A stretch of 54,704 nt of DNA. It comes from an uncultured Bacteroidales bacterium (lineage in GTDB: Bacteria > Bacteroidota > Bacteroidia > Bacteroidales > Muribaculaceae). A program made the position numbers and the translations under genes. Location: the NCBI GenBank assembly GCA_902760865.1, contig CACWID010000020.1, forward strand, positions 1 through 54,704. The letters are read 5' to 3'. This document shows, one piece after another, positions 1 through 54,704 of this stretch (its first letter is position 1; the number at the start of each line of letters is the position of its first letter). Below the pieces are notes generated by a model. The model was not told where the DNA came from. It was given only the letters and a program-made list of their open reading frames with translations, and ran no database searches.

Positions 1-82
1 TCATTACCTTAACACAACAAAGGTAATGAAAGCCGTGCGGCGATGAAAGTTTATTCGTTAAACTTCCATCGCCGCAAAGTTA
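1..82 (-). promoter_or_regulatory. Leftward promoter/leader region of a gene beyond the left edge
   Basis: Read on the minus strand, a -7 type box TAACTTTG lies at 82-75 and a second, TACCTTTG, at 25-18. A long hairpin (37-45 with 67-75, then 47-53 with 59-65, one mismatch) sits where the leader of the first promoter would start. A second hairpin pairs 1-10 with 20-29 perfectly. No coding region is visible. The likely role is the 5' leader of a leftward gene starting before position 1; the gene itself is not seen. Confidence 0.45.
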
Positions 83-138
83 GGGTACTTATTGTTTTCC
101 TTTTATCATCAACGACCCGATAACTTGAGATAGCGGCA

Positions 139-678
139 CTACATCTTCTTAGAAAGGTCATCCAGCCGGTCGATGATCTCCTCGTCGCGGCGAGTCTTAA
201 TGTTCCTTAAAATATCGTCATGGAAGTAGGAGTATATCACCAATCCAACCACTACTGCCACGGACACCAATTCCAGCAATATCCAATACCGGTCATCAAG
301 ATAGAATATATCGTACCATAACGATGGAGAGCATAAAACAATTCCAAACCCGATGAGGTAAGCAGCATTGCGGTCATTCTTAAACCTCTTTTCATACCAA
401 TGCAACAGCTGATCTGGCATATCGAGGCTGCGCTGCTTGTAGAGAAACCACAGGTTGTTCACAACCATCCAGCCCGATGCAACACAACCGACTGACAACA
501 AGCAGATAAGAGGAACCCTGATTTTTTCCAGATCTCCCCATGTTTTCACGAGAGCTATGGTAGCGAGCAAGATCACCACAGCGATGCACAGTCCAATGAT
601 GGCTTGGAACCGACACAGAGCCTTGATCTTATCAAACTGCTCACCTCTGCTCAGCTTATCTAATTCTGCGTACTTCAT
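139..678 (-). CDS. Small multi-pass membrane protein, function unknown
   Basis: 179 residues, starting at ATG 678 and ending in TAG. Four hydrophobic stretches (about residues 26-46, 54-76, 105-123 and 132-152) predict a four-helix inner-membrane protein with a charged cytoplasmic N-terminus and a charged C-terminal tail containing RRDEEIIDRLDDL. I recognise no domain. It stands alone, transcribed leftward, with a promoter of the shared type described at 744-784. The nearest rightward gene is divergent. The composition is more AT-rich than the acyltransferase next door. Confidence 0.7.
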   Translation of the reverse strand: MKYAELDKLSRGEQFDKIKALCRFQAIIGLCIAVVILLATIALVKTWGDLEKIRVPLICLLSVGCVASGWMVVNNLWFLYKQRSLDMPDQLLHWYEKRFKNDRNAAYLIGFGIVLCSPSLWYDIFYLDDRYWILLELVSVAVVVGLVIYSYFHDDILRNIKTRRDEEIIDRLDDLSKKM

Positions 679-743
679 AATGCCCCGTATTTAGTTGGTT
701 AATAATCTTATTATTTAGACTCACTTGAGCAGAAAAAGTTACA

Positions 744-784
744 CAAAAACAGCGATAATTATTCGCCAAACCCTTCATTTTCTT
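744..784 (-). promoter_or_regulatory. Promoter P1 of the shared AAATGAAG-n-GTTT module
   Basis: On the minus strand AAATGAAGGGTTTGG (about 780-766) is followed 14 bases later by TGTTTTTG (751-744), which occupies the place of the -7 box in three sister promoters (53123-53158, 53927-53962, 54563-54598). The -7 box is diverged here (TGTTTTTG rather than TACCTTTG). It points at the membrane gene ending at 139. The rest of the 695-996 intergenic stretch holds only this and the rightward promoter at 898-929. Confidence 0.45.
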
Positions 785-897
785 CTAGATTTGGACAAAT
801 CGACCTGCGGCACGCTATAATTCTAGGGCCTTGGCGTGGCCTCAATTCGCGGCTGATGGGTTAAATTTGTCTGTGTCTCAACAAAATCAAATCAAAA

Positions 898-929
898 TTT
901 GGCATTTTGCGCTTTTAGCACTAATTTTG
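898..929 (+). promoter_or_regulatory. Bacteroidota-type promoter
   Basis: TTTG at 898-901 and TAATTTTG at 922-929 are separated by 20 bases, matching the Bacteroidota -33/-7 arrangement. It points at the acyltransferase starting at 997. Confidence 0.55.
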
Positions 930-996
930 TGGGTTAAGAACTATTGAACCAAAAACTGGGAGGGGTCGCATTGCTCCTCCACAACACTTAACCACT

Positions 997-2178
997 ATGA
1001 TAGAAAACGAGAACATACCCATTCCATTGGAGTATCAGGACATCTGCCCGATTCCTGACAAGGACTTCCAGACAGCGATGACCATTCTGGTTCAGGAACC
1101 TGGTTTCCAGAAGATTGTATCCATGGCATTGCCCAACTACAAGTACTCGGAGTTTAAGCACGTGCTGCTGGGCATCAACTCCAAGCATGAGTTCCAGGTC
1201 AAGGTGATGAAGCCCTTCATGGAAGGCCTCATGGCCAAGACGGCGACCACGCTCACCGTCAGCGGCAAGGAGAACCTCGATAAGGAGGTGCCCTACACCT
1301 TTATCACCAACCACCGCGACATCGTCCTCGACTCGGCACAGCTCAGCTACCTGCTCATCAAGGGCGGCCGCGATGCGTGCGAAATCGCCATCGGCAACAA
1401 CCTGCTCATCTATGACTGGATCACCAAGCTCGTGCGCATGAACAAGAGCTTCATCGTCAAGCGCAACCTGGGCCGCATCCAGACGCTCACCGCCGCCGTC
1501 CAGCTCTCGGGCTACATGCACTTTGCCGTCCAGCAGAAGAATGCTTCTCTGTGGATCGCACAGCGCGAGGGACGCTGCAAGGACAGCAACGACCGCACGC
1601 AGGAGAGCCTCGTCAAGATGCTCGCCTATGGCAACCGCGACAAGCCCTTCATCCAGAGCTTGAAGGAGCTCAACATCGCGCCCATCTCCATCAGCTATGA
1701 GTATGATCCCAACGACTACCTCAAGGCCAAGGAGTTCCTGTGCAAGAGCAAGAATCCCAACTGGCGCAAGTCGCCCGACGACGACCTCATCAGCATGAAG
1801 ACCGGCATCATCGGACACAAGGGCGAGGTGCACTATGCCTTCACGCCCTGCATCAACGAGGAGCTGGACAACATTCCCGAAGGCCTTGACAAGTTCCTCG
1901 AGGTGGACCGCGTGTGCGCCATCATCGACCACGCCATCCATCAGAACTACAAGATCTTCAAGACCAACTACATCGCCCACGACATCCTCTTCGACGACAA
2001 GCACTTTGCCGACAAGTACACCCAGGAGGAGCGCGAGGCGTTCGAGCAGTACCTCTCGTCCCAGATCGACAAGACCGAGGGCATGAAGCTCAGCGAGGCA
2101 GACCGCTTCTACATGTACAACAAGATGTTGCAGATGTACAGCAACCCGCTCAGCAACTACCTCGAGGCAACCAAGTAA
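997..2178 (+). CDS. LPLAT-superfamily acyltransferase (glycerophosphate acyltransferase-like)
   Basis: 393 residues from ATG 997 to TAA. It probably transfers an acyl chain in glycerophospholipid or lipid A-type lipid synthesis at the inner face of the membrane. The family signature is NHRDIVLD at about residues 105-112, followed by KRNLGR (155-160) and a block-III-like IAQREGRCKD (187-196). The His-Asp spacing is HX5D rather than the usual HX4D, although the Arg-Asp after the His could supply the charge. There is no signal peptide or clear transmembrane helix. It is a single-gene unit with its own promoter. The acyl substrate cannot be told from sequence. Confidence 0.8.
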   Translation: MIENENIPIPLEYQDICPIPDKDFQTAMTILVQEPGFQKIVSMALPNYKYSEFKHVLLGINSKHEFQVKVMKPFMEGLMAKTATTLTVSGKENLDKEVPYTFITNHRDIVLDSAQLSYLLIKGGRDACEIAIGNNLLIYDWITKLVRMNKSFIVKRNLGRIQTLTAAVQLSGYMHFAVQQKNASLWIAQREGRCKDSNDRTQESLVKMLAYGNRDKPFIQSLKELNIAPISISYEYDPNDYLKAKEFLCKSKNPNWRKSPDDDLISMKTGIIGHKGEVHYAFTPCINEELDNIPEGLDKFLEVDRVCAIIDHAIHQNYKIFKTNYIAHDILFDDKHFADKYTQEEREAFEQYLSSQIDKTEGMKLSEADRFYMYNKMLQMYSNPLSNYLEATK

Positions 2179-2215
2179 GCCATGTAGAGGCTGTGCCAAA
2201 ATTGCTACTCGGTAA

Positions 2216-2308
2216 TATAACCGTGCTATCGCACGGGAAATTAAACAAATTTTTAAATTAAAATTTTATAATTAATTTGATTAATTTCCCGCCCGCAGGG
2301 CGGTTATA
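2216..2308. repeat. Intergenic palindromic element: AT-rich core between two GC hairpins
   Basis: The outer arms TATAACCG (2216-2223) and CGGTTATA (2301-2308) are inverted. Just inside, each side carries its own perfect hairpin: CCGTGC/GCACGG (2221-2236) and CCGCCC/GGGCGG (2289-2303). Between them a long AT-rich inverted repeat begins and ends with GGGAAATTAA / TTAATTTCCC. The whole can fold as one long arm or as two hairpins. It lies between the acyltransferase stop and the metallophosphoesterase; it may terminate transcription or be a small non-autonomous mobile repeat. Confidence 0.6.
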
Positions 2309-2355
2309 GTTCTAGCAGTTGATTATGACACATCCTCCTTGTGAATGACGAAACT

Positions 2356-2377
2356 GAGACGCAAGATTTTGCGTCTC
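2356..2377. repeat. Short palindrome GAGACGCAA-n4-TTGCGTCTC
   Basis: Perfect 9-bp arms around a four-base loop, 18 bases upstream of the start codon at 2395 and immediately before the AGAAGG-like ribosome-binding site. Position suggests an effect on translation or on the 5' end of the message, but this is only inferred. A GTG at 2341 would read through it, which argues against that start. Confidence 0.6.
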
Positions 2378-2394
2378 TACAAGAAGGTCTAAAA

Positions 2395-3570
2395 ATGAAA
2401 ATTCATTGGGCAGGATTAATCGTCGTGGCGGTGCTCTGCATCGCCATGGACGTTTATATCTGTCGGCGTCTGCGGCGCAACGGCTACCGCTGGCTGGCGT
2501 GGTTCAATGCCGCACTGGCAGTATTGACAGCGGCACTGGCAACCGCCATCGCCGTCATGCCGTTGGGCGAGGCCACGACATCCAACAGTGCCTTTGTCAC
2601 GGGCCAGTACATGCTCTACACCTTCTTCGCACTGCTTGCCCCCAAGGCACTGGGCATGCTGGTCTATGGCATCGGACGGCTCATCAGGCAGCGATGGATG
2701 ACGGTGTGCGCCTTCATCGTCGCGGCACTGGTGTTCGGCATCATGTGGTGGGGAGCCATTGTCACGCCGGGCAAAATTGATGTGCGTGAGGTGGAGATGG
2801 CGTTTGACAACCTGCCCGACGCTTTCGACGGCTACCGCATCGTCCAGTGGAGCGATGCCCACCTGGGCACTTACAACGGCCGCACGGCCATCGTCGAGCG
2901 GCAGATCAAGGCCATCAATGACCTGCATCCCGACATGATCTGCTTCACGGGCGACCTCGTGAGCCGTGAGACAGCCGAGGCCCTCCCCTATCGCGACATC
3001 CTCGCCTCCCTGCATGCCCCGGACGGTGTTTTCTCGGTCCTGGGCAACCATGACTACGACAACTACGTCACTTGGGCCGACGAGCGCGCCAAGCTCGACG
3101 ACCGCAAGGCCCTGTGCGACCTGCAGACGGCGATGGGGTGGAAACTGCTCAACGATGACCATGTCATCATCCGTCGTGGCGACGACCAGCTGGTGCTCAT
3201 CGGTACCGAGAACTTCGGCGACCGCCCGTTCGAGAAGCGCGGCAACCTCGCCAAGGCCTACAGCGGCCTGAATGACGGCAACTTCAAGATCCTGCTGCAG
3301 CACAACCCCTATGCCTGGCGAGCCAACACGCTCACCAACAGCAACATCGACCTGATGCTCGCGGGCCACACCCACGCGTTCCAGATGATGCTCACCGTGG
3401 GCAACTGGCGCTGGTCCCCGGCCTGCTTTCGTTACCGCGAGTGGGGCGGCGACTACAGCGAGGGCGACCGCCACCTCTACGTCAACATCGGCACGGGCAT
3501 GGTGGGACCGCCCATGCGCATCGGCGCCACGCCCGAGATCACCGTCATCACGCTTAAAAAGAGTCGCTAG
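2395..3570 (+). CDS. Membrane-anchored calcineurin-like metallophosphoesterase
   Basis: 391 residues from ATG 2395. I prefer this start because AAGAAGG precedes it and an upstream GTG (2341) would translate a palindrome. Four N-terminal hydrophobic helices (first about 140 residues) are followed by a metallophosphoesterase domain with the full motif set: DAH in WSDAHLG, TGDLVS, GNHDYDN, LLQHNP and AGHTHAF. These residues bind two metal ions and hydrolyse phosphoesters, in this family often UDP-diacylglucosamine-like or cyclic nucleotide substrates; the real substrate is unknown. It ends in TAG inside a heptamer array and is probably co-transcribed with tex, 54 bases downstream. Confidence 0.88.
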   Translation: MKIHWAGLIVVAVLCIAMDVYICRRLRRNGYRWLAWFNAALAVLTAALATAIAVMPLGEATTSNSAFVTGQYMLYTFFALLAPKALGMLVYGIGRLIRQRWMTVCAFIVAALVFGIMWWGAIVTPGKIDVREVEMAFDNLPDAFDGYRIVQWSDAHLGTYNGRTAIVERQIKAINDLHPDMICFTGDLVSRETAEALPYRDILASLHAPDGVFSVLGNHDYDNYVTWADERAKLDDRKALCDLQTAMGWKLLNDDHVIIRRGDDQLVLIGTENFGDRPFEKRGNLAKAYSGLNDGNFKILLQHNPYAWRANTLTNSNIDLMLAGHTHAFQMMLTVGNWRWSPACFRYREWGGDYSEGDRHLYVNIGTGMVGPPMRIGATPEITVITLKKSR

Positions 3571-3597
3571 TCGCTAGTCACTAGTCGCTAGTTTAGT
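3563..3597. repeat. Heptamer array GTCGCTA x4
   Basis: Units GTCGCTA, GTCGCTA, GTCACTA, GTCGCTA and a degenerate GTTTAGT follow without spacing. The stop codon of the metallophosphoesterase (3568-3570) lies in the first unit. Because the period is 7, TAG falls in all three frames. Confidence 0.85.
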
Positions 3598-3624
3598 TTA
3601 ATTCGTGCAATTTGTAGTTTAGAA

Positions 3625-5766
3625 ATGGCAACTCAACTCTCGACCCTCATCTCCCAGGAGCTCAACATCCCCCTCAACCAGGTGGCCGGCACCGTCAATC
3701 TGCTTGACGAGGGCGCCACCATCCCCTTCATCAGCCGTTACCGCAAGGAGGTGACGGGCAACCTCGACGATTTCTCCATCCAGTCCATCGACCAGCGCCT
3801 GCGCTACTACCGCGAACTGGAGAAGCGCCGCGCCACCATCCTCAAGACCATCGAGGCCCAGGACAAGCTCACGCCCGAACTGGCCGACCGCATCAACAAC
3901 TGCTGGGATGCCAACACGCTCGAGGACATCTACCTGCCTTACAAGCCCAAACGCAAAACCCGCGCCGAGGCAGCACGACAACTGGGACTGGAGCCGCTGG
4001 CCAAGATCATCATGTCTCAGCGTGGCGGCAACATCGAGGAACGGGCACGGCAGTTCGTCGATGGCGACAAGGTGCCCGACACTGATGCCGCCATCACTGG
4101 CGCCCAGGACATCATCGCCGAGTGGGTAAGCGAGAACGAGGCGGTGCGCAATGCCGTCCGCCGTGGCTTCAAGTATGACGCCAGGTTGGTGTCCCACTTC
4201 GTCAAGGGCAAGGAGATTGAGGGCCGCAACTATGAGAACTACTACGAGTACTCGATGCCGTTGAAGCGCGTCTCCTCCCACCAGCTGCTGGCCATCCGCC
4301 GCGGCGAGAAGGAAGGTTTCCTCAAGGTGGGCATCGAGATCAATGACGACCGCACGCTTGACAACATCGCACGCATCGTCGTCAAGGGCAATGGTGAGGC
4401 ATCACAGCTCGTCGAGGAGGCTGCCGAGGACAGCTTCAAGCGCCTCGTCAAGCCCTCTATCGAGACCGAGTTCGCCACGGCCGCCAAGCTCAAGGCCGAC
4501 GATGAGGCCATCGAGACGTTTGCCCAGAACGTGCGCCAACTACTGTTCGCGCCGCCCCTGGGCCGCAAGCGCGTCCTGGCAGTGGATCCGGGCTTCAGGA
4601 CCGGTTGCAAGGTCGTCTGCCTCGATGAGCAGGGCAGCCTGCTCCACCACGACGTGATCTACCCCACTGCACCGCACAACGACATCGAGGGCGCCACCAA
4701 GAAGATCCACTCCCTCACCGAGGCCTACAAGATTGACGCCATCGCCCTGGGCAACGGCACGGCAAGCCGCGAGACGGAGCGCTTCCTGAAGCGCATCCGC
4801 TACCGCAGGCCTATCGACGTGTTTGTCGTCAGCGAGAATGGCGCATCCATCTACAGCGCCAGCAAGATTGCCCGCGACGAGTTCCCCGACAAGGATGTGA
4901 CCGTGCGCGGTGCCGTCTCCATCGGCCGCCGACTGCTCGACCCGCTGGCCGAACTGGTCAAGATTGACCCGAAGTCCATCGGCGTGGGCCAGTATCAGCA
5001 CGATGTCGATCAAACGCGGCTCAAGGAGGCGCTCGACTTCACCGTCCAGAGCTGCGTGAACAGCGTCGGCGTGAACGTCAACACCGCTTCCAAGGAACTG
5101 CTCACCTATATCGCCGGCCTGGGGCCCGCCCTGGCACAGAACATCGTGGACTACCGTGCCGCCAACGGCCACTTCACGTCGCGCCAGCAGTTGCTCAAGG
5201 TGCCCAAACTGGGGCCCAAGACCTTTGAGCAGGCGGCAGGCTTCCTGCGCGTCCCCGAGAGCGACAATCCGCTGGACAACAGCGCCGTCCACCCTGAGCG
5301 TTACGCCCTGGTGCAGCAGATGGCCAAGGACTGCGGCTGCACCATCGCCGACCTGATCCGGGACAAGGCCCAGCGCGACAAGATTGACCCGCGGCGCTAC
5401 CTCTCGCAGGACGTCGGCGAGCCCACCCTGCGCGACATCATGAGCGAGCTTGAGAAGCCCGGCCGCGACCCGCGCTCCACGGTACAGGTATGGGAGTTTG
5501 ACGACGCCGTCAACGACATCAAGGACCTGCGCGAGGGCATGGAGCTGAACGGCATCGTCACCAACGTCACCCAGTTCGGCGCCTTCGTCGACCTGGGCAT
5601 ACACAAGGACGGCCTGGTCCATGTCTCACAGATGCCCCAGAAGGGTCTCCCCGCCGCCCGCCAGGTCCACGTCCACCAGCACGTCCGCGCCCGCGTCACC
5701 AGCATCGACATGGAACGCGGCCGCATCGCCCTCTCCATGCGCAACCTCGACCAACCCAAGCAGTAA
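3625..5766 (+). CDS. tex: Tex-family RNA-binding transcriptional accessory protein
   Basis: 713 residues, typical for Tex. The order is a helical N-terminal Tex domain (residues 1-190), a central region, a YqgF/RNase H-like domain opening with RVLAVDPGFRTGCKVV (about 313-328), helix-hairpin-helix motifs (VNVNTASKELL and GLGPALAQNIVDYR, about 480-550), and a C-terminal S1 RNA-binding domain (GMELNGIVTNVTQFGAFVDLG, from about 635). Tex is a cytoplasmic nucleic-acid-binding factor linked to RNA metabolism and transcription. The start ATG at 3625 follows the metallophosphoesterase without a visible promoter. All domains are complete. Confidence 0.95.
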   Translation: MATQLSTLISQELNIPLNQVAGTVNLLDEGATIPFISRYRKEVTGNLDDFSIQSIDQRLRYYRELEKRRATILKTIEAQDKLTPELADRINNCWDANTLEDIYLPYKPKRKTRAEAARQLGLEPLAKIIMSQRGGNIEERARQFVDGDKVPDTDAAITGAQDIIAEWVSENEAVRNAVRRGFKYDARLVSHFVKGKEIEGRNYENYYEYSMPLKRVSSHQLLAIRRGEKEGFLKVGIEINDDRTLDNIARIVVKGNGEASQLVEEAAEDSFKRLVKPSIETEFATAAKLKADDEAIETFAQNVRQLLFAPPLGRKRVLAVDPGFRTGCKVVCLDEQGSLLHHDVIYPTAPHNDIEGATKKIHSLTEAYKIDAIALGNGTASRETERFLKRIRYRRPIDVFVVSENGASIYSASKIARDEFPDKDVTVRGAVSIGRRLLDPLAELVKIDPKSIGVGQYQHDVDQTRLKEALDFTVQSCVNSVGVNVNTASKELLTYIAGLGPALAQNIVDYRAANGHFTSRQQLLKVPKLGPKTFEQAAGFLRVPESDNPLDNSAVHPERYALVQQMAKDCGCTIADLIRDKAQRDKIDPRRYLSQDVGEPTLRDIMSELEKPGRDPRSTVQVWEFDDAVNDIKDLREGMELNGIVTNVTQFGAFVDLGIHKDGLVHVSQMPQKGLPAARQVHVHQHVRARVTSIDMERGRIALSMRNLDQPKQ

Positions 5767-5818
5767 GACAACGTTAGTTCAATGAATAAGTCCACCGATA
5801 GTGAGCACGTTAGCAACT

Positions 5819-5948
5819 CCCCCTCTAAGATTAGAGGGGGCCGGGGGGCGTTGATACCCCAAGAGAAAGTGCTTTGATGGTAAATCATACTCCTCCGGCG
5901 CTACGCGCCACCTCTCCTATCTTAGGGGAGGAATTGAGTATCAGCAAC
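5819..5948 (-). repeat. Dispersed palindromic repeat R1, copy 1 (minus orientation)
   Basis: On the minus strand this matches the repeat at 43447-43622: CAATTCCTCCCCTAAGATAG, then a GGCGC-n3-GCGCC hairpin, GGAGGAGTATGATT, CAAAGCACTT, and a TCAACGCCCC segment. It ends in a perfect 10-bp palindrome, CCCCCTCTAA-GA-TTAGAGGGGG (5819-5840). The two copies are in opposite orientation and both intergenic, directly after a stop codon region. The composition of several hairpins suggests a REP/BIME-like or MITE-like element. Confidence 0.7.
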
Positions 5949-5980
5949 TTATTTACATTGAACTCACATTAAGATAAACA

Positions 5981-6250
5981 ATGAGAACGTTCCTCTTTGC
6001 CACGATCATCAACCTTGTCATCGCCCTGACCGCAGTAGCGATGAACCCCGAGCCCCAGCCATTCGAGGCTCCTTTCGCCGTCGCCAAGGTCACAAAAACT
6101 AAGGCAAAAAACAAGAAGCGCAAAAGCAAGAAGAAATCCACGCCAAAGAAAACCGCCAAGAAGAAGAAATCGTACCAAGTCAACAAATACTGGGAAATGG
6201 GCTACGACGAAGGCTTCATCGACGGCCGCGCCGACCACACTGGCTACTAA
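5981..6250 (+). CDS. Small Lys-rich secreted protein, function unknown
   Basis: 89 residues. A hydrophobic N-terminus (MRTFLFATIINLVIALTAVA) looks like a signal peptide. It is followed by a proline-containing linker and a very basic stretch of Lys-Lys and Lys-Ser runs (about residues 38-67), then a conserved-looking acidic/aromatic tail with YDEGFIDGRADHTGY. The basic stretch could bind nucleic acid, lipopolysaccharide or cell wall polymers; this is inference. The gene stands between the R1 repeat and the comM remnant. I do not recognise the family. Confidence 0.55.
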   Translation: MRTFLFATIINLVIALTAVAMNPEPQPFEAPFAVAKVTKTKAKNKKRKSKKKSTPKKTAKKKKSYQVNKYWEMGYDEGFIDGRADHTGY

Positions 6251-6324
6251 ACTCTCATTTTAGACTATTAGTGCCCAGTAAAAACTCTGTCCAATCAATG
6301 AGGGTATAGGGCCCCGAGCGAAAC

Positions 6325-6486
6325 CTTAGTCGCCATTCTCCCGCGCATACGCCCGAAACAACCTCTAGAGTCGCCCACACCATCGCCAACCTCAAAGGCA
6401 CCGCCGACGCCCTCGACCACCACATCATGGAAGCCATCGCCTACCGCAACCTCGACCGCCCCACTTACCTCGGCAGTAGCCTATAA
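6325..6486 (+). pseudogene. comM: Decayed C-terminal fragment of ComM/YifB (Mg-chelatase-like AAA protein)
   Basis: One frame (6370-6486) reads VAHTIANLKGT, HHIMEAIAYRNLDRP, then TAA. This matches the C-terminal signature of ComM/YifB (VARTIADL, HI-EAI-YR-LDR). The preceding SRAYAR of the same signature is in another frame (about 6337-6354) and is followed by TAG, so a frameshift and a stop separate the pieces. The large upstream part of the gene (about 450 residues) is absent. ComM is a helicase acting in natural transformation, so this copy is dead. Identification rests on about 45 residues. Confidence 0.55.
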
Positions 6487-6547
6487 TGGCAGACTGCAAA
6501 ATAGAGGCAGAAACCAATCACTAGGCTCTAATCATGCTCCTTCCCAA

Positions 6548-7246
6548 TTATCGTATCAACTGTCCCTTACCTTTCTGAGCCTTATCTTCAAAGGGCAAAT
6601 TGCCCTGTTTCTCTCCTTTAATAATCACTGGCATCTCAACTATTGCATAGTTGTCGTGAAAATGGTCGAGATCTTTGTCGCGCAGTCTTATACACCCTTC
6701 GCTATCGCGTCCAGGCATTTTGTCTTCGTTATTGGTACTTCCATGGATTCCAATGCCTGAGAATGGCGTTTCAAGGCGCATAAACCAGTGACCATAAGAT
6801 AGAATTGCCCCACGGCCATCACCAAAATCATGTGTCCATGTACTCGCATCTTGTATCTGCTTGATCTTGAAAGGCGCGCCAGGCGCAGACTCAGGCGTTT
6901 TCATGTCTCCTCGCTTTTCTTTTTGCCCTTTGTTTCGACTTAAGCATACAGGATAATGAGCAATGAGAGTTGTATCTCCATTTATATCGGCATAGACATA
7001 GAGCCGTAGTTCTTTCTTTGAGATTACAATAAATGCTTTAGTTTTATCTATAGGCTTATTATAATATACCTTTGACGTATCAGGGCGGTAGTTAAACCCT
7101 CCATCATCATTAATGAATTCTGCTTCACTATCATTTACAACTTGTTGATTGGGCATCGCTTCCTTTTTGCCACCACCCCCACATGATACTATCGCCATTA
7201 CGGTAAATAATATCATAAATAATTGATTAATCATTCGCATTTTCAC
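6548..7246 (-). CDS. L,D-transpeptidase (YkuD family) lipoprotein
   Basis: 232 residues. A lipoprotein signal ends in AIVSC with the lipid-attached Cys at 22. The YkuD catalytic domain spans about residues 70-215, with HGS (His168) and the SEGCIRL motif (catalytic Cys185), spaced as in the family. These enzymes cross-link peptidoglycan or attach proteins to it through a Cys-acyl intermediate in the periplasm. It is the last gene of the zinc-ribbon operon, 2 bases after the SH3-type gene. That makes cell-wall modification the only clear enzymatic output of the operon. The coding sequence is AT-leaning compared with the backbone. Confidence 0.88.
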   Translation of the reverse strand: MKMRMINQLFMILFTVMAIVSCGGGGKKEAMPNQQVVNDSEAEFINDDGGFNYRPDTSKVYYNKPIDKTKAFIVISKKELRLYVYADINGDTTLIAHYPVCLSRNKGQKEKRGDMKTPESAPGAPFKIKQIQDASTWTHDFGDGRGAILSYGHWFMRLETPFSGIGIHGSTNNEDKMPGRDSEGCIRLRDKDLDHFHDNYAIVEMPVIIKGEKQGNLPFEDKAQKGKGQLIR

Positions 7247-7248
7247 TA

Positions 7249-7926
7249 TTATTCTAAATATGTAAATTGTTTTGAGATAAATACCTCTCGACCTTTAAAA
7301 TTCACAAGATAGAAATCATCATACTCACCAACGCATTCTAATCGGTCCCCTTTATTGGGATGCAGGTTCTTTCCACTGCTATCGGTGATAATATTATAAT
7401 CATTAATTTCTGGGCTTGTGCGTAGTCTAACGTTTACACCAGTAACAACGACGAATCTTGTGAGTGCACCATCATCAGCATAATCATCAGCATAATCGGC
7501 AGCATAATCGGCAGCAGATTCAGCAGGCACGTCAGTAGCAATATGTGCATCCTCTTGAACGATCCCTGTCTGCTCTTCCAGGACTACAGTAGTGTCATCT
7601 GAGTAATAATCAAACATATCTATCATTACCTCTTGATCTGATTGATCTGCAAGCCGAGACGGCTCATATACCATTTTGTACAGAACAAAACCGCCAAGCG
7701 CAAGAACCGCCAAACTTAACAGAGCAATAACGGTTATTAACGTAGGAGAAGCTTTCTTCTTATATGATGGATTTATTGAATTATCGGGCTGAGAATAAGA
7801 TTGACTACCAGTGCGAGATTCATTCGGAGTCTCTTTGATAATTCTAACGGGTTCTCCACACTTCGGACAAGCCTTTGCCTTGTCAGAAATCATGCGTCCA
7901 CATTTACAACATTTAATCAGTGCCAT
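7249..7926 (-). CDS. Zinc-ribbon membrane protein with C-terminal SH3-like domain
   Basis: 225 residues beginning MALIKCCKCGRMISDKAKAC. Four cysteines (6, 9, 20, 23; CxxC-n10-CxxC) form a cytoplasmic zinc ribbon. One transmembrane helix follows at about 57-80, then an acidic linker with a short YADDYADD repeat. The periplasmic C-terminus (about 158-225) resembles a bacterial SH3-type cell-wall-binding fold (VRLRTSPEI, GDRLECVGEYDDFYLVNFKGREVFI). The zinc-ribbon head is nearly the same as in the three genes upstream. Spacing to neighbours is 2-3 bases, so translation is probably coupled. Exact function is unknown. Confidence 0.75.
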   Translation of the reverse strand: MALIKCCKCGRMISDKAKACPKCGEPVRIIKETPNESRTGSQSYSQPDNSINPSYKKKASPTLITVIALLSLAVLALGGFVLYKMVYEPSRLADQSDQEVMIDMFDYYSDDTTVVLEEQTGIVQEDAHIATDVPAESAADYAADYADDYADDGALTRFVVVTGVNVRLRTSPEINDYNIITDSSGKNLHPNKGDRLECVGEYDDFYLVNFKGREVFISKQFTYLE

Positions 7927-7929
7927 AAT

Positions 7930-8820
7930 TCAAATCCTCATAATAAGATCTAACTTCTGTTTTAATGAATCATAATCCATCAAATCAAGTTCACTAATTT
8001 TAGGTTCTGAGATATGTACATTCTCTTCACAGTCACACTCTCTTATAATTTTTCTAATAATTTTTTCTCCGTTATAAATTAGGTGAACCAACATAGTTTC
8101 ACAATACCCATCACCTACATCGTTATAAAATTCAATAATATAATCATTTCCTTGATAATAACTGTCAAATTGCACAAGATCCAGATAGCTTGTTTCATAA
8201 AGCTCAAGTTCTTTGGACTTATTATCTTTAATAGTGAAAATATGCATTGGGGCACAATACCCCTGACTTCTTTCGTTACTATTATGAGCATGCACCCAAA
8301 GTTCAGGGATTCCGTCTTTTGTGATATCAAAGAGGAAATATCTACCGTCATGATGTTTTTTCAGCACTCTGGCATATTCATTATAGATTAAACTAATTTG
8401 TTCTTGTTTTTGAGCCTCGGCAATAGAGTCACGGCGGAGTTGTTCGCGCAGTTCAGCTGCAGCGATGGAATCCTGGCGAGCTTTTTCGGCCAGAATGGCA
8501 AGTTGACGTTCCTGCTCGGCACGTTTCTGATTGTTGTCATACCACAGCCAGCCTACAACACCCAAGAGGGCAAGTAATCCTATAACGATAAGAGCAATGA
8601 GACCTACATTGCTCTTATGCTTAGGTTCTTTGTAATACTCAACCGGCTCTGATATGATGGCCCTTTCGGTTTGTACTTGAGCCTCTTGATTCTGATTGAA
8701 TCGGGGCTGGCTACTTTCGCCATGTTTATTTTCTAGGCCTATCTGGTGTCCGCAATGCGGACAAGCCTTTGCCTTGTCCGAAATCATGCGTCCACAATTG
8801 CTGCATTTTATCAGTGCCAT
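7930..8820 (-). CDS. Zinc-ribbon membrane protein with coiled coil and unknown sensor-like domain
   Basis: 296 residues. The head MALIKCSNCGRMISDKAKAC-PHCG is a zinc ribbon. A transmembrane helix is at about residues 73-95, followed by a long Glu/Arg/Gln/Ala-rich coiled coil (about 96-145). The C-terminal domain (about 146-296) reads like a periplasmic alpha/beta domain with FDITKDGIPELWVHAHNS, which recalls the DxxxDG(I/N)PEL pattern of VCBS/FG-GAP-like or EF-hand-like repeats. I cannot name it with confidence. It lies in the middle of the operon and contributes no recognisable enzyme. Confidence 0.7.
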   Translation of the reverse strand: MALIKCSNCGRMISDKAKACPHCGHQIGLENKHGESSQPRFNQNQEAQVQTERAIISEPVEYYKEPKHKSNVGLIALIVIGLLALLGVVGWLWYDNNQKRAEQERQLAILAEKARQDSIAAAELREQLRRDSIAEAQKQEQISLIYNEYARVLKKHHDGRYFLFDITKDGIPELWVHAHNSNERSQGYCAPMHIFTIKDNKSKELELYETSYLDLVQFDSYYQGNDYIIEFYNDVGDGYCETMLVHLIYNGEKIIRKIIRECDCEENVHISEPKISELDLMDYDSLKQKLDLIMRI

Positions 8821-8855
8821 AAGATCTTTTCTTTGTTCATTCCTAATTATTCTGA

Positions 8856-9833
8856 TTATTGGCCATCTTCAGCTTTGGCTCGCCATTTCTGCGCTTCATC
8901 AAGGTCTTGGTTGACACCCAAGCCTTTTTCATAGTATTCGGCAAGGCACTTCATTGCCTTTACATGTCCTTGTTCAGCTGCTTTGCGATACCAGTTCGCT
9001 GCTTCGCAGTAGTCACGGGGAACCCCATTGCCAAGCTCATAAAGAACACCGAGGTTGTACATTGAACCCACATGTCCTTGTTCAGCTGCTTTGCGGAACC
9101 AGTTTACTGCCTCGGCGTAATCCTGAGACACACCAAAGCCTTCGTAATAGCAAATACCAAGGTTGTACATTGAATCCCAATATCCTTGTTCAGCGGCTTT
9201 GCGATACCAGTTTACAGCCTCGGCGTAATCCTGAGGAACACCAAAGCCTTTATAATAGCAAACACCAAGTTCATTCTGAGCGACTTCGTAGCCTTGTTCA
9301 GCTGCTTTGCGGAACCATTTCACGGCTTCATCGTAATCCTGAGGAACACCTCGACCCACTTCATAGCACAAACCAAGTTCCATTTGAGCAAGACAATGTC
9401 CTTGTTCTGCTGCTTTGCGGAACCATTTCACGGCTTTATAATCATCTTGTGGGATATCTGTTAAAGGGTAGCTTGACCCGTTTAGGTATTCATCGGCAAG
9501 ACCCCACTGGAAATCTGCGTCTCCTTGTTCAGCTCTAATCACATCGTACCAATGCCCTGGATTGGCTGAAATAAACCCATACCTAAAATAACCAAAAGCA
9601 ATAATCCCAACATATAGCAAGAGAATACTTCCAAAAATGGCAAGTATCACCCTGACAGCAGATTTACCTTTTCTGCTTTTGCTGAACTCTTCACTCTTCG
9701 GCGCTTTCGGTAGAGCACTGTGGCCCTCAGTTCCAGGTTTTACATTCTGCTCAATAGTATTGCCACAGTGCGGACAAGCCTTTGCCTTGTCCGAAATCAT
9801 GCGACCGCAATTGCTGCATTTTATCAGTGCCAT
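8856..9833 (-). CDS. Zinc-ribbon membrane protein with Sel1-like repeats
   Basis: 325 residues. Zinc ribbon at residues 6-23 (CSNC, CPHC), transmembrane helix at about 58-80, then about six Sel1-like (TPR-related) repeats of 36 residues with the consensus A-n2-G-n-CY--G-GVPQDY-EAVKWFRKAAEQG. Sel1 repeats mediate protein-protein contacts, often in the periplasm of Gram-negative bacteria in envelope regulation. The orientation (ribbon inside, repeats outside) follows from the single helix. It is a paralogue of the next gene upstream, with the repeats diverged in number and sequence. Confidence 0.82.
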   Translation of the reverse strand: MALIKCSNCGRMISDKAKACPHCGNTIEQNVKPGTEGHSALPKAPKSEEFSKSRKGKSAVRVILAIFGSILLLYVGIIAFGYFRYGFISANPGHWYDVIRAEQGDADFQWGLADEYLNGSSYPLTDIPQDDYKAVKWFRKAAEQGHCLAQMELGLCYEVGRGVPQDYDEAVKWFRKAAEQGYEVAQNELGVCYYKGFGVPQDYAEAVNWYRKAAEQGYWDSMYNLGICYYEGFGVSQDYAEAVNWFRKAAEQGHVGSMYNLGVLYELGNGVPRDYCEAANWYRKAAEQGHVKAMKCLAEYYEKGLGVNQDLDEAQKWRAKAEDGQ

Positions 9834-9854
9834 AACTCAAATTGATTTACGTGA

Positions 9855-10712
9855 TTAGTAACCGAGGCGTTTTAGTGCCTCACGTGCTTCAGAATCATCA
9901 TCATCTGCCGCTTTTTTATACCACTTTATTGCTTCGGTAATATCTTGGACAACCCCATAGCCATGTTCATAGCAGTCCCCCAGATGGCGTTCCGCTCTTC
10001 CTTGAGTATAACCTTCAGTTGCCTTGAGGTACCATTTCACTGCTTCGTTGTAATTTTTGGGGACACCTTGGCCCTCTTGATAGCAGAAACCAAGATTATT
10101 TTGGGCAAACGCAAGGCCTTGGTCAGCTGCCTTTTGGTACCATTTCACGGCTTCATCGTAATCCTGGGGGACACCTTGGCCCTCTTGATAGCAAAAACCA
10201 AGATTATTTTGGGCACCAGCATTGCCCTGATCAGCTGCCTTTTGGTACCATTTCACGGCTTTATCGTAATCCTGGGGGACACCTTGGCCCTCATGATAGC
10301 AAAAACCAAGATTATTTTGGGCATCAGCATTGCCTCGGTCAGCAGCCTTTTGGAACCATTTAACTGCCGTTTTGAAATCCTCGTCATCGGCATAATGCTC
10401 ACCTAAATAATACTGAGCTTCGGGATCTCCTTTGATTGCACCAAATAAGCATTCCCAATAAAAACTACTCCAATCGCTCAGATTACCTAAATAAAGAAAA
10501 AGTGAAAACGAAAAAACTAAAATAGCAGCACACCATAAAAACACTTTGGATTTTCTCTTCTTTTTTACTGGCGCTTTTTCGAGATCACTTAGAGTTTTTT
10601 TCACCGATGAAATATCTTCATTACCAAAACTAATATTGGTGCCACAGTGGGGACAAGCCTTTGCCTTGTCCGAGACGTTGCCACCGCAGTTTGCACATTT
10701 AATGATTGCCAT
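9855..10712 (-). CDS. Zinc-ribbon membrane protein with Sel1-like repeats (second paralogue)
   Basis: 285 residues. Head MAIIKCANCGGNVSDKAKAC (a slightly diverged zinc ribbon), transmembrane helix at about 53-74, then five or so Sel1-like repeats with NNLGFCY-EGQGVPQDY and AVKWYQKAADQG. Three central repeats are nearly identical at DNA level (108-bp period, 10070-10350), a sign of recent internal duplication. Downstream partners begin with the same head. The likely role is a scaffold or sensor reaching into the periplasm; no catalytic residues are seen. Confidence 0.82.
   Translation of the reverse strand: MAIIKCANCGGNVSDKAKACPHCGTNISFGNEDISSVKKTLSDLEKAPVKKKRKSKVFLWCAAILVFSFSLFLYLGNLSDWSSFYWECLFGAIKGDPEAQYYLGEHYADDEDFKTAVKWFQKAADRGNADAQNNLGFCYHEGQGVPQDYDKAVKWYQKAADQGNAGAQNNLGFCYQEGQGVPQDYDEAVKWYQKAADQGLAFAQNNLGFCYQEGQGVPKNYNEAVKWYLKATEGYTQGRAERHLGDCYEHGYGVVQDITEAIKWYKKAADDDDSEAREALKRLGY
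10070..10350 (-). repeat. 108-bp direct repeat inside the Sel1 gene
   Basis: The phrase AACCAAGATTATTTTGGGC starts at 10088, 10196 and 10304, exactly 108 bases apart (36 codons = one Sel1 repeat). Only a few substitutions separate the units, so copy number can change by recombination. Confidence 0.85.
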
Positions 10713-10716
10713 TGTC

Positions 10717-11262
10717 TTATATTATAATCTGAGAGGGTTCTCCATATTCATTAACACCTGGGTCTGATTTCTTGAACTGGAAAAAGATTGGAACCCACGG
10801 AACAAGGATCCACCACCCACTACGGTTGATGTCGTGCATACGACGGACTGATACAGCCAACAAGGGGATAAGGGTTATTAATATCAAAAGACCTCCTGAC
10901 GTAGCAGCAAGCCATAAAAAAATCAAAATAAAAGACCAATATTCACGCCTAGTTGCACGTCCACTAAAATCAGCATACTTTGTAGAGAACGTCTTCCAGA
11001 AGATTGCGCCACACTCGTAGATGTAATGGGCCCAATCTGCTTTAAAATCACATAAGACGACTGTATCTGAAGTGTTTTTAGACTGTGTGGGCTTTTTGAC
11101 AGTTGTAGGATTACTTTGGCTTGTAGGATTGCCTTGATTTGCAGGAGCAGGATTACCTTGATTTACTGGTTTACACTCGCTGGCGGGGTTGCCACACTCT
11201 GGGCAAGCGTCCAAATGATCGTCAAACTCATACCCGCATTCTGTACATAATAGTTTTGCCAT
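10717..11262 (-). CDS. Zinc-ribbon DUF805 membrane protein, first gene of the operon
   Basis: 181 residues from ATG 11262. A GTG at 11289 would add nine residues, but the ATG gives MAKLLCTECG, matching the heads of the sister genes. A zinc ribbon (CTEC, CPEC) is followed by a Gln/Asn/Pro-rich repeat linker (QGNPAPANQGNPTSQSNP) and a DUF805 domain with its hallmark FSTKYADFSGRATRREYWSF, two or three membrane helices and VRRMHDINRSGWW. DUF805 proteins are small inner-membrane proteins of unknown function. It is preceded by the structured leader RNA (11263-11638) and followed 4 bases later by the Sel1 gene. Confidence 0.85.
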   Translation of the reverse strand: MAKLLCTECGYEFDDHLDACPECGNPASECKPVNQGNPAPANQGNPTSQSNPTTVKKPTQSKNTSDTVVLCDFKADWAHYIYECGAIFWKTFSTKYADFSGRATRREYWSFILIFLWLAATSGGLLILITLIPLLAVSVRRMHDINRSGWWILVPWVPIFFQFKKSDPGVNEYGEPSQIII

Positions 11263-11638
11263 CGTTCGGTCTTTAAGATTTTTTGCCACTTGACTCCCGA
11301 AGGGTGGCGTGGGTTTGTTAATGGTTGGTTGTCATAGGCATAAAAAAGAAGCGCGGGAGTCTGATACTGTTACTCGTCCCACACGCTGAGGCTCTTGCAT
11401 TGCCCTTAGTAGTTGAACGAGCAACGCAGAAGCCCACGCCGAATATGCTTATTGCCATCACTGGCAAATATACATATCCCACACAGGACATCTACCGTTG
11501 CTTCATCCTTGACTACTAATTGTGAATTTGCAAGATTCCAGCGTGTCAAGAACAAAGCGCCAATAAACGCCTTTCTATATGTCATGTCGCTCTTTGCCAT
11601 GCACCCGCCACCATCGGTGAACGGATTTCTGCCAAAGA
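11263..11638 (-). ncRNA. Structured leader RNA, copy 1 (candidate DUF805/DUF805b-type motif)
   Basis: Minus strand, from about 8 bases after TATATTTG (11652-11645) to the DUF805 gene, about 376 nt. In order: a domain opening GGCGTTTATTG (11571-11561) with a 14-bp helix, GCUUUGUUCUUGAC with GUCAAGGAUGAAGC; hairpin A (11435-11421 with 11403-11389, 14 of 15 paired); hairpin B (11384-11377 with 11358-11351); and a final hairpin GCCAC/GUGGC (11308-11285) close to the start codon. ACGAGTAAC (11377-11369) can pair with the loop side of hairpin A (11425-11417). The copy at 43828-44204 shares the order and length with different bases in the paired parts. I recall candidate motifs named after DUF805 in Bacteroidota; membership is unverified. 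Confidence 0.7.
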
Positions 11639-11652
11639 ACATCTGCAAATAT
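11465..11652 (-). promoter_or_regulatory. Promoters of the leader RNA and operon
   Basis: TATATTTG at 11652-11645 (minus strand) would start a transcript about 376 nt ahead of the DUF805 ATG, as in the second copy. Another TATATTTG at 11472-11465 would start just before hairpin A and make a shorter leader. Both match the TAnnTTTG consensus; a good -33 TTTG is not obvious for either. Open frames across 11290-11700 look accidental. Confidence 0.5.
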
Positions 11653-11812
11653 AAGCAATATTTTGAGAACTACACCAATTTTAATTCAACTTTTTGTTCA
11701 AAAAATTAAGGGGAGTCGCTGTTTTTTCTTTTCAATCCGATTTACTGAGAGTCAAAAACCGATGATTTCTTTTGGTAATTCAGGAGATTGTTTCTAACTT
11801 TACATTGAATTT

Positions 11813-11898
11813 GCGGAGTAGTACTCCCGATTTTACAGGAAAATGCGGAGTACAACTCCTGATTTTCACGGTTTTTCCAATAAAATGCACTATATTTG
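11813..11898 (+). promoter_or_regulatory. Duplicated GGAGT dyads upstream of a TATATTTG promoter
   Basis: Two 32-bp direct repeats each hold a dyad: GGAGTAGTACTCC (815-827 of this kilobase, 11815-11827) and GGAGTACAACTCC (11847-11859), both followed by GATTTT. The promoter box TATATTTG is at 11891-11898 and the gene starts at 11936. The two operator-like dyads one-and-a-half to three helical turns apart suggest binding of a dimeric regulator. The stretch 11700-11812 shows nothing else. Confidence 0.5.
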
Positions 11899-11935
11899 TA
11901 CCTGTCTATACGATGATGACTAATCATTACACAAT

Positions 11936-12238
11936 ATGGAGAAGAGAGAGAAACAAGAAAAGATGGAAGTGGGCACAGCGATGAAGGTGTGCCGAGTGAT
12001 TGGAATCGTGCTGGTCCTTGCCGCCTTAGGCTATCTGGTGTGGGAAGGAGACTTTGACAAAAAGGGCATTGTGGGCTATGTGGACGACTGCTTTATCGTC
12101 ATGGCGGCCTACACGTTTGCCCGCGGCAGTTTCATGAAACCTGAGCGGCGCTACATCCGCCGTCAGCTCTACATGTTCTCCTCCCTGTTCGCCATGCTCG
12201 CCCTCTGTTGGATTCTCCTGTTGGCACTCATGAAATGA
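11936..12238 (+). CDS. Small membrane protein, function unknown
   Basis: 100 residues, ATG 11936 to TGA. The charged N-terminus (MEKREKQEKMEVG) precedes a helix at about 17-36, a polar YVDDCFIVMAAYTFARG stretch and a C-terminal helix (about 80-99). The central phrase recalls DUF1232-like small proteins (YkvA) but is too short to assign. It is 26 bases upstream of the GH125 gene and probably co-transcribed from the TATATTTG promoter at 11891. Confidence 0.65.
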   Translation: MEKREKQEKMEVGTAMKVCRVIGIVLVLAALGYLVWEGDFDKKGIVGYVDDCFIVMAAYTFARGSFMKPERRYIRRQLYMFSSLFAMLALCWILLLALMK

Positions 12239-12264
12239 AATAACATCTAATAAACTAAGAGAAT

Positions 12265-13725
12265 ATGAAGCTGAGACAATTGTTATTGACTATTGTGGCC
12301 GTGGCAGCAGTGTTGCCGGCGGCTGCCGATGTACACCCCCGCTACACCGATGTGGTGAGCGACGCCACAACGACCTATGTCACCAAGCGCCCGCCCGCCG
12401 AGGAGCGCCTGTTCACCAGCGCCATCATCGAGAAGCGCATCAAGGAGGTGCTGAAGCTCATCAAGGGCAACCCCAGGCTGGCCTGGATGTTCGAGAACTG
12501 CTTCCCCAACACGCTCGACAGCACGGTGCATTACCGCATCGGCGACGACGGCGAGGACGACACCTTTGTCTACACGGGCGACATCCACGCGATGTGGCTG
12601 CGCGACAGCGGTGCCCAGGTGTGGCCCTACGTGAAGTATGCCAACAAGGACGAGAAGCTGCGCCACATGCTGCGCGGCGTCATCCTGCGCCAGTTCAAGT
12701 GCATCATCCTGGATCCCTATGCCAACGCCTTCAACGACGGCCCGACAGGCTCGCAGTGGGAGAGCGACTACACCGACATGAAGCCCGAGCTGCACGAGCG
12801 CAAGTATGAGATTGACTCGCTGTGCTACCCTATCCGCCTGGCCTATGAGTACTGGCTGGTGACGGGCGACGACAGCATCTTCGGCGACCTGTGGCAGCAG
12901 GCGATGCAGGCCGTGCTGCGCACCTTCAAGGAGCAGCAGCGCAAGAACGGCGAAAAGGGCCCGTACAAGTTCATGCGCCGCGACATCGACGCCAAGTCGT
13001 CACTGACGTGGTATGGCTGGGGACCTCCCGCCAACCCCGTGGGACTGATTGTGTCGTGTTTCCGTCCCAGCGACGACGCCACGGTGATGCCCTTCCTGGT
13101 GCCCAGCAACTTCATGGCCGTGAGCTCGCTGCGCAAGGCAGCCGAAATTCTCCAGAAGGTCAACCAGGATTATCTGCTGGCTGAGCAGTGCCGCGGTCTG
13201 GCCCAGGAGGTGGAAGACGCCCTGCACAAGTATGCCATCGTGGACCATCCCAAGTATGGCAAGATCTACGCCTATGAGGTGGACGGCTGGGGCGGCCGCG
13301 TGCTGGCCGACGATGCCAATGTGCCCAGCCTGCTGGCGATGGGCTATCTGGGTGACGTGCCCATGGACGATCCCATCTACCGCAATACCCGCCGCTTCGT
13401 GTGGAGCCTGGACAACCCCTGCTTCTTCAAGGGCAAGGCCTGCGAGGGCATCGGCGGTGCCCACACTGCCTATAACCTCATCTGGCCCATGAGCCTCATC
13501 ATGAAGGCCTTCACTGCCGACAACGACGAGGAAATCGCCTGGTGCATGCGCCAGCTGCTGACCACCGATGCGGGAACGGGGTTCATGCACGAGTCGTTCC
13601 ACAAGGACGATCCCTACCACTACACCCGCCCCTGGTTCGCCTGGCAGAACACCCTGTTCGGCGAACTGGTCATCGACCTCGTGAACAGAGGTAAGACCGA
13701 CCTGCTCGTCCACTGCCTGGATTAG
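12265..13725 (+). CDS. GH125 exo-alpha-1,6-mannosidase, secreted
   Basis: 486 residues with a signal peptide (first 22 residues, cut near AAA-DVHP). The family (metal-independent alpha-mannosidase, formerly DUF1237) removes non-reducing alpha-1,6-mannose, as in N-glycan or yeast mannan breakdown. The (alpha/alpha)6-barrel landmarks are [16 protein letters not shown] (Asp114 region), [55 protein letters not shown] and [22 protein letters not shown], the last carrying the probable catalytic Glu. It likely works in the periplasm with the sialidase and other glycan enzymes nearby. It ends in TAG. Confidence 0.9.
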
Positions 13726-13804
13726 GTTTTTGGCGTTAGGAGAACTCGGAGGACTCCAAGAACTCGGAGAACTCCCGAAAGCTGGATACTAAAAAAGCAT
13801 TTAC

Positions 13805-13868
13805 AATCCCTATCAAATATTAAAATGATGGGGATTGTCGCTTTTCCCTGCCATTTTTTCTACCTTTG
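13805..13868 (+). promoter_or_regulatory. Hairpin and promoter ahead of the DUF4954 gene
   Basis: ACAATCCC (13805-13812) pairs with GGGATTGT (13833-13840), with ATCA/TGAT extending the stem. TACCTTTG follows at 13861-13868 and the gene starts at 13901. The hairpin may end the GH125 transcript or act as an operator. Confidence 0.5.
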
Positions 13869-13900
13869 CGGCCATCATTCATCAAGACTATCTAAAAAAC

Positions 13901-15757
13901 ATGAAAGAATACTTCCATTTGACCGAACAACAAATCGAGTCCTTGAAGAAAAAAGATTGTTGGGCACAAGACTGGAACGAAATCATGGTGACTGCTGACT
14001 TTGACGCCAGCCGTTGCCACCGTGTGCAGTTCTACGGATGGGCGCGCCTGGGTAACGGCTGCGGCACCGTGGAGATTACCGACGGCTTTGTGAAGAATTG
14101 CGGCATCTATAACGCCACGCTGCGCAACGTGACCATCGGCGACAACTGCCTGATCGAGAATATCGGCAACTACCTGAATAACGTGACCATCGGTGACGGG
14201 TGCTACATCTCCAACGTGAGCACCATCGACACCCAGGGCCATCCCGACTATGGCCAGGGACACACCATCGCTGTGCTCAACGAGGTGGGCAACGGCAACC
14301 TGCTGCTGCTCAGCGAGCTCAACAGCCAGCTGGCCGCCCTCATGGTCAAGCATGGTGACAACAAACTCATGATGAGTGCCATCCAGCGCATGGTAGCCAA
14401 GTCAGTGGCCGATGCCCGCCCGGAATGCAGCACCATCGGCAACCACGTGAAGATTGTCAACACTGGCGTTGTCATCAACACCATCATCGACGATGGATGC
14501 CAGCTGTGTGGCGTGTCTCGACTGAGCAACTGCACCATCAGCAGCACGATAGAGAATCCCATCATCATCCGCACCGGCGTGATCTGCGAGAACACCATCA
14601 TCAGCGGTGGCTCGCGCATCCACGGCAGCGTCAAGTTGACCGACTGCTTCGTCGGCGAGTCGTGCCAGTTGGAAAACGGATTCACTGCCGCCAGCAGCGT
14701 CTTCTTTGCCAACAGCTACATGTCCAATGGCGAGGCTTGTGCCGCCTTCTGCGGCCCCTTCACGGTGAGTCACCACAAGAGTTCACTGCTCATCGGCGCG
14801 ATGTTCTCGTTCTATAACGCCGGCTCGGCGACCAACTTCAGCAACCATGCCTACAAGATGGGCCCGATGCACTACGGAACGCTGGAGCGCGGCTGCAAGA
14901 CCGCCAGCGGTGCCTACCTGCTGCTGCCGGCCAACATCGGCTCGTTCAGCGTCCTGTTCGGCAAACTGATGTACCACCCCGACACGAGCGACCTGCCCTT
15001 CTCCTACCTGATTGCCTATGGCGACACGATGTACTTGAAGCCCGGCCGCAACTTTGCCACCGTCGGCCTGTACCGCGACATCCGCAAGTGGCCCAAGCGC
15101 GACAAGCGCGCGCAGGGCGTCCGCAAGAGCGTCGTCAACTTCGACTGGCTCAGCCCGTTCACCATCAGCGAGGTGCTGCGCGGCAAGAAGATTCTGGAGA
15201 ACCTGCGCGCCGCCAGCGGTGACAAGGTGAGCACCTATAACTACCACGATTACGTCATCAAGGCGCCCTTCCTGCACAAGGGTATCAAGTTCTATGACAT
15301 GGCCCTGCGCATCTACATGGGTGCCGTGCTCAAGCGCCACAAACCCATTCCTCCTGTCACCACCGAGGGTGAAGGCAACTGGATCGACCTGGCCGGACTG
15401 CTCATGCCGCAGCGCGCCGAGGAGAAGATTATCGCCGACATCATCGACGGACGCCTAGACACCATCGAGGCCGTGAACGCCCGTTTCAAGGAGCTCGACG
15501 CCAACTACAACGAGCTGCGCTGGTCCTGGAGCTACCGCATCATTCTGGACTACTACGGCATTGATGCCCTCACCGAGGAGGCCGTGCAGCGCGTCCACCA
15601 GGACTACGTCACAGCACGCCGCGAGTGGATCGCCCTCATCCGCGAGGACGCCGAGAACGAATACACTCTGGGTGACGTAGACCGTGACGTCCTCGACGAC
15701 TTCGTCAACCTGCTCGACCGCGAGGTGGACTTCGAGAACCAGAAGTTGTATATGTAA
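13901..15757 (+). CDS. DUF4954 protein with hexapeptide-repeat beta-helix
   Basis: 618 residues from ATG 13901. An in-frame codon at 13835 is upstream of the TACCTTTG box at 13861-13868, so it cannot be the start on that transcript. The central part (about residues 60-290) has irregular hexapeptide repeats of the left-handed beta-helix type found in nucleotidyltransferase/acyltransferase proteins (VTIGDNCLIENIGNYL, VTIGDGCYISNV, IIDDGCQLCGVSRLSNCTI). The C-terminal part is helical. The family is conserved in Bacteroidales but uncharacterised; a sugar-nucleotide or acetyl-transfer role is only inferred from the fold. There is no signal peptide, so it is cytoplasmic. Confidence 0.8.
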   Translation: MKEYFHLTEQQIESLKKKDCWAQDWNEIMVTADFDASRCHRVQFYGWARLGNGCGTVEITDGFVKNCGIYNATLRNVTIGDNCLIENIGNYLNNVTIGDGCYISNVSTIDTQGHPDYGQGHTIAVLNEVGNGNLLLLSELNSQLAALMVKHGDNKLMMSAIQRMVAKSVADARPECSTIGNHVKIVNTGVVINTIIDDGCQLCGVSRLSNCTISSTIENPIIIRTGVICENTIISGGSRIHGSVKLTDCFVGESCQLENGFTAASSVFFANSYMSNGEACAAFCGPFTVSHHKSSLLIGAMFSFYNAGSATNFSNHAYKMGPMHYGTLERGCKTASGAYLLLPANIGSFSVLFGKLMYHPDTSDLPFSYLIAYGDTMYLKPGRNFATVGLYRDIRKWPKRDKRAQGVRKSVVNFDWLSPFTISEVLRGKKILENLRAASGDKVSTYNYHDYVIKAPFLHKGIKFYDMALRIYMGAVLKRHKPIPPVTTEGEGNWIDLAGLLMPQRAEEKIIADIIDGRLDTIEAVNARFKELDANYNELRWSWSYRIILDYYGIDALTEEAVQRVHQDYVTARREWIALIREDAENEYTLGDVDRDVLDDFVNLLDREVDFENQKLYM

Positions 15758-15906
15758 AGGCAACCCGGGCGGCAACAGACGAGACCGCACCCCGGCGGCC
15801 GCATCACAGCCTGTCTCGTGGGCCGAGGCTTTGCCTCGGCAAGACCGCCACGCATGGCTACACCGCTTCCCGTTTTTCGTCTGAAATGAAATTTTTTGAG
15901 AAAAAA

Positions 15907-15938
15907 TTTGGCGGGTAAGGAAAATGGTTGTACCTTTG
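15907..15938 (+). promoter_or_regulatory. Promoter of tRNA-Met
   Basis: TTTG at 15907-15910 and TACCTTTG at 15931-15938 are separated by exactly 20 bases. It is the cleanest Bacteroidota-type promoter in the window and lies 21 bases before the mature tRNA. Confidence 0.7.
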
Positions 15939-15959
15939 CAGTCGCTTTGAAGAAAAGAT

Positions 15960-16033
15960 GGCGGGATAGCTCAGTCGGTTAGAGCGTCGGATTCATAACC
16001 CGGAGGTCCTGAGTTCAATTCTCAGTCCCGCTA
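15960..16033 (+). tRNA. tRNA-Met (CAT anticodon)
   Basis: The 74-nt cloverleaf has acceptor GGCGGGA paired to TCCCGCT (one G-T wobble), D-stem GCTC/GAGC, anticodon loop TTCATAA and T-arm CTGAG-TTCAATT-CTCAG, then the discriminator A. CCA is not encoded. With a CAT anticodon, the alternative is tRNA-Ile with lysidine-modified C34; the elongator Met reading is preferred but not proven. The unpaired-looking G-T end pair argues weakly against initiator tRNA only by context. Confidence 0.9.
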
Positions 16034-16036
16034 CTG

Positions 16037-16070
16037 TCAAGGGGTCGTACCAATTGGTGCGGCCCCTTGA
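16037..16070 (+). terminator. Hairpin after tRNA-Met
   Basis: TCAAGGGG pairs with CCCCTTGA, continuing through a G-T pair, CG/CG and ACC-AATT-GGT to form a stem of about 15 pairs. It starts 3 bases after the tRNA. The T run behind it is short (TGTTTCAT). Confidence 0.7.
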
Positions 16071-16124
16071 TGTTTCATGTCCAAGGGGTTCGACAGGCCC
16101 TGTCGCGCGGTTTTTCATCATCAT

Positions 16125-16157
16125 TTTGGCGTGCTTCAAGAAAAATGACTAACTTTG
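16125..16157 (+). promoter_or_regulatory. Promoter of the sialidase-dus unit
   Basis: TTTG at 16125-16128, a 21-base spacer, then TAACTTTG at 16150-16157, 32 bases before the sialidase ATG. Confidence 0.55.
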
Positions 16158-16189
16158 TCGTGGGGAGCCAGTAATTTCCCTTTTGCTTC

Positions 16190-17440
16190 ATGAGAAAGAG
16201 TAGTTTCAATCGGTGGATCACCCTGGCTGTGCTGGCTGTCGCGCTGCAAGCGATAGCGCAGCAACAGCCCGTCACGCTGTTTGACAGCGACGTCAATGCA
16301 AGTTATTATTACCGCATCCCGGCCATAGTGCAGCTGCGGGACGGGCAACTGATGGCCATCGGCGACGACCGTCACGGCAGCGACATCGACATCGGCGGCA
16401 ACTGGGGCATCGACATCGTGGGGCGCCTCAGTGCCGACGGCGGCACGACCTGGGGTGTGACCTTCATGATCGCCGACGGCAATGGCCGGCGCGAAGGCTT
16501 TGACGATAGCCACGGCGATGCGGCTGCGGTGGCCGACCGCGAGTCGGACCGCGTGCTCATCATGTGTGCCTCGGGCAAGCAGGGTTTCCTGTCCTCGACG
16601 CTCGAGGAGCCCCTGCGCGTGGGCCGTTACATCAGTGACGATGGCGGCAAGACCTGGAACGGCGAGGATGTCACCGATGCCATCTACGGCATCTTTGCCG
16701 ACTGCCCCGAGGTGAACAGCCTCTTCTTCTCCAGCGGCCGCATCTGCCAGAGCCGACACATCAAGAAGGGCGAATACTACCGCATCTACTCCGCCATTGA
16801 CGCTCCTAACGGCGTGGGATGCCTCGTGCTCTACAGCGACGACTTCGGCTTGACCTGGCACGCCCTGGGCGGCCCTGCAGCACGGCCGACGACGGCCCCT
16901 TGGGGCGACGAGGCCAAGGTCGAAGAATTGCCCGATGGCAATGTGCTGCTCAGTTGCCGCTCCAAGCAGACCGATACCAGTGGCCGACTGTTCAACATCT
17001 ACGACTACGCGACCGCCTCGTGGGGCGACATGGCCATCAGCAATGATGACCAATTGGGCACACTCAGCCAGGACTGCTCATGCAACGGCGAACTGCTCAT
17101 CGTGCCCGTCATCCGCACCAGCGACAACCGGCCGATGCACCTGGCCCTGCAGTCAGTGCCTCGCGGCCCAGGCCGCCAGCGGGTGAGCATCTACTACAAG
17201 CCCCTGCTCGATGCCAGCGACTACGACGAGCCGCGCGACTTCTCCTGGGGCTGGAAATGCTATCAGGTAGCAGGCAATTACTCGGCCTACTCCACCATGA
17301 TCCTCCTCAACGACGGCGACATCGCCTTCCTGCACGAGGACTGCAACGACAACCCGGGCACAACGGCCTACGACCTGCTCTTCCAGCGCCTGTCGATAGC
17401 AACCATCACCGACGGACGCTATCAATCGCCCTCAAACTGA
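16190..17440 (+). CDS. GH33 sialidase (exo-alpha-neuraminidase), secreted
   Basis: 416 residues with a signal peptide ending near AIAQQQ (about residue 24). It cleaves terminal sialic acid from host glycans. Family marks are the YRIP motif (YYRIPAIV, with the Arg of the carboxylate-binding triad), three Asp-boxes (SADGGTTW, SDDGGKTW, SDDFGLTW), the acidic GDDRHGSDIDIGG region, VEELPDGNVLLSCR and NYSAYSTMILLNDGDIAFLHED, which holds the Tyr nucleophile. It shares a transcript with dus, whose start is 26 bases downstream across a heptamer array. Combined with GH125 it suggests foraging on mucin or N-glycans. Confidence 0.92.
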   Translation: MRKSSFNRWITLAVLAVALQAIAQQQPVTLFDSDVNASYYYRIPAIVQLRDGQLMAIGDDRHGSDIDIGGNWGIDIVGRLSADGGTTWGVTFMIADGNGRREGFDDSHGDAAAVADRESDRVLIMCASGKQGFLSSTLEEPLRVGRYISDDGGKTWNGEDVTDAIYGIFADCPEVNSLFFSSGRICQSRHIKKGEYYRIYSAIDAPNGVGCLVLYSDDFGLTWHALGGPAARPTTAPWGDEAKVEELPDGNVLLSCRSKQTDTSGRLFNIYDYATASWGDMAISNDDQLGTLSQDCSCNGELLIVPVIRTSDNRPMHLALQSVPRGPGRQRVSIYYKPLLDASDYDEPRDFSWGWKCYQVAGNYSAYSTMILLNDGDIAFLHEDCNDNPGTTAYDLLFQRLSIATITDGRYQSPSN

Positions 17441-17461
17441 AAACTGAAAACTGACGACTGA
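17434..17461. repeat. Heptamer array AAACTGA x3 + CGACTGA
   Basis: Four perfect 7-nt steps. The TGA stop of the sialidase (17438-17440) is part of the first unit and the dus start is at 17467. Period 7 puts TGA in all three frames. Confidence 0.85.
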
Positions 17462-17466
17462 AAACA

Positions 17467-18417
17467 ATGAACGACAATAAGATTCCCGTATTCGCAGCAC
17501 CGCTGCAAGGTGTTACCGATAACGTGTGGCGCATGGCCCAACACAGCGTGTTCGGCGGCGTCGATGCCTATTATGCCCCCTTCATGCGCGTTGAGCATGG
17601 CGAGGTGCGGCGCAAGGACCTGCGCGACGTACAGCCCGAACGCAACCCGGGCATCACACTCATCCCCCAGATTCTCGCCTGCCAGCCCGCCCACGCCCTG
17701 ATGATGGTCGAGGCCCTCAAGGAGATGGGCTACCACCGCATCGACATCAACCTGGGGTGTCCCTTCCCGCCCATCGCCCTTCACCGCAAGGGCTCCGGCA
17801 TGCTGGCCCACCCTGAGCTCGTCGAGGAACTTTTCAACGCACTGGCCGCCGTCGAGGGCGTGGACTACAGCGTGAAGATGCGCATCGGCTGGGACAGCAA
17901 CGACCAGTGGCGCGACATCCTGCCCCTGATGGACATCATCAGGCCGGTACACATCACGGTGCATCCCCGCACGGGCAAGCAGCAGTACAAGGGCGAGCTG
18001 GACATCGAGCAGTTCGAGGCCCTGCTGGCGACAACGTCATGGCCGGTAATCTATAATGGTGGGCTGCAAACGGTCGAGGACATCGAGCAGGCAGTCAGCC
18101 GTTACCCGTCGATTGTCGCCGTGATGGTGGGCAGCGGCCTAGCAGCCAACCCGGGCATGCTGGCCCCCGATGCCACGCCCGACGACTATCGCCGCTTCCA
18201 CGACCTGCTGCGGGACGGTTACTCCGAGCAACTGAACGGCGGCGAGGCCCAGCTGGTACGGCACCTGCAGGACATCTGGCAGACCTTCCTGCCCGGCACG
18301 GACCGCAAACTCTTCAAAGCCATCCGCAAGTCCCGCACCCTCGAGCAATACCAACAAGCAGCGACAGCGGCTCTCGCCGCTGTCCAAAATGCACTCTGTA
18401 ACAAAGCCACAGAGTAG
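17467..18417 (+). CDS. dus: tRNA-dihydrouridine synthase
   Basis: 316 residues. It reduces uridine to dihydrouridine in the tRNA D-loop with FMN and NADPH. Visible motifs are APLQGVTD (FMN phosphate-binding start), INLGCPFPPIALHRKGSG with the catalytic Cys (about residue 98), VKMRIGW with the FMN-contacting Lys, HPRTGKQQYKG with the His, and VIYNGGLQTVED plus VMVGSGLAANP at the phosphate site. The C-terminal helical RNA-binding domain is short but present. It ends in TAG, 19 bases from the convergent amylase gene. Subfamily (A/B/C) cannot be set. Confidence 0.92.
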   Translation: MNDNKIPVFAAPLQGVTDNVWRMAQHSVFGGVDAYYAPFMRVEHGEVRRKDLRDVQPERNPGITLIPQILACQPAHALMMVEALKEMGYHRIDINLGCPFPPIALHRKGSGMLAHPELVEELFNALAAVEGVDYSVKMRIGWDSNDQWRDILPLMDIIRPVHITVHPRTGKQQYKGELDIEQFEALLATTSWPVIYNGGLQTVEDIEQAVSRYPSIVAVMVGSGLAANPGMLAPDATPDDYRRFHDLLRDGYSEQLNGGEAQLVRHLQDIWQTFLPGTDRKLFKAIRKSRTLEQYQQAATAALAAVQNALCNKATE

Positions 18418-18436
18418 TAATCCTTAACGTTTTCCT

Positions 18437-19792
18437 TTACTTGTTGCCGATGAGCATATACTGATATGGATTCAGCGTGATGTTCGTACTCAGGATTACT
18501 TCCTCGCCGGTCATCAGGTTGATGACCGGGCGGCTGGCCCACATGCTGGGCACTTCCACGTTGTGGGGATCCTTGCGCACGTTGACCATCACGAGCACGT
18601 TGTCGTTGTTGAGCACACGGTCAACGCAGAGGACGTTGTTCTGGTCGTCGTCATACTGGGTCACCTTGCCGCTCGAGCGCAGGGCAGGATGCTCATTATA
18701 GATTGAAACTAGTTTCTTGTATTCCTCACGCAGCTGGGAATTGGCATTCCAGTTCACCGGCACATAGTGGAAGAAATTGATCGTCTCGGGATATCCCACC
18801 TCCTGTGAGCCGTAGATGAGCATGCCGCCATGCAGCATCGTGGTGGCGACAAACGCTGCCATCGACGCGCGGACACCGCCATACTGGGTGATGGGCGACG
18901 CCTTGGTGGCCTCGTCGTGGTTGGTCGTGAAGCGCAGCTTGTACTTGCCCTGTTCGAGGTCCTGATACTCGCTCTGGTCCACCTTGATGAGCATGTTCAC
19001 CTTGGCATTATCCTTCATGACCTCAGAGATGGCCCGCATGAAGTCCCAGGCGTAGTTCAGATCAAAACCGGCACTGAAGTTAGCCGGGTTGGAACCCTCG
19101 GCGAGCATGATCAGGTTGCGAGGCTTGGCCGTTTCGCGGAGGGTCCTGATGCACTCCTTCCAGAAGTCATAGGGCACCTGGTCGGCCACGTCGCAGCGGA
19201 AACCGTCCACGCCGACGCTGTCCACCCAGAAGCGCATAGCATCGATCATCGCGGCGCGCATGTCCTTGTTGTCATAGTTCAGGTCGGCGACATCGGTCCA
19301 GTCGGTGCCCGGCGGGAAAATGATGTTGCCCACCGAGTCGTGGGTATACCAGTCGGGATGGTCCTTGAGCCACGCGTTGTCCCATGCGGTGTGGTTGGCC
19401 ACCCAGTCGAGGATGACGCCCATGCCGCGCTCGTGGCACGACTCCACCAGCATGCGCAGATCATCTACCGTGCCATACTCGGGAGCCACGGCCTTGTAGT
19501 CACGCACCGAGTAGGGCGAGTTCTTGCTCTTCTCCTCTCCGATGGGGTAAATGGGCATGATCCAGAGCATGTTCACACCCAGGTCCTCAATCGAGTCGAG
19601 ACGGTCCACAACGGCCTGCAGCGAGTTTGACGGGGCAAACACGCGGGGATTGACCTGATAGAGCACGACGTCGGCCACCTCGGGCACCATGAAGTTCTCA
19701 CTGATGGGTTGTGCGTGATGATCCTTGGGCTTGCAGCCGAGGGAGAGGACCAACAGCGTCAGTAGGGAAGTTAAAACAATCTTTTTCATCAT
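18437..19792 (-). CDS. GH13 alpha-amylase-family lipoprotein
   Basis: 451 residues. The lipoprotein signal MMKKIVLTSLLTLLVLSLGC places it on the outer or inner membrane surface. The four conserved GH13 regions are ILDWVANHTAWDN (I), GFRCDVADQVP with the Asp nucleophile (II), LIMLAEGS with the Glu acid/base (III) and FTTNHDEAT with the transition-state Asp (IV). It hydrolyses alpha-glucans such as starch or maltodextrin. The length, with no extra carbohydrate-binding module, suggests an oligosaccharide-acting enzyme of the SusA/neopullulanase-like kind; that is inference. It lies 50 bases downstream of the coiled-coil protein gene in the same direction. Confidence 0.92.
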   Translation of the reverse strand: MMKKIVLTSLLTLLVLSLGCKPKDHHAQPISENFMVPEVADVVLYQVNPRVFAPSNSLQAVVDRLDSIEDLGVNMLWIMPIYPIGEEKSKNSPYSVRDYKAVAPEYGTVDDLRMLVESCHERGMGVILDWVANHTAWDNAWLKDHPDWYTHDSVGNIIFPPGTDWTDVADLNYDNKDMRAAMIDAMRFWVDSVGVDGFRCDVADQVPYDFWKECIRTLRETAKPRNLIMLAEGSNPANFSAGFDLNYAWDFMRAISEVMKDNAKVNMLIKVDQSEYQDLEQGKYKLRFTTNHDEATKASPITQYGGVRASMAAFVATTMLHGGMLIYGSQEVGYPETINFFHYVPVNWNANSQLREEYKKLVSIYNEHPALRSSGKVTQYDDDQNNVLCVDRVLNNDNVLVMVNVRKDPHNVEVPSMWASRPVINLMTGEEVILSTNITLNPYQYMLIGNK

Positions 19793-19842
19793 CTTGAGTT
19801 TATTTTTGGTTATTAATTCTCAATGGTTGTCAAGGCACTGCG

Positions 19843-21093
19843 TCAGGGCTCGTTGAGCTGTTGCTTGAAATTCTCGAACTGCTCGTTGCTCACCTCGGTG
19901 ACCGAGAGCGTCACGCGCCCTGCCTCATCGGTGCCGATAGCGAACACCAGCACGTGGTCATCGACGGTATAGCCCGTCTCGACGGCCTGAGTGTCGTCGT
20001 TGAGACGCCAGGGCACAGCCATGCGGGCATTGCTGCCCTTGAGGGCGTTCTTGATGGCTAGCTTGGCCATCTCGACGTCCTTGACGGCGGTAGAGTACAT
20101 GGTGCAGCCGCTGGCGCTGGCAGAGGTCTGGGTGAAGTCATATTTCTCGCTCAGCCACAGGGCCACGTCGCTGTAGTGGTACTTGCTCTCGACGGGCTTG
20201 GGAGCTGCGGCCTTCTCGCGCTGGGCGGCACGCTCCCGAGCGGCCTGCTCGCGCTCCTTCCTGGCCTGTTCGCGGCGCTGTTTCTCCTCTTCTTTCTTGA
20301 GGCGTTTCTCTTCTTCTTTCTTTTGCTTTTCTTCGGCCTTTTTCTGCTTCTCGGCCAGTTTCTGCTTTCGGGCGGCCTCGCGCTGCTGCTCCTCTTCATA
20401 CTGCTTGGCCAGGCGTTGCTGCAGCCTGATGGAGTCCTCGCGCTCACGGGCTGCGGCGCGACGCTGCTTCTCGCTCATCACGGGAGCGGCATCAGCCTCC
20501 GCTTGGGCATTGTCACTGTCAGCCGCTACTTCCTCATCGTCCAGGGTGATGGCACGGCGGCCGCGGTGGCTGCGCTTGGAGGGCTTGTCATTGGCAGTGG
20601 GCTTCTTGGCCTTGGCCTCGGCCTTGTCGTCCTGTTTTTTGTTCTTGCCCAGCGACTTGTAGTAGGACGCTGTCTCGGTGGCGCTGACATAGTAGGTGCC
20701 ATCGTCAAGAGCCTTGCGCTTCACGGTGAAGCGGAACTTGTTGTTCTCGAAGCGGAATTCCCTCCAGCAGGTCGTGCTGGTGGTCTGCCAGGCGTTCACC
20801 TCCCGGATGTCGTCATAGCTGGCCATGAGGCGGTCGATCATGCTACGCACCTTGCCCAAGCTGAGGCCCGCCGGGCTGTTGAGGAAATAGCTCACCTCGC
20901 CACGGGCCCGCTGCTGCTCCATGTCAGCAGCGCTGGGCATGTAGTAGTATTCAAAATAGTTACGCCCGACGAACACGTCGTTCACCACCTCACCGAGGTA
21001 CCAGTCCCTCTGTTCCTGCTGCTGCACCGGCTGTGACACACCCGTCATGGCCAGGCACGCCAGCAGGCTCAATATGATGTACTTGATGCTCAT
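19843..21093 (-). CDS. Secreted protein with long Lys/Glu/Arg/Gln coiled coil, unknown function
   Basis: 416 residues from ATG 21093, five codons inside the longest frame, because it gives a clean signal peptide (MSIKYIILSLLACLAMTGVSQ). An N-terminal globular domain (about 25-150) and a C-terminal one (about 320-416) resemble each other in size and in the words YY/YSTAVK and WR. They flank a highly charged coiled coil (about 200-315) of KQKLAEKQKKAEEKQKKEEE type. No domain is recognised. The repeats could arise from one duplicated domain separated by the coil. The promoter is TATATTTG at 21131-21124; it probably drives the amylase too. Confidence 0.72.
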   Translation of the reverse strand: MSIKYIILSLLACLAMTGVSQPVQQQEQRDWYLGEVVNDVFVGRNYFEYYYMPSAADMEQQRARGEVSYFLNSPAGLSLGKVRSMIDRLMASYDDIREVNAWQTTSTTCWREFRFENNKFRFTVKRKALDDGTYYVSATETASYYKSLGKNKKQDDKAEAKAKKPTANDKPSKRSHRGRRAITLDDEEVAADSDNAQAEADAAPVMSEKQRRAAAREREDSIRLQQRLAKQYEEEQQREAARKQKLAEKQKKAEEKQKKEEEKRLKKEEEKQRREQARKEREQAARERAAQREKAAAPKPVESKYHYSDVALWLSEKYDFTQTSASASGCTMYSTAVKDVEMAKLAIKNALKGSNARMAVPWRLNDDTQAVETGYTVDDHVLVFAIGTDEAGRVTLSVTEVSNEQFENFKQQLNEP

Positions 21094-21123
21094 GATGCAA
21101 AAAGTCAATTTGGTTGCAGGTCA

Positions 21124-21131
21124 CAAATATA
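21124..21131 (-). promoter_or_regulatory. -7 box for the coiled-coil protein and amylase
   Basis: TATATTTG read on the minus strand, 31 bases before the ATG at 21093. No distinct -33 element is seen. Confidence 0.45.
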
Positions 21132-21245
21132 CGCAGTTTATCGGAATTTGCGGCAAAAAAGGTTCAAAAAATAACAATCGCCCTCCCTAATCGGCCTTTT
21201 TTGTTGAAAAACGGGCTTTTATTTTGTGATGTGGCCGAAAAGTAT

Positions 21246-21253
21246 TAACTTTG
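21246..21253 (+). promoter_or_regulatory. -7 box for the small regulator and Usp genes
   Basis: TAACTTTG, 43 bases before the ATG at 21296. It is divergent from the promoter at 21131-21124, with about 115 bases between the two boxes. Confidence 0.5.
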
Positions 21254-21295
21254 GGGAAAATTAGGAAATCACAACACATTAAATCCGAGATTGCT

Positions 21296-21553
21296 ATGTC
21301 AAGGACCATCACTTTCAACGAACTCAGGCGCATCAAGAACAGGCTTCCCGAAGGCTCCATCCACACCATTGCCGAGAAACTGAACCTGCCGGTACAGTCG
21401 GTGAGGAACTACTTCGGAGGGACCAACTATGATGACGGCACCAATATGGGCTTCCACCTGGAGCCGGGCCCCGACGGGGGACTGGTCGTGCTTGACGACC
21501 CCCAGATTCTGGAGATGGCTATCGATATCCTCGAGAAGCAACAGCAACAGTAA
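21296..21553 (+). CDS. Small helix-turn-helix-like protein
   Basis: 85 residues from ATG 21296; the frame runs further upstream but only past the TAACTTTG box. The N-terminal half (ITFNELRRIKNRLPEGSIHTIAEKLNLPVQSVRNYFGG) reads as a helix-turn-helix of the type that asks whether repeats of LN-n-VRNYF-GG bind DNA. The C-terminal half (GFHLEPGPDGGLVVLDDPQILEMAIDILE) looks like a small conserved extension. I do not know its target. It is the first gene of a unit with the Usp protein 40 bases downstream, which may make it an autoregulator of that unit. Confidence 0.65.
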   Translation: MSRTITFNELRRIKNRLPEGSIHTIAEKLNLPVQSVRNYFGGTNYDDGTNMGFHLEPGPDGGLVVLDDPQILEMAIDILEKQQQQ

Positions 21554-21592
21554 CAGATAATAACACACCTGATAACCCTTTTACCACTCGCT

Positions 21593-22696
21593 ATGGACTG
21601 CAAGAACAACAACGACCCCAACCGACTGATCACGGTCGCTATTCACACCTTTGAACGCGCGGTAGAACTCAAGAACACCCTTGAGGAAGAGGGCATCGAG
21701 GTGGTGTTGCACAATGTCAACCTCGACGAGAAGGTCCTGGCCTCGGGCGTGCGCGTACGCATCCGTGAGCGCGACCTGCCGCTGGCCCTGCAGATCATCG
21801 AATCGCCCGAGACGACCACGAGCGACAAGCGCTGCGTACTGTTGCCGGTGGACTTCAGCAAGTATTCGCTCAAGTCCGTCAGGCTCGGTATGGAATATGC
21901 CCGCCGCACCCGCGGCAAGGTGCTGCTGCTGCACTGCTACACCAGCGACCGCCACACGATGTCGCTGCCCTTCGGCAGTGACCGCTATGACAGCCCCGAA
22001 GACGACTCCAAGGTCATCAAGAAGAATGCACGCCAGCAGATGGAAGACTTCGTCCAGATGCTCAACGAGAAGATTGCCGCCGGCGAACTCCCCAAGGTAA
22101 AAATCGAGACCAAGGTCAAGGAGGGCATCCCCGAGGAGCAGATCCTGCACTATGCCCAGAAGTATGACGTCTCACTCATCGTCATGGGCACCAGCGGCAC
22201 CAACCGTCGGCGCCAGAACCTCATCGGCAGCGTGGCCGGCGAGGTGATGGATGCCTGCAAGTTCCCCATCTTCACGGTGCCCATCGGCATGCCTGACGTG
22301 GGCCTCAGCGACATCATGCATGTCGCCTTCTTCTCCAACCTCATCCAGCAGGACCTCTTGTCCTTCGACCGCTTTGCCCGCCTGTTCAACATGCGCGGCG
22401 TGGACGTCACCATCATCCCCGTCGTCGACAAGAAGGACCGCAAACTCGTGGACCAGTCGCTGCAGCAGCTCGTGCAGTACTGCCGTGACCACTACCCCGA
22501 GTGCACCTTCAAGACCAAGCGTCTTCCCACCAAGACCTTCGTCGATAGCTTCTCACAGTTCGCCCAAGATGCCAACATCCAGCTCATCGCTATTCCCAAC
22601 AAGAAATCCAGCATCTTCTCGCGACTGTTCAATCCCAGTATCGCCCACCGTGTCCTCTTCCAGACCGACACGCCCATGCTCGTTATCCCCGTCTGA
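21593..22696 (+). CDS. Universal stress protein with N-terminal DUF2007-like domain
   Basis: 367 residues. Residues about 10-75 (LITVAIHTFERAVELKNTLEEEGIEVVLHN ending in ALQIIES) resemble the DUF2007 putative signal-transducing domain. Two tandem UspA folds follow (about 80-225 and 235-367). The first keeps the ATP-binding pattern G-n2-G-n9-G(S/T) in MGTSGTNRRRQNLIGS; the second lacks an equally clear one. Cytoplasmic; expected to act in stress responses. The domain combination is less common than plain UspA. Followed by the broken acyltransferase gene 28 bases downstream. Confidence 0.85.
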   Translation: MDCKNNNDPNRLITVAIHTFERAVELKNTLEEEGIEVVLHNVNLDEKVLASGVRVRIRERDLPLALQIIESPETTTSDKRCVLLPVDFSKYSLKSVRLGMEYARRTRGKVLLLHCYTSDRHTMSLPFGSDRYDSPEDDSKVIKKNARQQMEDFVQMLNEKIAAGELPKVKIETKVKEGIPEEQILHYAQKYDVSLIVMGTSGTNRRRQNLIGSVAGEVMDACKFPIFTVPIGMPDVGLSDIMHVAFFSNLIQQDLLSFDRFARLFNMRGVDVTIIPVVDKKDRKLVDQSLQQLVQYCRDHYPECTFKTKRLPTKTFVDSFSQFAQDANIQLIAIPNKKSSIFSRLFNPSIAHRVLFQTDTPMLVIPV

Positions 22697-22724
22697 AGGG
22701 ACGGAGTTTAAGCCTTGATTAGTG

Positions 22725-23831
22725 ATGCAGCAATTCCAGGCAAAGCCACATTATGACCTACTTGACGGGCTGCGCGGTGTCGCAGCCTTGTTGGTGATCA
22801 TGTATCATGTGTTCGAATGCTTTGACTGGTCTCCGGTGCCTCATGGCTATCTGGCCGTGGACTTTTTCTTCGTGCTATCGGGTTTTGTCATCGGTTATGC
22901 CTATGATGACCGTTGGCGAGCGGGCCTCTCGGTCGGCTCTTTCTTCAAGCGTCGCCTCATCCGTCTGCACCCGATGGTGATCATCGGGGCCCTCATTGGC
23001 GCCATCTGTTTCCTCTTGCAGGGTGGTGTGCGTTGGGATGGCACCGCGGTATCGACGGGGTGGGTAATGGTCGCCATGCTTTTAGGCATGCTGATGTTAC
23101 CCCTCTATCCTGGTGCTGCAGCCGATGTGCGCGGCAATGGCGAGATGTTCCCTTTGAACGGCCCCTCGTGGTCGCTGTTTTTTGAGTATATCGGCAACAT
23201 CCTTTATGCCCTGCTCTTGCGACGCCTGCCCACCCGATGGCTCGCGGTGACGGCTGCTGTGACGGGCTGCCTACTCGCCTATATCGCCGTGGGCGACGGC
23301 TATCTGGGTGTAGGGTGGTCGATGGTAGATGGCGGCCTATGGACCGGCTTGGTGCGTATGCTCTTCCCCTACACGATGGGTATGCTCATGGCACGGGTGT
23401 TCCGTCCCGTGAAGGGGGTTCATGGTGTCTTCTGGATTTGCGGCCTCATCATCTTGTCGGTGGGGTGCCTGCCCTTAGCGTTAGGCGAGATGCAGCCGTA
23501 GCAGAACGGCCTCTATGACGCTCTGTGCGTTATTCTGGTTTTTCCGTGCCTGGTGTGGCTGGGGGCCTCACAGTTGTCGGTCAGTCATGTCACGCGTCGC
23601 GTGAGCCATTTCTTGGGCGAATTGAGTTATCCGCTCTATGCAGTCCACTACCCCTTGATGTATCTGTTCTATGCCCACATCGGCTTTGACGGCAATCTCG
23701 TTCCCATCACCGTGATGAATGACGTGTGGCCCGTCGCCCTCGCATTGCCCCTCGCCTGCATCCTGCTGGCATGGTTGTGCTGGCGTTTCTATGACCGTCC
23801 CGTGAGGTCTCACTTCATGAAGGCTAGCTAA
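22725..23831 (+). pseudogene. Acyltransferase 3 (OafA/YrhL type) interrupted by one in-frame TAG
   Basis: 368 codons in one frame with a single TAG at 23499-23501 (codon 259); upstream and downstream parts are both intact. The N-terminal signature (DLLDGLRGVAALLVIMYHVFE, FFFVLSGFVIGYAY) and later helices (SYPLYAVHYPLMYLFY) are typical of ten-helix integral membrane O-acyltransferases that acetylate surface sugars. The neighbouring codons read MQP-TAG-QNGLYD, so a CAG to TAG change would explain it. Either the gene is freshly inactivated, it is read through, or the base is a sequencing error. The 118 bases to the convergent PAP2 gene hold nothing clear. Confidence 0.8.
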
Positions 23832-23949
23832 GCAACCTATCACGACAACATGTAGAACTGAAGGCAGATGTAACGCCGCCCGGTCTTGCAGGCCGTGCCG
23901 TTGGAGTATTGCGGGTTTCCCGCCCGCATCAGGAATCAAGGAAAAAAGG

Positions 23950-24621
23950 TCAGAGGGCCTGGAAGGTCGCAGCAATCAGCAGTGCCAGGACGGTAATGGC
24001 GAGCGAGCCAGCGATGAGGGTAGCATGGCCCGCGGTGTATTGGCCCTGGGGAAGTCGCCAGCGGCGTTCAATCCAGCACATCAGCATCCACACGAGCCAT
24101 CCGGCGAGGAGGCCGACAGCTATGCCACCGAGGATGTCGCCGGGATAATGCACGCCGAGATACACGCGGCTGTAGCACTGCAGTAACGCCCATGTGAAAA
24201 GCGAAACCGTAACAAGCCGGCGCCGCATAATCAGGGCAATGAGCATGGATGCGGCAAAGGAGTTGGCTGCATGGCTCGACACGAAGCCATACATCCCGCC
24301 ACGGTAGCCGTTGATGACATGGACCAGCGAACCGAGCGACGGGTCGTGGGTCGGGCGAAGGCGCTCGACGAGGCCCTTGATGAGGCCCGATGCGACCTGG
24401 TCGGCCACCAGGAAGGCCAGTGCCAGCATCGCCACAAACAGCAAGGCGTGACGACGGTTCTGATGCATCAGCACCCACAGCAAGGCCAGCAAGAGCAGCA
24501 GGGACGACCACTTGGCCGACACCATCCACCACAATGCGTCCTGAAAGGCATCATACATGCCGTTGACTGCCAGCAGTCCTGCCCTATCCCACTCAATCAG
24601 AAAATCCATACCGTCATACAT
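23950..24621 (-). CDS. PAP2-family membrane phosphatase
   Basis: 223 residues, five or six transmembrane helices. The three phosphatase motifs are present: KGLVERLRP (K-n6-RP), SSHAANS (in place of the usual SGH) and SRVYLGVHYPGD (SR-n5-H-n3-D). The family removes phosphate from lipids such as undecaprenyl diphosphate, phosphatidic acid or lipid A on the outer face of the inner membrane. It is the last gene of the Bat operon, 3 bases after batE, which makes co-expression near certain. SSH in motif 2 occurs in active members, so activity is expected. Confidence 0.88.
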   Translation of the reverse strand: MYDGMDFLIEWDRAGLLAVNGMYDAFQDALWWMVSAKWSSLLLLLALLWVLMHQNRRHALLFVAMLALAFLVADQVASGLIKGLVERLRPTHDPSLGSLVHVINGYRGGMYGFVSSHAANSFAASMLIALIMRRRLVTVSLFTWALLQCYSRVYLGVHYPGDILGGIAVGLLAGWLVWMLMCWIERRWRLPQGQYTAGHATLIAGSLAITVLALLIAATFQAL

Positions 24622-24624
24622 CCA

Positions 24625-25398
24625 TTAAATAATCTCTACATCCTTGGCATTCAGCCAGGCCTTGTGACCGCCGGCCGTCGAGACCTGCAACCACTTGCCG
24701 TTGGCCTTGTCCGAGATAGTATCGACAATCTCGACACGGGTGCCCTGCTGCAAGATGAAGGCCTCCTCCTGCTTGGTACGCGGTTCGCGCGGAGCGGTGC
24801 TCAAGGTGACACTCTCGGGCATGATGATGGCACCGGTGCCGTCTGTTGCCTTGTGATAGACATGGAAGGCGGCCATATTGGCCAGGATAGTGGCCACCAG
24901 CATCACCGCGCCGCCGAAGAAGCCGATCTTGCGCATCAGCACATTGTCGAGGAATATATAGGCTGCAAGGCCAGCCAGCAGCAACAGGAAGGTGACGATG
25001 GCGATAATGGCCCAAGCGTTGCTCGACAGGCGGCTCACCGTACGGTCCACCCAGTTGCTGAACCATGAGTCGCCGGCATCGTCGGGCAACTGCATCTTGC
25101 TCCGCACAAACTCCAGGTTGAAGCGTGCATCGCTGTTCGACGGGTCGAGCAACAGCGCCCGCTCGTAGTAGAGCACGGCGTGGACGTTGTCCTTGAGACG
25201 ATAATAGGTATCGCCGATGTTGCAGTATAGGTCCGACGAGACACCCGTTCGCTCGGCTTCCTGCAGATAGAGTTTTAATGCCTCGTTATAGAGTTCCTGC
25301 TTGTAGGCCTGGTTGGCACGGCCGATGAAGGGGTTATCGCCTGCCAGAACGGGCAAAGCCAACACGACTAAAAGTATAGTAATAACGAACTGTTTCAT
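24625..25398 (-). CDS. batE: BatE: TPR protein with C-terminal SH3-like domain
   Basis: 257 residues. Signal peptide (about 1-20), TPR repeats (about 25-100, ANQAYKQELYNEALKLYLQE and IGDTYYRLKDNVHAVLYYERALLLDP), two transmembrane helices (about 125-175) and an SH3-like tail (about 190-257: GTRVEIVDTISDKANGKWLQV). This matches BatE of the Bacteroides aerotolerance operon, thought to act at the envelope with BatA-D in stress or oxygen tolerance. Its start overlaps the end of batD by 4 bases (ATGA type). Confidence 0.88.
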   Translation of the reverse strand: MKQFVITILLVVLALPVLAGDNPFIGRANQAYKQELYNEALKLYLQEAERTGVSSDLYCNIGDTYYRLKDNVHAVLYYERALLLDPSNSDARFNLEFVRSKMQLPDDAGDSWFSNWVDRTVSRLSSNAWAIIAIVTFLLLLAGLAAYIFLDNVLMRKIGFFGGAVMLVATILANMAAFHVYHKATDGTGAIIMPESVTLSTAPREPRTKQEEAFILQQGTRVEIVDTISDKANGKWLQVSTAGGHKAWLNAKDVEII

Positions 25399-27221
25399 GA
25401 CTCTACGATGGTTTTCTTGCGTTTAACACTTTCCAATCGGTCGATGATGCCGACAGCCTCGTCGAGCACGGCATTCATGTCGCCCGAGGCCAACTCGGGG
25501 GCATACTGGGCAAACTCGCACTTGTCGATGAGCGCGATGGACTCCTGACGGAGCTGGTCATCGATGCCGTACTGTTCGAGTTCGGCATTGATGTTGTCCT
25601 TGCTCAATTCACTCACGGGGATGGACAGCTTGTCGCTCATGTAGCCCCACAGGGCATTGAGCATCTCGGCATAGAAGCCGCTGCGATCTTGACGGGCGGC
25701 AAAGCCACGGGCGGCCTTGAGGCGGCGCTGGGCCACCTTGCTGGCACGCTTGGAGCGCATGCGGCGCACGTCGGCACGCTCCTTGAGCTGCTTGCGGTAG
25801 TAGAGCAACAGGGCCACGAGAGCCAGCAGGGGCAGCAGGAACCAGAGCCAATAGGTCCAATGGCCCACGATGTAGTCATGTGACTTCTTCAGGCCTAGGT
25901 TACCGCTCTTGATGGGACGGATGTCCATGTTCTTCATGCGGTAGTGGTTGCTGGGCTGGCCCTCACCCTTGGCAACGGTCAGGTGTTTTGCCGGGATGGT
26001 GATGGTCTCGTACTTGCCCGCATCGGGGTCGAAATAGGAGAACTCGCCAGCCGGGATATCAAACTCGCCGGCATACTGCGGGATGAAGGTGTAGTCGATG
26101 GTGACCTTTCCCCTCATGTCACCGGCAGCGTCGTTGACTTGTGCGTCGGTCTTGGGGTCATAGACGTCAAACTGCTCGGGGAAGTGTACCTCGGGCGCCT
26201 TGATGTACTTGATGTTGCCGGTGCCGCTGATGATATAGCGGTAGGTGGCGGCGCTATAGGTCTTGAGGCCCGTGGCAGGCTTGAGGTCGGTGGTGACATT
26301 GAAGCGGCCCACGGCACCCGTGAACGAGGCGGGCTTGGGCTCGGGCAAGGGCAGGATGTTGACGGTCGCCTTGTTGCTGGTGACCTTTAGGTCCTTCTCG
26401 ACGGGCTTGGAGATGGAGCCGAAGATGCTCTTGAACGTGTCGAACTGCACGACGCTCACGTCGTAGTTGCCCGAGGTGATGGTCAGCTGTCCGCTCTGTT
26501 GCGGGTAGAGGATGCACTGCTTGAGGATGGCGGTCATGTAGCGCTCGCCGTTAAGCGTCTCTACGGTGTTCAATGCCGGCTGAACGGGGATTTCCTCGAT
26601 CAGGAAGCCGTCGAACGAGGGCTGGATGGTTGGCATGAACTGCGAAATCTGATATTTGGTGTAGAGCTTGATGGTGCACACTACGGCCTGCTGCTCATAG
26701 ACGCGGGGCTTGGACAGCTGGATGCGCACGAACAGGTCCTTGCTGCTCACTTCCTTGTCGGCCGTCTGGTTCATGGGGTCGCTGTAGGGTGTGGGCGCGC
26801 CGGGAGTGGTCTGCTGCTGGGTGCCATGGTTGGCGTGACTGCCCGAGGACACGACGTCGATGGTGAGGGCCTTGGTAGCCATGCGCTTGCCGCCGACGAC
26901 TATCGACGCCGGGCCGATATGGCACTTGCCGGTCGAGGTGGCCTTATAGATCATCGTGTACTCCTCGCTGGAGCTGCTGCTCGACTTGCCGTTGACCCAC
27001 GACGAGCTGTAACTGTGTGAAACGCTGGGGCCATAGATCAGCTTGGCTCCGGTCACCTCGGGCGGCGTGAAGCTGCTGCCCTCGCCGTTGTTGAGCACAA
27101 AGGTGACGTTAAACTTGTTGCCCTCGATGACCTGCCGCGGCGCCTCGACGGTGAACGACGTCGCCGCCTGGGCCATGACCACGGTCATCAGAAGGATTGC
27201 TATGTTGATAATTCGCTTCAT
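25395..27221 (-). CDS. batD: BatD: periplasmic oxygen-tolerance protein
   Basis: 608 residues. Signal peptide (about 1-19), a long beta-rich region with immunoglobulin-like segments (TSFTVEAPRQVIEGNKFNVTFVLNN, FVRIQLSKPRVYEQQAVVCTIKLYTKYQI), a single transmembrane helix at about 455-475 (YWLWFLLPLLALVALLLYYRK) and a basic cytoplasmic helical tail. This is the BatD architecture. The protein probably contacts the VWA proteins BatA/BatB on the periplasmic side. A 110-base gap containing two heptamer arrays separates it from batC. Confidence 0.88.
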   Translation of the reverse strand: MKRIINIAILLMTVVMAQAATSFTVEAPRQVIEGNKFNVTFVLNNGEGSSFTPPEVTGAKLIYGPSVSHSYSSSWVNGKSSSSSSEEYTMIYKATSTGKCHIGPASIVVGGKRMATKALTIDVVSSGSHANHGTQQQTTPGAPTPYSDPMNQTADKEVSSKDLFVRIQLSKPRVYEQQAVVCTIKLYTKYQISQFMPTIQPSFDGFLIEEIPVQPALNTVETLNGERYMTAILKQCILYPQQSGQLTITSGNYDVSVVQFDTFKSIFGSISKPVEKDLKVTSNKATVNILPLPEPKPASFTGAVGRFNVTTDLKPATGLKTYSAATYRYIISGTGNIKYIKAPEVHFPEQFDVYDPKTDAQVNDAAGDMRGKVTIDYTFIPQYAGEFDIPAGEFSYFDPDAGKYETITIPAKHLTVAKGEGQPSNHYRMKNMDIRPIKSGNLGLKKSHDYIVGHWTYWLWFLLPLLALVALLLYYRKQLKERADVRRMRSKRASKVAQRRLKAARGFAARQDRSGFYAEMLNALWGYMSDKLSIPVSELSKDNINAELEQYGIDDQLRQESIALIDKCEFAQYAPELASGDMNAVLDEAVGIIDRLESVKRKKTIVES

Positions 27222-27230
27222 TGTTTTTTG

Positions 27231-27342
27231 AGACCTTAGACTATAGACCTTAGATGTTAGACTTCAGACTTTAGACCTTAGTTAGATGTTAGCGGATGCC
27301 AACTAGAGACTAGGGACTAGGGACTAGAGACTAGAGACTACC
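27231..27342. repeat. Two heptamer arrays between batC and batD
   Basis: 27231-27279: seven units of AGACCTT type (AGACTAT, AGATGTT, AGACTTC and AGACTTT variants). 27301-27342: AACTAGA, GACTAGG twice, GACTAGA twice, GACTACC. Between them lies GCGGATGCC (27292-27300), a word found in other spacers. The stop codon of batC (27340-27338) lies in the last unit. Confidence 0.88.
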
Positions 27343-28198
27343 ACTTCCTATTAGTACGCTGACGCTCATGACGCTGCTGCTGGGCCTGCTGGGCGTTGAT
27401 GCGCTGCTGGGTGGCCCGCTCACGGTCCTGCATGGCCTTGAGCACCTGCTCGGCGTTCTGCTGGCTCATGCCGCCCTGCTGTTGCTGTTGCTTCTGCTGG
27501 TCCTGCTGCTGTTTGTCCTGATCGTTCTGTTGCTGTTTGTCCTTGTCTTGCTGGTCCTTATTCTGGTCCTGCTTATCCTTGTTCTGGTCTTTGTTTTGGT
27601 CCTTATTCTGGTCCTTGTTTTGATCTTTGTTCTGGTCCTTGTCGTCTTGGTTCTTATCCTGGTTTTTGTCCTTGTTCTGGTCCTGTTGCTGCTTCTTGAG
27701 CTGAGCCAGGCGCAGGTTGTAACGGGCCTGCTCGTCATCGGGGTTGCAGCGCAGGGCGTGCTTGTAGAACTCGATAGCCTTGCCGTAGTCCTGGCGGCCA
27801 TAGGCGATATTTCCCAGGTCATAGCAGGCCTTGCCGCGCAGCAGCTTGTCCTGGGCTCCCTTGGCCAGGTTGGTGAGGATACCCTCGGCCTGGTTCATGG
27901 GGTTCTTCTCGTCGTCCTGCTGGGCGGTGACGCTACCCTGGCGCATGAGCGCCGTGGCGAGATTGAACTGGGCCTTTTCGCTGGCAGGATTGGCCTGGAG
28001 GGCCTTGCGGTACTCGACCTCGGCCTCGGCATAGCGTTTCTTCTCGTAAAGCTTATTGCCGTTGCGCAGGGCCACCCGCTCCTGCTTGTTCATCTTGGGG
28101 CCCTTGTCACCGGCCTGGGCCGACACGGGCATGCCCACGGCCAGCACAATGGCCAGTGCTGATGCCACCAGATGCTTATTTATCTTGCTTAATCTCAT
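27338..28198 (-). CDS. batC: BatC-like TPR protein with Gln/Lys/Asp/Asn tract
   Basis: 286 residues. Signal peptide (about 1-30), TPR repeats (about 40-155: ALRNGNKLYEKKRYAEAEVEYRKALQANP, KACYDLGNIAYGRQDYGKAIEFYKHALRCNP), then a low-complexity stretch of about 70 residues built on Asp-Gln-Asn-Lys units and poly-Gln, and a charged tail. The TPR part and operon place fit BatC. The start overlaps the end of batB by 23 bases. The repetitive tract is encoded by near-identical 12-18 base units and is probably variable between strains. Confidence 0.85.
   Translation of the reverse strand: MRLSKINKHLVASALAIVLAVGMPVSAQAGDKGPKMNKQERVALRNGNKLYEKKRYAEAEVEYRKALQANPASEKAQFNLATALMRQGSVTAQQDDEKNPMNQAEGILTNLAKGAQDKLLRGKACYDLGNIAYGRQDYGKAIEFYKHALRCNPDDEQARYNLRLAQLKKQQQDQNKDKNQDKNQDDKDQNKDQNKDQNKDQNKDQNKDKQDQNKDQQDKDKQQQNDQDKQQQDQQKQQQQQGGMSQQNAEQVLKAMQDRERATQQRINAQQAQQQRHERQRTNRKW
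27500..27690 (-). repeat. Low-complexity tandem coding repeat in batC
   Basis: On the plus strand TTGTTCTGGTCC / TTATTCTGGTCC variants recur every 12 or 18 bases, encoding DQNK-type units, followed by a CTGCTG-rich poly-Gln part. Units are nearly identical and thus prone to slippage. Confidence 0.8.
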
Positions 28199-29246
28199 CG
28201 GTTACTTTGTTTTCTTTCTTTTCCTTGGTGAAGAAATTGTACTTCTTGAGCCACGGGTTCTTGCGCTCGAGCAGGAGCAACAAGGCCAACAGCAACAGCA
28301 GCGCCAGTGTCGCAAACACGGGGAACTGTTCGTCGTGCTGGGTGTAGGAAACGGTGGCCAGGTCGCTCTTCGAGAGCTTGTCGAGGGTCTCCTGCAGGGT
28401 CGAGACGGCGTCGGCCGCCGTTCCCGAGATATAGACGCCGTCGCCGGCCTCGGCAATCTGCTGGGCCATCTTCTCGTTGAGGTAGGTGGTGACGGGGTTG
28501 CCGCTGTCGTCGGTCAGGTAGCCGCCGTCAACCGGAATCGGGGCGCCGGTGGTGGAGCCCACGCCGATGACATAGACATGCACGCCTGCCTTGGCGGCCG
28601 CCTTGGCAGCACCTACGGCATCGTCCTCAAAGTTCTCGCCGTCGGTAATGATGATGATGGCCTTCTGTGACTTCTTGCTCTGCGAGAAACCGTTCAGGGC
28701 CATGTTGATGGCGGCACCGATGGCTGTTCCCTGGGTGGGTGCCATGCTGGTGTTGATGCCGTTGAGGAACAGCTTGGCCGATGCGGCATCGCTGGTCATG
28801 GGCATCTGCATGTAGGCATTGCCGGCAAATACGATGAGGCCCACCTTGTTGTTTTCCAGACGGTCGATGAGCTTCTGCAGAATCATCTTGGCACGTTGCA
28901 GGCGGCTCACGTCCTGCGGGTTATCGGTGCTGGAGGCATTCATCGAGTTAGACACATCGACGGCGACCATCACCTCGATGCCATGCACATTGGTGGTTGT
29001 CTTGCTGGAGCCGGCACGCGGACGTGCGAGCACCAGGATGACCATCGTGAGCAAGAGCATCTCAAGCACGAGCCTAATCCACGGTTTGTAACGCGAGACA
29101 TCGGGCATCAGCGGCTCAATGGAGGCGCGCTTACCGTAGCGCTGCAGACGCTGACGGCGGTCGCGGCGGTTCCACAGGAACAGGAGCAACAGCGCTGGCA
29201 GCAGCAACAGCAGGTAGAAATATTGCGGATGAGCAAAATTGATCAT
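28176..29246 (-). CDS. batB: BatB: VWA-domain membrane protein
   Basis: 356 residues. Two N-terminal helices (about 8-26 and 57-77), a von Willebrand A domain (about 90-290) with a complete MIDAS (VAVDVSNSMNAS = D-n-S-n-S, the Thr in VFAGNAYMQMPMTSD, and ITDGENFED), and a C-terminal helix (about 318-337). This is the BatA/BatB topology, with the metal-binding domain in the periplasm. Paralogue of the following batA. The promoter is upstream in moxR; no internal one is seen. Confidence 0.9.
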   Translation of the reverse strand: MINFAHPQYFYLLLLLPALLLLFLWNRRDRRQRLQRYGKRASIEPLMPDVSRYKPWIRLVLEMLLLTMVILVLARPRAGSSKTTTNVHGIEVMVAVDVSNSMNASSTDNPQDVSRLQRAKMILQKLIDRLENNKVGLIVFAGNAYMQMPMTSDAASAKLFLNGINTSMAPTQGTAIGAAINMALNGFSQSKKSQKAIIIITDGENFEDDAVGAAKAAAKAGVHVYVIGVGSTTGAPIPVDGGYLTDDSGNPVTTYLNEKMAQQIAEAGDGVYISGTAADAVSTLQETLDKLSKSDLATVSYTQHDEQFPVFATLALLLLLALLLLLERKNPWLKKYNFFTKEKKENKVTDEIKQDK

Positions 29247-29282
29247 TGTTTCTTCTATTGATTCAATGTACCCATTAAATTC

Positions 29283-29310
29283 TCACTAATCTCTAATCTC
29301 TAATCACTAA
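29283..29310. repeat. Heptamer array TCTCTAA between batB and batA
   Basis: TCACTAA, TCTCTAA, TCTCTAA, TCACTAA in perfect 7-nt steps inside the 79-base spacer. Confidence 0.85.
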
Positions 29311-29325
29311 TCAGTGCGCAGCACA

Positions 29326-30321
29326 TCAAGGGATGTGCCTCAACACGGTGTAGTCCATCAGCAGACTCAACAGCAGCAGCCCCAACAACAGGAGCGCCCA
29401 GGGCTCGTAGTGGTCCTCGGTGTGCGAGAAGCGCTGCACGTCCATGTGAGTCTTCTCGAGCTGGTCTATCTCCTTGAAGATGTTGCTCAGCACGTTGGCC
29501 GAGGTGGCACGGAAGTACTTGCCGCCGGTAGTGGCAGCGATGTTCTTCAGGGTTGCCTCGTCAATGACGACAGGCATGCGCTGGTACTGGATGTTGCCGG
29601 CATAGTCGATAGCGACAGGATAGTCGGCGGTACCGTTGCTGCCGACGCCGATGGTGTAGATCTTGATGCCATACTTGCGGGCAATCTCGGCAGCGGTGTT
29701 GGGAGCGACGACACCCGTGTTGTTCGAACCGTCGGTGAGCAGGATGATGCTCTTGCTCTTGGCCTTGCCGTCGCGGATGCGGTTGATGGCCGTGGCGATG
29801 CCGTCACCGATGGCCGTTCCGTCCTCGAGGGCACCCATCTCGGTCTGTCCGATGGCATTGACGAGGGCGGCGTTGTCCAGGGTCATGGGCACCTGGGTGA
29901 AACTCTCGCCGGCGAACAGCACCAGGCCGATGTTGTCGTGGTCACGGCCGCTGACGAACTGCGTCGCCACACGCTTGGCTGCGTCAAAGCGGTTGGGCTT
30001 GAAGTCCTTGGCGAGCATACTGGTGGACACGTCGAGCGCGAGGACGATGTCGGTACCCTCGACGTCGCTGGTGGACCAGCTGTCATGGGTCTGCGGCCGG
30101 CACAGGATGACGATAAGGCAGGCCAGGGCTCCCAACTTGAGGGCAAAGGACAGGTGCTTGGCCCAGACCTTCCAGCTGGTGCCCAGGGTATCGAATGCCC
30201 GCGTCGACGACACGTTCATCTCGGGTTCGTTCTTGTCCTGGCTGTAGATGTACCATGCGATGAGGGGAATCATCAGCACGGGCAGCAGCCACAGCCATCC
30301 TGGATGAGCAAGATGTATCAT
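29326..30321 (-). CDS. batA: BatA: VWA-domain membrane protein
   Basis: 331 residues. N-terminal helix (about 8-24), second helix (about 58-75), VWA domain (about 88-285) with MIDAS residues in LALDVSTSMLAKD and LLTDGSNNTGV, and a C-terminal helix (about 307-326). Paralogue of batB. The start overlaps the upstream gene by 4 bases, so translation is coupled. Together these proteins are thought to form a periplasmic complex with BatC, BatD and BatE. Confidence 0.9.
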   Translation of the reverse strand: MIHLAHPGWLWLLPVLMIPLIAWYIYSQDKNEPEMNVSSTRAFDTLGTSWKVWAKHLSFALKLGALACLIVILCRPQTHDSWSTSDVEGTDIVLALDVSTSMLAKDFKPNRFDAAKRVATQFVSGRDHDNIGLVLFAGESFTQVPMTLDNAALVNAIGQTEMGALEDGTAIGDGIATAINRIRDGKAKSKSIILLTDGSNNTGVVAPNTAAEIARKYGIKIYTIGVGSNGTADYPVAIDYAGNIQYQRMPVVIDEATLKNIAATTGGKYFRATSANVLSNIFKEIDQLEKTHMDVQRFSHTEDHYEPWALLLLGLLLLSLLMDYTVLRHIP

Positions 30322-31277
30322 TTCTTTGCCTCCTCCTTGTTTTCGGGTTGTTCAACAACGGGGCGCGTCGCCTCGACAAAGTTCACGGCACGCTGATAGG
30401 CGACCTCGTTGTCGTCGGCCAGCGGGCGGGCGTTGGCAAACTTGACGATGTCGGCGACCTCGAGGATCATCTCGAGCTGCTCGTTGACGGCCTTGGTCTC
30501 CTCGTTGCGCTTGAGCGTGTCGATAATCTGCGACGAGGTCATCTCTACGGCGTTGATGTCAAAGCGGCGGTCGATATAGACTCGCAGGATGTCGGTCAGG
30601 CCCGTGAAGTATTCCTTCTCCTGCCCCTGCTGCCACAACTGGGCGGCCTTGAGGTTCTGCAGGTTGAGCATCGCTTCCTCGTAGGGCGGCAGCCGTTTGC
30701 GCGAGGGCTTCAGCGGATTGATACCCTTCTTGTAATACTTGTTATAGGCCCAGATGGTGCCGATGATCAGCAACAGGGCCAGCAGCCATGCCCACCAGTA
30801 GTCGGGCAGCCAGTCCAGCAGGTTGAACGGCACGTCCTCGACGGGCTTGATGTCGTGGATGTCTTTCACCTGGCTGACATCTACGGGCAAGACCTTGAGC
30901 GTCAACTGGTTGCAGAAGGCCGTGTCGCCGTTCACGACGTAGGGGATGGGCTTGATGACCCACAATCCGGAGTCAAAACTCTGGATGATGAGGTCACGGT
31001 TGATCTGGATGCGGTCGTTGCCCAGGTCAGTAGTGTCGGCCGCGGGGCGCTCGGCAATCTCGACCATGGCACTCAACGTGTCGGCTTGCTCGCCAGGGAA
31101 GAAACCGCGCGCATTCTTGTCCTGGGTTATCTCCAGGTGCAAGGCGGTGGTCCGGCCCATGATCAGGGTAGCGCTGTCGAGCTTGGCCTTGAACGTGACG
31201 TTGCCGCCCCATGCGCCCAGCACGGTGGCGAGGAGCACGACTGCGGTCATCACGATATGTCTCACATTCTGTGACAT
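30318..31277 (-). CDS. Membrane protein of the Bat operon
   Basis: 319 residues. Signal peptide (about 1-24), a periplasmic beta-rich domain (about 25-165: TFKAKLDSATLIMGRTTALHLEIT, similar in tone to BatD), one helix at about 177-197 (WWAWLLALLLIIGTIWAYNKYY) and a cytoplasmic helical tail with EVADIVKFANARPLADDNEVAY. Such a gene commonly sits between DUF58 and batA in Bacteroidota. It probably helps in the complex, but its own function is undetermined. A 45-base spacer with a heptamer array follows the DUF58 gene. Confidence 0.8.
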   Translation of the reverse strand: MSQNVRHIVMTAVVLLATVLGAWGGNVTFKAKLDSATLIMGRTTALHLEITQDKNARGFFPGEQADTLSAMVEIAERPAADTTDLGNDRIQINRDLIIQSFDSGLWVIKPIPYVVNGDTAFCNQLTLKVLPVDVSQVKDIHDIKPVEDVPFNLLDWLPDYWWAWLLALLLIIGTIWAYNKYYKKGINPLKPSRKRLPPYEEAMLNLQNLKAAQLWQQGQEKEYFTGLTDILRVYIDRRFDINAVEMTSSQIIDTLKRNEETKAVNEQLEMILEVADIVKFANARPLADDNEVAYQRAVNFVEATRPVVEQPENKEEAKK

Positions 31278-31281
31278 GTTT

Positions 31282-31309
31282 TCATTAATCTCTTATCTCT
31301 AATCACTAA
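31282..31309. repeat. Heptamer array TCTCTAA upstream of the Bat membrane protein
   Basis: TCATTAA, TCTCTTA, TCTCTAA, TCACTAA in 7-nt steps. The unit is the same as in the array at 29283-29310, so these two spacers are related. Confidence 0.82.
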
Positions 31310-31322
31310 TTTCCATTCAGGC

Positions 31323-32204
31323 TCAATGAGCCTTCACGCCTCGGTTCTTGAACAGGCCCATCAGGGCGGTGACGTAGTCCTCATCGGTGGCAACGGTGGC
31401 CAGGTCCACATTGCAGCGCTGCAACGTGCCGTTGACCGCCTGTTGCTGCTGGTACCACCAGCGGCTGTAGGTGTCGCGCACGCGCTTGCTGCTCGTGTTG
31501 ACCCACTTGAGGGTGCCCCGCTCGGAGTCACGCATGCGCACCAGGCCGACGTCGGGCAACTGGGCCTCGCGCTTGTCATAGACCTGCACGGCGATAACAT
31601 CGTGCTTGTGGTTGGCGATGGACAACGACTTGCTGTAGTCATGCTCGTCGATGAAGTCGCTCACCAGGAAGGTGGTGCACCGCTTCTTCAGCGCGCTGGT
31701 CATGTACTCGAGGACCATGTTGATGTCGGTACCGGTGCCGGTGGGCTGGAAGTCGAGCAACTCGCGGATGACCAGCAAGATGTGCTTGCGGCCCTTCTTG
31801 GGCGGGATGAATTTCTCGATTTTGTCGCTGAAGAAGATCACGCCCACCTTGTCGTTGTTCTGAATGGCCGAAAAGGCGATCGTGGCACCGACCTCGGCCA
31901 TCATCTCGCGCTTGGCGACGCCCACGGCGCCGAAGTCCTTGCTGCCGCTGACGTCAACAAGGAGCATGACGGTGAGTTCGCGTTCCTCCTCATAGACCTT
32001 GACGTAGGGGCGGTTGTAGCGGGCGGTGACGTTCCAGTCGATGTCTCGCACGTCATCACCATACTGGTACTCGCGCACCTCGCTGAAGGTCATACCCCTG
32101 CCCTTGAAGGCAGAGTGGTATTCACCGGCGAATATGTTCTGCGACAGGCCCCTGGTCTTGATTTCGATCTTGCGGACCTTGCGCAGCAGTTCATTGGTAT
32201 CCAT
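31323..32204 (-). CDS. DUF58 protein (MoxR-associated)
   Basis: 293 residues, cytoplasmic. The DUF58 signature GRGMTFSEVREYQYGDDVRDIDW (about residues 33-55) precedes a VWA-like fold with LVDVSGSKDFG (D-n-S-n-S, about 88-98). Partner of the MoxR ATPase encoded next upstream, as in most Bat operons. It is thought to help MoxR act as a chaperone. Start ATG 32204; an 82-base spacer with a heptamer array separates it from moxR. Confidence 0.88.
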   Translation of the reverse strand: MDTNELLRKVRKIEIKTRGLSQNIFAGEYHSAFKGRGMTFSEVREYQYGDDVRDIDWNVTARYNRPYVKVYEEERELTVMLLVDVSGSKDFGAVGVAKREMMAEVGATIAFSAIQNNDKVGVIFFSDKIEKFIPPKKGRKHILLVIRELLDFQPTGTGTDINMVLEYMTSALKKRCTTFLVSDFIDEHDYSKSLSIANHKHDVIAVQVYDKREAQLPDVGLVRMRDSERGTLKWVNTSSKRVRDTYSRWWYQQQQAVNGTLQRCNVDLATVATDEDYVTALMGLFKNRGVKAH

Positions 32205-32239
32205 TTCTTTTTAAGTTAATAGTCGACAGAAACAGTTTT

Positions 32240-32281
32240 CTGTTAACTATTCACTGTTAACTGTTATCTGTTAACTATTCG
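32240..32281. repeat. Heptamer array CTGTTAA between moxR and DUF58 genes
   Basis: CTGTTAA, CTATTCA, CTGTTAA, CTGTTAT, CTGTTAA, CTATTCG: six unbroken 7-nt units. They start 5 bases after the moxR stop region. Confidence 0.87.
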
Positions 32282-32286
32282 CGACA

Positions 32287-33282
32287 TCAGGGCACCGCGA
32301 TCTTGTCTAGGATGTTGCTGATGATCTCGTCGCTGGTGATGTTGTTGGCCTCGGCCTCATAGGTCAGGCCCAGGCGGTGACGCATCACGTCGTGGCAGAC
32401 GGCGCGCACGTCCTCGGGGATCACGTAGCCGCGGTTGCGCAGGAAGGCATAGGCCCTTGACGCCAGCGCCATGTTGATCGAGGCGCGCGGCGACGCACCG
32501 AACGAGATCATGCTCTTCAGGTCGTTCATGCCGTAGTCGGCCGGGAAACGCGTCGCGAAGACGATGTCCACGATATACTTCTGGATTTTCTCGTCAATAT
32601 AGATCTGCTGCACGACCTTGCGGGTGTCAACGATGTCGGCGGGAGTGACCATGGGGCGCACCTGCACGGGGTCGGGAGCGATGTTCATCTTGATGATGTC
32701 GCTCTCCTCGCTCTTGCTGGGGTAGCTGATGACAACCTTCATCAGGAAGCGGTCCACTTGGGCCTCGGGCAACGGGTAGGTACCCTCCTGCTCAATGGGG
32801 TTCTGGGTGGCCAGAACCAGGAAGGGGTCGTCCAGTTTGAAAGTCTGTTCACCGATGGTCACCTGGCGTTCCTGCATGGCCTCGAGCAGGGCGCTCTGCA
32901 CCTTGGCCGGAGCACGGTTGATCTCGTCGGCGAGGACAAAATTGGCAAACACCGGGCCCTTCTTGACCTCGAACTGTTCCTTCTTAATGCTGTAAATCAT
33001 GGTTCCCACCACGTCGGCGGGGAGCAGGTCGGGCGTGAACTGGATGCGGGAGAATCGCGCGTCGATCAGCGATGCCAGGGTGCTGATGGCCTTGGTCTTG
33101 GCCAGGCCGGGAACGCCCTCGAGCAGCACATGGCCGTTGGCGAGCAGCGCGATGAGCAGCGAATCCACCAGGTGTTTCTGCCCCACGATGGTCTGATCCA
33201 TGCCCTGACGAATCATGTTCACGAAATTACTCTTACTAGCAATCAGGTCATTCAATTCCCTGATATTGACTGTTTCTGCCAT
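32287..33282 (-). CDS. moxR: MoxR-family AAA ATPase, first gene of the Bat operon
   Basis: 331 residues. Walker A GVPGLAKT (about 55-62), Walker B VLADEINRAPAKV (about 115-127), sensor 1 TQNPIEQEGTYPLPEAQVDRF and sensor 2 GASPRASINM are all complete. MoxR ATPases act as chaperones that mature or regulate complexes containing VWA proteins, here presumably BatA, BatB and the DUF58 protein. The promoter TACTTTTG is at 33340-33333, 51 bases upstream of the ATG. Confidence 0.93.
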   Translation of the reverse strand: MAETVNIRELNDLIASKSNFVNMIRQGMDQTIVGQKHLVDSLLIALLANGHVLLEGVPGLAKTKAISTLASLIDARFSRIQFTPDLLPADVVGTMIYSIKKEQFEVKKGPVFANFVLADEINRAPAKVQSALLEAMQERQVTIGEQTFKLDDPFLVLATQNPIEQEGTYPLPEAQVDRFLMKVVISYPSKSEESDIIKMNIAPDPVQVRPMVTPADIVDTRKVVQQIYIDEKIQKYIVDIVFATRFPADYGMNDLKSMISFGASPRASINMALASRAYAFLRNRGYVIPEDVRAVCHDVMRHRLGLTYEAEANNITSDEIISNILDKIAVP

Positions 33283-33332
33283 AACAATATCTGTTTTTCT
33301 CTTTGGTTATCCTTATTTGTTTTTTCAACGTG

Positions 33333-33680
33333 CAAAAGTAAGTGTTTCCCACCAACCCCCATCTAAAAATCACGTTAATTTAACACATATATTGTTAAAA
33401 GATTAACACCAATCGCCACATGACTGCGGCAGATACTGTACACGGTATTGACCTTGAAGTCTTAGGGGGACGAGATTCATTTGGCAGAATGGCTGCAAGC
33501 TGCCGAACAGGATAAAAAAATCCCCGACTCTCGCCGCGGATCATTTTTGAAAAAATCTAATTAACCTCTAATACCATTAACATAAACCTTAAAACTAAAT
33601 CTTAACCTTTTTTGCTGTGTGATTCCGTGCTTCACAGCACCCGTCACAAGCATAATGATGAAAAATCGACTGCAAAGGTA
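33333..33680 (-). promoter_or_regulatory. moxR promoter region with a second, distal leftward promoter
   Basis: TACTTTTG (33340-33333) is the likely main promoter. A stronger TACCTTTG sits at 33680-33673, also leftward, more than 300 bases further away with no gene between. A hairpin TGCTGTG/CACAGCA (33613-33640) lies in the transcript it would make. The stretch 33341-33830 holds no convincing reading frame; it may contain a long leader or a small RNA. Confidence 0.4.
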
Positions 33681-33830
33681 ATGCCAAATATGTTATTAAA
33701 CATAATTTTCGAACAAGAAAATGCATTCTGTTAACATTATTTAAGATTTATGGACTATTTTTGTGGGTTTTCTGCGCCTCAACAGGAGAAAAATGCCTTT
33801 CACAAAGCCCAACACAACAAAAAAAACTAT

Positions 33831-33838
33831 TACCTTTG
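33831..33838 (+). promoter_or_regulatory. -7 box of the tandem outer-membrane genes
   Basis: TACCTTTG, 33 bases before the ATG at 33871. Confidence 0.55.
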
Positions 33839-33870
33839 CGCCACTTTTTACTAAACCATCAGATACATTT

Positions 33871-34479
33871 ATGAAGATTAAGTTTTTGCTGGCCGCTTTG
33901 GCCATTTGTGCATTCGTGAGTGTTCCTGCCTAGGCGCAGGACGAAGATACTCGTCATGAGGTTGCCGTCAGCTATGGCGGTATCCCCAATTCTATATGGA
34001 TTGATGCCTACACCGACATCATTCCCGCAATGTTTGGAGAGAAACACGAAACCAAACGCCGCATTGGTCCCATCGGACTGGAATATTACTATCACACCAG
34101 CTCATTGATAGGTGTCGGTGCTGTTGCCGTATTTGCCACCAGCAACCAGGATTGCATCTACAACGACACAAAGACTTCGGACATCACCAAGTCCTTCTTC
34201 ACCGTTATGCCATCGATAAAATTCAACTGGTTGCGCAAGGCTCATTGGGGCCTGTATTCCAAGGTGGCAGCGGGTGCCACCTACGCTCGTTTCAACGATG
34301 AGGACTGCGATGACAACGGCAAGAAGACCGGCGATAGTGCCGTCTCCAGTGACCTGCTGTTCAACTTCCAGGCCTCACTGATCGGTGTTGAAGCCGGCGG
34401 CGCACACCTGCGCTGTTTTGCCGAGTTAGGCGTCGGCGAGCAGGGTATTGCTCTGGCCGGTCTGCGCTTCAAGTTCTGA
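33871..34479 (+). pseudogene. Outer-membrane-type protein (paralogue 1) with in-frame TAG in its signal peptide
   Basis: 202 codons plus stop from ATG 33871, interrupted by TAG at 33931-33933 (codon 21). The signal peptide MKIKFLLAALAICAFVSVPA is followed by TAG and then AQDEDTRHEVAVSYGG. The intact neighbour reads MPAQAQDEYPRHEIAVSYGA there, so TAG replaces a Gln codon at the signal-peptidase site. The rest is open to the end with beta-strand alternation and a C-terminal FKF, as in small beta-barrels. No internal start after the TAG would restore export. Freshly inactivated, read through, or misread. Confidence 0.82.
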
Positions 34480-34498
34480 TAACCATTCAACCCACGAT

Positions 34499-34536
34499 AA
34501 AAAGCGGCCTTGGAGAGCACTCTCCGGCCGCTTTTT
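34499..34536 (+). terminator. Rho-independent terminator after paralogue 1
   Basis: AAAAAGCGGCC pairs with GGCCGCTTTTT, and inside it GGAGAG pairs with CTCTCC, giving about 17 pairs and a run of T. It works in both orientations. The next promoter is TAACTTTG at 34559-34566. Confidence 0.85.
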
Positions 34537-34604
34537 TGTCAGGCTCATGGATTTTCCCTAACTTTGCAACGTAATAACTTTTCTAACACAAATTGTACAC
34601 ATTT

Positions 34605-35216
34605 ATGAGAAACATGTTTTTATTAGCAGCAGCCTGGGTCGTTTGTGCATTCATGAGTATGCCCGCCCAAGCTCAAGATGAGTATCCTCGTCATGAGATT
34701 GCCGTCAGTTACGGCGCTATGCCCAATTCGATTTGGATTGATGTTTTCAGCAAAATCGGTGGCGGCATTTTCGGCGAGAGCACCAAGAACGACCACTACG
34801 TCGGTCCCCTCAGCGTGGAATACTTCTACCACACCAGTCCGCTGGTAGGCGTCGGTGCTGTGGCTGTCTTCGCCAACAATAATGAGGACGCGTTCCGGAA
34901 TGAGCAAATCAAAAACCACAGGCTCCGCTCCTATTACACCCTCATGCCGTCGGTGAAGTTCAACTGGCTTCGCAAGGACATTTGGGGCCTGTACTCCAAA
35001 GTGGCCGCAGGTGCCTCGATTGCCCGCTTCAGCGACCAGGCCTATAACGAGAACGGCAAGCTTACAGGAGAGAAGAACATCACCAACGATGTGTTCTTCA
35101 ATTTCCAGGCCTCGCTGATCGGTGTCGAAGTCGGCAACCAGCAGGTGCGCGGTTTTGCCGAACTGGGTATCGGCGAGCAGGGTATTGCCCTGGGTGGAGT
35201 GCGCTTTAAATTCTAA
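34605..35216 (+). CDS. Small outer-membrane-type protein (paralogue 2)
   Basis: 203 residues from ATG 34605 (a TTG four codons earlier is unlikely). Signal peptide of about 23 residues cut at AQA-QDE. The mature part alternates polar and hydrophobic residues (YVGPLSVEYFYHTSPLVGVGAVAVFA, MPSVKFNWLRKDIWGLYSKVAAG, GEQGIALGGVRFKF) as in eight-strand beta-barrels, ending with an aromatic F for BAM recognition. It shares about half its residues with paralogue 1. Promoter TAACTTTG at 34559-34566. No ligand can be inferred. The next gene starts 14 bases downstream. Confidence 0.8.
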   Translation: MRNMFLLAAAWVVCAFMSMPAQAQDEYPRHEIAVSYGAMPNSIWIDVFSKIGGGIFGESTKNDHYVGPLSVEYFYHTSPLVGVGAVAVFANNNEDAFRNEQIKNHRLRSYYTLMPSVKFNWLRKDIWGLYSKVAAGASIARFSDQAYNENGKLTGEKNITNDVFFNFQASLIGVEVGNQQVRGFAELGIGEQGIALGGVRFKF

Positions 35217-35230
35217 CTTAACATACAGAC

Positions 35231-36472
35231 ATGATGAAACTCAATCTGATTACATTCGCTTCCTCGCTGGCTAGCCGCGAGTCGATTTTTACCGACCACC
35301 ACGAGTTGCTCGACGCTATCAACGAGAAATATGACGTGCAGTATATCTTCCCTGAGGAATTGGACAAGCCCTTGCCCGAGGGAGCCACGATGGTGCTGGC
35401 GGGCAGCGGCGGCGTGGAGGAAATGGTCAAGGCCAACATCGACCGCCTGCCGCCCTACGTCGTGCTCATCGCCGACGGACTGAAGAACTCGCTGGCAGCC
35501 TCGCTCGAGATCCTGTCGTGGATGCGCCAGAACGACCGCCACGGCCGCGTGCTGCACGGGCCCACGGGTTTCATCATGCAGGGCATCGGCGATTACGTCG
35601 CCGCCCACGATGCCATCGCCAAGCTGCAGGGCAGGCGCATCGGCGTCATCGGCAAGCCGTCAGGATGGCTCATCGCCAGCAACGTGGACTATGCCGCGAT
35701 GCGCGAGCGCTGGGGTGTGGAGATGGTGGACGTGCCGCTCGACGAGGTGGTCAAGGGCTATGAGGCCGTTGCCGCCGACGAGGTGCAGGATATCGCCGAC
35801 GAGTTTATCAGCAAGGCCGCAGGCGTCAAGGAACCGTCGCGCGACGAGGTGGTCAAGGCGATGCGCCTCTACCGCTCGGTCAAGGCCTTAGTGGAACGTT
35901 ACCGCCTGGATGCCTTCACGCTCAACTGCTTTGACCTGATCCCCACGACCCGCACCACGGGCTGCGTGGCGCTGGCCCTGCTCAACCAGGAGGGCATCCC
36001 TGCCGGCTGCGAGGGCGACGAACAGACGTTGCTCACCATGCTTGCCGTGCAGGCCGCCACTGGCGAAATGACCTTCATGGCCAATCCGTCCAAGATTCTG
36101 GACAATGCCGCCCACGAGATGGTACTGGCCCACTGCACCATCGCCCCCGCGATGACCGACCGTTACATCGTGCGTGACCACTACGAGTCACTGAGCGGTG
36201 TCGCCGTCGAGGGCATCTTCGACCCGATGGACATGACGGTGGTCAAGTGCGGCGGAGCGAGCATGGAGCGCTACTTCATCAGCAAGGCGCACCTCATTGA
36301 ATGCACCACCAATCCCAACATGTGCCGCACCCAATTGCACCTGCGCCTCGACGAGCCGCTGGACTACTTTCTGGAGCGCAGCATCGGCAACCACCACGTC
36401 ATCGTCCGCGGCGACCACAAGCAACGCCTGGAGTCCGTCCTGCGCATGCTCGGTGCCACTCCCACGACTTGA
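35231..36472 (+). CDS. Fucose/arabinose-isomerase-like protein
   Basis: 413 residues, no signal peptide, cytoplasmic. The phrases NCFDLIPTTRTTGCVALALLNQEGIPAGCEGDEQTLLTML and FMANPSKI correspond to the central and C-terminal parts of L-fucose/L-arabinose isomerase-type folds (CEGD-n5-L). These enzymes use a metal to interconvert aldoses and ketoses. The N-terminal part (LASRESIFTDHHELLDAINEKY) is diverged, so a true isomerase activity is not certain. It sits behind the outer-membrane-type gene, perhaps in one transcript. Confidence 0.7.
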   Translation: MMKLNLITFASSLASRESIFTDHHELLDAINEKYDVQYIFPEELDKPLPEGATMVLAGSGGVEEMVKANIDRLPPYVVLIADGLKNSLAASLEILSWMRQNDRHGRVLHGPTGFIMQGIGDYVAAHDAIAKLQGRRIGVIGKPSGWLIASNVDYAAMRERWGVEMVDVPLDEVVKGYEAVAADEVQDIADEFISKAAGVKEPSRDEVVKAMRLYRSVKALVERYRLDAFTLNCFDLIPTTRTTGCVALALLNQEGIPAGCEGDEQTLLTMLAVQAATGEMTFMANPSKILDNAAHEMVLAHCTIAPAMTDRYIVRDHYESLSGVAVEGIFDPMDMTVVKCGGASMERYFISKAHLIECTTNPNMCRTQLHLRLDEPLDYFLERSIGNHHVIVRGDHKQRLESVLRMLGATPTT

Positions 36473-36539
36473 CACCACCCTTTTTCCTCACGGATTTAAA
36501 GGGTCGTTTTTCAACCTTTGATTTTTTGTATTTATAGCC

Positions 36540-37943
36540 ATGTTGAAGCAATTACTATCCTTAAGGTATATCCAGTGGCGCCGCAACTTCAGTTGGAAGA
36601 AATTCCTGGTGGTGCTTTATCTCGTTGGTGTCATGCTGCTGATGATTGTGTCCGTGCTCTATGCAAGTCACGATTTGCTGGACGATCTGCTGGACGAGTT
36701 GCCGCTTGCAGCTTTGACTATTGCGCTGATATCGATGCTCGCCCTGCCCGACTTCATGCTGAAACTGATGTGGGACACAGATGCAGTGGTGATGGACGAC
36801 TTTCTGCGCACCAAGCCCATTCCCTCCCGTGCGTGGAACCGGTTCATAGCTATATTGCTCGCGACCGACCCTTGGAACCTGGTGATGCCGATGTTCATGG
36901 CCCTGGTGGGCGCATGGCTGTTGCCCACCGGAGTGACGGTCCTGGCCGTTGTGGCGGTATTGGTGCAGACGCTGATGCTGTCGTGGCTGGTGGCTGATAT
37001 CCACAAGTCTCCTGACATCGAACACTCGCTGCCGTTGTGGATTGGAGCGGTGGTTTATTACTTGGGAATGACGGGCCTGAGCACCATCCTGATTATGTTG
37101 GCCATGAGGTCTGGAATGGCCCTGCAATTGCCCGGTTCACCGTGGACCGAGCTGGTGTTGTTTATCTTGCTGGACATTGTGCTGATTGGGGTGCTCTACC
37201 TCTACTTCAGTCGCATGCGCGCCTATGACGAGCATGAGCAGCATGCCAACACCGTCCGCTCGGTGGGTGACGTGACGCTCTTTTCTACCGAATACCTGAG
37301 CGTGTGGCGCAGCAAGCGCTTCCGCGTCCCGATGCTCATATTCACGGTCCTGTTTCTTCTGGAGGCCTATATGATGCCGAGTAACGAGGCAAATCATGTG
37401 CTCCTCTATCTGTATTTCCTTTTAGCCTGGCCGTCGATGTTCTTAGGTCAGTGGGTGTTCGGCATCGAGGGCAACTACTTCCACGGCTTGTGGACCAAGC
37501 CTTATTCCATCGAGCACATGTTACTGAACAAGTACAAGTTCTTCATCCTGCTCACGTTGGGCATGGCAGTGTTGCTTATCCCGGCCATTTTCTTCAAGGG
37601 GCTGCGGCCCACGACGCTGTTGGCCCTGATCCTGTTCTTGGGTTGCGGCCAGAGTCTGTTGATGATGCCCACGTGCCTGTTCTCTACACGCTTGGACCTG
37701 TTCACGTCATCCTTCTTCAACTATCAGGGAGCAAGTATGCGCGTGACCGTATATTCGTTCATTATTTTAATCCCGATAGCTATTTATGCATTTTGTAGCC
37801 TCGCGTTGCCTCCGCTCTGGGATGACGCCGTGATGGCAGCCATCGGCCTTGTCGCACTGGCTATTCACCGTCCCTGCATCCGCCTGCTGGCGCAGAAGTG
37901 GAAGTACAATCGATATGAAAACATGGAGAGATATTTGAATTAA
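36540..37943 (+). CDS. DUF5687-type ABC transporter permease
   Basis: 467 residues with about twelve hydrophobic helices. The opening LRYIQWRRNFSWKKFLVVLY and the DDFLRTKPIPSRAWNRF loop fit the DUF5687 family, the membrane partner of an ABC ATPase in Bacteroidota. The ATPase gene follows 25 bases downstream. Substrate and direction are unknown; such pairs are usually exporters. A -7 type box CAACCTTTG is at 36512-36520. Confidence 0.82.
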   Translation: MLKQLLSLRYIQWRRNFSWKKFLVVLYLVGVMLLMIVSVLYASHDLLDDLLDELPLAALTIALISMLALPDFMLKLMWDTDAVVMDDFLRTKPIPSRAWNRFIAILLATDPWNLVMPMFMALVGAWLLPTGVTVLAVVAVLVQTLMLSWLVADIHKSPDIEHSLPLWIGAVVYYLGMTGLSTILIMLAMRSGMALQLPGSPWTELVLFILLDIVLIGVLYLYFSRMRAYDEHEQHANTVRSVGDVTLFSTEYLSVWRSKRFRVPMLIFTVLFLLEAYMMPSNEANHVLLYLYFLLAWPSMFLGQWVFGIEGNYFHGLWTKPYSIEHMLLNKYKFFILLTLGMAVLLIPAIFFKGLRPTTLLALILFLGCGQSLLMMPTCLFSTRLDLFTSSFFNYQGASMRVTVYSFIILIPIAIYAFCSLALPPLWDDAVMAAIGLVALAIHRPCIRLLAQKWKYNRYENMERYLN

Positions 37944-37968
37944 TTTAGAGTAATAGTATTTAGAGCAG

Positions 37969-38703
37969 ATGGATATCAAGATAACAAACCTCAAGAAAGT
38001 GTATGATTGGGTCACGGTGCTCGACATCCCCGACCTGACGCTGTCCTCGGGCGAGCTGATTGGCCTGGTAGGTAATAACGGTGCAGGCAAGACCACGCTG
38101 ATGCGTCTTATTCTCGATGTGATCGGTGCCAGCACGGGCTATGTGGAGAGTGACGGCCGGCGGGTGGATGAGGACGAGCTGTGGAAGACCTATACAGGTT
38201 CGTTCATCGACGGCAATTTCCTCATCGACTTCTTCACGCCCGAGGAATATTTCTCCTTTATCGGACGCATCTACGGCATAGACAAGGACACGCTGGAGCA
38301 GCGCCTGAAACCCTTCGAACCGCTGATGCACGGTGAAATCATGGGCACGAGTAAATTCCTGAAGGACTTCTCACAGGGCAACCGTCAGAAAGTCGGCATC
38401 ATCGGGGCAATGATGATTCAGCCCAAGGTACTTATCCTCGACGAGCCCTTCAACTACCTGGATCCGTCGTCACAGATTATCGTGTCCCGCCTCATCGAAC
38501 AGCAGAACCGCGAGTTGGGCTCCACCGTGCTCATCTCCAGCCACAACCTCAGTTTCGTCACCGACATCTCCTCCCGCATCCTGCTCTTGGAGAAAGGTGT
38601 TGTCGTGAAGGACCTGGACAACCGCGAGGGCATGGCAGAGGGCATACTCAAGGCTTACTTCCAGCAGCAGGACCCCACCACCCATCCCGAGGGACAGGAA
38701 TAG
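37969..38703 (+). CDS. ABC transporter ATP-binding protein
   Basis: 244 residues. Walker A GNNGAGKTT (about 35-43), signature FSQGNRQKVG (in place of LSGGQ, about 132-141), Walker B VLILDEPFNYLDP (about 151-163) and the switch His in SSHNLSF are intact. It powers the DUF5687 permease encoded just upstream. It ends in TAG. Confidence 0.92.
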   Translation: MDIKITNLKKVYDWVTVLDIPDLTLSSGELIGLVGNNGAGKTTLMRLILDVIGASTGYVESDGRRVDEDELWKTYTGSFIDGNFLIDFFTPEEYFSFIGRIYGIDKDTLEQRLKPFEPLMHGEIMGTSKFLKDFSQGNRQKVGIIGAMMIQPKVLILDEPFNYLDPSSQIIVSRLIEQQNRELGSTVLISSHNLSFVTDISSRILLLEKGVVVKDLDNREGMAEGILKAYFQQQDPTTHPEGQE

Positions 38704-38780
38704 AGCGGGAACTGACCCTTGAGAAATCCCGTGTGGCCTGCCCTAAAGAATTACAGGGTGTCGGGTAAAAACGCATTGGT

Positions 38781-39010
38781 GTAGGGCCTCGCCTTGGCGT
38801 GGCCGCTCCTCTCCTCAAAAACTACGAATTACGCTAATTATACGAATTAGCATCCGCATACAATTATATCGAATTTCACTAATGCTCAAAAAACGCTGAT
38901 TACGCGAATTTTTCACTGATTATCAATAAAAAATCAGTGTAATTCGCGTAATCAGCGTTTTTTGATTATTGCATCAGTGGCATAGCGGCCACGCCAAGGC
39001 GAGGCCCTAC
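38781..39010. repeat. 26-bp inverted repeat enclosing a 31-bp hairpin
   Basis: Outer arms at 38781-38806 and 38985-39010 are perfect 26-bp inverted copies (GTAGGGCCTCGCCTTGGCGT... and its complement). Inside, AAAAAACGCTGATTACGCGA begins a 23-bp arm (38888-38910) matching 38941-38963; CACTGATT/AATCAGTG (38914-38939) extends the hairpin. The T run at each base makes it a good bidirectional terminator between the ABC genes and the convergent amylase. The outer arms are unexplained by that role. Confidence 0.85.
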
Positions 39011-39022
39011 GATGCGGATGCC

Positions 39023-39064
39023 GGCTAATGGCCAACCGCTAACGGCTAAAGGCTAATGGCTAAA
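39023..39064. repeat. Heptamer array GGCTAAT beside the amylase stop
   Basis: GGCTAAT, GGCCAAC, CGCTAAC, GGCTAAA, GGCTAAT, GGCTAAA: six 7-nt units directly before the amylase stop codon (39067-39069, minus strand). Confidence 0.87.
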
Positions 39065-39066
39065 AC

Positions 39067-40473
39067 CTACTTATAAATGATGTAGGCGGTCATGGGGGCG
39101 AGGGTGGCCTTGAGGACGCCGTTCTTGACCTGCAGGCGCTGCTTGGTGACGGCGTCGCGGTACTTGCCGCCCTGCAGGGTGACGGGGATGGCCACCTGGC
39201 TGGGCTGCTCGTCGAGATTGATGACGACGGCGGCACGGCTGCCGCGCTCGACGATAATCTGCTTGCCGTTCTCGCTATAGATGATGTTCTCGGGCTGGTT
39301 GACCATGCGGTGGCGGAACTCGTTGACGGCCTTCACCACGGGGTGCTTGAACTCGTCGTTACCCACCTTGCCGATCTCGTTGTCGCCCCAGTAGTTGTCG
39401 CGGGTGCTGCCGTGAGGACGGCTGTAGAACAGCGGCGTGCCATACTTGCGGGCGGTCAGGAAGACCCAACCCAGGCGGATGAGTTCGTCGCTCATGCCGG
39501 CCGAGGCGTGCTCGTTGCAATAGGTGTCGTGCGACTCCACCCAGGTCACCAGGTGGGCGGGATCTACCGAGTGGTGCCACGTGAGCAGGTTGTCGGCACG
39601 GGCATCATGCTTGTTGAGCACGTTGCGCAGCACCCAGCCGTAGTTGCTGGCCGTGAGGTCCATATACTCGGCATAGCCCTGCTCGGGCACATTGCGGTCT
39701 TGCAGCACCTCGCCGTAGATGAACAGGTCCTCGCGAGGCACGGCGAGCCTGAGTCCCTTGACGGCCTTGCGGCCCATGGCGACATCCCAGAAGTCGTTCT
39801 GTGGCGACTTGGGGTCGCGCATCTCGTTCGGCAGGCCGATGTGCTTGGCCGTGTCGTAGCGGAAGCCCCGTGCGCCACAGGCCAGCACGTCGTTGACAAA
39901 CTGCATGTAATAGTACTGGAAGTCAGGATTCTCGGTATTTACATCGGGTAGCGTACCCATTTCGCCCGTCGTGCACTGGTAGCGGTCGCTGTAGTCCTTG
40001 ATGGGCCACAGACCGTTGGCGTGGAACAGGTTCTCACGGCCATTGACGGCGCTGTCGAGGCGCGCGTTGATCTGCGTGCGGTCGATGACAGTGTGGTTAG
40101 GCAGCACGTCCACGATGACGCGCAGGCCCAGGGCGGTCGCCTCGTCGCACATTGCCTTGAACTCGTCGCGCGTGCCCAGCTGGTAGTTGCCGATGGTCCA
40201 GTCGGTCGGCTGGTAGTGGTAATACCACTTGCCGTGGCCGAACAGTTGGCGACCGCCGTCCTCGCCCACGACACACTCGTTGATGGGCGACGTCTGCACA
40301 ATGGTGTAGCCTGCAGCCTTAATCTCGGGCAGGTGCTCACGGATGGTGTTGAACGACCACGACCACGCGTGCAGAATAATCTCATTATTACCCTGGCCAG
40401 CCTCGGCTGCCTGAGCCATGCCAGCCATCAAACCTATAACAGCAATAATTGCCGAAACAATAATCTTTTTCAT
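39067..40473 (-). CDS. GH13 alpha-amylase, secreted
   Basis: 468 residues from ATG 40473 (a GTG two codons upstream is the alternative). Signal peptide MKKIIVSAIIAVIGLMAGMA. GH13 regions: VIVDVLPNHT (I), GFRYDTAKHI with the Asp nucleophile (II), FIYGEVLQ with the Glu acid/base (III), WVESHDTY with the Asp (IV). A C-terminal beta-domain (about 390-468) follows. The catalytic core has an early SPINE-like WSFNTIREHLPEI start that suits bacterial alpha-amylases secreted to the periplasm or outside. It ends in TAG at the heptamer array. Promoter at 40509-40502. Confidence 0.93.
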   Translation of the reverse strand: MKKIIVSAIIAVIGLMAGMAQAAEAGQGNNEIILHAWSWSFNTIREHLPEIKAAGYTIVQTSPINECVVGEDGGRQLFGHGKWYYHYQPTDWTIGNYQLGTRDEFKAMCDEATALGLRVIVDVLPNHTVIDRTQINARLDSAVNGRENLFHANGLWPIKDYSDRYQCTTGEMGTLPDVNTENPDFQYYYMQFVNDVLACGARGFRYDTAKHIGLPNEMRDPKSPQNDFWDVAMGRKAVKGLRLAVPREDLFIYGEVLQDRNVPEQGYAEYMDLTASNYGWVLRNVLNKHDARADNLLTWHHSVDPAHLVTWVESHDTYCNEHASAGMSDELIRLGWVFLTARKYGTPLFYSRPHGSTRDNYWGDNEIGKVGNDEFKHPVVKAVNEFRHRMVNQPENIIYSENGKQIIVERGSRAAVVINLDEQPSQVAIPVTLQGGKYRDAVTKQRLQVKNGVLKATLAPMTAYIIYK

Positions 40474-40501
40474 ATACACTAAAATCTTGTTTAATCCTCG
40501 G

Positions 40502-40557
40502 CAAAGGTAGTAAAATAGTTTTTAGTTTCTAGTCCTTAGTCCCTAGTTTTTAGTTGG
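40502..40557 (-). promoter_or_regulatory. Amylase promoter embedded next to heptamer array TAGTTTT
   Basis: TACCTTTG on the minus strand (40509-40502). Directly upstream of it, at 40516-40557, lies an unbroken run of six heptamers (TAGTTTT, TAGTTTC, TAGTCCT, TAGTCCC, TAGTTTT, TAGTTGG). The array covers the place of the -33 element and beyond, so unit number could change promoter spacing. Confidence 0.7.
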
Positions 40558-40694
40558 CATCAGTGGTCGGGGTTTCTATGGTCCTACTGAAATTGGGTGG
40601 TGGAGGGGGCGTTTTTGTTGATTTTTTTCGGGGGGGGAGTGTTAAAATATTGTTAATATTCTTCTAACTCGTTGGCGGTTAGTGGGATGCTTCT

Positions 40695-40842
40695 CTTGGG
40701 TGCGAACTGATAGCTCGCAATACTGGGACGGCACGGGCGCTGGGGCGACGGGGGCGGTGCGCGTTGGCAACGCGCAATACTGGACGGCGCGGTTGGCGGG
40801 GCGACGGGGGCGGTGCGCGTTGGCAACGCGCAATACTGGACG
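40695..40842. repeat. Direct repeats with GCGCGTT-n3-AACGCGC hairpins
   Basis: GGGGCGACGGGGGCGGTGCG starts two near-identical 57-bp units (about 40740 and 40797), each with the perfect hairpin GCGCGTT-GGC-AACGCGC and then CAATACTGG. A third, degenerate unit (TGCGA...TCGCAATACTGG) precedes them. Open frames here are by-products of the repeats. The 40560-41250 spacer has no gene; it also holds GC-rich homopolymers. Confidence 0.7.
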
Positions 40843-41047
40843 GGGGTGGTGGTCTGTGTTCTGGATGTTGTTCATGGTGTTGTATTTTAAAGATGTTGAT
40901 TATCTTCTTGCAAAGATAATGTGTAGGGTGGCGTTTGTCAAGGGTAAAAGGTTTTATGCAACGGCTGGCACCGTGAGAAGGGTAATGTTTAATTAAGCAT
41001 CCGCATTCCTTTAGCTGTCGGCGGATTTTACGGATTAAACAGATTAA

Positions 41048-41081
41048 GCATCCGCGTTCCGTTTGACAGGAACGCGGATGC
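41048..41081. repeat. 13-bp hairpin of GCATCCGCGTTCC
   Basis: GCATCCGCGTTCC (41048-41060) pairs perfectly with GGAACGCGGATGC (41069-41081). It includes the GCGGATGCC word seen in other spacers. Confidence 0.8.
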
Positions 41082-41252
41082 CATCTTAATCAATAATTCT
41101 TAGCGCCTTAGCGTGAGGCAGAAGAACGCGGATGCCAACCAAAGGCTAATGGCTAATCTGAATCCCAAGTCCGATACTACTTGAATTGGTAGTTATTGAC
41201 ACACGTTTAACGATTGCGTCCTTTTTATTAATGATTATAACAAAAATTCTGT

Positions 41253-41260
41253 TATTTTTG
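41253..41260 (+). promoter_or_regulatory. -7 box of the LRR-dockerin gene
   Basis: TATTTTTG, about 140 bases before the ATG at 41401, implying a long 5' leader (41268-41400) with no obvious hairpin. Confidence 0.5.
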
Positions 41261-41400
41261 CGCAACTATCACATCGGTAGCGACAAGTCTTGTGTGCACC
41301 ATGAGTCAATGCGGGCTGTATCCAGCTCTAATCGTGGACAGTGGGGACTTGGCTTGTAGAAGGGAAAATGTATTATTAATGGTTTAAGCTTGAAAAAATT

Positions 41401-43422
41401 ATGAGAAAGTTCAACTTCAACATCCGGCCGCTTATCGCGGTGGTGCTGCTCGTGTGTGTAGCAGCGACAAGTCATGTCATGTGGGGACAAGGGTCAAGAG
41501 AGGAGCAGACCGCGCCGCCCGTCATTGAGATAAGCGCTGGCGGGTATGATCTTCTTTACTTTGATTATGACAATTTGCAAGAAGTATTGCGGCAGTTCTA
41601 CTTCTTATCAATTCAGCCTCAAGAAGAAGGCTGTGAAATCTACTACCGTCTTACTTATCATAACTCGGCGGGTGAAAACATGCTGGATTGGATGGGATGG
41701 TATTCCGACGAAATGAACCTCATGGAGTGGGATTCAGATGCCAGCACCTATTTAGTAACTGTTGAAGCCTATGCGGTCACGCCCGGCAAGGAACCCAGCG
41801 ACATCGTTTCTAGTGGAACTTACGTCTCTACCATGACTGTATCGCCATGGGGCATACAATACAATGAGAATGCCTTTGAGGTCGATGGCATCTACTATGA
41901 GATCAATGAGAATGACAGCACGACGGTGTCGGTGACCTATGACAAGTACACCTATGATCCGGAGCCGAGCAACGTGAGCCATCACATCACCTACCACGGC
42001 ATGAGTGAAATCACGATTCCCGAGCAAGTGACCTATAACGGAAATACCTACCGGGTTACCGGAATCGGCCCGATGACCTTCAACAAGGACAGAGATCTGG
42101 AGAGGATTAACCTCCCCAGCACGCTGGAATTTATCGCCGATGATGCTTTTTACTGGTGCGACAATCTGGAGGTCATCAACATTGCTGATGTCGGCAAATG
42201 GTGTGAGTTGGATATCGACATGCCCAACTATTATTATAATCCGCTATACTATGCCAAGCACCTCTACCTGAACGGTGAGGAAATCCGGGATCTGGTGATA
42301 CCCGAGGGTATAGAGAGGCTTCGCGACTATGCGTTTGCCTATTGTAGCAGCCTGAGGAGCGTCACCATTCCTGATATGAAAGCCATTGGAGAACATGCGT
42401 TCACCAGTTGCAGCAATCTCTCGTGTCTGAACATCGGGAGGGTTGATTCCATCTGCAATCTGGCCTTCTCTGATTGCTGGGCATTGAGTGAAGTTCATGC
42501 CACAAGCTTGGAAGCATGGTGCAATATTGAGTTTGACTGTAGCGGCTATTATGGCATATACACCCAACCGCTTTACATTTATCGTCGCTTTTATATCGGT
42601 GACGAAGAAATCCACGATCTTTTCATCCCCGATGAGATAAGGAGCCTCAACCTTTACGCATTTGCCGGATGCAAGAGTTTTACCAGCCTGGATCTGACCG
42701 GCAGGACACAGGGCGAGCGCATTCACCTCGGTTCCTATTCATTCTATAAGTGTACCAACCTCAAGACGGCCCACATCGACCATGCGATTATCAGTAATGC
42801 ATTCGAGGGCTGTACCAGTCTGGAAGAGGTGATCATCGGTGACGACATGGGCGGATTGGGAAGCTATGCGTTCTTGAATTGCACCGCGCTCAAGACAGTC
42901 AAGATCGGTGACGGCATCATCGTGAACGAGAATGGATATGAACATAATATTGGCCTGTACCAGATCGGTGATAACGCATTCTCGGGATGCACCAACCTGA
43001 CTACGGTAGTTATCGGCGCCTGTGTGCAATCGATTTATAACAATGCTTTCAAGCAATGCAACCAAATCAAGACGCTTGAATGTCATGCCATCGTGCCTCC
43101 CGCTATAAATGACGCCAATGCTTTTACTACTACCTGTTATCAGAATGCCAACCTCTTTGTCCCGAGAGAATCCATCGAGGCCTATCAAACTGACGAGTAC
43201 TGGAGTAACTTCTCGCACATCTACGCCATGGAATCCATCGGTGACGCCAATGGCGACGGCAGACTGTCAATCAATGATGTGACTTTGCTCATCAGCTCCA
43301 TGTTGAGCAATGATACCTCGAGCCTGGAGGCTGCTCTGGTCGATGTCAACGGTGACGGCATCATCAACATCAGCGACGTGACGGCCCTCATCAACAAGCT
43401 CCTGACCGGCACCAACCCGTAA
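41401..43422 (+). CDS. BspA-like leucine-rich-repeat surface protein with dockerin
   Basis: 673 residues. A signal peptide (about 1-30) is followed by a fibronectin-like region (about 35-170), then LRR_5-type repeats (about 205-600: YAFAYCSSLRSVTIPDM, AFTSCSNLSCLNIGR, AFEGCTSLEEVIIGD), and a C-terminal dockerin-like pair of calcium loops: GDANGDGRLSINDVTLLISS and DVNGDGIINISDVTALINKL (about 614-670). LRR_5 proteins are surface adhesins of Bacteroidales. Dockerin at the C-terminus would tether it to a cohesin, which is not seen here. There is no Por-secretion C-terminal domain; the dockerin may serve that role. Confidence 0.85.
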   Translation: MRKFNFNIRPLIAVVLLVCVAATSHVMWGQGSREEQTAPPVIEISAGGYDLLYFDYDNLQEVLRQFYFLSIQPQEEGCEIYYRLTYHNSAGENMLDWMGWYSDEMNLMEWDSDASTYLVTVEAYAVTPGKEPSDIVSSGTYVSTMTVSPWGIQYNENAFEVDGIYYEINENDSTTVSVTYDKYTYDPEPSNVSHHITYHGMSEITIPEQVTYNGNTYRVTGIGPMTFNKDRDLERINLPSTLEFIADDAFYWCDNLEVINIADVGKWCELDIDMPNYYYNPLYYAKHLYLNGEEIRDLVIPEGIERLRDYAFAYCSSLRSVTIPDMKAIGEHAFTSCSNLSCLNIGRVDSICNLAFSDCWALSEVHATSLEAWCNIEFDCSGYYGIYTQPLYIYRRFYIGDEEIHDLFIPDEIRSLNLYAFAGCKSFTSLDLTGRTQGERIHLGSYSFYKCTNLKTAHIDHAIISNAFEGCTSLEEVIIGDDMGGLGSYAFLNCTALKTVKIGDGIIVNENGYEHNIGLYQIGDNAFSGCTNLTTVVIGACVQSIYNNAFKQCNQIKTLECHAIVPPAINDANAFTTTCYQNANLFVPRESIEAYQTDEYWSNFSHIYAMESIGDANGDGRLSINDVTLLISSMLSNDTSSLEAALVDVNGDGIINISDVTALINKLLTGTNP

Positions 43423-43446
43423 TATCCAACGCGAACTCAACAAGAT

Positions 43447-43622
43447 AAAGTGCTGATAATCAATTCCTCCCCTAAGATAGGGGAGGTGGCGCAAAGCGCC
43501 GGAGGAGTATGATTCTCCCTCAAAGCACTTAATCCAAGGGGGGGCGTTGATGATACCGATGATATGTTTGTCACGGTAGCATCAACGCCCCTTTCTACTC
43601 TTAGAGAACCGCTAAGGCTTTC
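43447..43622 (+). repeat. Dispersed palindromic repeat R1, copy 2
   Basis: Contains CCTCCCCTA-n3-TAGGGGAGG, GGCGC-n3-GCGCC, AAGTGCT near the start and its complement AGCACTT at about 43582, and a 12-bp pair GGGGCGTTGATG / CATCAACGCCCC near the end. The block from about 43460 to 43585 matches copy 1 (5819-5948) in opposite orientation. The last 12-bp pair is only half present in copy 1. It directly follows the stop codon of the LRR gene. Downstream to 43812 there is another 8-bp hairpin (CTTGCCTC/GAGGCAAG) and no gene. Confidence 0.72.
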
Positions 43623-43812
43623 ATTTTTAAGAAGATTCCCTGGAACTGTGGCTTGCCTCTTGCCTTGACGAGGCAAGTCGGGTCGAAGATTCGACTTTTA
43701 CGGAAAACACTAGTGCAGAAAGCATTATGCCCGTTTCATCTGCATGCCCGGACAAAACGAACGAAACGGAAAAAATGCTCTTAAAATATTTGCGCAATTC
43801 TTCAGAAACCAC

Positions 43813-43820
43813 TATTTTTG
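43813..43820 (+). promoter_or_regulatory. Promoter of leader RNA copy 2
   Basis: TATTTTTG, followed by GCAGC as in copy 1 (TATATTTGCAG). The distance from box to the GGCGTTTA element is about 75 bases in both copies. Confidence 0.55.
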
Positions 43821-43827
43821 CAGCAAT

Positions 43828-44204
43828 TCATTGACGGATCCAGGCCGCAGCGGCGACCACAATAACCAACCGCCAGTGAAGACATATTAGATACAGGCGT
43901 TTACTGTAACGCTTTGGTTTTGGCACTCTAAGAACTTCGCAACTTCTTTTATAATCCGTCCAAAACAAAGCAACGGGAACGCCCCTTTGGATGTACTATA
44001 TCCTTCGCTCAGGTCTCCTCATGGAGATTTGGGAGATTTGATATACACATCTTTGTGGGGCTTCGTCGTTGCTCGTTTCAACGGATTTAGGCAACGCGAA
44101 GGCCTTTAGAGTGTGGAACTGAGCAACAGACTTGGCTCCACGCTTTGTATTTACATGGATTAACCTCTAATAATCACCCCTTGGTTGCCTAGAGCCACAA
44201 CCAA
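43828..44204 (+). ncRNA. Structured leader RNA, copy 2, upstream of the restriction-modification gene
   Basis: About 377 nt from the predicted start to the ATG. GGCGTTTACTG (43896-43906) is followed by GCTTTG-GTTTTGG (43911-43923), which pairs with CCAAAAC-AAAGC (43960-43971), and GGCGTT/AACGCC closes it. Hairpin A pairs 44058-44072 with 44091-44105; hairpin B AGAGTGTGGA (44108-44117) pairs fully with TCCACGCTTT (44137-44146). GTTGCTC (44068-44074) can pair with GAGCAAC (44121-44127). A last hairpin TTGGTTG/CAACCAA ends at 44204, directly before the ATG. Paired parts differ in sequence from copy 1 (11263-11638) but keep pairing, so the RNA fold itself appears conserved. Confidence 0.72.
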
Positions 44205-46775
44205 ATGATGTTATATGTTATGTTGAAATACAAATTGGAAAGCGATGTTGATGATTATGTAAAAGCATATTTATTTTCCTTAGGATTAAAAAAATTGCTT
44301 GATTTTAACGAAAAATCAAGTATGTCAAACTACATGAAAGAGTCTTTAAAAGGCTCGGCTAAAACCGCTTCAAAAACAAATTATGGGCAGCCCGATTTTA
44401 CTTGCGAGAAATACGATATACCTGTAATTATAGAGAATAAATTAAGCAATGATAAGCACTTAGCTTATAATAGTTCGGGCATAAAAACGGACGAAAAGTC
44501 CGTAAGAGATTACGCAGTAAATGGTGCTATTTACTATGCTCGTAATATGATTGCTTCTAAGAAATATAATGAAGTAGTTGCTATTGGGATTTCTGGCGAA
44601 AGTGAAGAAGATATAAACATATCCGTGTATTATGTGTTTTCAGCAACACTGCCCCCAAAATATATGTCAAAATACACAAACCTTAATTTCTTACAAAATG
44701 AGCAAAGTTTCAAAGCTTTCTATAATGACGCAACTATTACTGAACAGGAACGTCACAAGATATTAATTTCCACAAGAAATGAAATCTTACGTCAAGCAAA
44801 AAAGCTCAACATCTTAATGAATAATTGTAATATCGGTGTCGAACAACGTGTCGTTTATGTATCAGGTATGTTGCTATCGATGCAAGATGTCATTGACAAA
44901 GCTGGCAATGTCATTGATTATGGTTTAACCAAAGACGATTTAAAAGGCATAGAAACCGAACAAAAACGTGACAGTATACAGATCATTTCGCACATTGAAG
45001 AATACATTGAACAGAAAGATATTGATTCGGTCAAGAAAAAAATAATGATTGAACAATTCAAAAATTCCATTTCACTCGACCCAAGCCGTGATATACCTAT
45101 AGAATGTGATAAAATAGTTGGTTCGTTGTTGAAAGATAAATCCTCTATTACTAAACAAGTATTCAGTTTTCTTTATGAATATGTTTACAAAGCAATTGAT
45201 ATGACACACGGTGCATTAGACATAATGGCCGAAATGTATTCAACATTTTTGAAATATGCACTTAGTGATGGTGCCTCACTTGGAAAAGTCTTAACACCAC
45301 CATATATAACAAACTTGATGGCAAAAATACTTGATATCAATAAAGATAGCAAAGTGATGGATTTAGCAACAGGTTCTGCTGCTTTCTTGGTTGCATCAAT
45401 GGATTTGATGATAAACGATGCAAACAAAAAACATGGTAAAGGAACAACATTTGCAAATCAAGCAATTGAGGACATTAAGAAAAAACAACTTCTCGGAATC
45501 GAAGTTGATGCAAAAATGTACACTCTCGCAGCTGCAAATATGTTGTTACGTGGTGATGGAAGCTCAAATATTATCAAAGCTGATTCATTCACAACACCAA
45601 AACAAATATTTAGTGATTTCGGTGCGAATAGATTATTATTAAATCCTCCTTTTTCTTATAAATTTTTCGGTTTGCCTTTTTTCGAATTCGGTTTAGATAA
45701 TATGCAAGAGGGCGGTATAGGCGCATTAATCATTCAAGATTCAGCAGGCTCTGGAAAAGCAAAAAGTGTAACAAAAAAAATACTGAGCAAACATACTATG
45801 TTAGCAAGTATCAAAATGCCTGCTGATTTGTTTATTCCTAATGCAATCGTTCAAACAAGTATATATATTTTCAAAGCTAAACGTCCACACGATTTTGAAC
45901 ATGATATTGTGAAATTCATTGATTTCAGAAATGACGGTTACAAACGCACAAAACGCATAATTAAAGAAATTGACAACCCGTCTGATCGCTATAATGACAT
46001 TTATCTGATATATAAGTTAGGTAAAAATGCTGTTCGTAATGAATCTTTCCATGCTAATTTATGGAATTTAGACAAAGTGTATTGCGAAGATACGATTTCA
46101 GAAAAAGGTGATGATTGGAATTTTGAGAAACATATTCAACATGTTACTGTACCTACAGAAGAAGAATTTACAAGTGCTTTAAAGAAAACAGAATCGTGGA
46201 ACATATCACATATAATAAACAGTTTTGATATAGACGTTTTATCAGCGATTCGTGCTCCTTTTGGTTTTAAAGATTTTCCAGCAGGTAAAATATTCACTAT
46301 CAAATCAGCAAAACCAAGTTATGATAAAATCAAACTTAAGCCTGTAGTCGATCATAAAAAATCTTATGATTATATCACCCGCACTTCTGAGAACAATGGT
46401 ATCTGTGACGTGACATCATTCATCTCTGAAAAGGGCATACAAGAAGCAGGTACATTCAGTCTTGGTTTGATGCAAAAAATTTTTTTCTTGCGTAAACGAG
46501 AATGGTATGCAGGACAATACGTGAAAGTTGTTACCTGTATAGATGATGTCAGCTATGACACAAAAGTTTATTTGCAAACCGTTTTGAATGGTTTGACCTC
46601 ATTATTACATTCCGTGCTTGTAAGGGATATTGAAAAAACATTTGTAAAAGCAAAATTACGATTGCCGATTAAACAAGACGGTACGATTGATTATGATTGG
46701 ATGGCAGAATACGTTGTTACAGGCCGTTCATTGATAAAATCAAAATTGATTGAATGTGGACTGATAAATATTTGA
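44205..46775 (+). CDS. Single-chain restriction-modification enzyme (Type IIG-like)
   Basis: 856 residues. The N-terminal part (about 1-150) has a PD-(D/E)xK-like nuclease site, QPDFTCEKYDIPVIIENK, with PD and E-n-K about 15 residues apart. A helical linker leads to an N6-adenine methyltransferase like HsdM: SAM motif VMDLATGSAAFLVASM (about 383-398), catalytic NPPF (about 480). The C-terminus (about 660-856) looks like a target-recognition domain ending in RLPIKQDGTIDYDWMAEYV. It would cut and methylate DNA with one protein. Strongly AT-rich, isolated, without a separate specificity or methylase gene: probably acquired. The ATG at 44220 is an alternative start. Confidence 0.82.
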   Translation: MMLYVMLKYKLESDVDDYVKAYLFSLGLKKLLDFNEKSSMSNYMKESLKGSAKTASKTNYGQPDFTCEKYDIPVIIENKLSNDKHLAYNSSGIKTDEKSVRDYAVNGAIYYARNMIASKKYNEVVAIGISGESEEDINISVYYVFSATLPPKYMSKYTNLNFLQNEQSFKAFYNDATITEQERHKILISTRNEILRQAKKLNILMNNCNIGVEQRVVYVSGMLLSMQDVIDKAGNVIDYGLTKDDLKGIETEQKRDSIQIISHIEEYIEQKDIDSVKKKIMIEQFKNSISLDPSRDIPIECDKIVGSLLKDKSSITKQVFSFLYEYVYKAIDMTHGALDIMAEMYSTFLKYALSDGASLGKVLTPPYITNLMAKILDINKDSKVMDLATGSAAFLVASMDLMINDANKKHGKGTTFANQAIEDIKKKQLLGIEVDAKMYTLAAANMLLRGDGSSNIIKADSFTTPKQIFSDFGANRLLLNPPFSYKFFGLPFFEFGLDNMQEGGIGALIIQDSAGSGKAKSVTKKILSKHTMLASIKMPADLFIPNAIVQTSIYIFKAKRPHDFEHDIVKFIDFRNDGYKRTKRIIKEIDNPSDRYNDIYLIYKLGKNAVRNESFHANLWNLDKVYCEDTISEKGDDWNFEKHIQHVTVPTEEEFTSALKKTESWNISHIINSFDIDVLSAIRAPFGFKDFPAGKIFTIKSAKPSYDKIKLKPVVDHKKSYDYITRTSENNGICDVTSFISEKGIQEAGTFSLGLMQKIFFLRKREWYAGQYVKVVTCIDDVSYDTKVYLQTVLNGLTSLLHSVLVRDIEKTFVKAKLRLPIKQDGTIDYDWMAEYVVTGRSLIKSKLIECGLINI

Positions 46776-47396
46776 TTTGTCTTGGTCTTTATTTAGAACA
46801 TAGCGGCGTGAGGCCAAGATGAATGTTATGACTCACATTGAATGGTCATGAATAAAGAATCATGAATGGTAGATTCGTGATCATTCGTGGGCATTCGTGT
46901 AGTTTCATTTAATTCGCATACAATAGAGCGCGGATGCCAAAGAATTAATTCAATTCGTATAATTCGTAGTTTATAAGCGTTTTGTCATTGACTGCTCGGA
47001 GTAGTGGTTTTACCTTTGTACTGGAGATGGAAAAACATGCGTTTAAGATTCATTAACGTTCCCCCCCCGTTTTTTTTTATTTTTGCAGCATTCGACGATA
47101 TACCTGAGAACCAGTTAATTAGAAATTATGGAACCAAAATCGCTCATAGTTCTTTGACGTAAACAGCGCTGTCATCAATCAAAAAACTCAGCGCCTCAAC
47201 GCGAAGACCAGAAAACAATAAATACAAATATAATCTATTGATGACCAATCTATTGTTTTTCTTGTATTTCTTGTTTTTAAAATAATACTTAGCGTCTTCG
47301 CGCCTTAGCGTGAGGCCACAGAGTGCGGATGCCCTTGTTTGAGTGGTTTGAGTTGTTTTTTAATTAACTAAGGACTAGAAACTAAAAACTTTTACT
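46776..47396. other. Intergenic stretch with dispersed words and homopolymer tracts
   Basis: No gene. GCGGATGCC occurs at 46930-46938 and 47325-47333; the latter follows TTAGCG-type words (47288-47320). A -7 type TATTTTTG (47078-47085) directly follows C8 (47061-47068) and T9 (47070-47078) runs. It is followed by a nine-codon frame (ATG 47128 to TGA 47157, MEPKSLIVL). Heptamers CTAAGGA, CTAGAAA, CTAAAAA occur at 47368-47388, just before TATATTTG (47397-47404), the promoter of the pepD remnant. Confidence 0.5.
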
Positions 47397-47463
47397 TATA
47401 TTTGCAGCCGTAATCAAACTTCAATTCTTATTAAACCTGTAAGACATTAACAGAACAAGAAAA

Positions 47464-48851
47464 ATGAACGAAATTGAAAAACTGCAACCGACGTGCATCT
47501 GGCGCAACTTCTATGCGCTGACGCAGATTCCTCGTCCCTCGGGACATGTAGAGAAAATCCAGCAATTCCTGCTCGACTTCGCCAAGAAGATCGGCGTGGA
47601 GGCCTTCCAGGACCCCGCCGGCAACATCGTGATGCGTAAGCCCGCCACTCCCGGCATGGAGAACCGCAAGTGCATCACCATGCAAGCCCACATGGACATG
47701 GTGCCCCAGAAGACGCCCGAGTCCAAGCACAACTTCGAGAAGGATCCCATCGAGCCCTACATCGACGGCGAGTGGATCAAGGCCCGAAGCATGGTCCCAT
47801 CGAGGGCCTGATCACCAAGGACGAGGAGACCGGCATGTATGGCGCCAACGACCTGCCCAAGGGTCAGATGAAGGGCGACATCCTGTTCAACCTCGACAGC
47901 GAGACCTGGGGCAAGTTCGTCATCGGTAGCGCCGGCGGTATCGACGTTACCTGCACGCGCAAATACAACGAGGTGAAGACCGCCAGCGGCGACACCGCCG
48001 TACGCATCACCCTGAAGGGCCTGAAGGGCGGACACAGCGGCCTCGAGATCCATGAGGGCCGCGCCAACGCCAACAAGCTGATGGCTCGCCTGCTGCAACT
48101 CGCCATCGTGGACCACAAGGCCCGCCTGGTGAGCTGGCATGGCGGCAACATGCGCAACGCCATCCCCTTCAAGGCCGAGACCGTTGTTGTAGTTCCCGAA
48201 GATAACCTCAAGGGTCTGAAGAAGCTCGTCAAGACGATGAAGGCCCAGTTCGAGAGCGAGTTCAAGTTCATCGAGGACACCGTGGACCTGACCATCAAGG
48301 CCATCGACCGTCCCAAGATGAAGATGGCCCTCGACGACCAGACGACCATCCTGCGCGCCCTGTACGCCTGCCACGACGGCGTCGTGCGCTTCATCCCCGC
48401 CTATCCCAATGTAGTAGAGACCTCGAGCAACCTCGCCATCATCGACATCGAGGACGGCAAGGCTTCGGTCAAGATCCTCGCCCGCTCGGCCCGTGAGGAC
48501 ATGAAGGACTACATCGTCAAGATGTTGATGACCTGCTTCCACCTCGCCGACTTCAAGGTAGAGACCGGCGGTGACTACATCGGCTGGGATCCCAACCCCG
48601 ACAGCGAGGCCCTGCACATGCTGCTCGACCTGTACAAGCAGCTCTTCAACGAGGAGGGCATCGTACAAGTTGACCATGCCGGCCTGGAGTGCTCCATCAT
48701 CCTGGGCAAGTACCCGCACATGGATGTCGTGAGCTTCGGTCCGACCCTGCGCAGCCCGCACACCACCATCGAGCGTGCCTACATCCCCGCAGCAGAGCCC
48801 TTCTGGCGCCTGCTCGTCAAGGCCCTCGAGGAGGCTCCCGTAAAGAAATGA
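47464..48851 (+). pseudogene. pepD: Aminoacyl-histidine dipeptidase (PepD) with internal deletion and frameshift
   Basis: The first frame runs from ATG 47464 to TGA 47809-47811; the protein continues in another frame from about 47783 (KHGPIEGLITKDEETGMYGAN) to TGA 48849-48851. The join falls after YIDGEWIKA. In PepD the segment between these phrases, about 35 residues with the metal-binding GADNG, is missing. Later parts are intact: GLKGGHSGLEIHEGRANANK, WHGGNMRNAIPFKAE, and the C-terminal HAGLECSIILGKYPHMDVVSFGPTLRSPH. As sequenced it cannot make an active enzyme. An assembly error remains possible. Confidence 0.85.
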
Positions 48852-48874
48852 GTAAAGTTTTCTATTTCATAATC

Positions 48875-48919
48875 ATTGCCGCAGGCCGCCGTGAGGCCCC
48901 CTGCGGCAATATTTTTTTT
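48875..48919 (+). terminator. Rho-independent terminator after pepD
   Basis: ATTGCCGCAGG (48875-48885) pairs perfectly over 11 bp with CCTGCGGCAAT (48900-48910), followed by A and a run of eight T. It is 24 bases after the stop. Confidence 0.9.
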
Positions 48920-49006
48920 GTGACTTATACTTCACAAAAAACACGCCACGGGGATTAATATCCAGAAGTGGCGTGAGTCATTGAAAAATGAAGCAGGTTT
49001 TATAAA

Positions 49007-49147
49007 AATCTTAGCGATTTAGCGTGAGGCCAAGGATGCGGATGCCATCAGAAAAATCAGATTATTCAGTTGTTTTTTAAAAACCTTAGCGTCTTAGCGC
49101 GGGTTTGGTGTAGCCACGCCATGGAGAGGCCCTACAATGCGGATGCC
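49007..49147. repeat. Two related TTAGCG / GCGGATGCC modules
   Basis: AAAATCTTAGCGATTTAGCG and AAAACCTTAGCGTCTTAGCG start two units about 76 bases apart; both are followed by GCGGATGCC (49038-49046, 49139-49147) and then CAGA-n-AATTCAGA-type words. The second unit contains GTAGCCACGCC and GAGGCCCTAC, also present in the 26-bp inverted repeat at 38781-39010. Similar words occur at 41097-41136 and 47288-47333. No gene. Confidence 0.65.
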
Positions 49148-49175
49148 TTCAGATAATTCAGACCATTCGGTTGTT

Positions 49176-49385
49176 TCACTCGGCATCGGGGCGGTACTCC
49201 AGGATGTCGCCAGGGGTGCATTCCAGGGCGCGGCAGATGGCGTCAAGCGTCGAGAAGCGCACGGCCTTGGCCTTGCCCGTCTTCAGGATTGAGAGGTTGG
49301 CCACGGTGATGCCCACGCGCTCGCTCAGCTCGTTAAGCGACATCTTGCGGCGGGCCATCATCACATCTAGATTCACAATAATCAT
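49176..49385 (-). CDS. XRE-family small regulator
   Basis: 69 residues, a single helix-turn-helix domain of the Cro/CI type (RKMSLNELSERVGITVANLSILKTGKAKAVRFSTLDAICRALECTPGDILEY). It binds DNA as a dimer. The downstream end of the DUF2975 gene is 15 bases away, in the same direction, so both are probably transcribed from 49925-49918. The pairing of a short XRE gene and DUF2975 is common and resembles YozG-like pairs. Confidence 0.88.
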   Translation of the reverse strand: MIIVNLDVMMARRKMSLNELSERVGITVANLSILKTGKAKAVRFSTLDAICRALECTPGDILEYRPDAE

Positions 49386-49400
49386 AGCGCAAAAGGGGAT

Positions 49401-49883
49401 TTAGATGGTTAACTTCTGTTCCTCGGCAGCGTCGTAGGCCAGCTTGTAGAGCATGGCGACGATGACAGCCACAATCGCATAGACAAACGGGGTGTCGGTC
49501 AGGCACCATTCATACTGGTCAGTCGCCGAGCAGGCATAACCCATATTGTCGCTGATAAACGAGTGGATGGGCAGCACAATGGCCATGATCCACAACAGCA
49601 CCACATTGGCACGGTTAAAAATCGTGCCTCCCCTGAGATGCTTAAGGATGTTGTACACAAACGCAGCCATCAATCCTGCCAACGTGATAATCATAATACG
49701 GTTGATGACAAACATAGTCAACTTGCTGCCCATGTTAGGCGAACCCCAGTTGATGACTCCGTGGCCACTGCCAGTTGTCAGGACGTAATAGCTCTGGATG
49801 GCATAAAACGCCACCCACATGAGGGTGCAGATGAGCGCGAACACGCATACGACGGTCAATACTCTGTTAGATGTCTTTTTCAT
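49401..49883 (-). CDS. DUF2975 four-helix membrane protein
   Basis: 160 residues from ATG 49883. Four transmembrane helices (about 10-30, 56-78, 92-112, 128-150) fit DUF2975. Function is unknown. It is partnered with the XRE regulator downstream; the membrane protein might sequester or modulate the regulator. Promoter and candidate operator lie at 49918-49952. Confidence 0.8.
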   Translation of the reverse strand: MKKTSNRVLTVVCVFALICTLMWVAFYAIQSYYVLTTGSGHGVINWGSPNMGSKLTMFVINRIMIITLAGLMAAFVYNILKHLRGGTIFNRANVVLLWIMAIVLPIHSFISDNMGYACSATDQYEWCLTDTPFVYAIVAVIVAMLYKLAYDAAEEQKLTI

Positions 49884-49917
49884 AATGTACAAATACTATT
49901 GATGAATAATTCCGCTG

Positions 49918-49952
49918 CAAAGATATATCAATTTATCGAAAAACAATAAATT
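49918..49952 (-). promoter_or_regulatory. Promoter with inverted-repeat operator of the DUF2975/XRE pair
   Basis: TATCTTTG (49925-49918, minus strand) is the -7 box. Just upstream, AATTTATCG (49930-49938) and CAATAAATT (49944-49952) form 9-base arms with one mismatch around AAAAA. It is placed where a repressor would block RNA polymerase, so autoregulation by the XRE protein is likely. Confidence 0.55.
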
Positions 49953-50137
49953 TATCATGATATTTAAGAAATTTTAATTGTTTTAAACGACATATATTGG
50001 TATCTCTCCAGCTGTCACCTGCTCCATAACGGGGTGGAACGCAATTTCTCTTTGATCTCAGCTATTTGAGTCGATTGCTCTTGTTTCTGCTCATGGGGAT
50101 TTCGATAGCAAGAAACTGGTATTTGAATGAAATGTAG

Positions 50138-50145
50138 TATATTTG
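50138..50145 (+). promoter_or_regulatory. -7 box of the C1 peptidase gene
   Basis: TATATTTG, 29 bases before the ATG at 50175. Confidence 0.5.
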
Positions 50146-50174
50146 CAGAAACGTAACAAAAATCCCACCATAAC

Positions 50175-51356
50175 ATGAAAAAGATAGTTGTTTTTTTGAT
50201 GACGTGCATGGCTTGCGCGTTTGCAGGTCAGGCAAGTGACGAGATTGTATTCACGACTGTGCTGGAAAACGGCATCACCCCGGTCAAGAACCAGAACCGC
50301 AGCGGCACGTGCTGGGACTATGCGACCATCGGATTTATCGAGGCCGAGCTGCTGCGAACTACAGGCAAGGTGTACGACCTGAGCGAGATGTTTGTGGCCA
50401 ACAAGGACTACGTGGATTGTGCCGAGTATCACGTGAGGATGCACGGCAGCAGCCGTTTCTCGGAGGGAGGCTCGGCCGACGATGTGTTTGAGGTAATTGA
50501 CCGCCACGGCATCTGCCCCGAGGAAGCCATGGCACGCCCCGGCTCAATGATCGGCGACACACTGGCCAACTTCACAGAATTCTTTGCTACACTGGAGCCC
50601 TATGTGGAGTCCATCGCCAAGGGCAACAGCACCAAGTTGACCACGCAGTGGAAGGTGGGCATGCAGGGCATTCTTGACGCCTATCTGGGCGTGTGCCCCG
50701 AGCGGTTCACCTTTGAGGGCAAGTCATACACCCCCAAGTCGTTCGCCCAGTCGCTGGGCATCGACAAGAGGAACTATGTGAGCATCACGAGCTTTACGCA
50801 TCACCCGTTCTATGAGCAATTTGTCATCGAGGCGCCCTACAAATGGCGGCCCCGCCCGAGCTGGAACGTGACACTCGACGAGATGATGGCGACCATCGAC
50901 GAGGCGCTGAAGCAGGGCTACACCGTCTGCTGGGGAGGCGACGTGAGTGAGGACGGATTCACCCGTACGGGCTTAGGAATAGCAGCCGATATTGAACACG
51001 CCGACGACCTGACGGGCAGTGATGCCGCCCGCTGGTTGAAGCTCACCAAACAGGAAAAAGCCGAGTCGTTGAAGAAACTCGGAGCCAAAACGCCGGAATT
51101 GGTACCCTCCCAGGAACTGCGCCAGGAGCGCTTTGACAACTGGCAGTCGACCTATGACCATGTGATGCTCATCTACGGCATCGCGCACGACCAGAACGGA
51201 CGCGAATACTACATGGTGAAGAACTCCTGGGGCAAGACTGGCGAGTATGCCGGCATCTGGTACATGTCCAAGGCGTACATCGCGTTGAACACGACCTACA
51301 TCTTCCTCAACAAAGGCGCCGTCAAGAAAGACCTGCGCAAGAAACTGGGATTCTAA
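50175..51356 (+). CDS. C1-family (bleomycin hydrolase-type) cysteine peptidase, secreted
   Basis: 393 residues with a signal peptide (about 1-18). The catalytic Cys is in NRSGTCWDYATIGFIE (about residue 41), the His in DHVMLIYGI (about 325) and the Asn in MVKNSWGKTGEYAG (about 347). The order and the insertions follow PepC/bleomycin hydrolase rather than papain. The oxyanion-hole Gln (KNQNRSGTC) is also present. It would act in the periplasm as a peptidase. TATATTTG promoter at 50138. Bacteroidales commonly encode such secreted PepC forms. Confidence 0.9.
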   Translation: MKKIVVFLMTCMACAFAGQASDEIVFTTVLENGITPVKNQNRSGTCWDYATIGFIEAELLRTTGKVYDLSEMFVANKDYVDCAEYHVRMHGSSRFSEGGSADDVFEVIDRHGICPEEAMARPGSMIGDTLANFTEFFATLEPYVESIAKGNSTKLTTQWKVGMQGILDAYLGVCPERFTFEGKSYTPKSFAQSLGIDKRNYVSITSFTHHPFYEQFVIEAPYKWRPRPSWNVTLDEMMATIDEALKQGYTVCWGGDVSEDGFTRTGLGIAADIEHADDLTGSDAARWLKLTKQEKAESLKKLGAKTPELVPSQELRQERFDNWQSTYDHVMLIYGIAHDQNGREYYMVKNSWGKTGEYAGIWYMSKAYIALNTTYIFLNKGAVKKDLRKKLGF

Positions 51357-51373
51357 AAAACGGCCAGCCAAAA

Positions 51374-51403
51374 ACAGGGACCTCACTGGGGGCCCTGTCT
51401 TTT
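51374..51403 (+). terminator. Terminator after the C1 peptidase gene
   Basis: ACAGGG (51374-51379) pairs with CCCTGT (51393-51398), followed by CTTTTA. It lies between two convergent genes and may serve both. Confidence 0.6.
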
Positions 51404-51446
51404 ATAGTGCAGGGTCATGGTCATCTAGCCCTGCCTTTTCCCAAGT

Positions 51447-53099
51447 TTACAGCGACTTGATGTCTCCGGAACTCTCGGGCATCAGGTAGCGTGTACCGGT
51501 GTCCTTGGTGATCTGTTCACGGAACTGCTGGTCATAGCCAGGCGTAGTATAGCGGCCGGGGACGACGACACCATTCTCTGACGGCTTCATGATCTGGTCG
51601 TTGTGCTTCACCGCGATGAGGCGGAAGAGCTTGTCCCAGCGCTGCATCATCCGGGCGGTGTAGGCGGCACTCTTGGCGGTGAGGTAACTGACGCGCTCAC
51701 GCTTGGTGAGGGGCTCTATGTCCTTCAACACCTGCTCCTGGTCGGCAGCATAGAAGTCCTCCAGTTCCTGCTGCGCGTCACGCAGGTCGCCTATCATGGC
51801 GCTGTAGCGCGGATAAATCATGTTGGCTACCAGATTGTTCATCCAGAAAGCACTGTGCTCGCTGAACTCGGTGCTCACGTTGTTCTCGCGGCGGAAGGCT
51901 TCGGGCACATCGTTCACGCAGCAATACACAGGCACATAGGCAATCATGTTGGCATCGTCGCAGTTGAAGTACATGATGCCTCCCACCTCGTCGGGCAGCC
52001 AGTTGCGAAGCTGTGACACCAGCGTGAAGCCCGACTGTGGGGTGCCGATGGCGCGCTCACGGAAATAGTTCTTCCCGTCGACCTCCCAGTTCATGGGCAA
52101 CGGACGGTAAGGTGAGCTCCAGGGCCCTGCACTCATGTCGGCGGTCATGTCGAGCGGCGTGCCCTCGTAGTGGTCGCGCATGTCATTCATGATGTCACGC
52201 ACCGAGACCTTCCTGTCGGGCTTGATGTAGAGCGGCAGATGGTCGCAGACGTCATGCTGGCCGTTGATGTAGGGCAAGTACTTGTCCATCTCGGCCTGCT
52301 CGTAGTGGTGGCGGAAGAAACTCCACACGCGGGCATCGGCATAGCGCACCGAGGAGAAGGTAATCGGGCAATAGGCATCGCGGAAGCTGAAGTCCGCATC
52401 CTTGCCACTGAAATAGCCCTTCTCGCGGGCGAAGGAAATCACGTCCTTGGAATACAGGCAGTTCTTGGGGTCCTTCAAGGGGAACTGGCGTATGCGGGAA
52501 AGATTGGCATGGGCACAGATGCAGTCGTCAGGGATGCGGACGGCGACCCACACGGCACCTTTCACACCCGGGCCCTTGCCGATGATTTCGAGAATCCAAG
52601 CCTCGTTCTTGTCGCACACGGTGATTGTCTCGCCCGTGCTGCTGTAACCATACTCCTGCACGAGGTCGGTCATGATGATGATGGCCTCACGGGCCGTGGC
52701 AGCACGCTCCAGCCCCAGATGCATCATGGTGAAATAGTCGAGCAATCCTTCGGGGTTCTGCAGCTCAAGACGCCCATCGAAGGTGGTTTCGACAATGCTC
52801 ACCTGTTTCTCATTAATGAAGCCGATGACGTCATAGGTGTAATCCACCTGAGGGATATAGCCCCTCACGGGTCCCCTGCCCCACTCGCGGATGGCAATCT
52901 TCTCGTCCTTGTCATGCCTGCCGCCCGGAGTGCGCGACAGGGAGCCGGCGAAGCCATAGCCATCACAATTATAGGTACAGATCACGGAGCCATCAACCGA
53001 GGCTGCCTTGCCGACGATGAGGTTGGTACATGCCCATGACGGAGTCACTGCCAGCGTCAACGTCGCCACGAGGGAAAAGAGAAATCGTTTCGTGTTCAT
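51447..53099 (-). CDS. C69-family dipeptidase (Ntn hydrolase), secreted
   Basis: 550 residues from ATG 53099; an upstream extension to 53150 would pass through the promoter. The signal peptide ends SWA-CTNLIVGKAASVDGS, so cleavage exposes the Cys that acts as N-terminal nucleophile in the PepD-A/C69 family. Further marks are GYGFAGSLSRTPGGRHDKDE, ATAREAIIIMTDLVQEYGYSSTGETITV and DKNEAWILEIIGKGP. It cleaves dipeptides in the periplasm. Its promoter carries the shared module at 53123-53158. Confidence 0.88.
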   Translation of the reverse strand: MNTKRFLFSLVATLTLAVTPSWACTNLIVGKAASVDGSVICTYNCDGYGFAGSLSRTPGGRHDKDEKIAIREWGRGPVRGYIPQVDYTYDVIGFINEKQVSIVETTFDGRLELQNPEGLLDYFTMMHLGLERAATAREAIIIMTDLVQEYGYSSTGETITVCDKNEAWILEIIGKGPGVKGAVWVAVRIPDDCICAHANLSRIRQFPLKDPKNCLYSKDVISFAREKGYFSGKDADFSFRDAYCPITFSSVRYADARVWSFFRHHYEQAEMDKYLPYINGQHDVCDHLPLYIKPDRKVSVRDIMNDMRDHYEGTPLDMTADMSAGPWSSPYRPLPMNWEVDGKNYFRERAIGTPQSGFTLVSQLRNWLPDEVGGIMYFNCDDANMIAYVPVYCCVNDVPEAFRRENNVSTEFSEHSAFWMNNLVANMIYPRYSAMIGDLRDAQQELEDFYAADQEQVLKDIEPLTKRERVSYLTAKSAAYTARMMQRWDKLFRLIAVKHNDQIMKPSENGVVVPGRYTTPGYDQQFREQITKDTGTRYLMPESSGDIKSL

Positions 53100-53122
53100 A
53101 TCATTCGTTTTTTCAATTTGGG

Positions 53123-53158
53123 CAAAGGTAGCGAAATATTCGCTAAACACTTCATTTT
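53123..53158 (-). promoter_or_regulatory. Promoter P2 of the shared AAATGAAG-n-GTTTAG module
   Basis: Minus strand: AAAATGAAGTGTTTAG (53158-53143), 12 bases, then TACCTTTG (53130-53123). Drives the C69 dipeptidase. Confidence 0.6.
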
Positions 53159-53266
53159 CTTATAAATCTCGGCAGTCTGGATCAATCGTTCTCGCTCGAG
53201 TGGTGGGCCATCATGACGTCGCTGGATTTTGAATCATGACACACCCTTCTCACTTCATCGCCGGTT

Positions 53267-53905
53267 TTATTCCGGGCTGTTGCAGCGGGAGATGAGGTCT
53301 TCAAGCATTTCGTGCCAGTCACCTCCATTGTCCGGCTGCAACACATGCAGTCCCAACGAAGCGGCCACCTCGGTGTTATGCGGGCTATCGTCAATAAAAA
53401 CCGTCTCTTCTGGCTTTGCTTTTTCGCCCTGAAGCATCATCTCGAAGATACGGGGTTCTGGCTTCATGATGCCCATCTCATAACTGAGATAGAGCGCGTC
53501 AAAGTAGTGGTCTAAACCATGCCCCCGGCCATCAAAAGCGCTGCTGCGAGCCCACTGCATCATAAACGGGTTGGTGTTGCTCAGCAGGCTCACCCTGAAG
53601 CCGCGCTGGCGCAACTCGATGAGTTTGTCCAGGTTGCGCTGCGGCAATTCCACCGTATAGCCTTGCCATCCATAGGCGCAATCCTCCAAGGTCAGTTCCT
53701 TTCCCGCCAGTTCACTCAATTGGCAACAGAACTGCTCGGCAGTGATCTTACCGCTCTCGAGATCCCCGAAGATTCCTACCTGAGTGAACGCATCAAGGTA
53801 GGACGCGGCATCGCTAAACCCCACCTCATTAAAACGCCTGATGGCTTGGCGCTTATCTATTTTAAAGATAACGCCACCTAAATCAAAGACAATGTTCTTA
53901 ATCAT
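53267..53905 (-). CDS. HAD-superfamily phosphatase (YihX-like)
   Basis: 212 residues from ATG 53905. Motif I FDLGGVI (Asp nucleophile, Gly at the usual second-Asp place, as in YihX-type enzymes), motif II SLLSNTNP, motif III region YEMGIMKPEPRIFE with the Lys, and motif IV TVFIDDSPHN with acidic residues are present. The cap is the small helical kind. Such enzymes dephosphorylate sugar phosphates or related small molecules. Its promoter carries the shared module at 53927-53962. Confidence 0.9.
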   Translation of the reverse strand: MIKNIVFDLGGVIFKIDKRQAIRRFNEVGFSDAASYLDAFTQVGIFGDLESGKITAEQFCCQLSELAGKELTLEDCAYGWQGYTVELPQRNLDKLIELRQRGFRVSLLSNTNPFMMQWARSSAFDGRGHGLDHYFDALYLSYEMGIMKPEPRIFEMMLQGEKAKPEETVFIDDSPHNTEVAASLGLHVLQPDNGGDWHEMLEDLISRCNSPE

Positions 53906-53926
53906 AAATAACCGCAAATTTCCACG

Positions 53927-53962
53927 CAAAGGTAGCGATTATTTTCACTAAACTCTTCATTT
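53927..53962 (-). promoter_or_regulatory. Promoter P3 of the shared AAATGAAG-n-GTTTAG module
   Basis: Minus strand: AAATGAAGAGTTTAG (53962-53948), 13 bases, then TACCTTTG (53934-53927). Drives the HAD phosphatase. Confidence 0.6.
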
Positions 53963-54057
53963 CCTACTCAATTTGAAAAAACCTGCGGTGTTGCAGCAAT
54001 TCGGGCAAGCCCGTTTGCATCCGACTTGCACACGTTTTCCGTTTATCATCCATATCA

Positions 54058-54100
54058 TAAAAAATAGCGGTTGATTTGCCACAAAGGTAAATCAACCGCT
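54058..54100 (-). terminator. Terminator of the small membrane protein gene
   Basis: AGCGGTTGATTT (54066-54077) pairs perfectly with AAATCAACCGCT (54089-54100), 12 bp. On the minus strand the stem is followed by TATTTTTT. It starts about 40 bases after the stop of the gene ending at 54142. Confidence 0.8.
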
Positions 54101-54141
54101 TAGACCTTGAAAAGACGACAGTATTGTGGTCTATCACATAA

Positions 54142-54534
54142 TCAGATAACTAATATTACACAACAGACACAGCCAATGACAGAAAGCAAAAAGTAAAGAA
54201 ACACCAAGCCGCCCTTGATTATTCTATGCTTTTCGTCCTTATATTTGAGGTTTAGCTCATCGTAGAACTTGTCATCATCTCTCATGTAGAAAATCTTACT
54301 CATCGGTATTCCTGTAATAAGAATAATTGCGATAGCTATATAATATAATTGATTACGTTGTAAATTTCCAACCATAAAATATGCTATAATTAAAGCTACT
54401 GTCATGATATTCGAAGATATACAAACTCCAACATTTGAATTAGAGCAGTGATAAGAAAAACTCTTGCTCCATCCAAAATTCATATAGGCATGTGCCATGC
54501 GATAATATATGTATCTGAAGAGATCCAGTATCAT
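54142..54534 (-). CDS. Small membrane protein, function unknown
   Basis: 130 residues from ATG 54534. Three hydrophobic helices (about 42-58, 63-79, 107-129) and a charged loop (RDDDKFYDELNLKYKDEKHR, about 84-103). No family recognised. AT-rich compared with its neighbours. The promoter at 54563-54598 belongs to the shared module and a terminator follows at 54100-54058, so it is a single-gene unit. Confidence 0.68.
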   Translation of the reverse strand: MILDLFRYIYYRMAHAYMNFGWSKSFSYHCSNSNVGVCISSNIMTVALIIAYFMVGNLQRNQLYYIAIAIILITGIPMSKIFYMRDDDKFYDELNLKYKDEKHRIIKGGLVFLYFLLSVIGCVCCVILVI

Positions 54535-54562
54535 GTCATTAAGATGATAAACGTTTCATCGA

Positions 54563-54598
54563 CAAAGGTAGCAAAAATCATGCCTAAACACTCATTTT
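54563..54598 (-). promoter_or_regulatory. Promoter P4 of the shared AAATGAAG-n-GTTTAG module
   Basis: Minus strand: AAAATGAGTGTTTAG (54598-54584), 13 bases, then TACCTTTG (54570-54563). Drives the small membrane protein. No gene is seen in 54600-54704. Confidence 0.58.
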
Positions 54599-54704
54599 CT
54601 CTTACTCCTTAATTCCGCAACACTATAGTTTAACATTATTTATAAGTGCCTGAGCAACAAAAAGTTGCCCAGGATTTTGCCATGTCAGAATTTTCACTTA
54701 CCTT

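Follow-up and report, generated by a model that had tools for sequence, protein, structure and literature searches.

The window, by which we mean the whole 54,704-nucleotide stretch of Muribaculaceae DNA analyzed here, contains two leader regions: copy 1 on the minus strand (11638-11263) and copy 2 on the plus strand (43828-44204). Copy 1 precedes a same-strand run of genes encoding a DUF805 protein, Sel1-repeat zinc-ribbon proteins, and an L,D-transpeptidase, and the translation of the DUF805 gene reveals an N-terminal zinc-ribbon-like CxxC pair. Copy 2 precedes a gene for a type IIG restriction enzyme-methyltransferase (Table 1). An earlier note on this DNA had described both leaders as structured RNAs that carry the same elements in the same order, and our analysis bore this out. 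Alignment of the two copies placed their elements in the same order, and the predicted folding energies of copy 1 (−132.9 kcal/mol, z −4.6) and copy 2 (−128.8 kcal/mol, z −5.5) lay far below those of shuffled sequences, with none of 100 dinucleotide shuffles folding as well in either case. When the genome from which the window derives was searched at E ≤1 with a model of 107 positions of the leader's 3′ part, built from 48 copies (model R1), only the two window copies were found. A BLAST search of the same genome at E ≤10 returned 17 weak places, including the two window copies, and we found no support for the six other loci that were examined.

Table 1. Positions of promoter, RNA, and gene features of the two leaders in the window.
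Feature	Copy	Position	Strand	Detail
−7 promoter box TATATTTG	1	11646..11653	−	read from sequence; TAnnTTTG just before leader
5′ hairpin P0	1	11589..11640	−	at predicted transcription start; −27.2 kcal/mol, z −4.7
Hairpin P1 (GCGU/GCGC)	1	11557..11570	−	loop pairs with 11493-11496 (PK1); covariation
Helix PX	1	11504..11554	−	11554-11547 with 11511-11504; named in earlier note
Long-range helix P2	1	11381..11546	−	ACACGCUG 11546-11539 with CAGCGUGU 11388-11381; z up to 115
P3k	1	11393..11535	−	UCUUGC 11535-11530 with GCAAGA 11398-11393; z 18-97 in 5/6 pairs
Helix P4	1	11406..11520	−	11520-11513 with 11412-11406; z 15-54, 75% of cells paired
P5	1	11421..11501	−	GCAAC 11501-11497 with GUUGC 11425-11421; 97% of cells paired, nearly invariant
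PK2	1	11369..11425	−	GUUGCUCGU 11425-11417 with ACGAGUAAC 11377-11369 in terminator loop
Intrinsic terminator hairpin GUGUGGGA/UCCCGCGC	1	11351..11384	−	−11.3 kcal/mol on 39 nt
U-rich tract past terminator (UUCUUUUUUA)	1	11341..11350	−	read from sequence
P7	1	11292..11361	−	GACUCCCG 11361-11354 (terminator 3′ side) with CGGGAGUC 11299-11292 upstream of start codon
First gene: DUF805 protein	1	10717..11262	−	Pfam PF05656, E 4e-19
−7 promoter box TATTTTTG	2	43813..43820	+	read from sequence; TAnnTTTG just before leader
5′ hairpin P0	2	43827..43880	+	−12.9 kcal/mol; z −1.2, alone not significant
Helix PX UGGUUUUG/CCAAAACA	2	43915..43967	+	mapped on sequence
Helix P2	2	43923..44114	+	GCACUCUAA 43923-43931 with UUAGAGUGU 44106-44114
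P3k	2	43935..44101	+	CUUCGC 43935-43940 with GCGAAG 44096-44101
P4	2	43951..44088	+	AUAAUCCG 43951-43958 with ACGGAUUU 44081-44088
PK2	2	44068..44127	+	GUUGCUCGU 44068-44076 with ACUGAGCAAC 44118-44127
Terminator hairpin GUGUGGAA/CUCCACGC (44111-44143) and U-rich stretch	2	44111..44152	+	−17.0 kcal/mol
P7	2	44133..44197	+	UGGCUC 44133-44138 with GAGCCA 44192-44197
First gene: type IIG restriction enzyme-methyltransferase, 856 aa	2	44205..46775	+	Pfam N6_Mtase; PADLOC REase_MTase_IIG, E 8e-185

The fold was examined in an alignment of leader copies. The palindromic element drew antisense matches into the profile iterations, in which only the best match per locus was therefore kept. Among 314 loci, 304 gave a match (307 matches in all). 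Removal of matches scoring below 90 bits, incomplete sequences, and exact duplicates left 278 copies, and removal of near-identical ones (≥88%) left 252, a set that is biased toward consensus-like copies since many of the loci were either best R1 matches or came from a listing of exact core-pattern matches. Covariation was scored over 38,503 column pairs of these 252 nonredundant copies, in which the core of the leader spans about 280 alignment columns.

The strongest covariation formed helices, with robust z-scores of up to 115, and included pseudoknots, a kissing-loop-type pairing, and a long-range helix. This last helix, P2, gave z-scores of 31 to 115 with the exception of one near-invariant pair, and P3k gave 18 to 97 with the exception of one of its six pairs. 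The pairs of P4 scored 15 to 54, with 74-75% of cells paired, while hairpins P3h and P6 reached 24 and 19, respectively, and the pairing of the P1 loop with the bases after GCAAC (PK1) reached 25. In PK2, 97% of cells were paired and four of the nine pairs scored 6.6 to 10.4, these lying in its variable half; the GUUGC half was nearly invariant. The terminator hairpin (T) reached z-scores of 15 and an apical helix 10. The named helices accounted for 20 of the 30 top-scoring pairs and 28 of the top 60, and several of the others shared a column with a helix. The same picture emerged when we counted double changes in 120 sampled copies, 80 of which were aligned. In the main fold of 43 pairs, 90.8% of cells were paired, compared to 75.4% after shuffling and 37-52% after sliding, and 36 of the pairs changed on both sides (25 when shuffled, 17-27 when slid), giving 602 double-changed cells vs. 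200 in shuffled and at most 130 in slid controls. For PK1, PK2, and T taken together, 94.8% of cells were paired (91.2% shuffled, 38-51% slid), with 56 double-changed cells vs. 20 after shuffling. For the nearly invariant P5, 22 of 500 shuffles matched its doubly changed pair count.

Thus, the leaders possess a conserved, covarying fold in the 5′ leader, as would be expected of a riboswitch. The helix that the earlier note had singled out, written UUCUUGAC/GUCAAGGA in copy 1 and GUUUUGG/CCAAAAC in copy 2, corresponds to PX, where covariation reached a z-score of 18 and 89% of cells were paired across the 252 copies. The note had concluded from this contrast that selection acts on the structure and had named a lack of covariation in wider alignments as the result that would count against it; the very strong covariation across the 252 nonredundant copies strongly supports that conclusion. 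The terminator, the long-range helices, the pseudoknots, and the existence of a multicopy family in front of diverse genes go beyond what that note had described. P2, P3k, and P4 are mutually nested yet cross PX, which means that the RNA either is rich in pseudoknots or switches from one fold to another. In copy 1, P3k links the loops of hairpins P3h (11538-11524) and P6 (11404-11390).

Each leader appears to have its own promoter. The sequence TAnnTTTG, which we take to be the Bacteroidota −7 promoter box, was found in the preceding 110 nt for 217 of 247 copies, compared with 118 of 937 background windows. In 130 of the 247 copies, 42-54 nt separated it from the model start, which places it immediately ahead of hairpin P0. 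P0 itself had at least five terminal pairs in 181 of 197 copies (117 of 197 when shuffled). From this arrangement, we expect the transcript to begin with P0, only a few bases downstream of the TAnnTTTG box. The distance of about 75 nt between promoter and element that had been proposed earlier fits the interval from the box to P1 (11646 to 11570) but not the start of the transcript, which is expected at P0, a few bases past the box. We could not match a proposed 14-bp helix to any one helix for certain; the P0 stems of copy 1 comprise 8, 2, 6, and 4 pairs.

At its 3′ end, the leader has the makings of an intrinsic terminator, with a G+C-rich hairpin followed by a U-run. The hairpin had a median energy of −10.3 kcal/mol, vs. 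−6.1 kcal/mol for letter shuffles, and at least five of the eight nucleotides after it were U in 244 of 252 copies. Of the 48 copies in the genus set, which alone was used for this count, 47 had the downstream gene in the orientation of the leader. In the 252-copy set, where only the plus strand was searched, a gene was found for 238 copies, starting a median of 61 nt past the U-run; at least some of the 14 copies lacking one were cut by the end of the contig or locus. We also came across a natural copy from which the middle is deleted (L042:3519-3694, minus strand). The promoter box, P0, and a P1-like hairpin are still present in it, as are the terminator loop, the 3′ arm, and the U-run; the terminator 5′ arm is missing, so read-through would be expected.

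Several strands of the leader have more than one potential partner. P2 and the terminator share bases, and in copy 1, the last four bases of P2, GUGU (11384-11381), also open the terminator 5′ arm. Alignment column 235 covaried with its partner in P2 (z 31) as well as with its partner in the terminator (z 14); both pairings were possible in 199 of 251 copies, and only the one with the P2 partner in 37. Column 234, which also belongs to both P2 and T, could form both pairings in 243 of 251 copies but is nearly invariant and therefore little informative. In silico, the leader thus contains an expression platform that competes with the fold. The sequence GUUGC (columns 191-195), which PK2 and P5 have in common in copy 1, is complementary both to the upstream GCAAC (P5) and to GYRAC in the terminator loop (PK2), and it was able to pair with both partners in 223-244 copies per position. 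The case that P5 and PK2 may be mutually exclusive comes from this complementarity and from pairing-compatible changes, covariation being weak here. Alternatively, PK2 and T might coexist as a single pseudoknot, with PK2 stabilizing the terminator instead of competing with it.

In many copies, a strand shortly before the gene could base-pair with the 3′ side of the terminator; this pairing, P7, can form only once the terminator has been passed. A copy's own P7 pairings scored at least 7 in 77 of 249 copies, whereas 20 swaps gave 25 such copies on average and 31 at most; a score of at least 6 was reached in 156 of 249, compared with 65 in the swaps. P7 appears to be clear in a minority of copies (those 77) and weaker in the others. 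Among the 77, the distance from the hairpin to the start of the partner strand was 22-56 nt (5th to 95th percentile), and the strand ended a median of 25 nt before the start codon (n = 60). With P2 sharing the 5′ arm and P7 pairing with the 3′ side, each side of the terminator has a second partner. Both window copies also have a local hairpin just before the start codon (11285-11308, GCCAC/GUGGC, in copy 1; 44181-44204, UUGGUUG/CAACCAA, in copy 2), and because the P7 strand shows in the loop of this hairpin, P7 may be a kissing contact.

We then looked at how widely the leader is distributed. In the Muribaculaceae, the family to which the window belongs, model R1 matched 180 of 198 sampled genomes, with 28 of 30 genera represented. 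When the genus was searched by BLAST with copy 1, relatives turned up in 28 of 61 genomes, the window's own included. The rest of the order was sparser, with R1 matches in 25 of 247 sampled genomes, of which four (including the window's own) belong to the same family and 21 carry 13 other family labels. The phylum sample was nearly empty, its 3 matching genomes out of 395 being the window's own, one from the same order, and one that is unconfirmed. Absences in these large family, order, and phylum searches are soft, as 9 to 19 candidates were scored per genome. Neither genome G395, which lies outside the order and matched R1 at E 7.5e-4, nor two weak places in G407 gave a match to the full-length profile. 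In a smaller re-search, two of these three were borderline (12-14 bits, E 0.001-0.004), and we treat them as unconfirmed, not as excluded. We also scored up to 150 candidates in each of 15 chosen genomes, comprising ten that were rich in the family search, one single-contig genome, and four without matches. In the richest, 19 matches passed E 1e-5, including some truncated by the end of a contig, and the four genomes without R1 matches still had none.

Named carriers, among the matches listed, include Paraprevotella clara YIT 11840 (nine matches), Prevotella lacticifex (seven), Prevotella denticola (two), Hallella mizrahii (two, one of them weak), and Phocaeicola oris (one), and the record titles of the matches listed show that the carrier group is common in gut and rumen samples. 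A near full-length copy followed by a hypothetical gene was present on plasmids of Phocaeicola dorei CL06T03C03 and Phocaeicola vulgatus CL10T00C06 (L347:3850-4100 and L348:3850-4100). The only match to the core pattern on a viral contig (L314:371-637) has a leader 84% identical to copy 1, followed by a GTP-binding elongation-factor-like gene. In one genome, two copies lie about 1 kb apart in divergent orientation (G464:C11:1252722-1253973). In three others (G469, G612, and G511), several copies sit at contig ends (e.g., G469:C75:1-64), as if the repeats had broken the assembly, and true copy numbers may therefore differ.

The genes behind the leaders were diverse. We ran Pfam on 191 of the 238 downstream genes, namely those starting 20-130 nt past the U-run and encoding at least 60 amino acids; the genes had been picked by a simple open-frame rule, and some may be wrong. 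The 191 genes were widely scattered, the largest family listed being LRR_5 (BspA-type leucine-rich repeat) with 16 members, and they also included restriction-modification and other defense-type proteins, kinases, and glycosyltransferases. A common pathway, as would be expected downstream of a riboswitch, was not found among them, and no ligand is therefore suggested. DUF805 was found once among 90 genes in one scan and was absent from the 25 families listed for the other 101, so the link between the leader and DUF805 genes looks incidental. At four loci (L027, L033, L077, and L136), the leader lies in front of a small protein containing LQSRREFF or LQSRRDFF. These proteins resemble the precursors of peptide natural products, and at L033 the second gene has a CxxxCxxC radical-SAM-like motif.

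Closely related leaders usually had unrelated genes: among 44 leader pairs at least 80% identical, only 6 preceded detectably homologous genes (BLASTP E ≤1e-3, with proteins cut at 330 amino acids). Some pairs do keep leader and gene together (e.g., L144 and L148). In 69 leader pairs that were at least 77% identical and had dissimilar genes (no BLASTP match at E 1), homology ended 25-63 nt before the start codon (interquartile range), and DNA homology started a median of +31 nt from the promoter box (interquartile range 0 to +61), that is, between the box and the end of the 5′ hairpin. These homology edges, together with the 6 of 44 pairs, indicate that the leader is re-used independently of the gene. 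It seems to behave as a portable cassette, although a homology start at a median of 31 nt past the box leaves the box outside the demonstrated cassette.

Comparison with described RNAs did not yield a name for the leader. Of the families in Rfam 15, none reached its gathering score in either leader; at E ≤10, copy 1 matched only ToxI, mir-3478, and MIR4371 and copy 2 only mir-80, all far below gathering scores, and the ToxI match sits in the promoter region, outside the leader. The loci of 20 relatives gave two Rfam matches at E ≤1, both outside the element. DUF805 and DUF805b are proposed cis-regulatory RNAs of Bacteroidota found near DUF805 genes, and the DUF805 motifs were reportedly described in 2017. 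The earlier note had raised membership in one of these families; our results gave no support for this, while they strongly supported a structured leader under selection. The DUF805b model (RF02914, 35 positions) had no match in the window's genome or in either leader at E ≤10; 14 control genomes also lacked a match, so this result shows only that the leader RNA does not match the model. There was likewise no DUF805 match among 4227 Rfam families, where we assume a DUF805 model to be present. The likeness to DUF805b is that of a Bacteroidota cis-regulatory RNA near a DUF805 gene, but the leader core spans about 280 alignment columns and mostly has other genes downstream.

Two RNAs from the literature invite comparison by description only. 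HMP2_4205 is a palindromic element of 132 bp, mostly from Bacteroidetes, with a predicted terminator and located near tetratricopeptide genes (Fremin and Bhatt 2021, PMC8040213), and a partial overlap with the leader family is possible. The Bacteroides-2 motif is given in Weinberg et al. 2010 (PMC2864571) as a candidate structured Bacteroides RNA from one sequenced organism, which has no Rfam number in the table and is grouped with noncoding RNAs unaffiliated with mRNAs; that description would set it apart from our family. In the literature searched, whose coverage was partial, we found no publication that names the leader RNA. Relative to Rfam 15 and this partial literature, and leaving aside HMP2_4205 and Bacteroides-2, the family is apparently undescribed.

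We considered several other explanations for these sequences. The leader could be the target of a NusG-paralogue (UpxY/LoaP-like) processive antiterminator or another RNA-binding protein and so serve as a platform instead of a ligand sensor. A single trans factor would explain how one RNA could control many unrelated genes. In Bacteroides fragilis, according to PMC7819879, UpxY proteins keep transcription from ending early within the 5′ leaders that precede upxY. The leaders of UpxY-controlled capsule loci would resemble ours in premature termination in the 5′ leader of Bacteroidota genes. Our family differs from these in having one shared fold before diverse genes. Three NusG-domain genes, confirmed with Pfam, were noticed by eye, in no systematic count, among the 238 first downstream genes. 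In addition, the fold is far more elaborate than the simple site that usually suffices for a protein, and we consider this explanation unlikely. A second alternative, a self-contained small RNA gene that merely happens to lie upstream of other genes, seems rather improbable. Having its own promoter box and terminator and being multicopy would suit such a gene, but the next gene shares the leader's strand in 47 of 48 copies and begins a median of 61 nt further on, the region past the terminator is matched through P7 to the terminator of its own copy, and the terminator and P2 share bases; orientation, spacing, and P7 all make an independent transcript unlikely.

A DNA-level repeat, such as a recombination or insertion site whose palindromes mimic RNA structure, would likewise be dispersed, palindromic, and portable, and the copies on two Phocaeicola plasmids and one viral contig would fit it. 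A DNA site would not be expected to have long-range covarying helices, G-U-compatible changes, a promoter at a set position, or a fixed orientation to the gene, and we judge this explanation highly improbable. We are equally skeptical of attenuation by a leader peptide, in which ribosomes would stall while translating a short frame. Start-like codons recur at eight positions, each in more than 40% of copies, and an ATG frame of at least 25 codons is present in 206 of 252, but the frames that follow all eight positions vary from fewer than 10 to more than 50 codons (10th to 90th percentile), and no open frame of conserved length was found in the leader across the 252 copies. As for the leader being the DUF805/DUF805b motif itself, the DUF805 gene behind copy 1 speaks for it, and the unmatched RF02914 and the weak matches of the leaders to other families speak against it, leaving this identity hardly any likelihood.

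The explanation we favor is that the leader, an RNA of roughly 300 nt, belongs to a new family of cis-acting, pseudoknotted attenuator RNAs and is probably a transcription attenuator with competing folds, as judged from comparative sequence evidence. Transcription would begin a few bases past the TAnnTTTG box, and about 250 nt would fold into a core consisting of P0, P1, PX, P2, P3k, P4, P5, PK1, and PK2, with the terminator T following. In the presumed OFF state, T would form and RNA polymerase would stop. In the presumed ON state, the folded core would hold the 5′ side of T by means of P2 and PK2, allowing the polymerase to read through, after which P7 could capture the 3′ side of T and keep the message open. 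The choice between the states would fall to a common cell-wide signal, perhaps a small molecule, perhaps a protein that binds RNA or acts in antitermination. Since the leader carries the control itself, it could be placed before any gene.

Such a device would have parallels among known attenuators. In some attenuating riboswitches, e.g., adenine-type ON switches, an aptamer helix shares a strand with the terminator, and our leader similarly has a covarying core, one helix of which overlaps the 5′ arm of the intrinsic terminator behind it. Unlike in the adenine-type switches, the genes behind our leader share no evident pathway, and P7 is able to capture the terminator 3′ side. T-box leaders are also large and structured, with a terminator and competing pairings, but Rfam, whose library we take to include the T-box model, gave no T-box match in the leaders or in the relatives' loci, and, among the families listed, the downstream genes are not those of amino-acid metabolism.

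We tentatively propose, as a serious possibility, that a single unnamed RNA sensor-attenuator forms a plug-in network in Prevotella-type Bacteroidales. A cassette would have been copied before unrelated accessory genes (those for restriction enzymes, phage defense, adhesin-like proteins, capsule, and peptides), placing them under one shared cellular signal, with a terminator that would be dismantled from both sides. The lack of an evident shared pathway downstream points to a signal that is global or else to an antitermination factor of general action. Regulatory RNAs of such size and complexity are rare, and with matches in 180 of 198 family genomes and up to 19 in a single genome, this family would amount to a large hidden layer of gene control. 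Cultured carriers, including Paraprevotella clara YIT 11840 and the plasmid-bearing P. vulgatus CL10T00C06 and P. dorei CL06T03C03, make the proposal directly testable. More broadly, the family suggests how newly acquired genes may join existing control, namely by gaining a ready-made attenuator.
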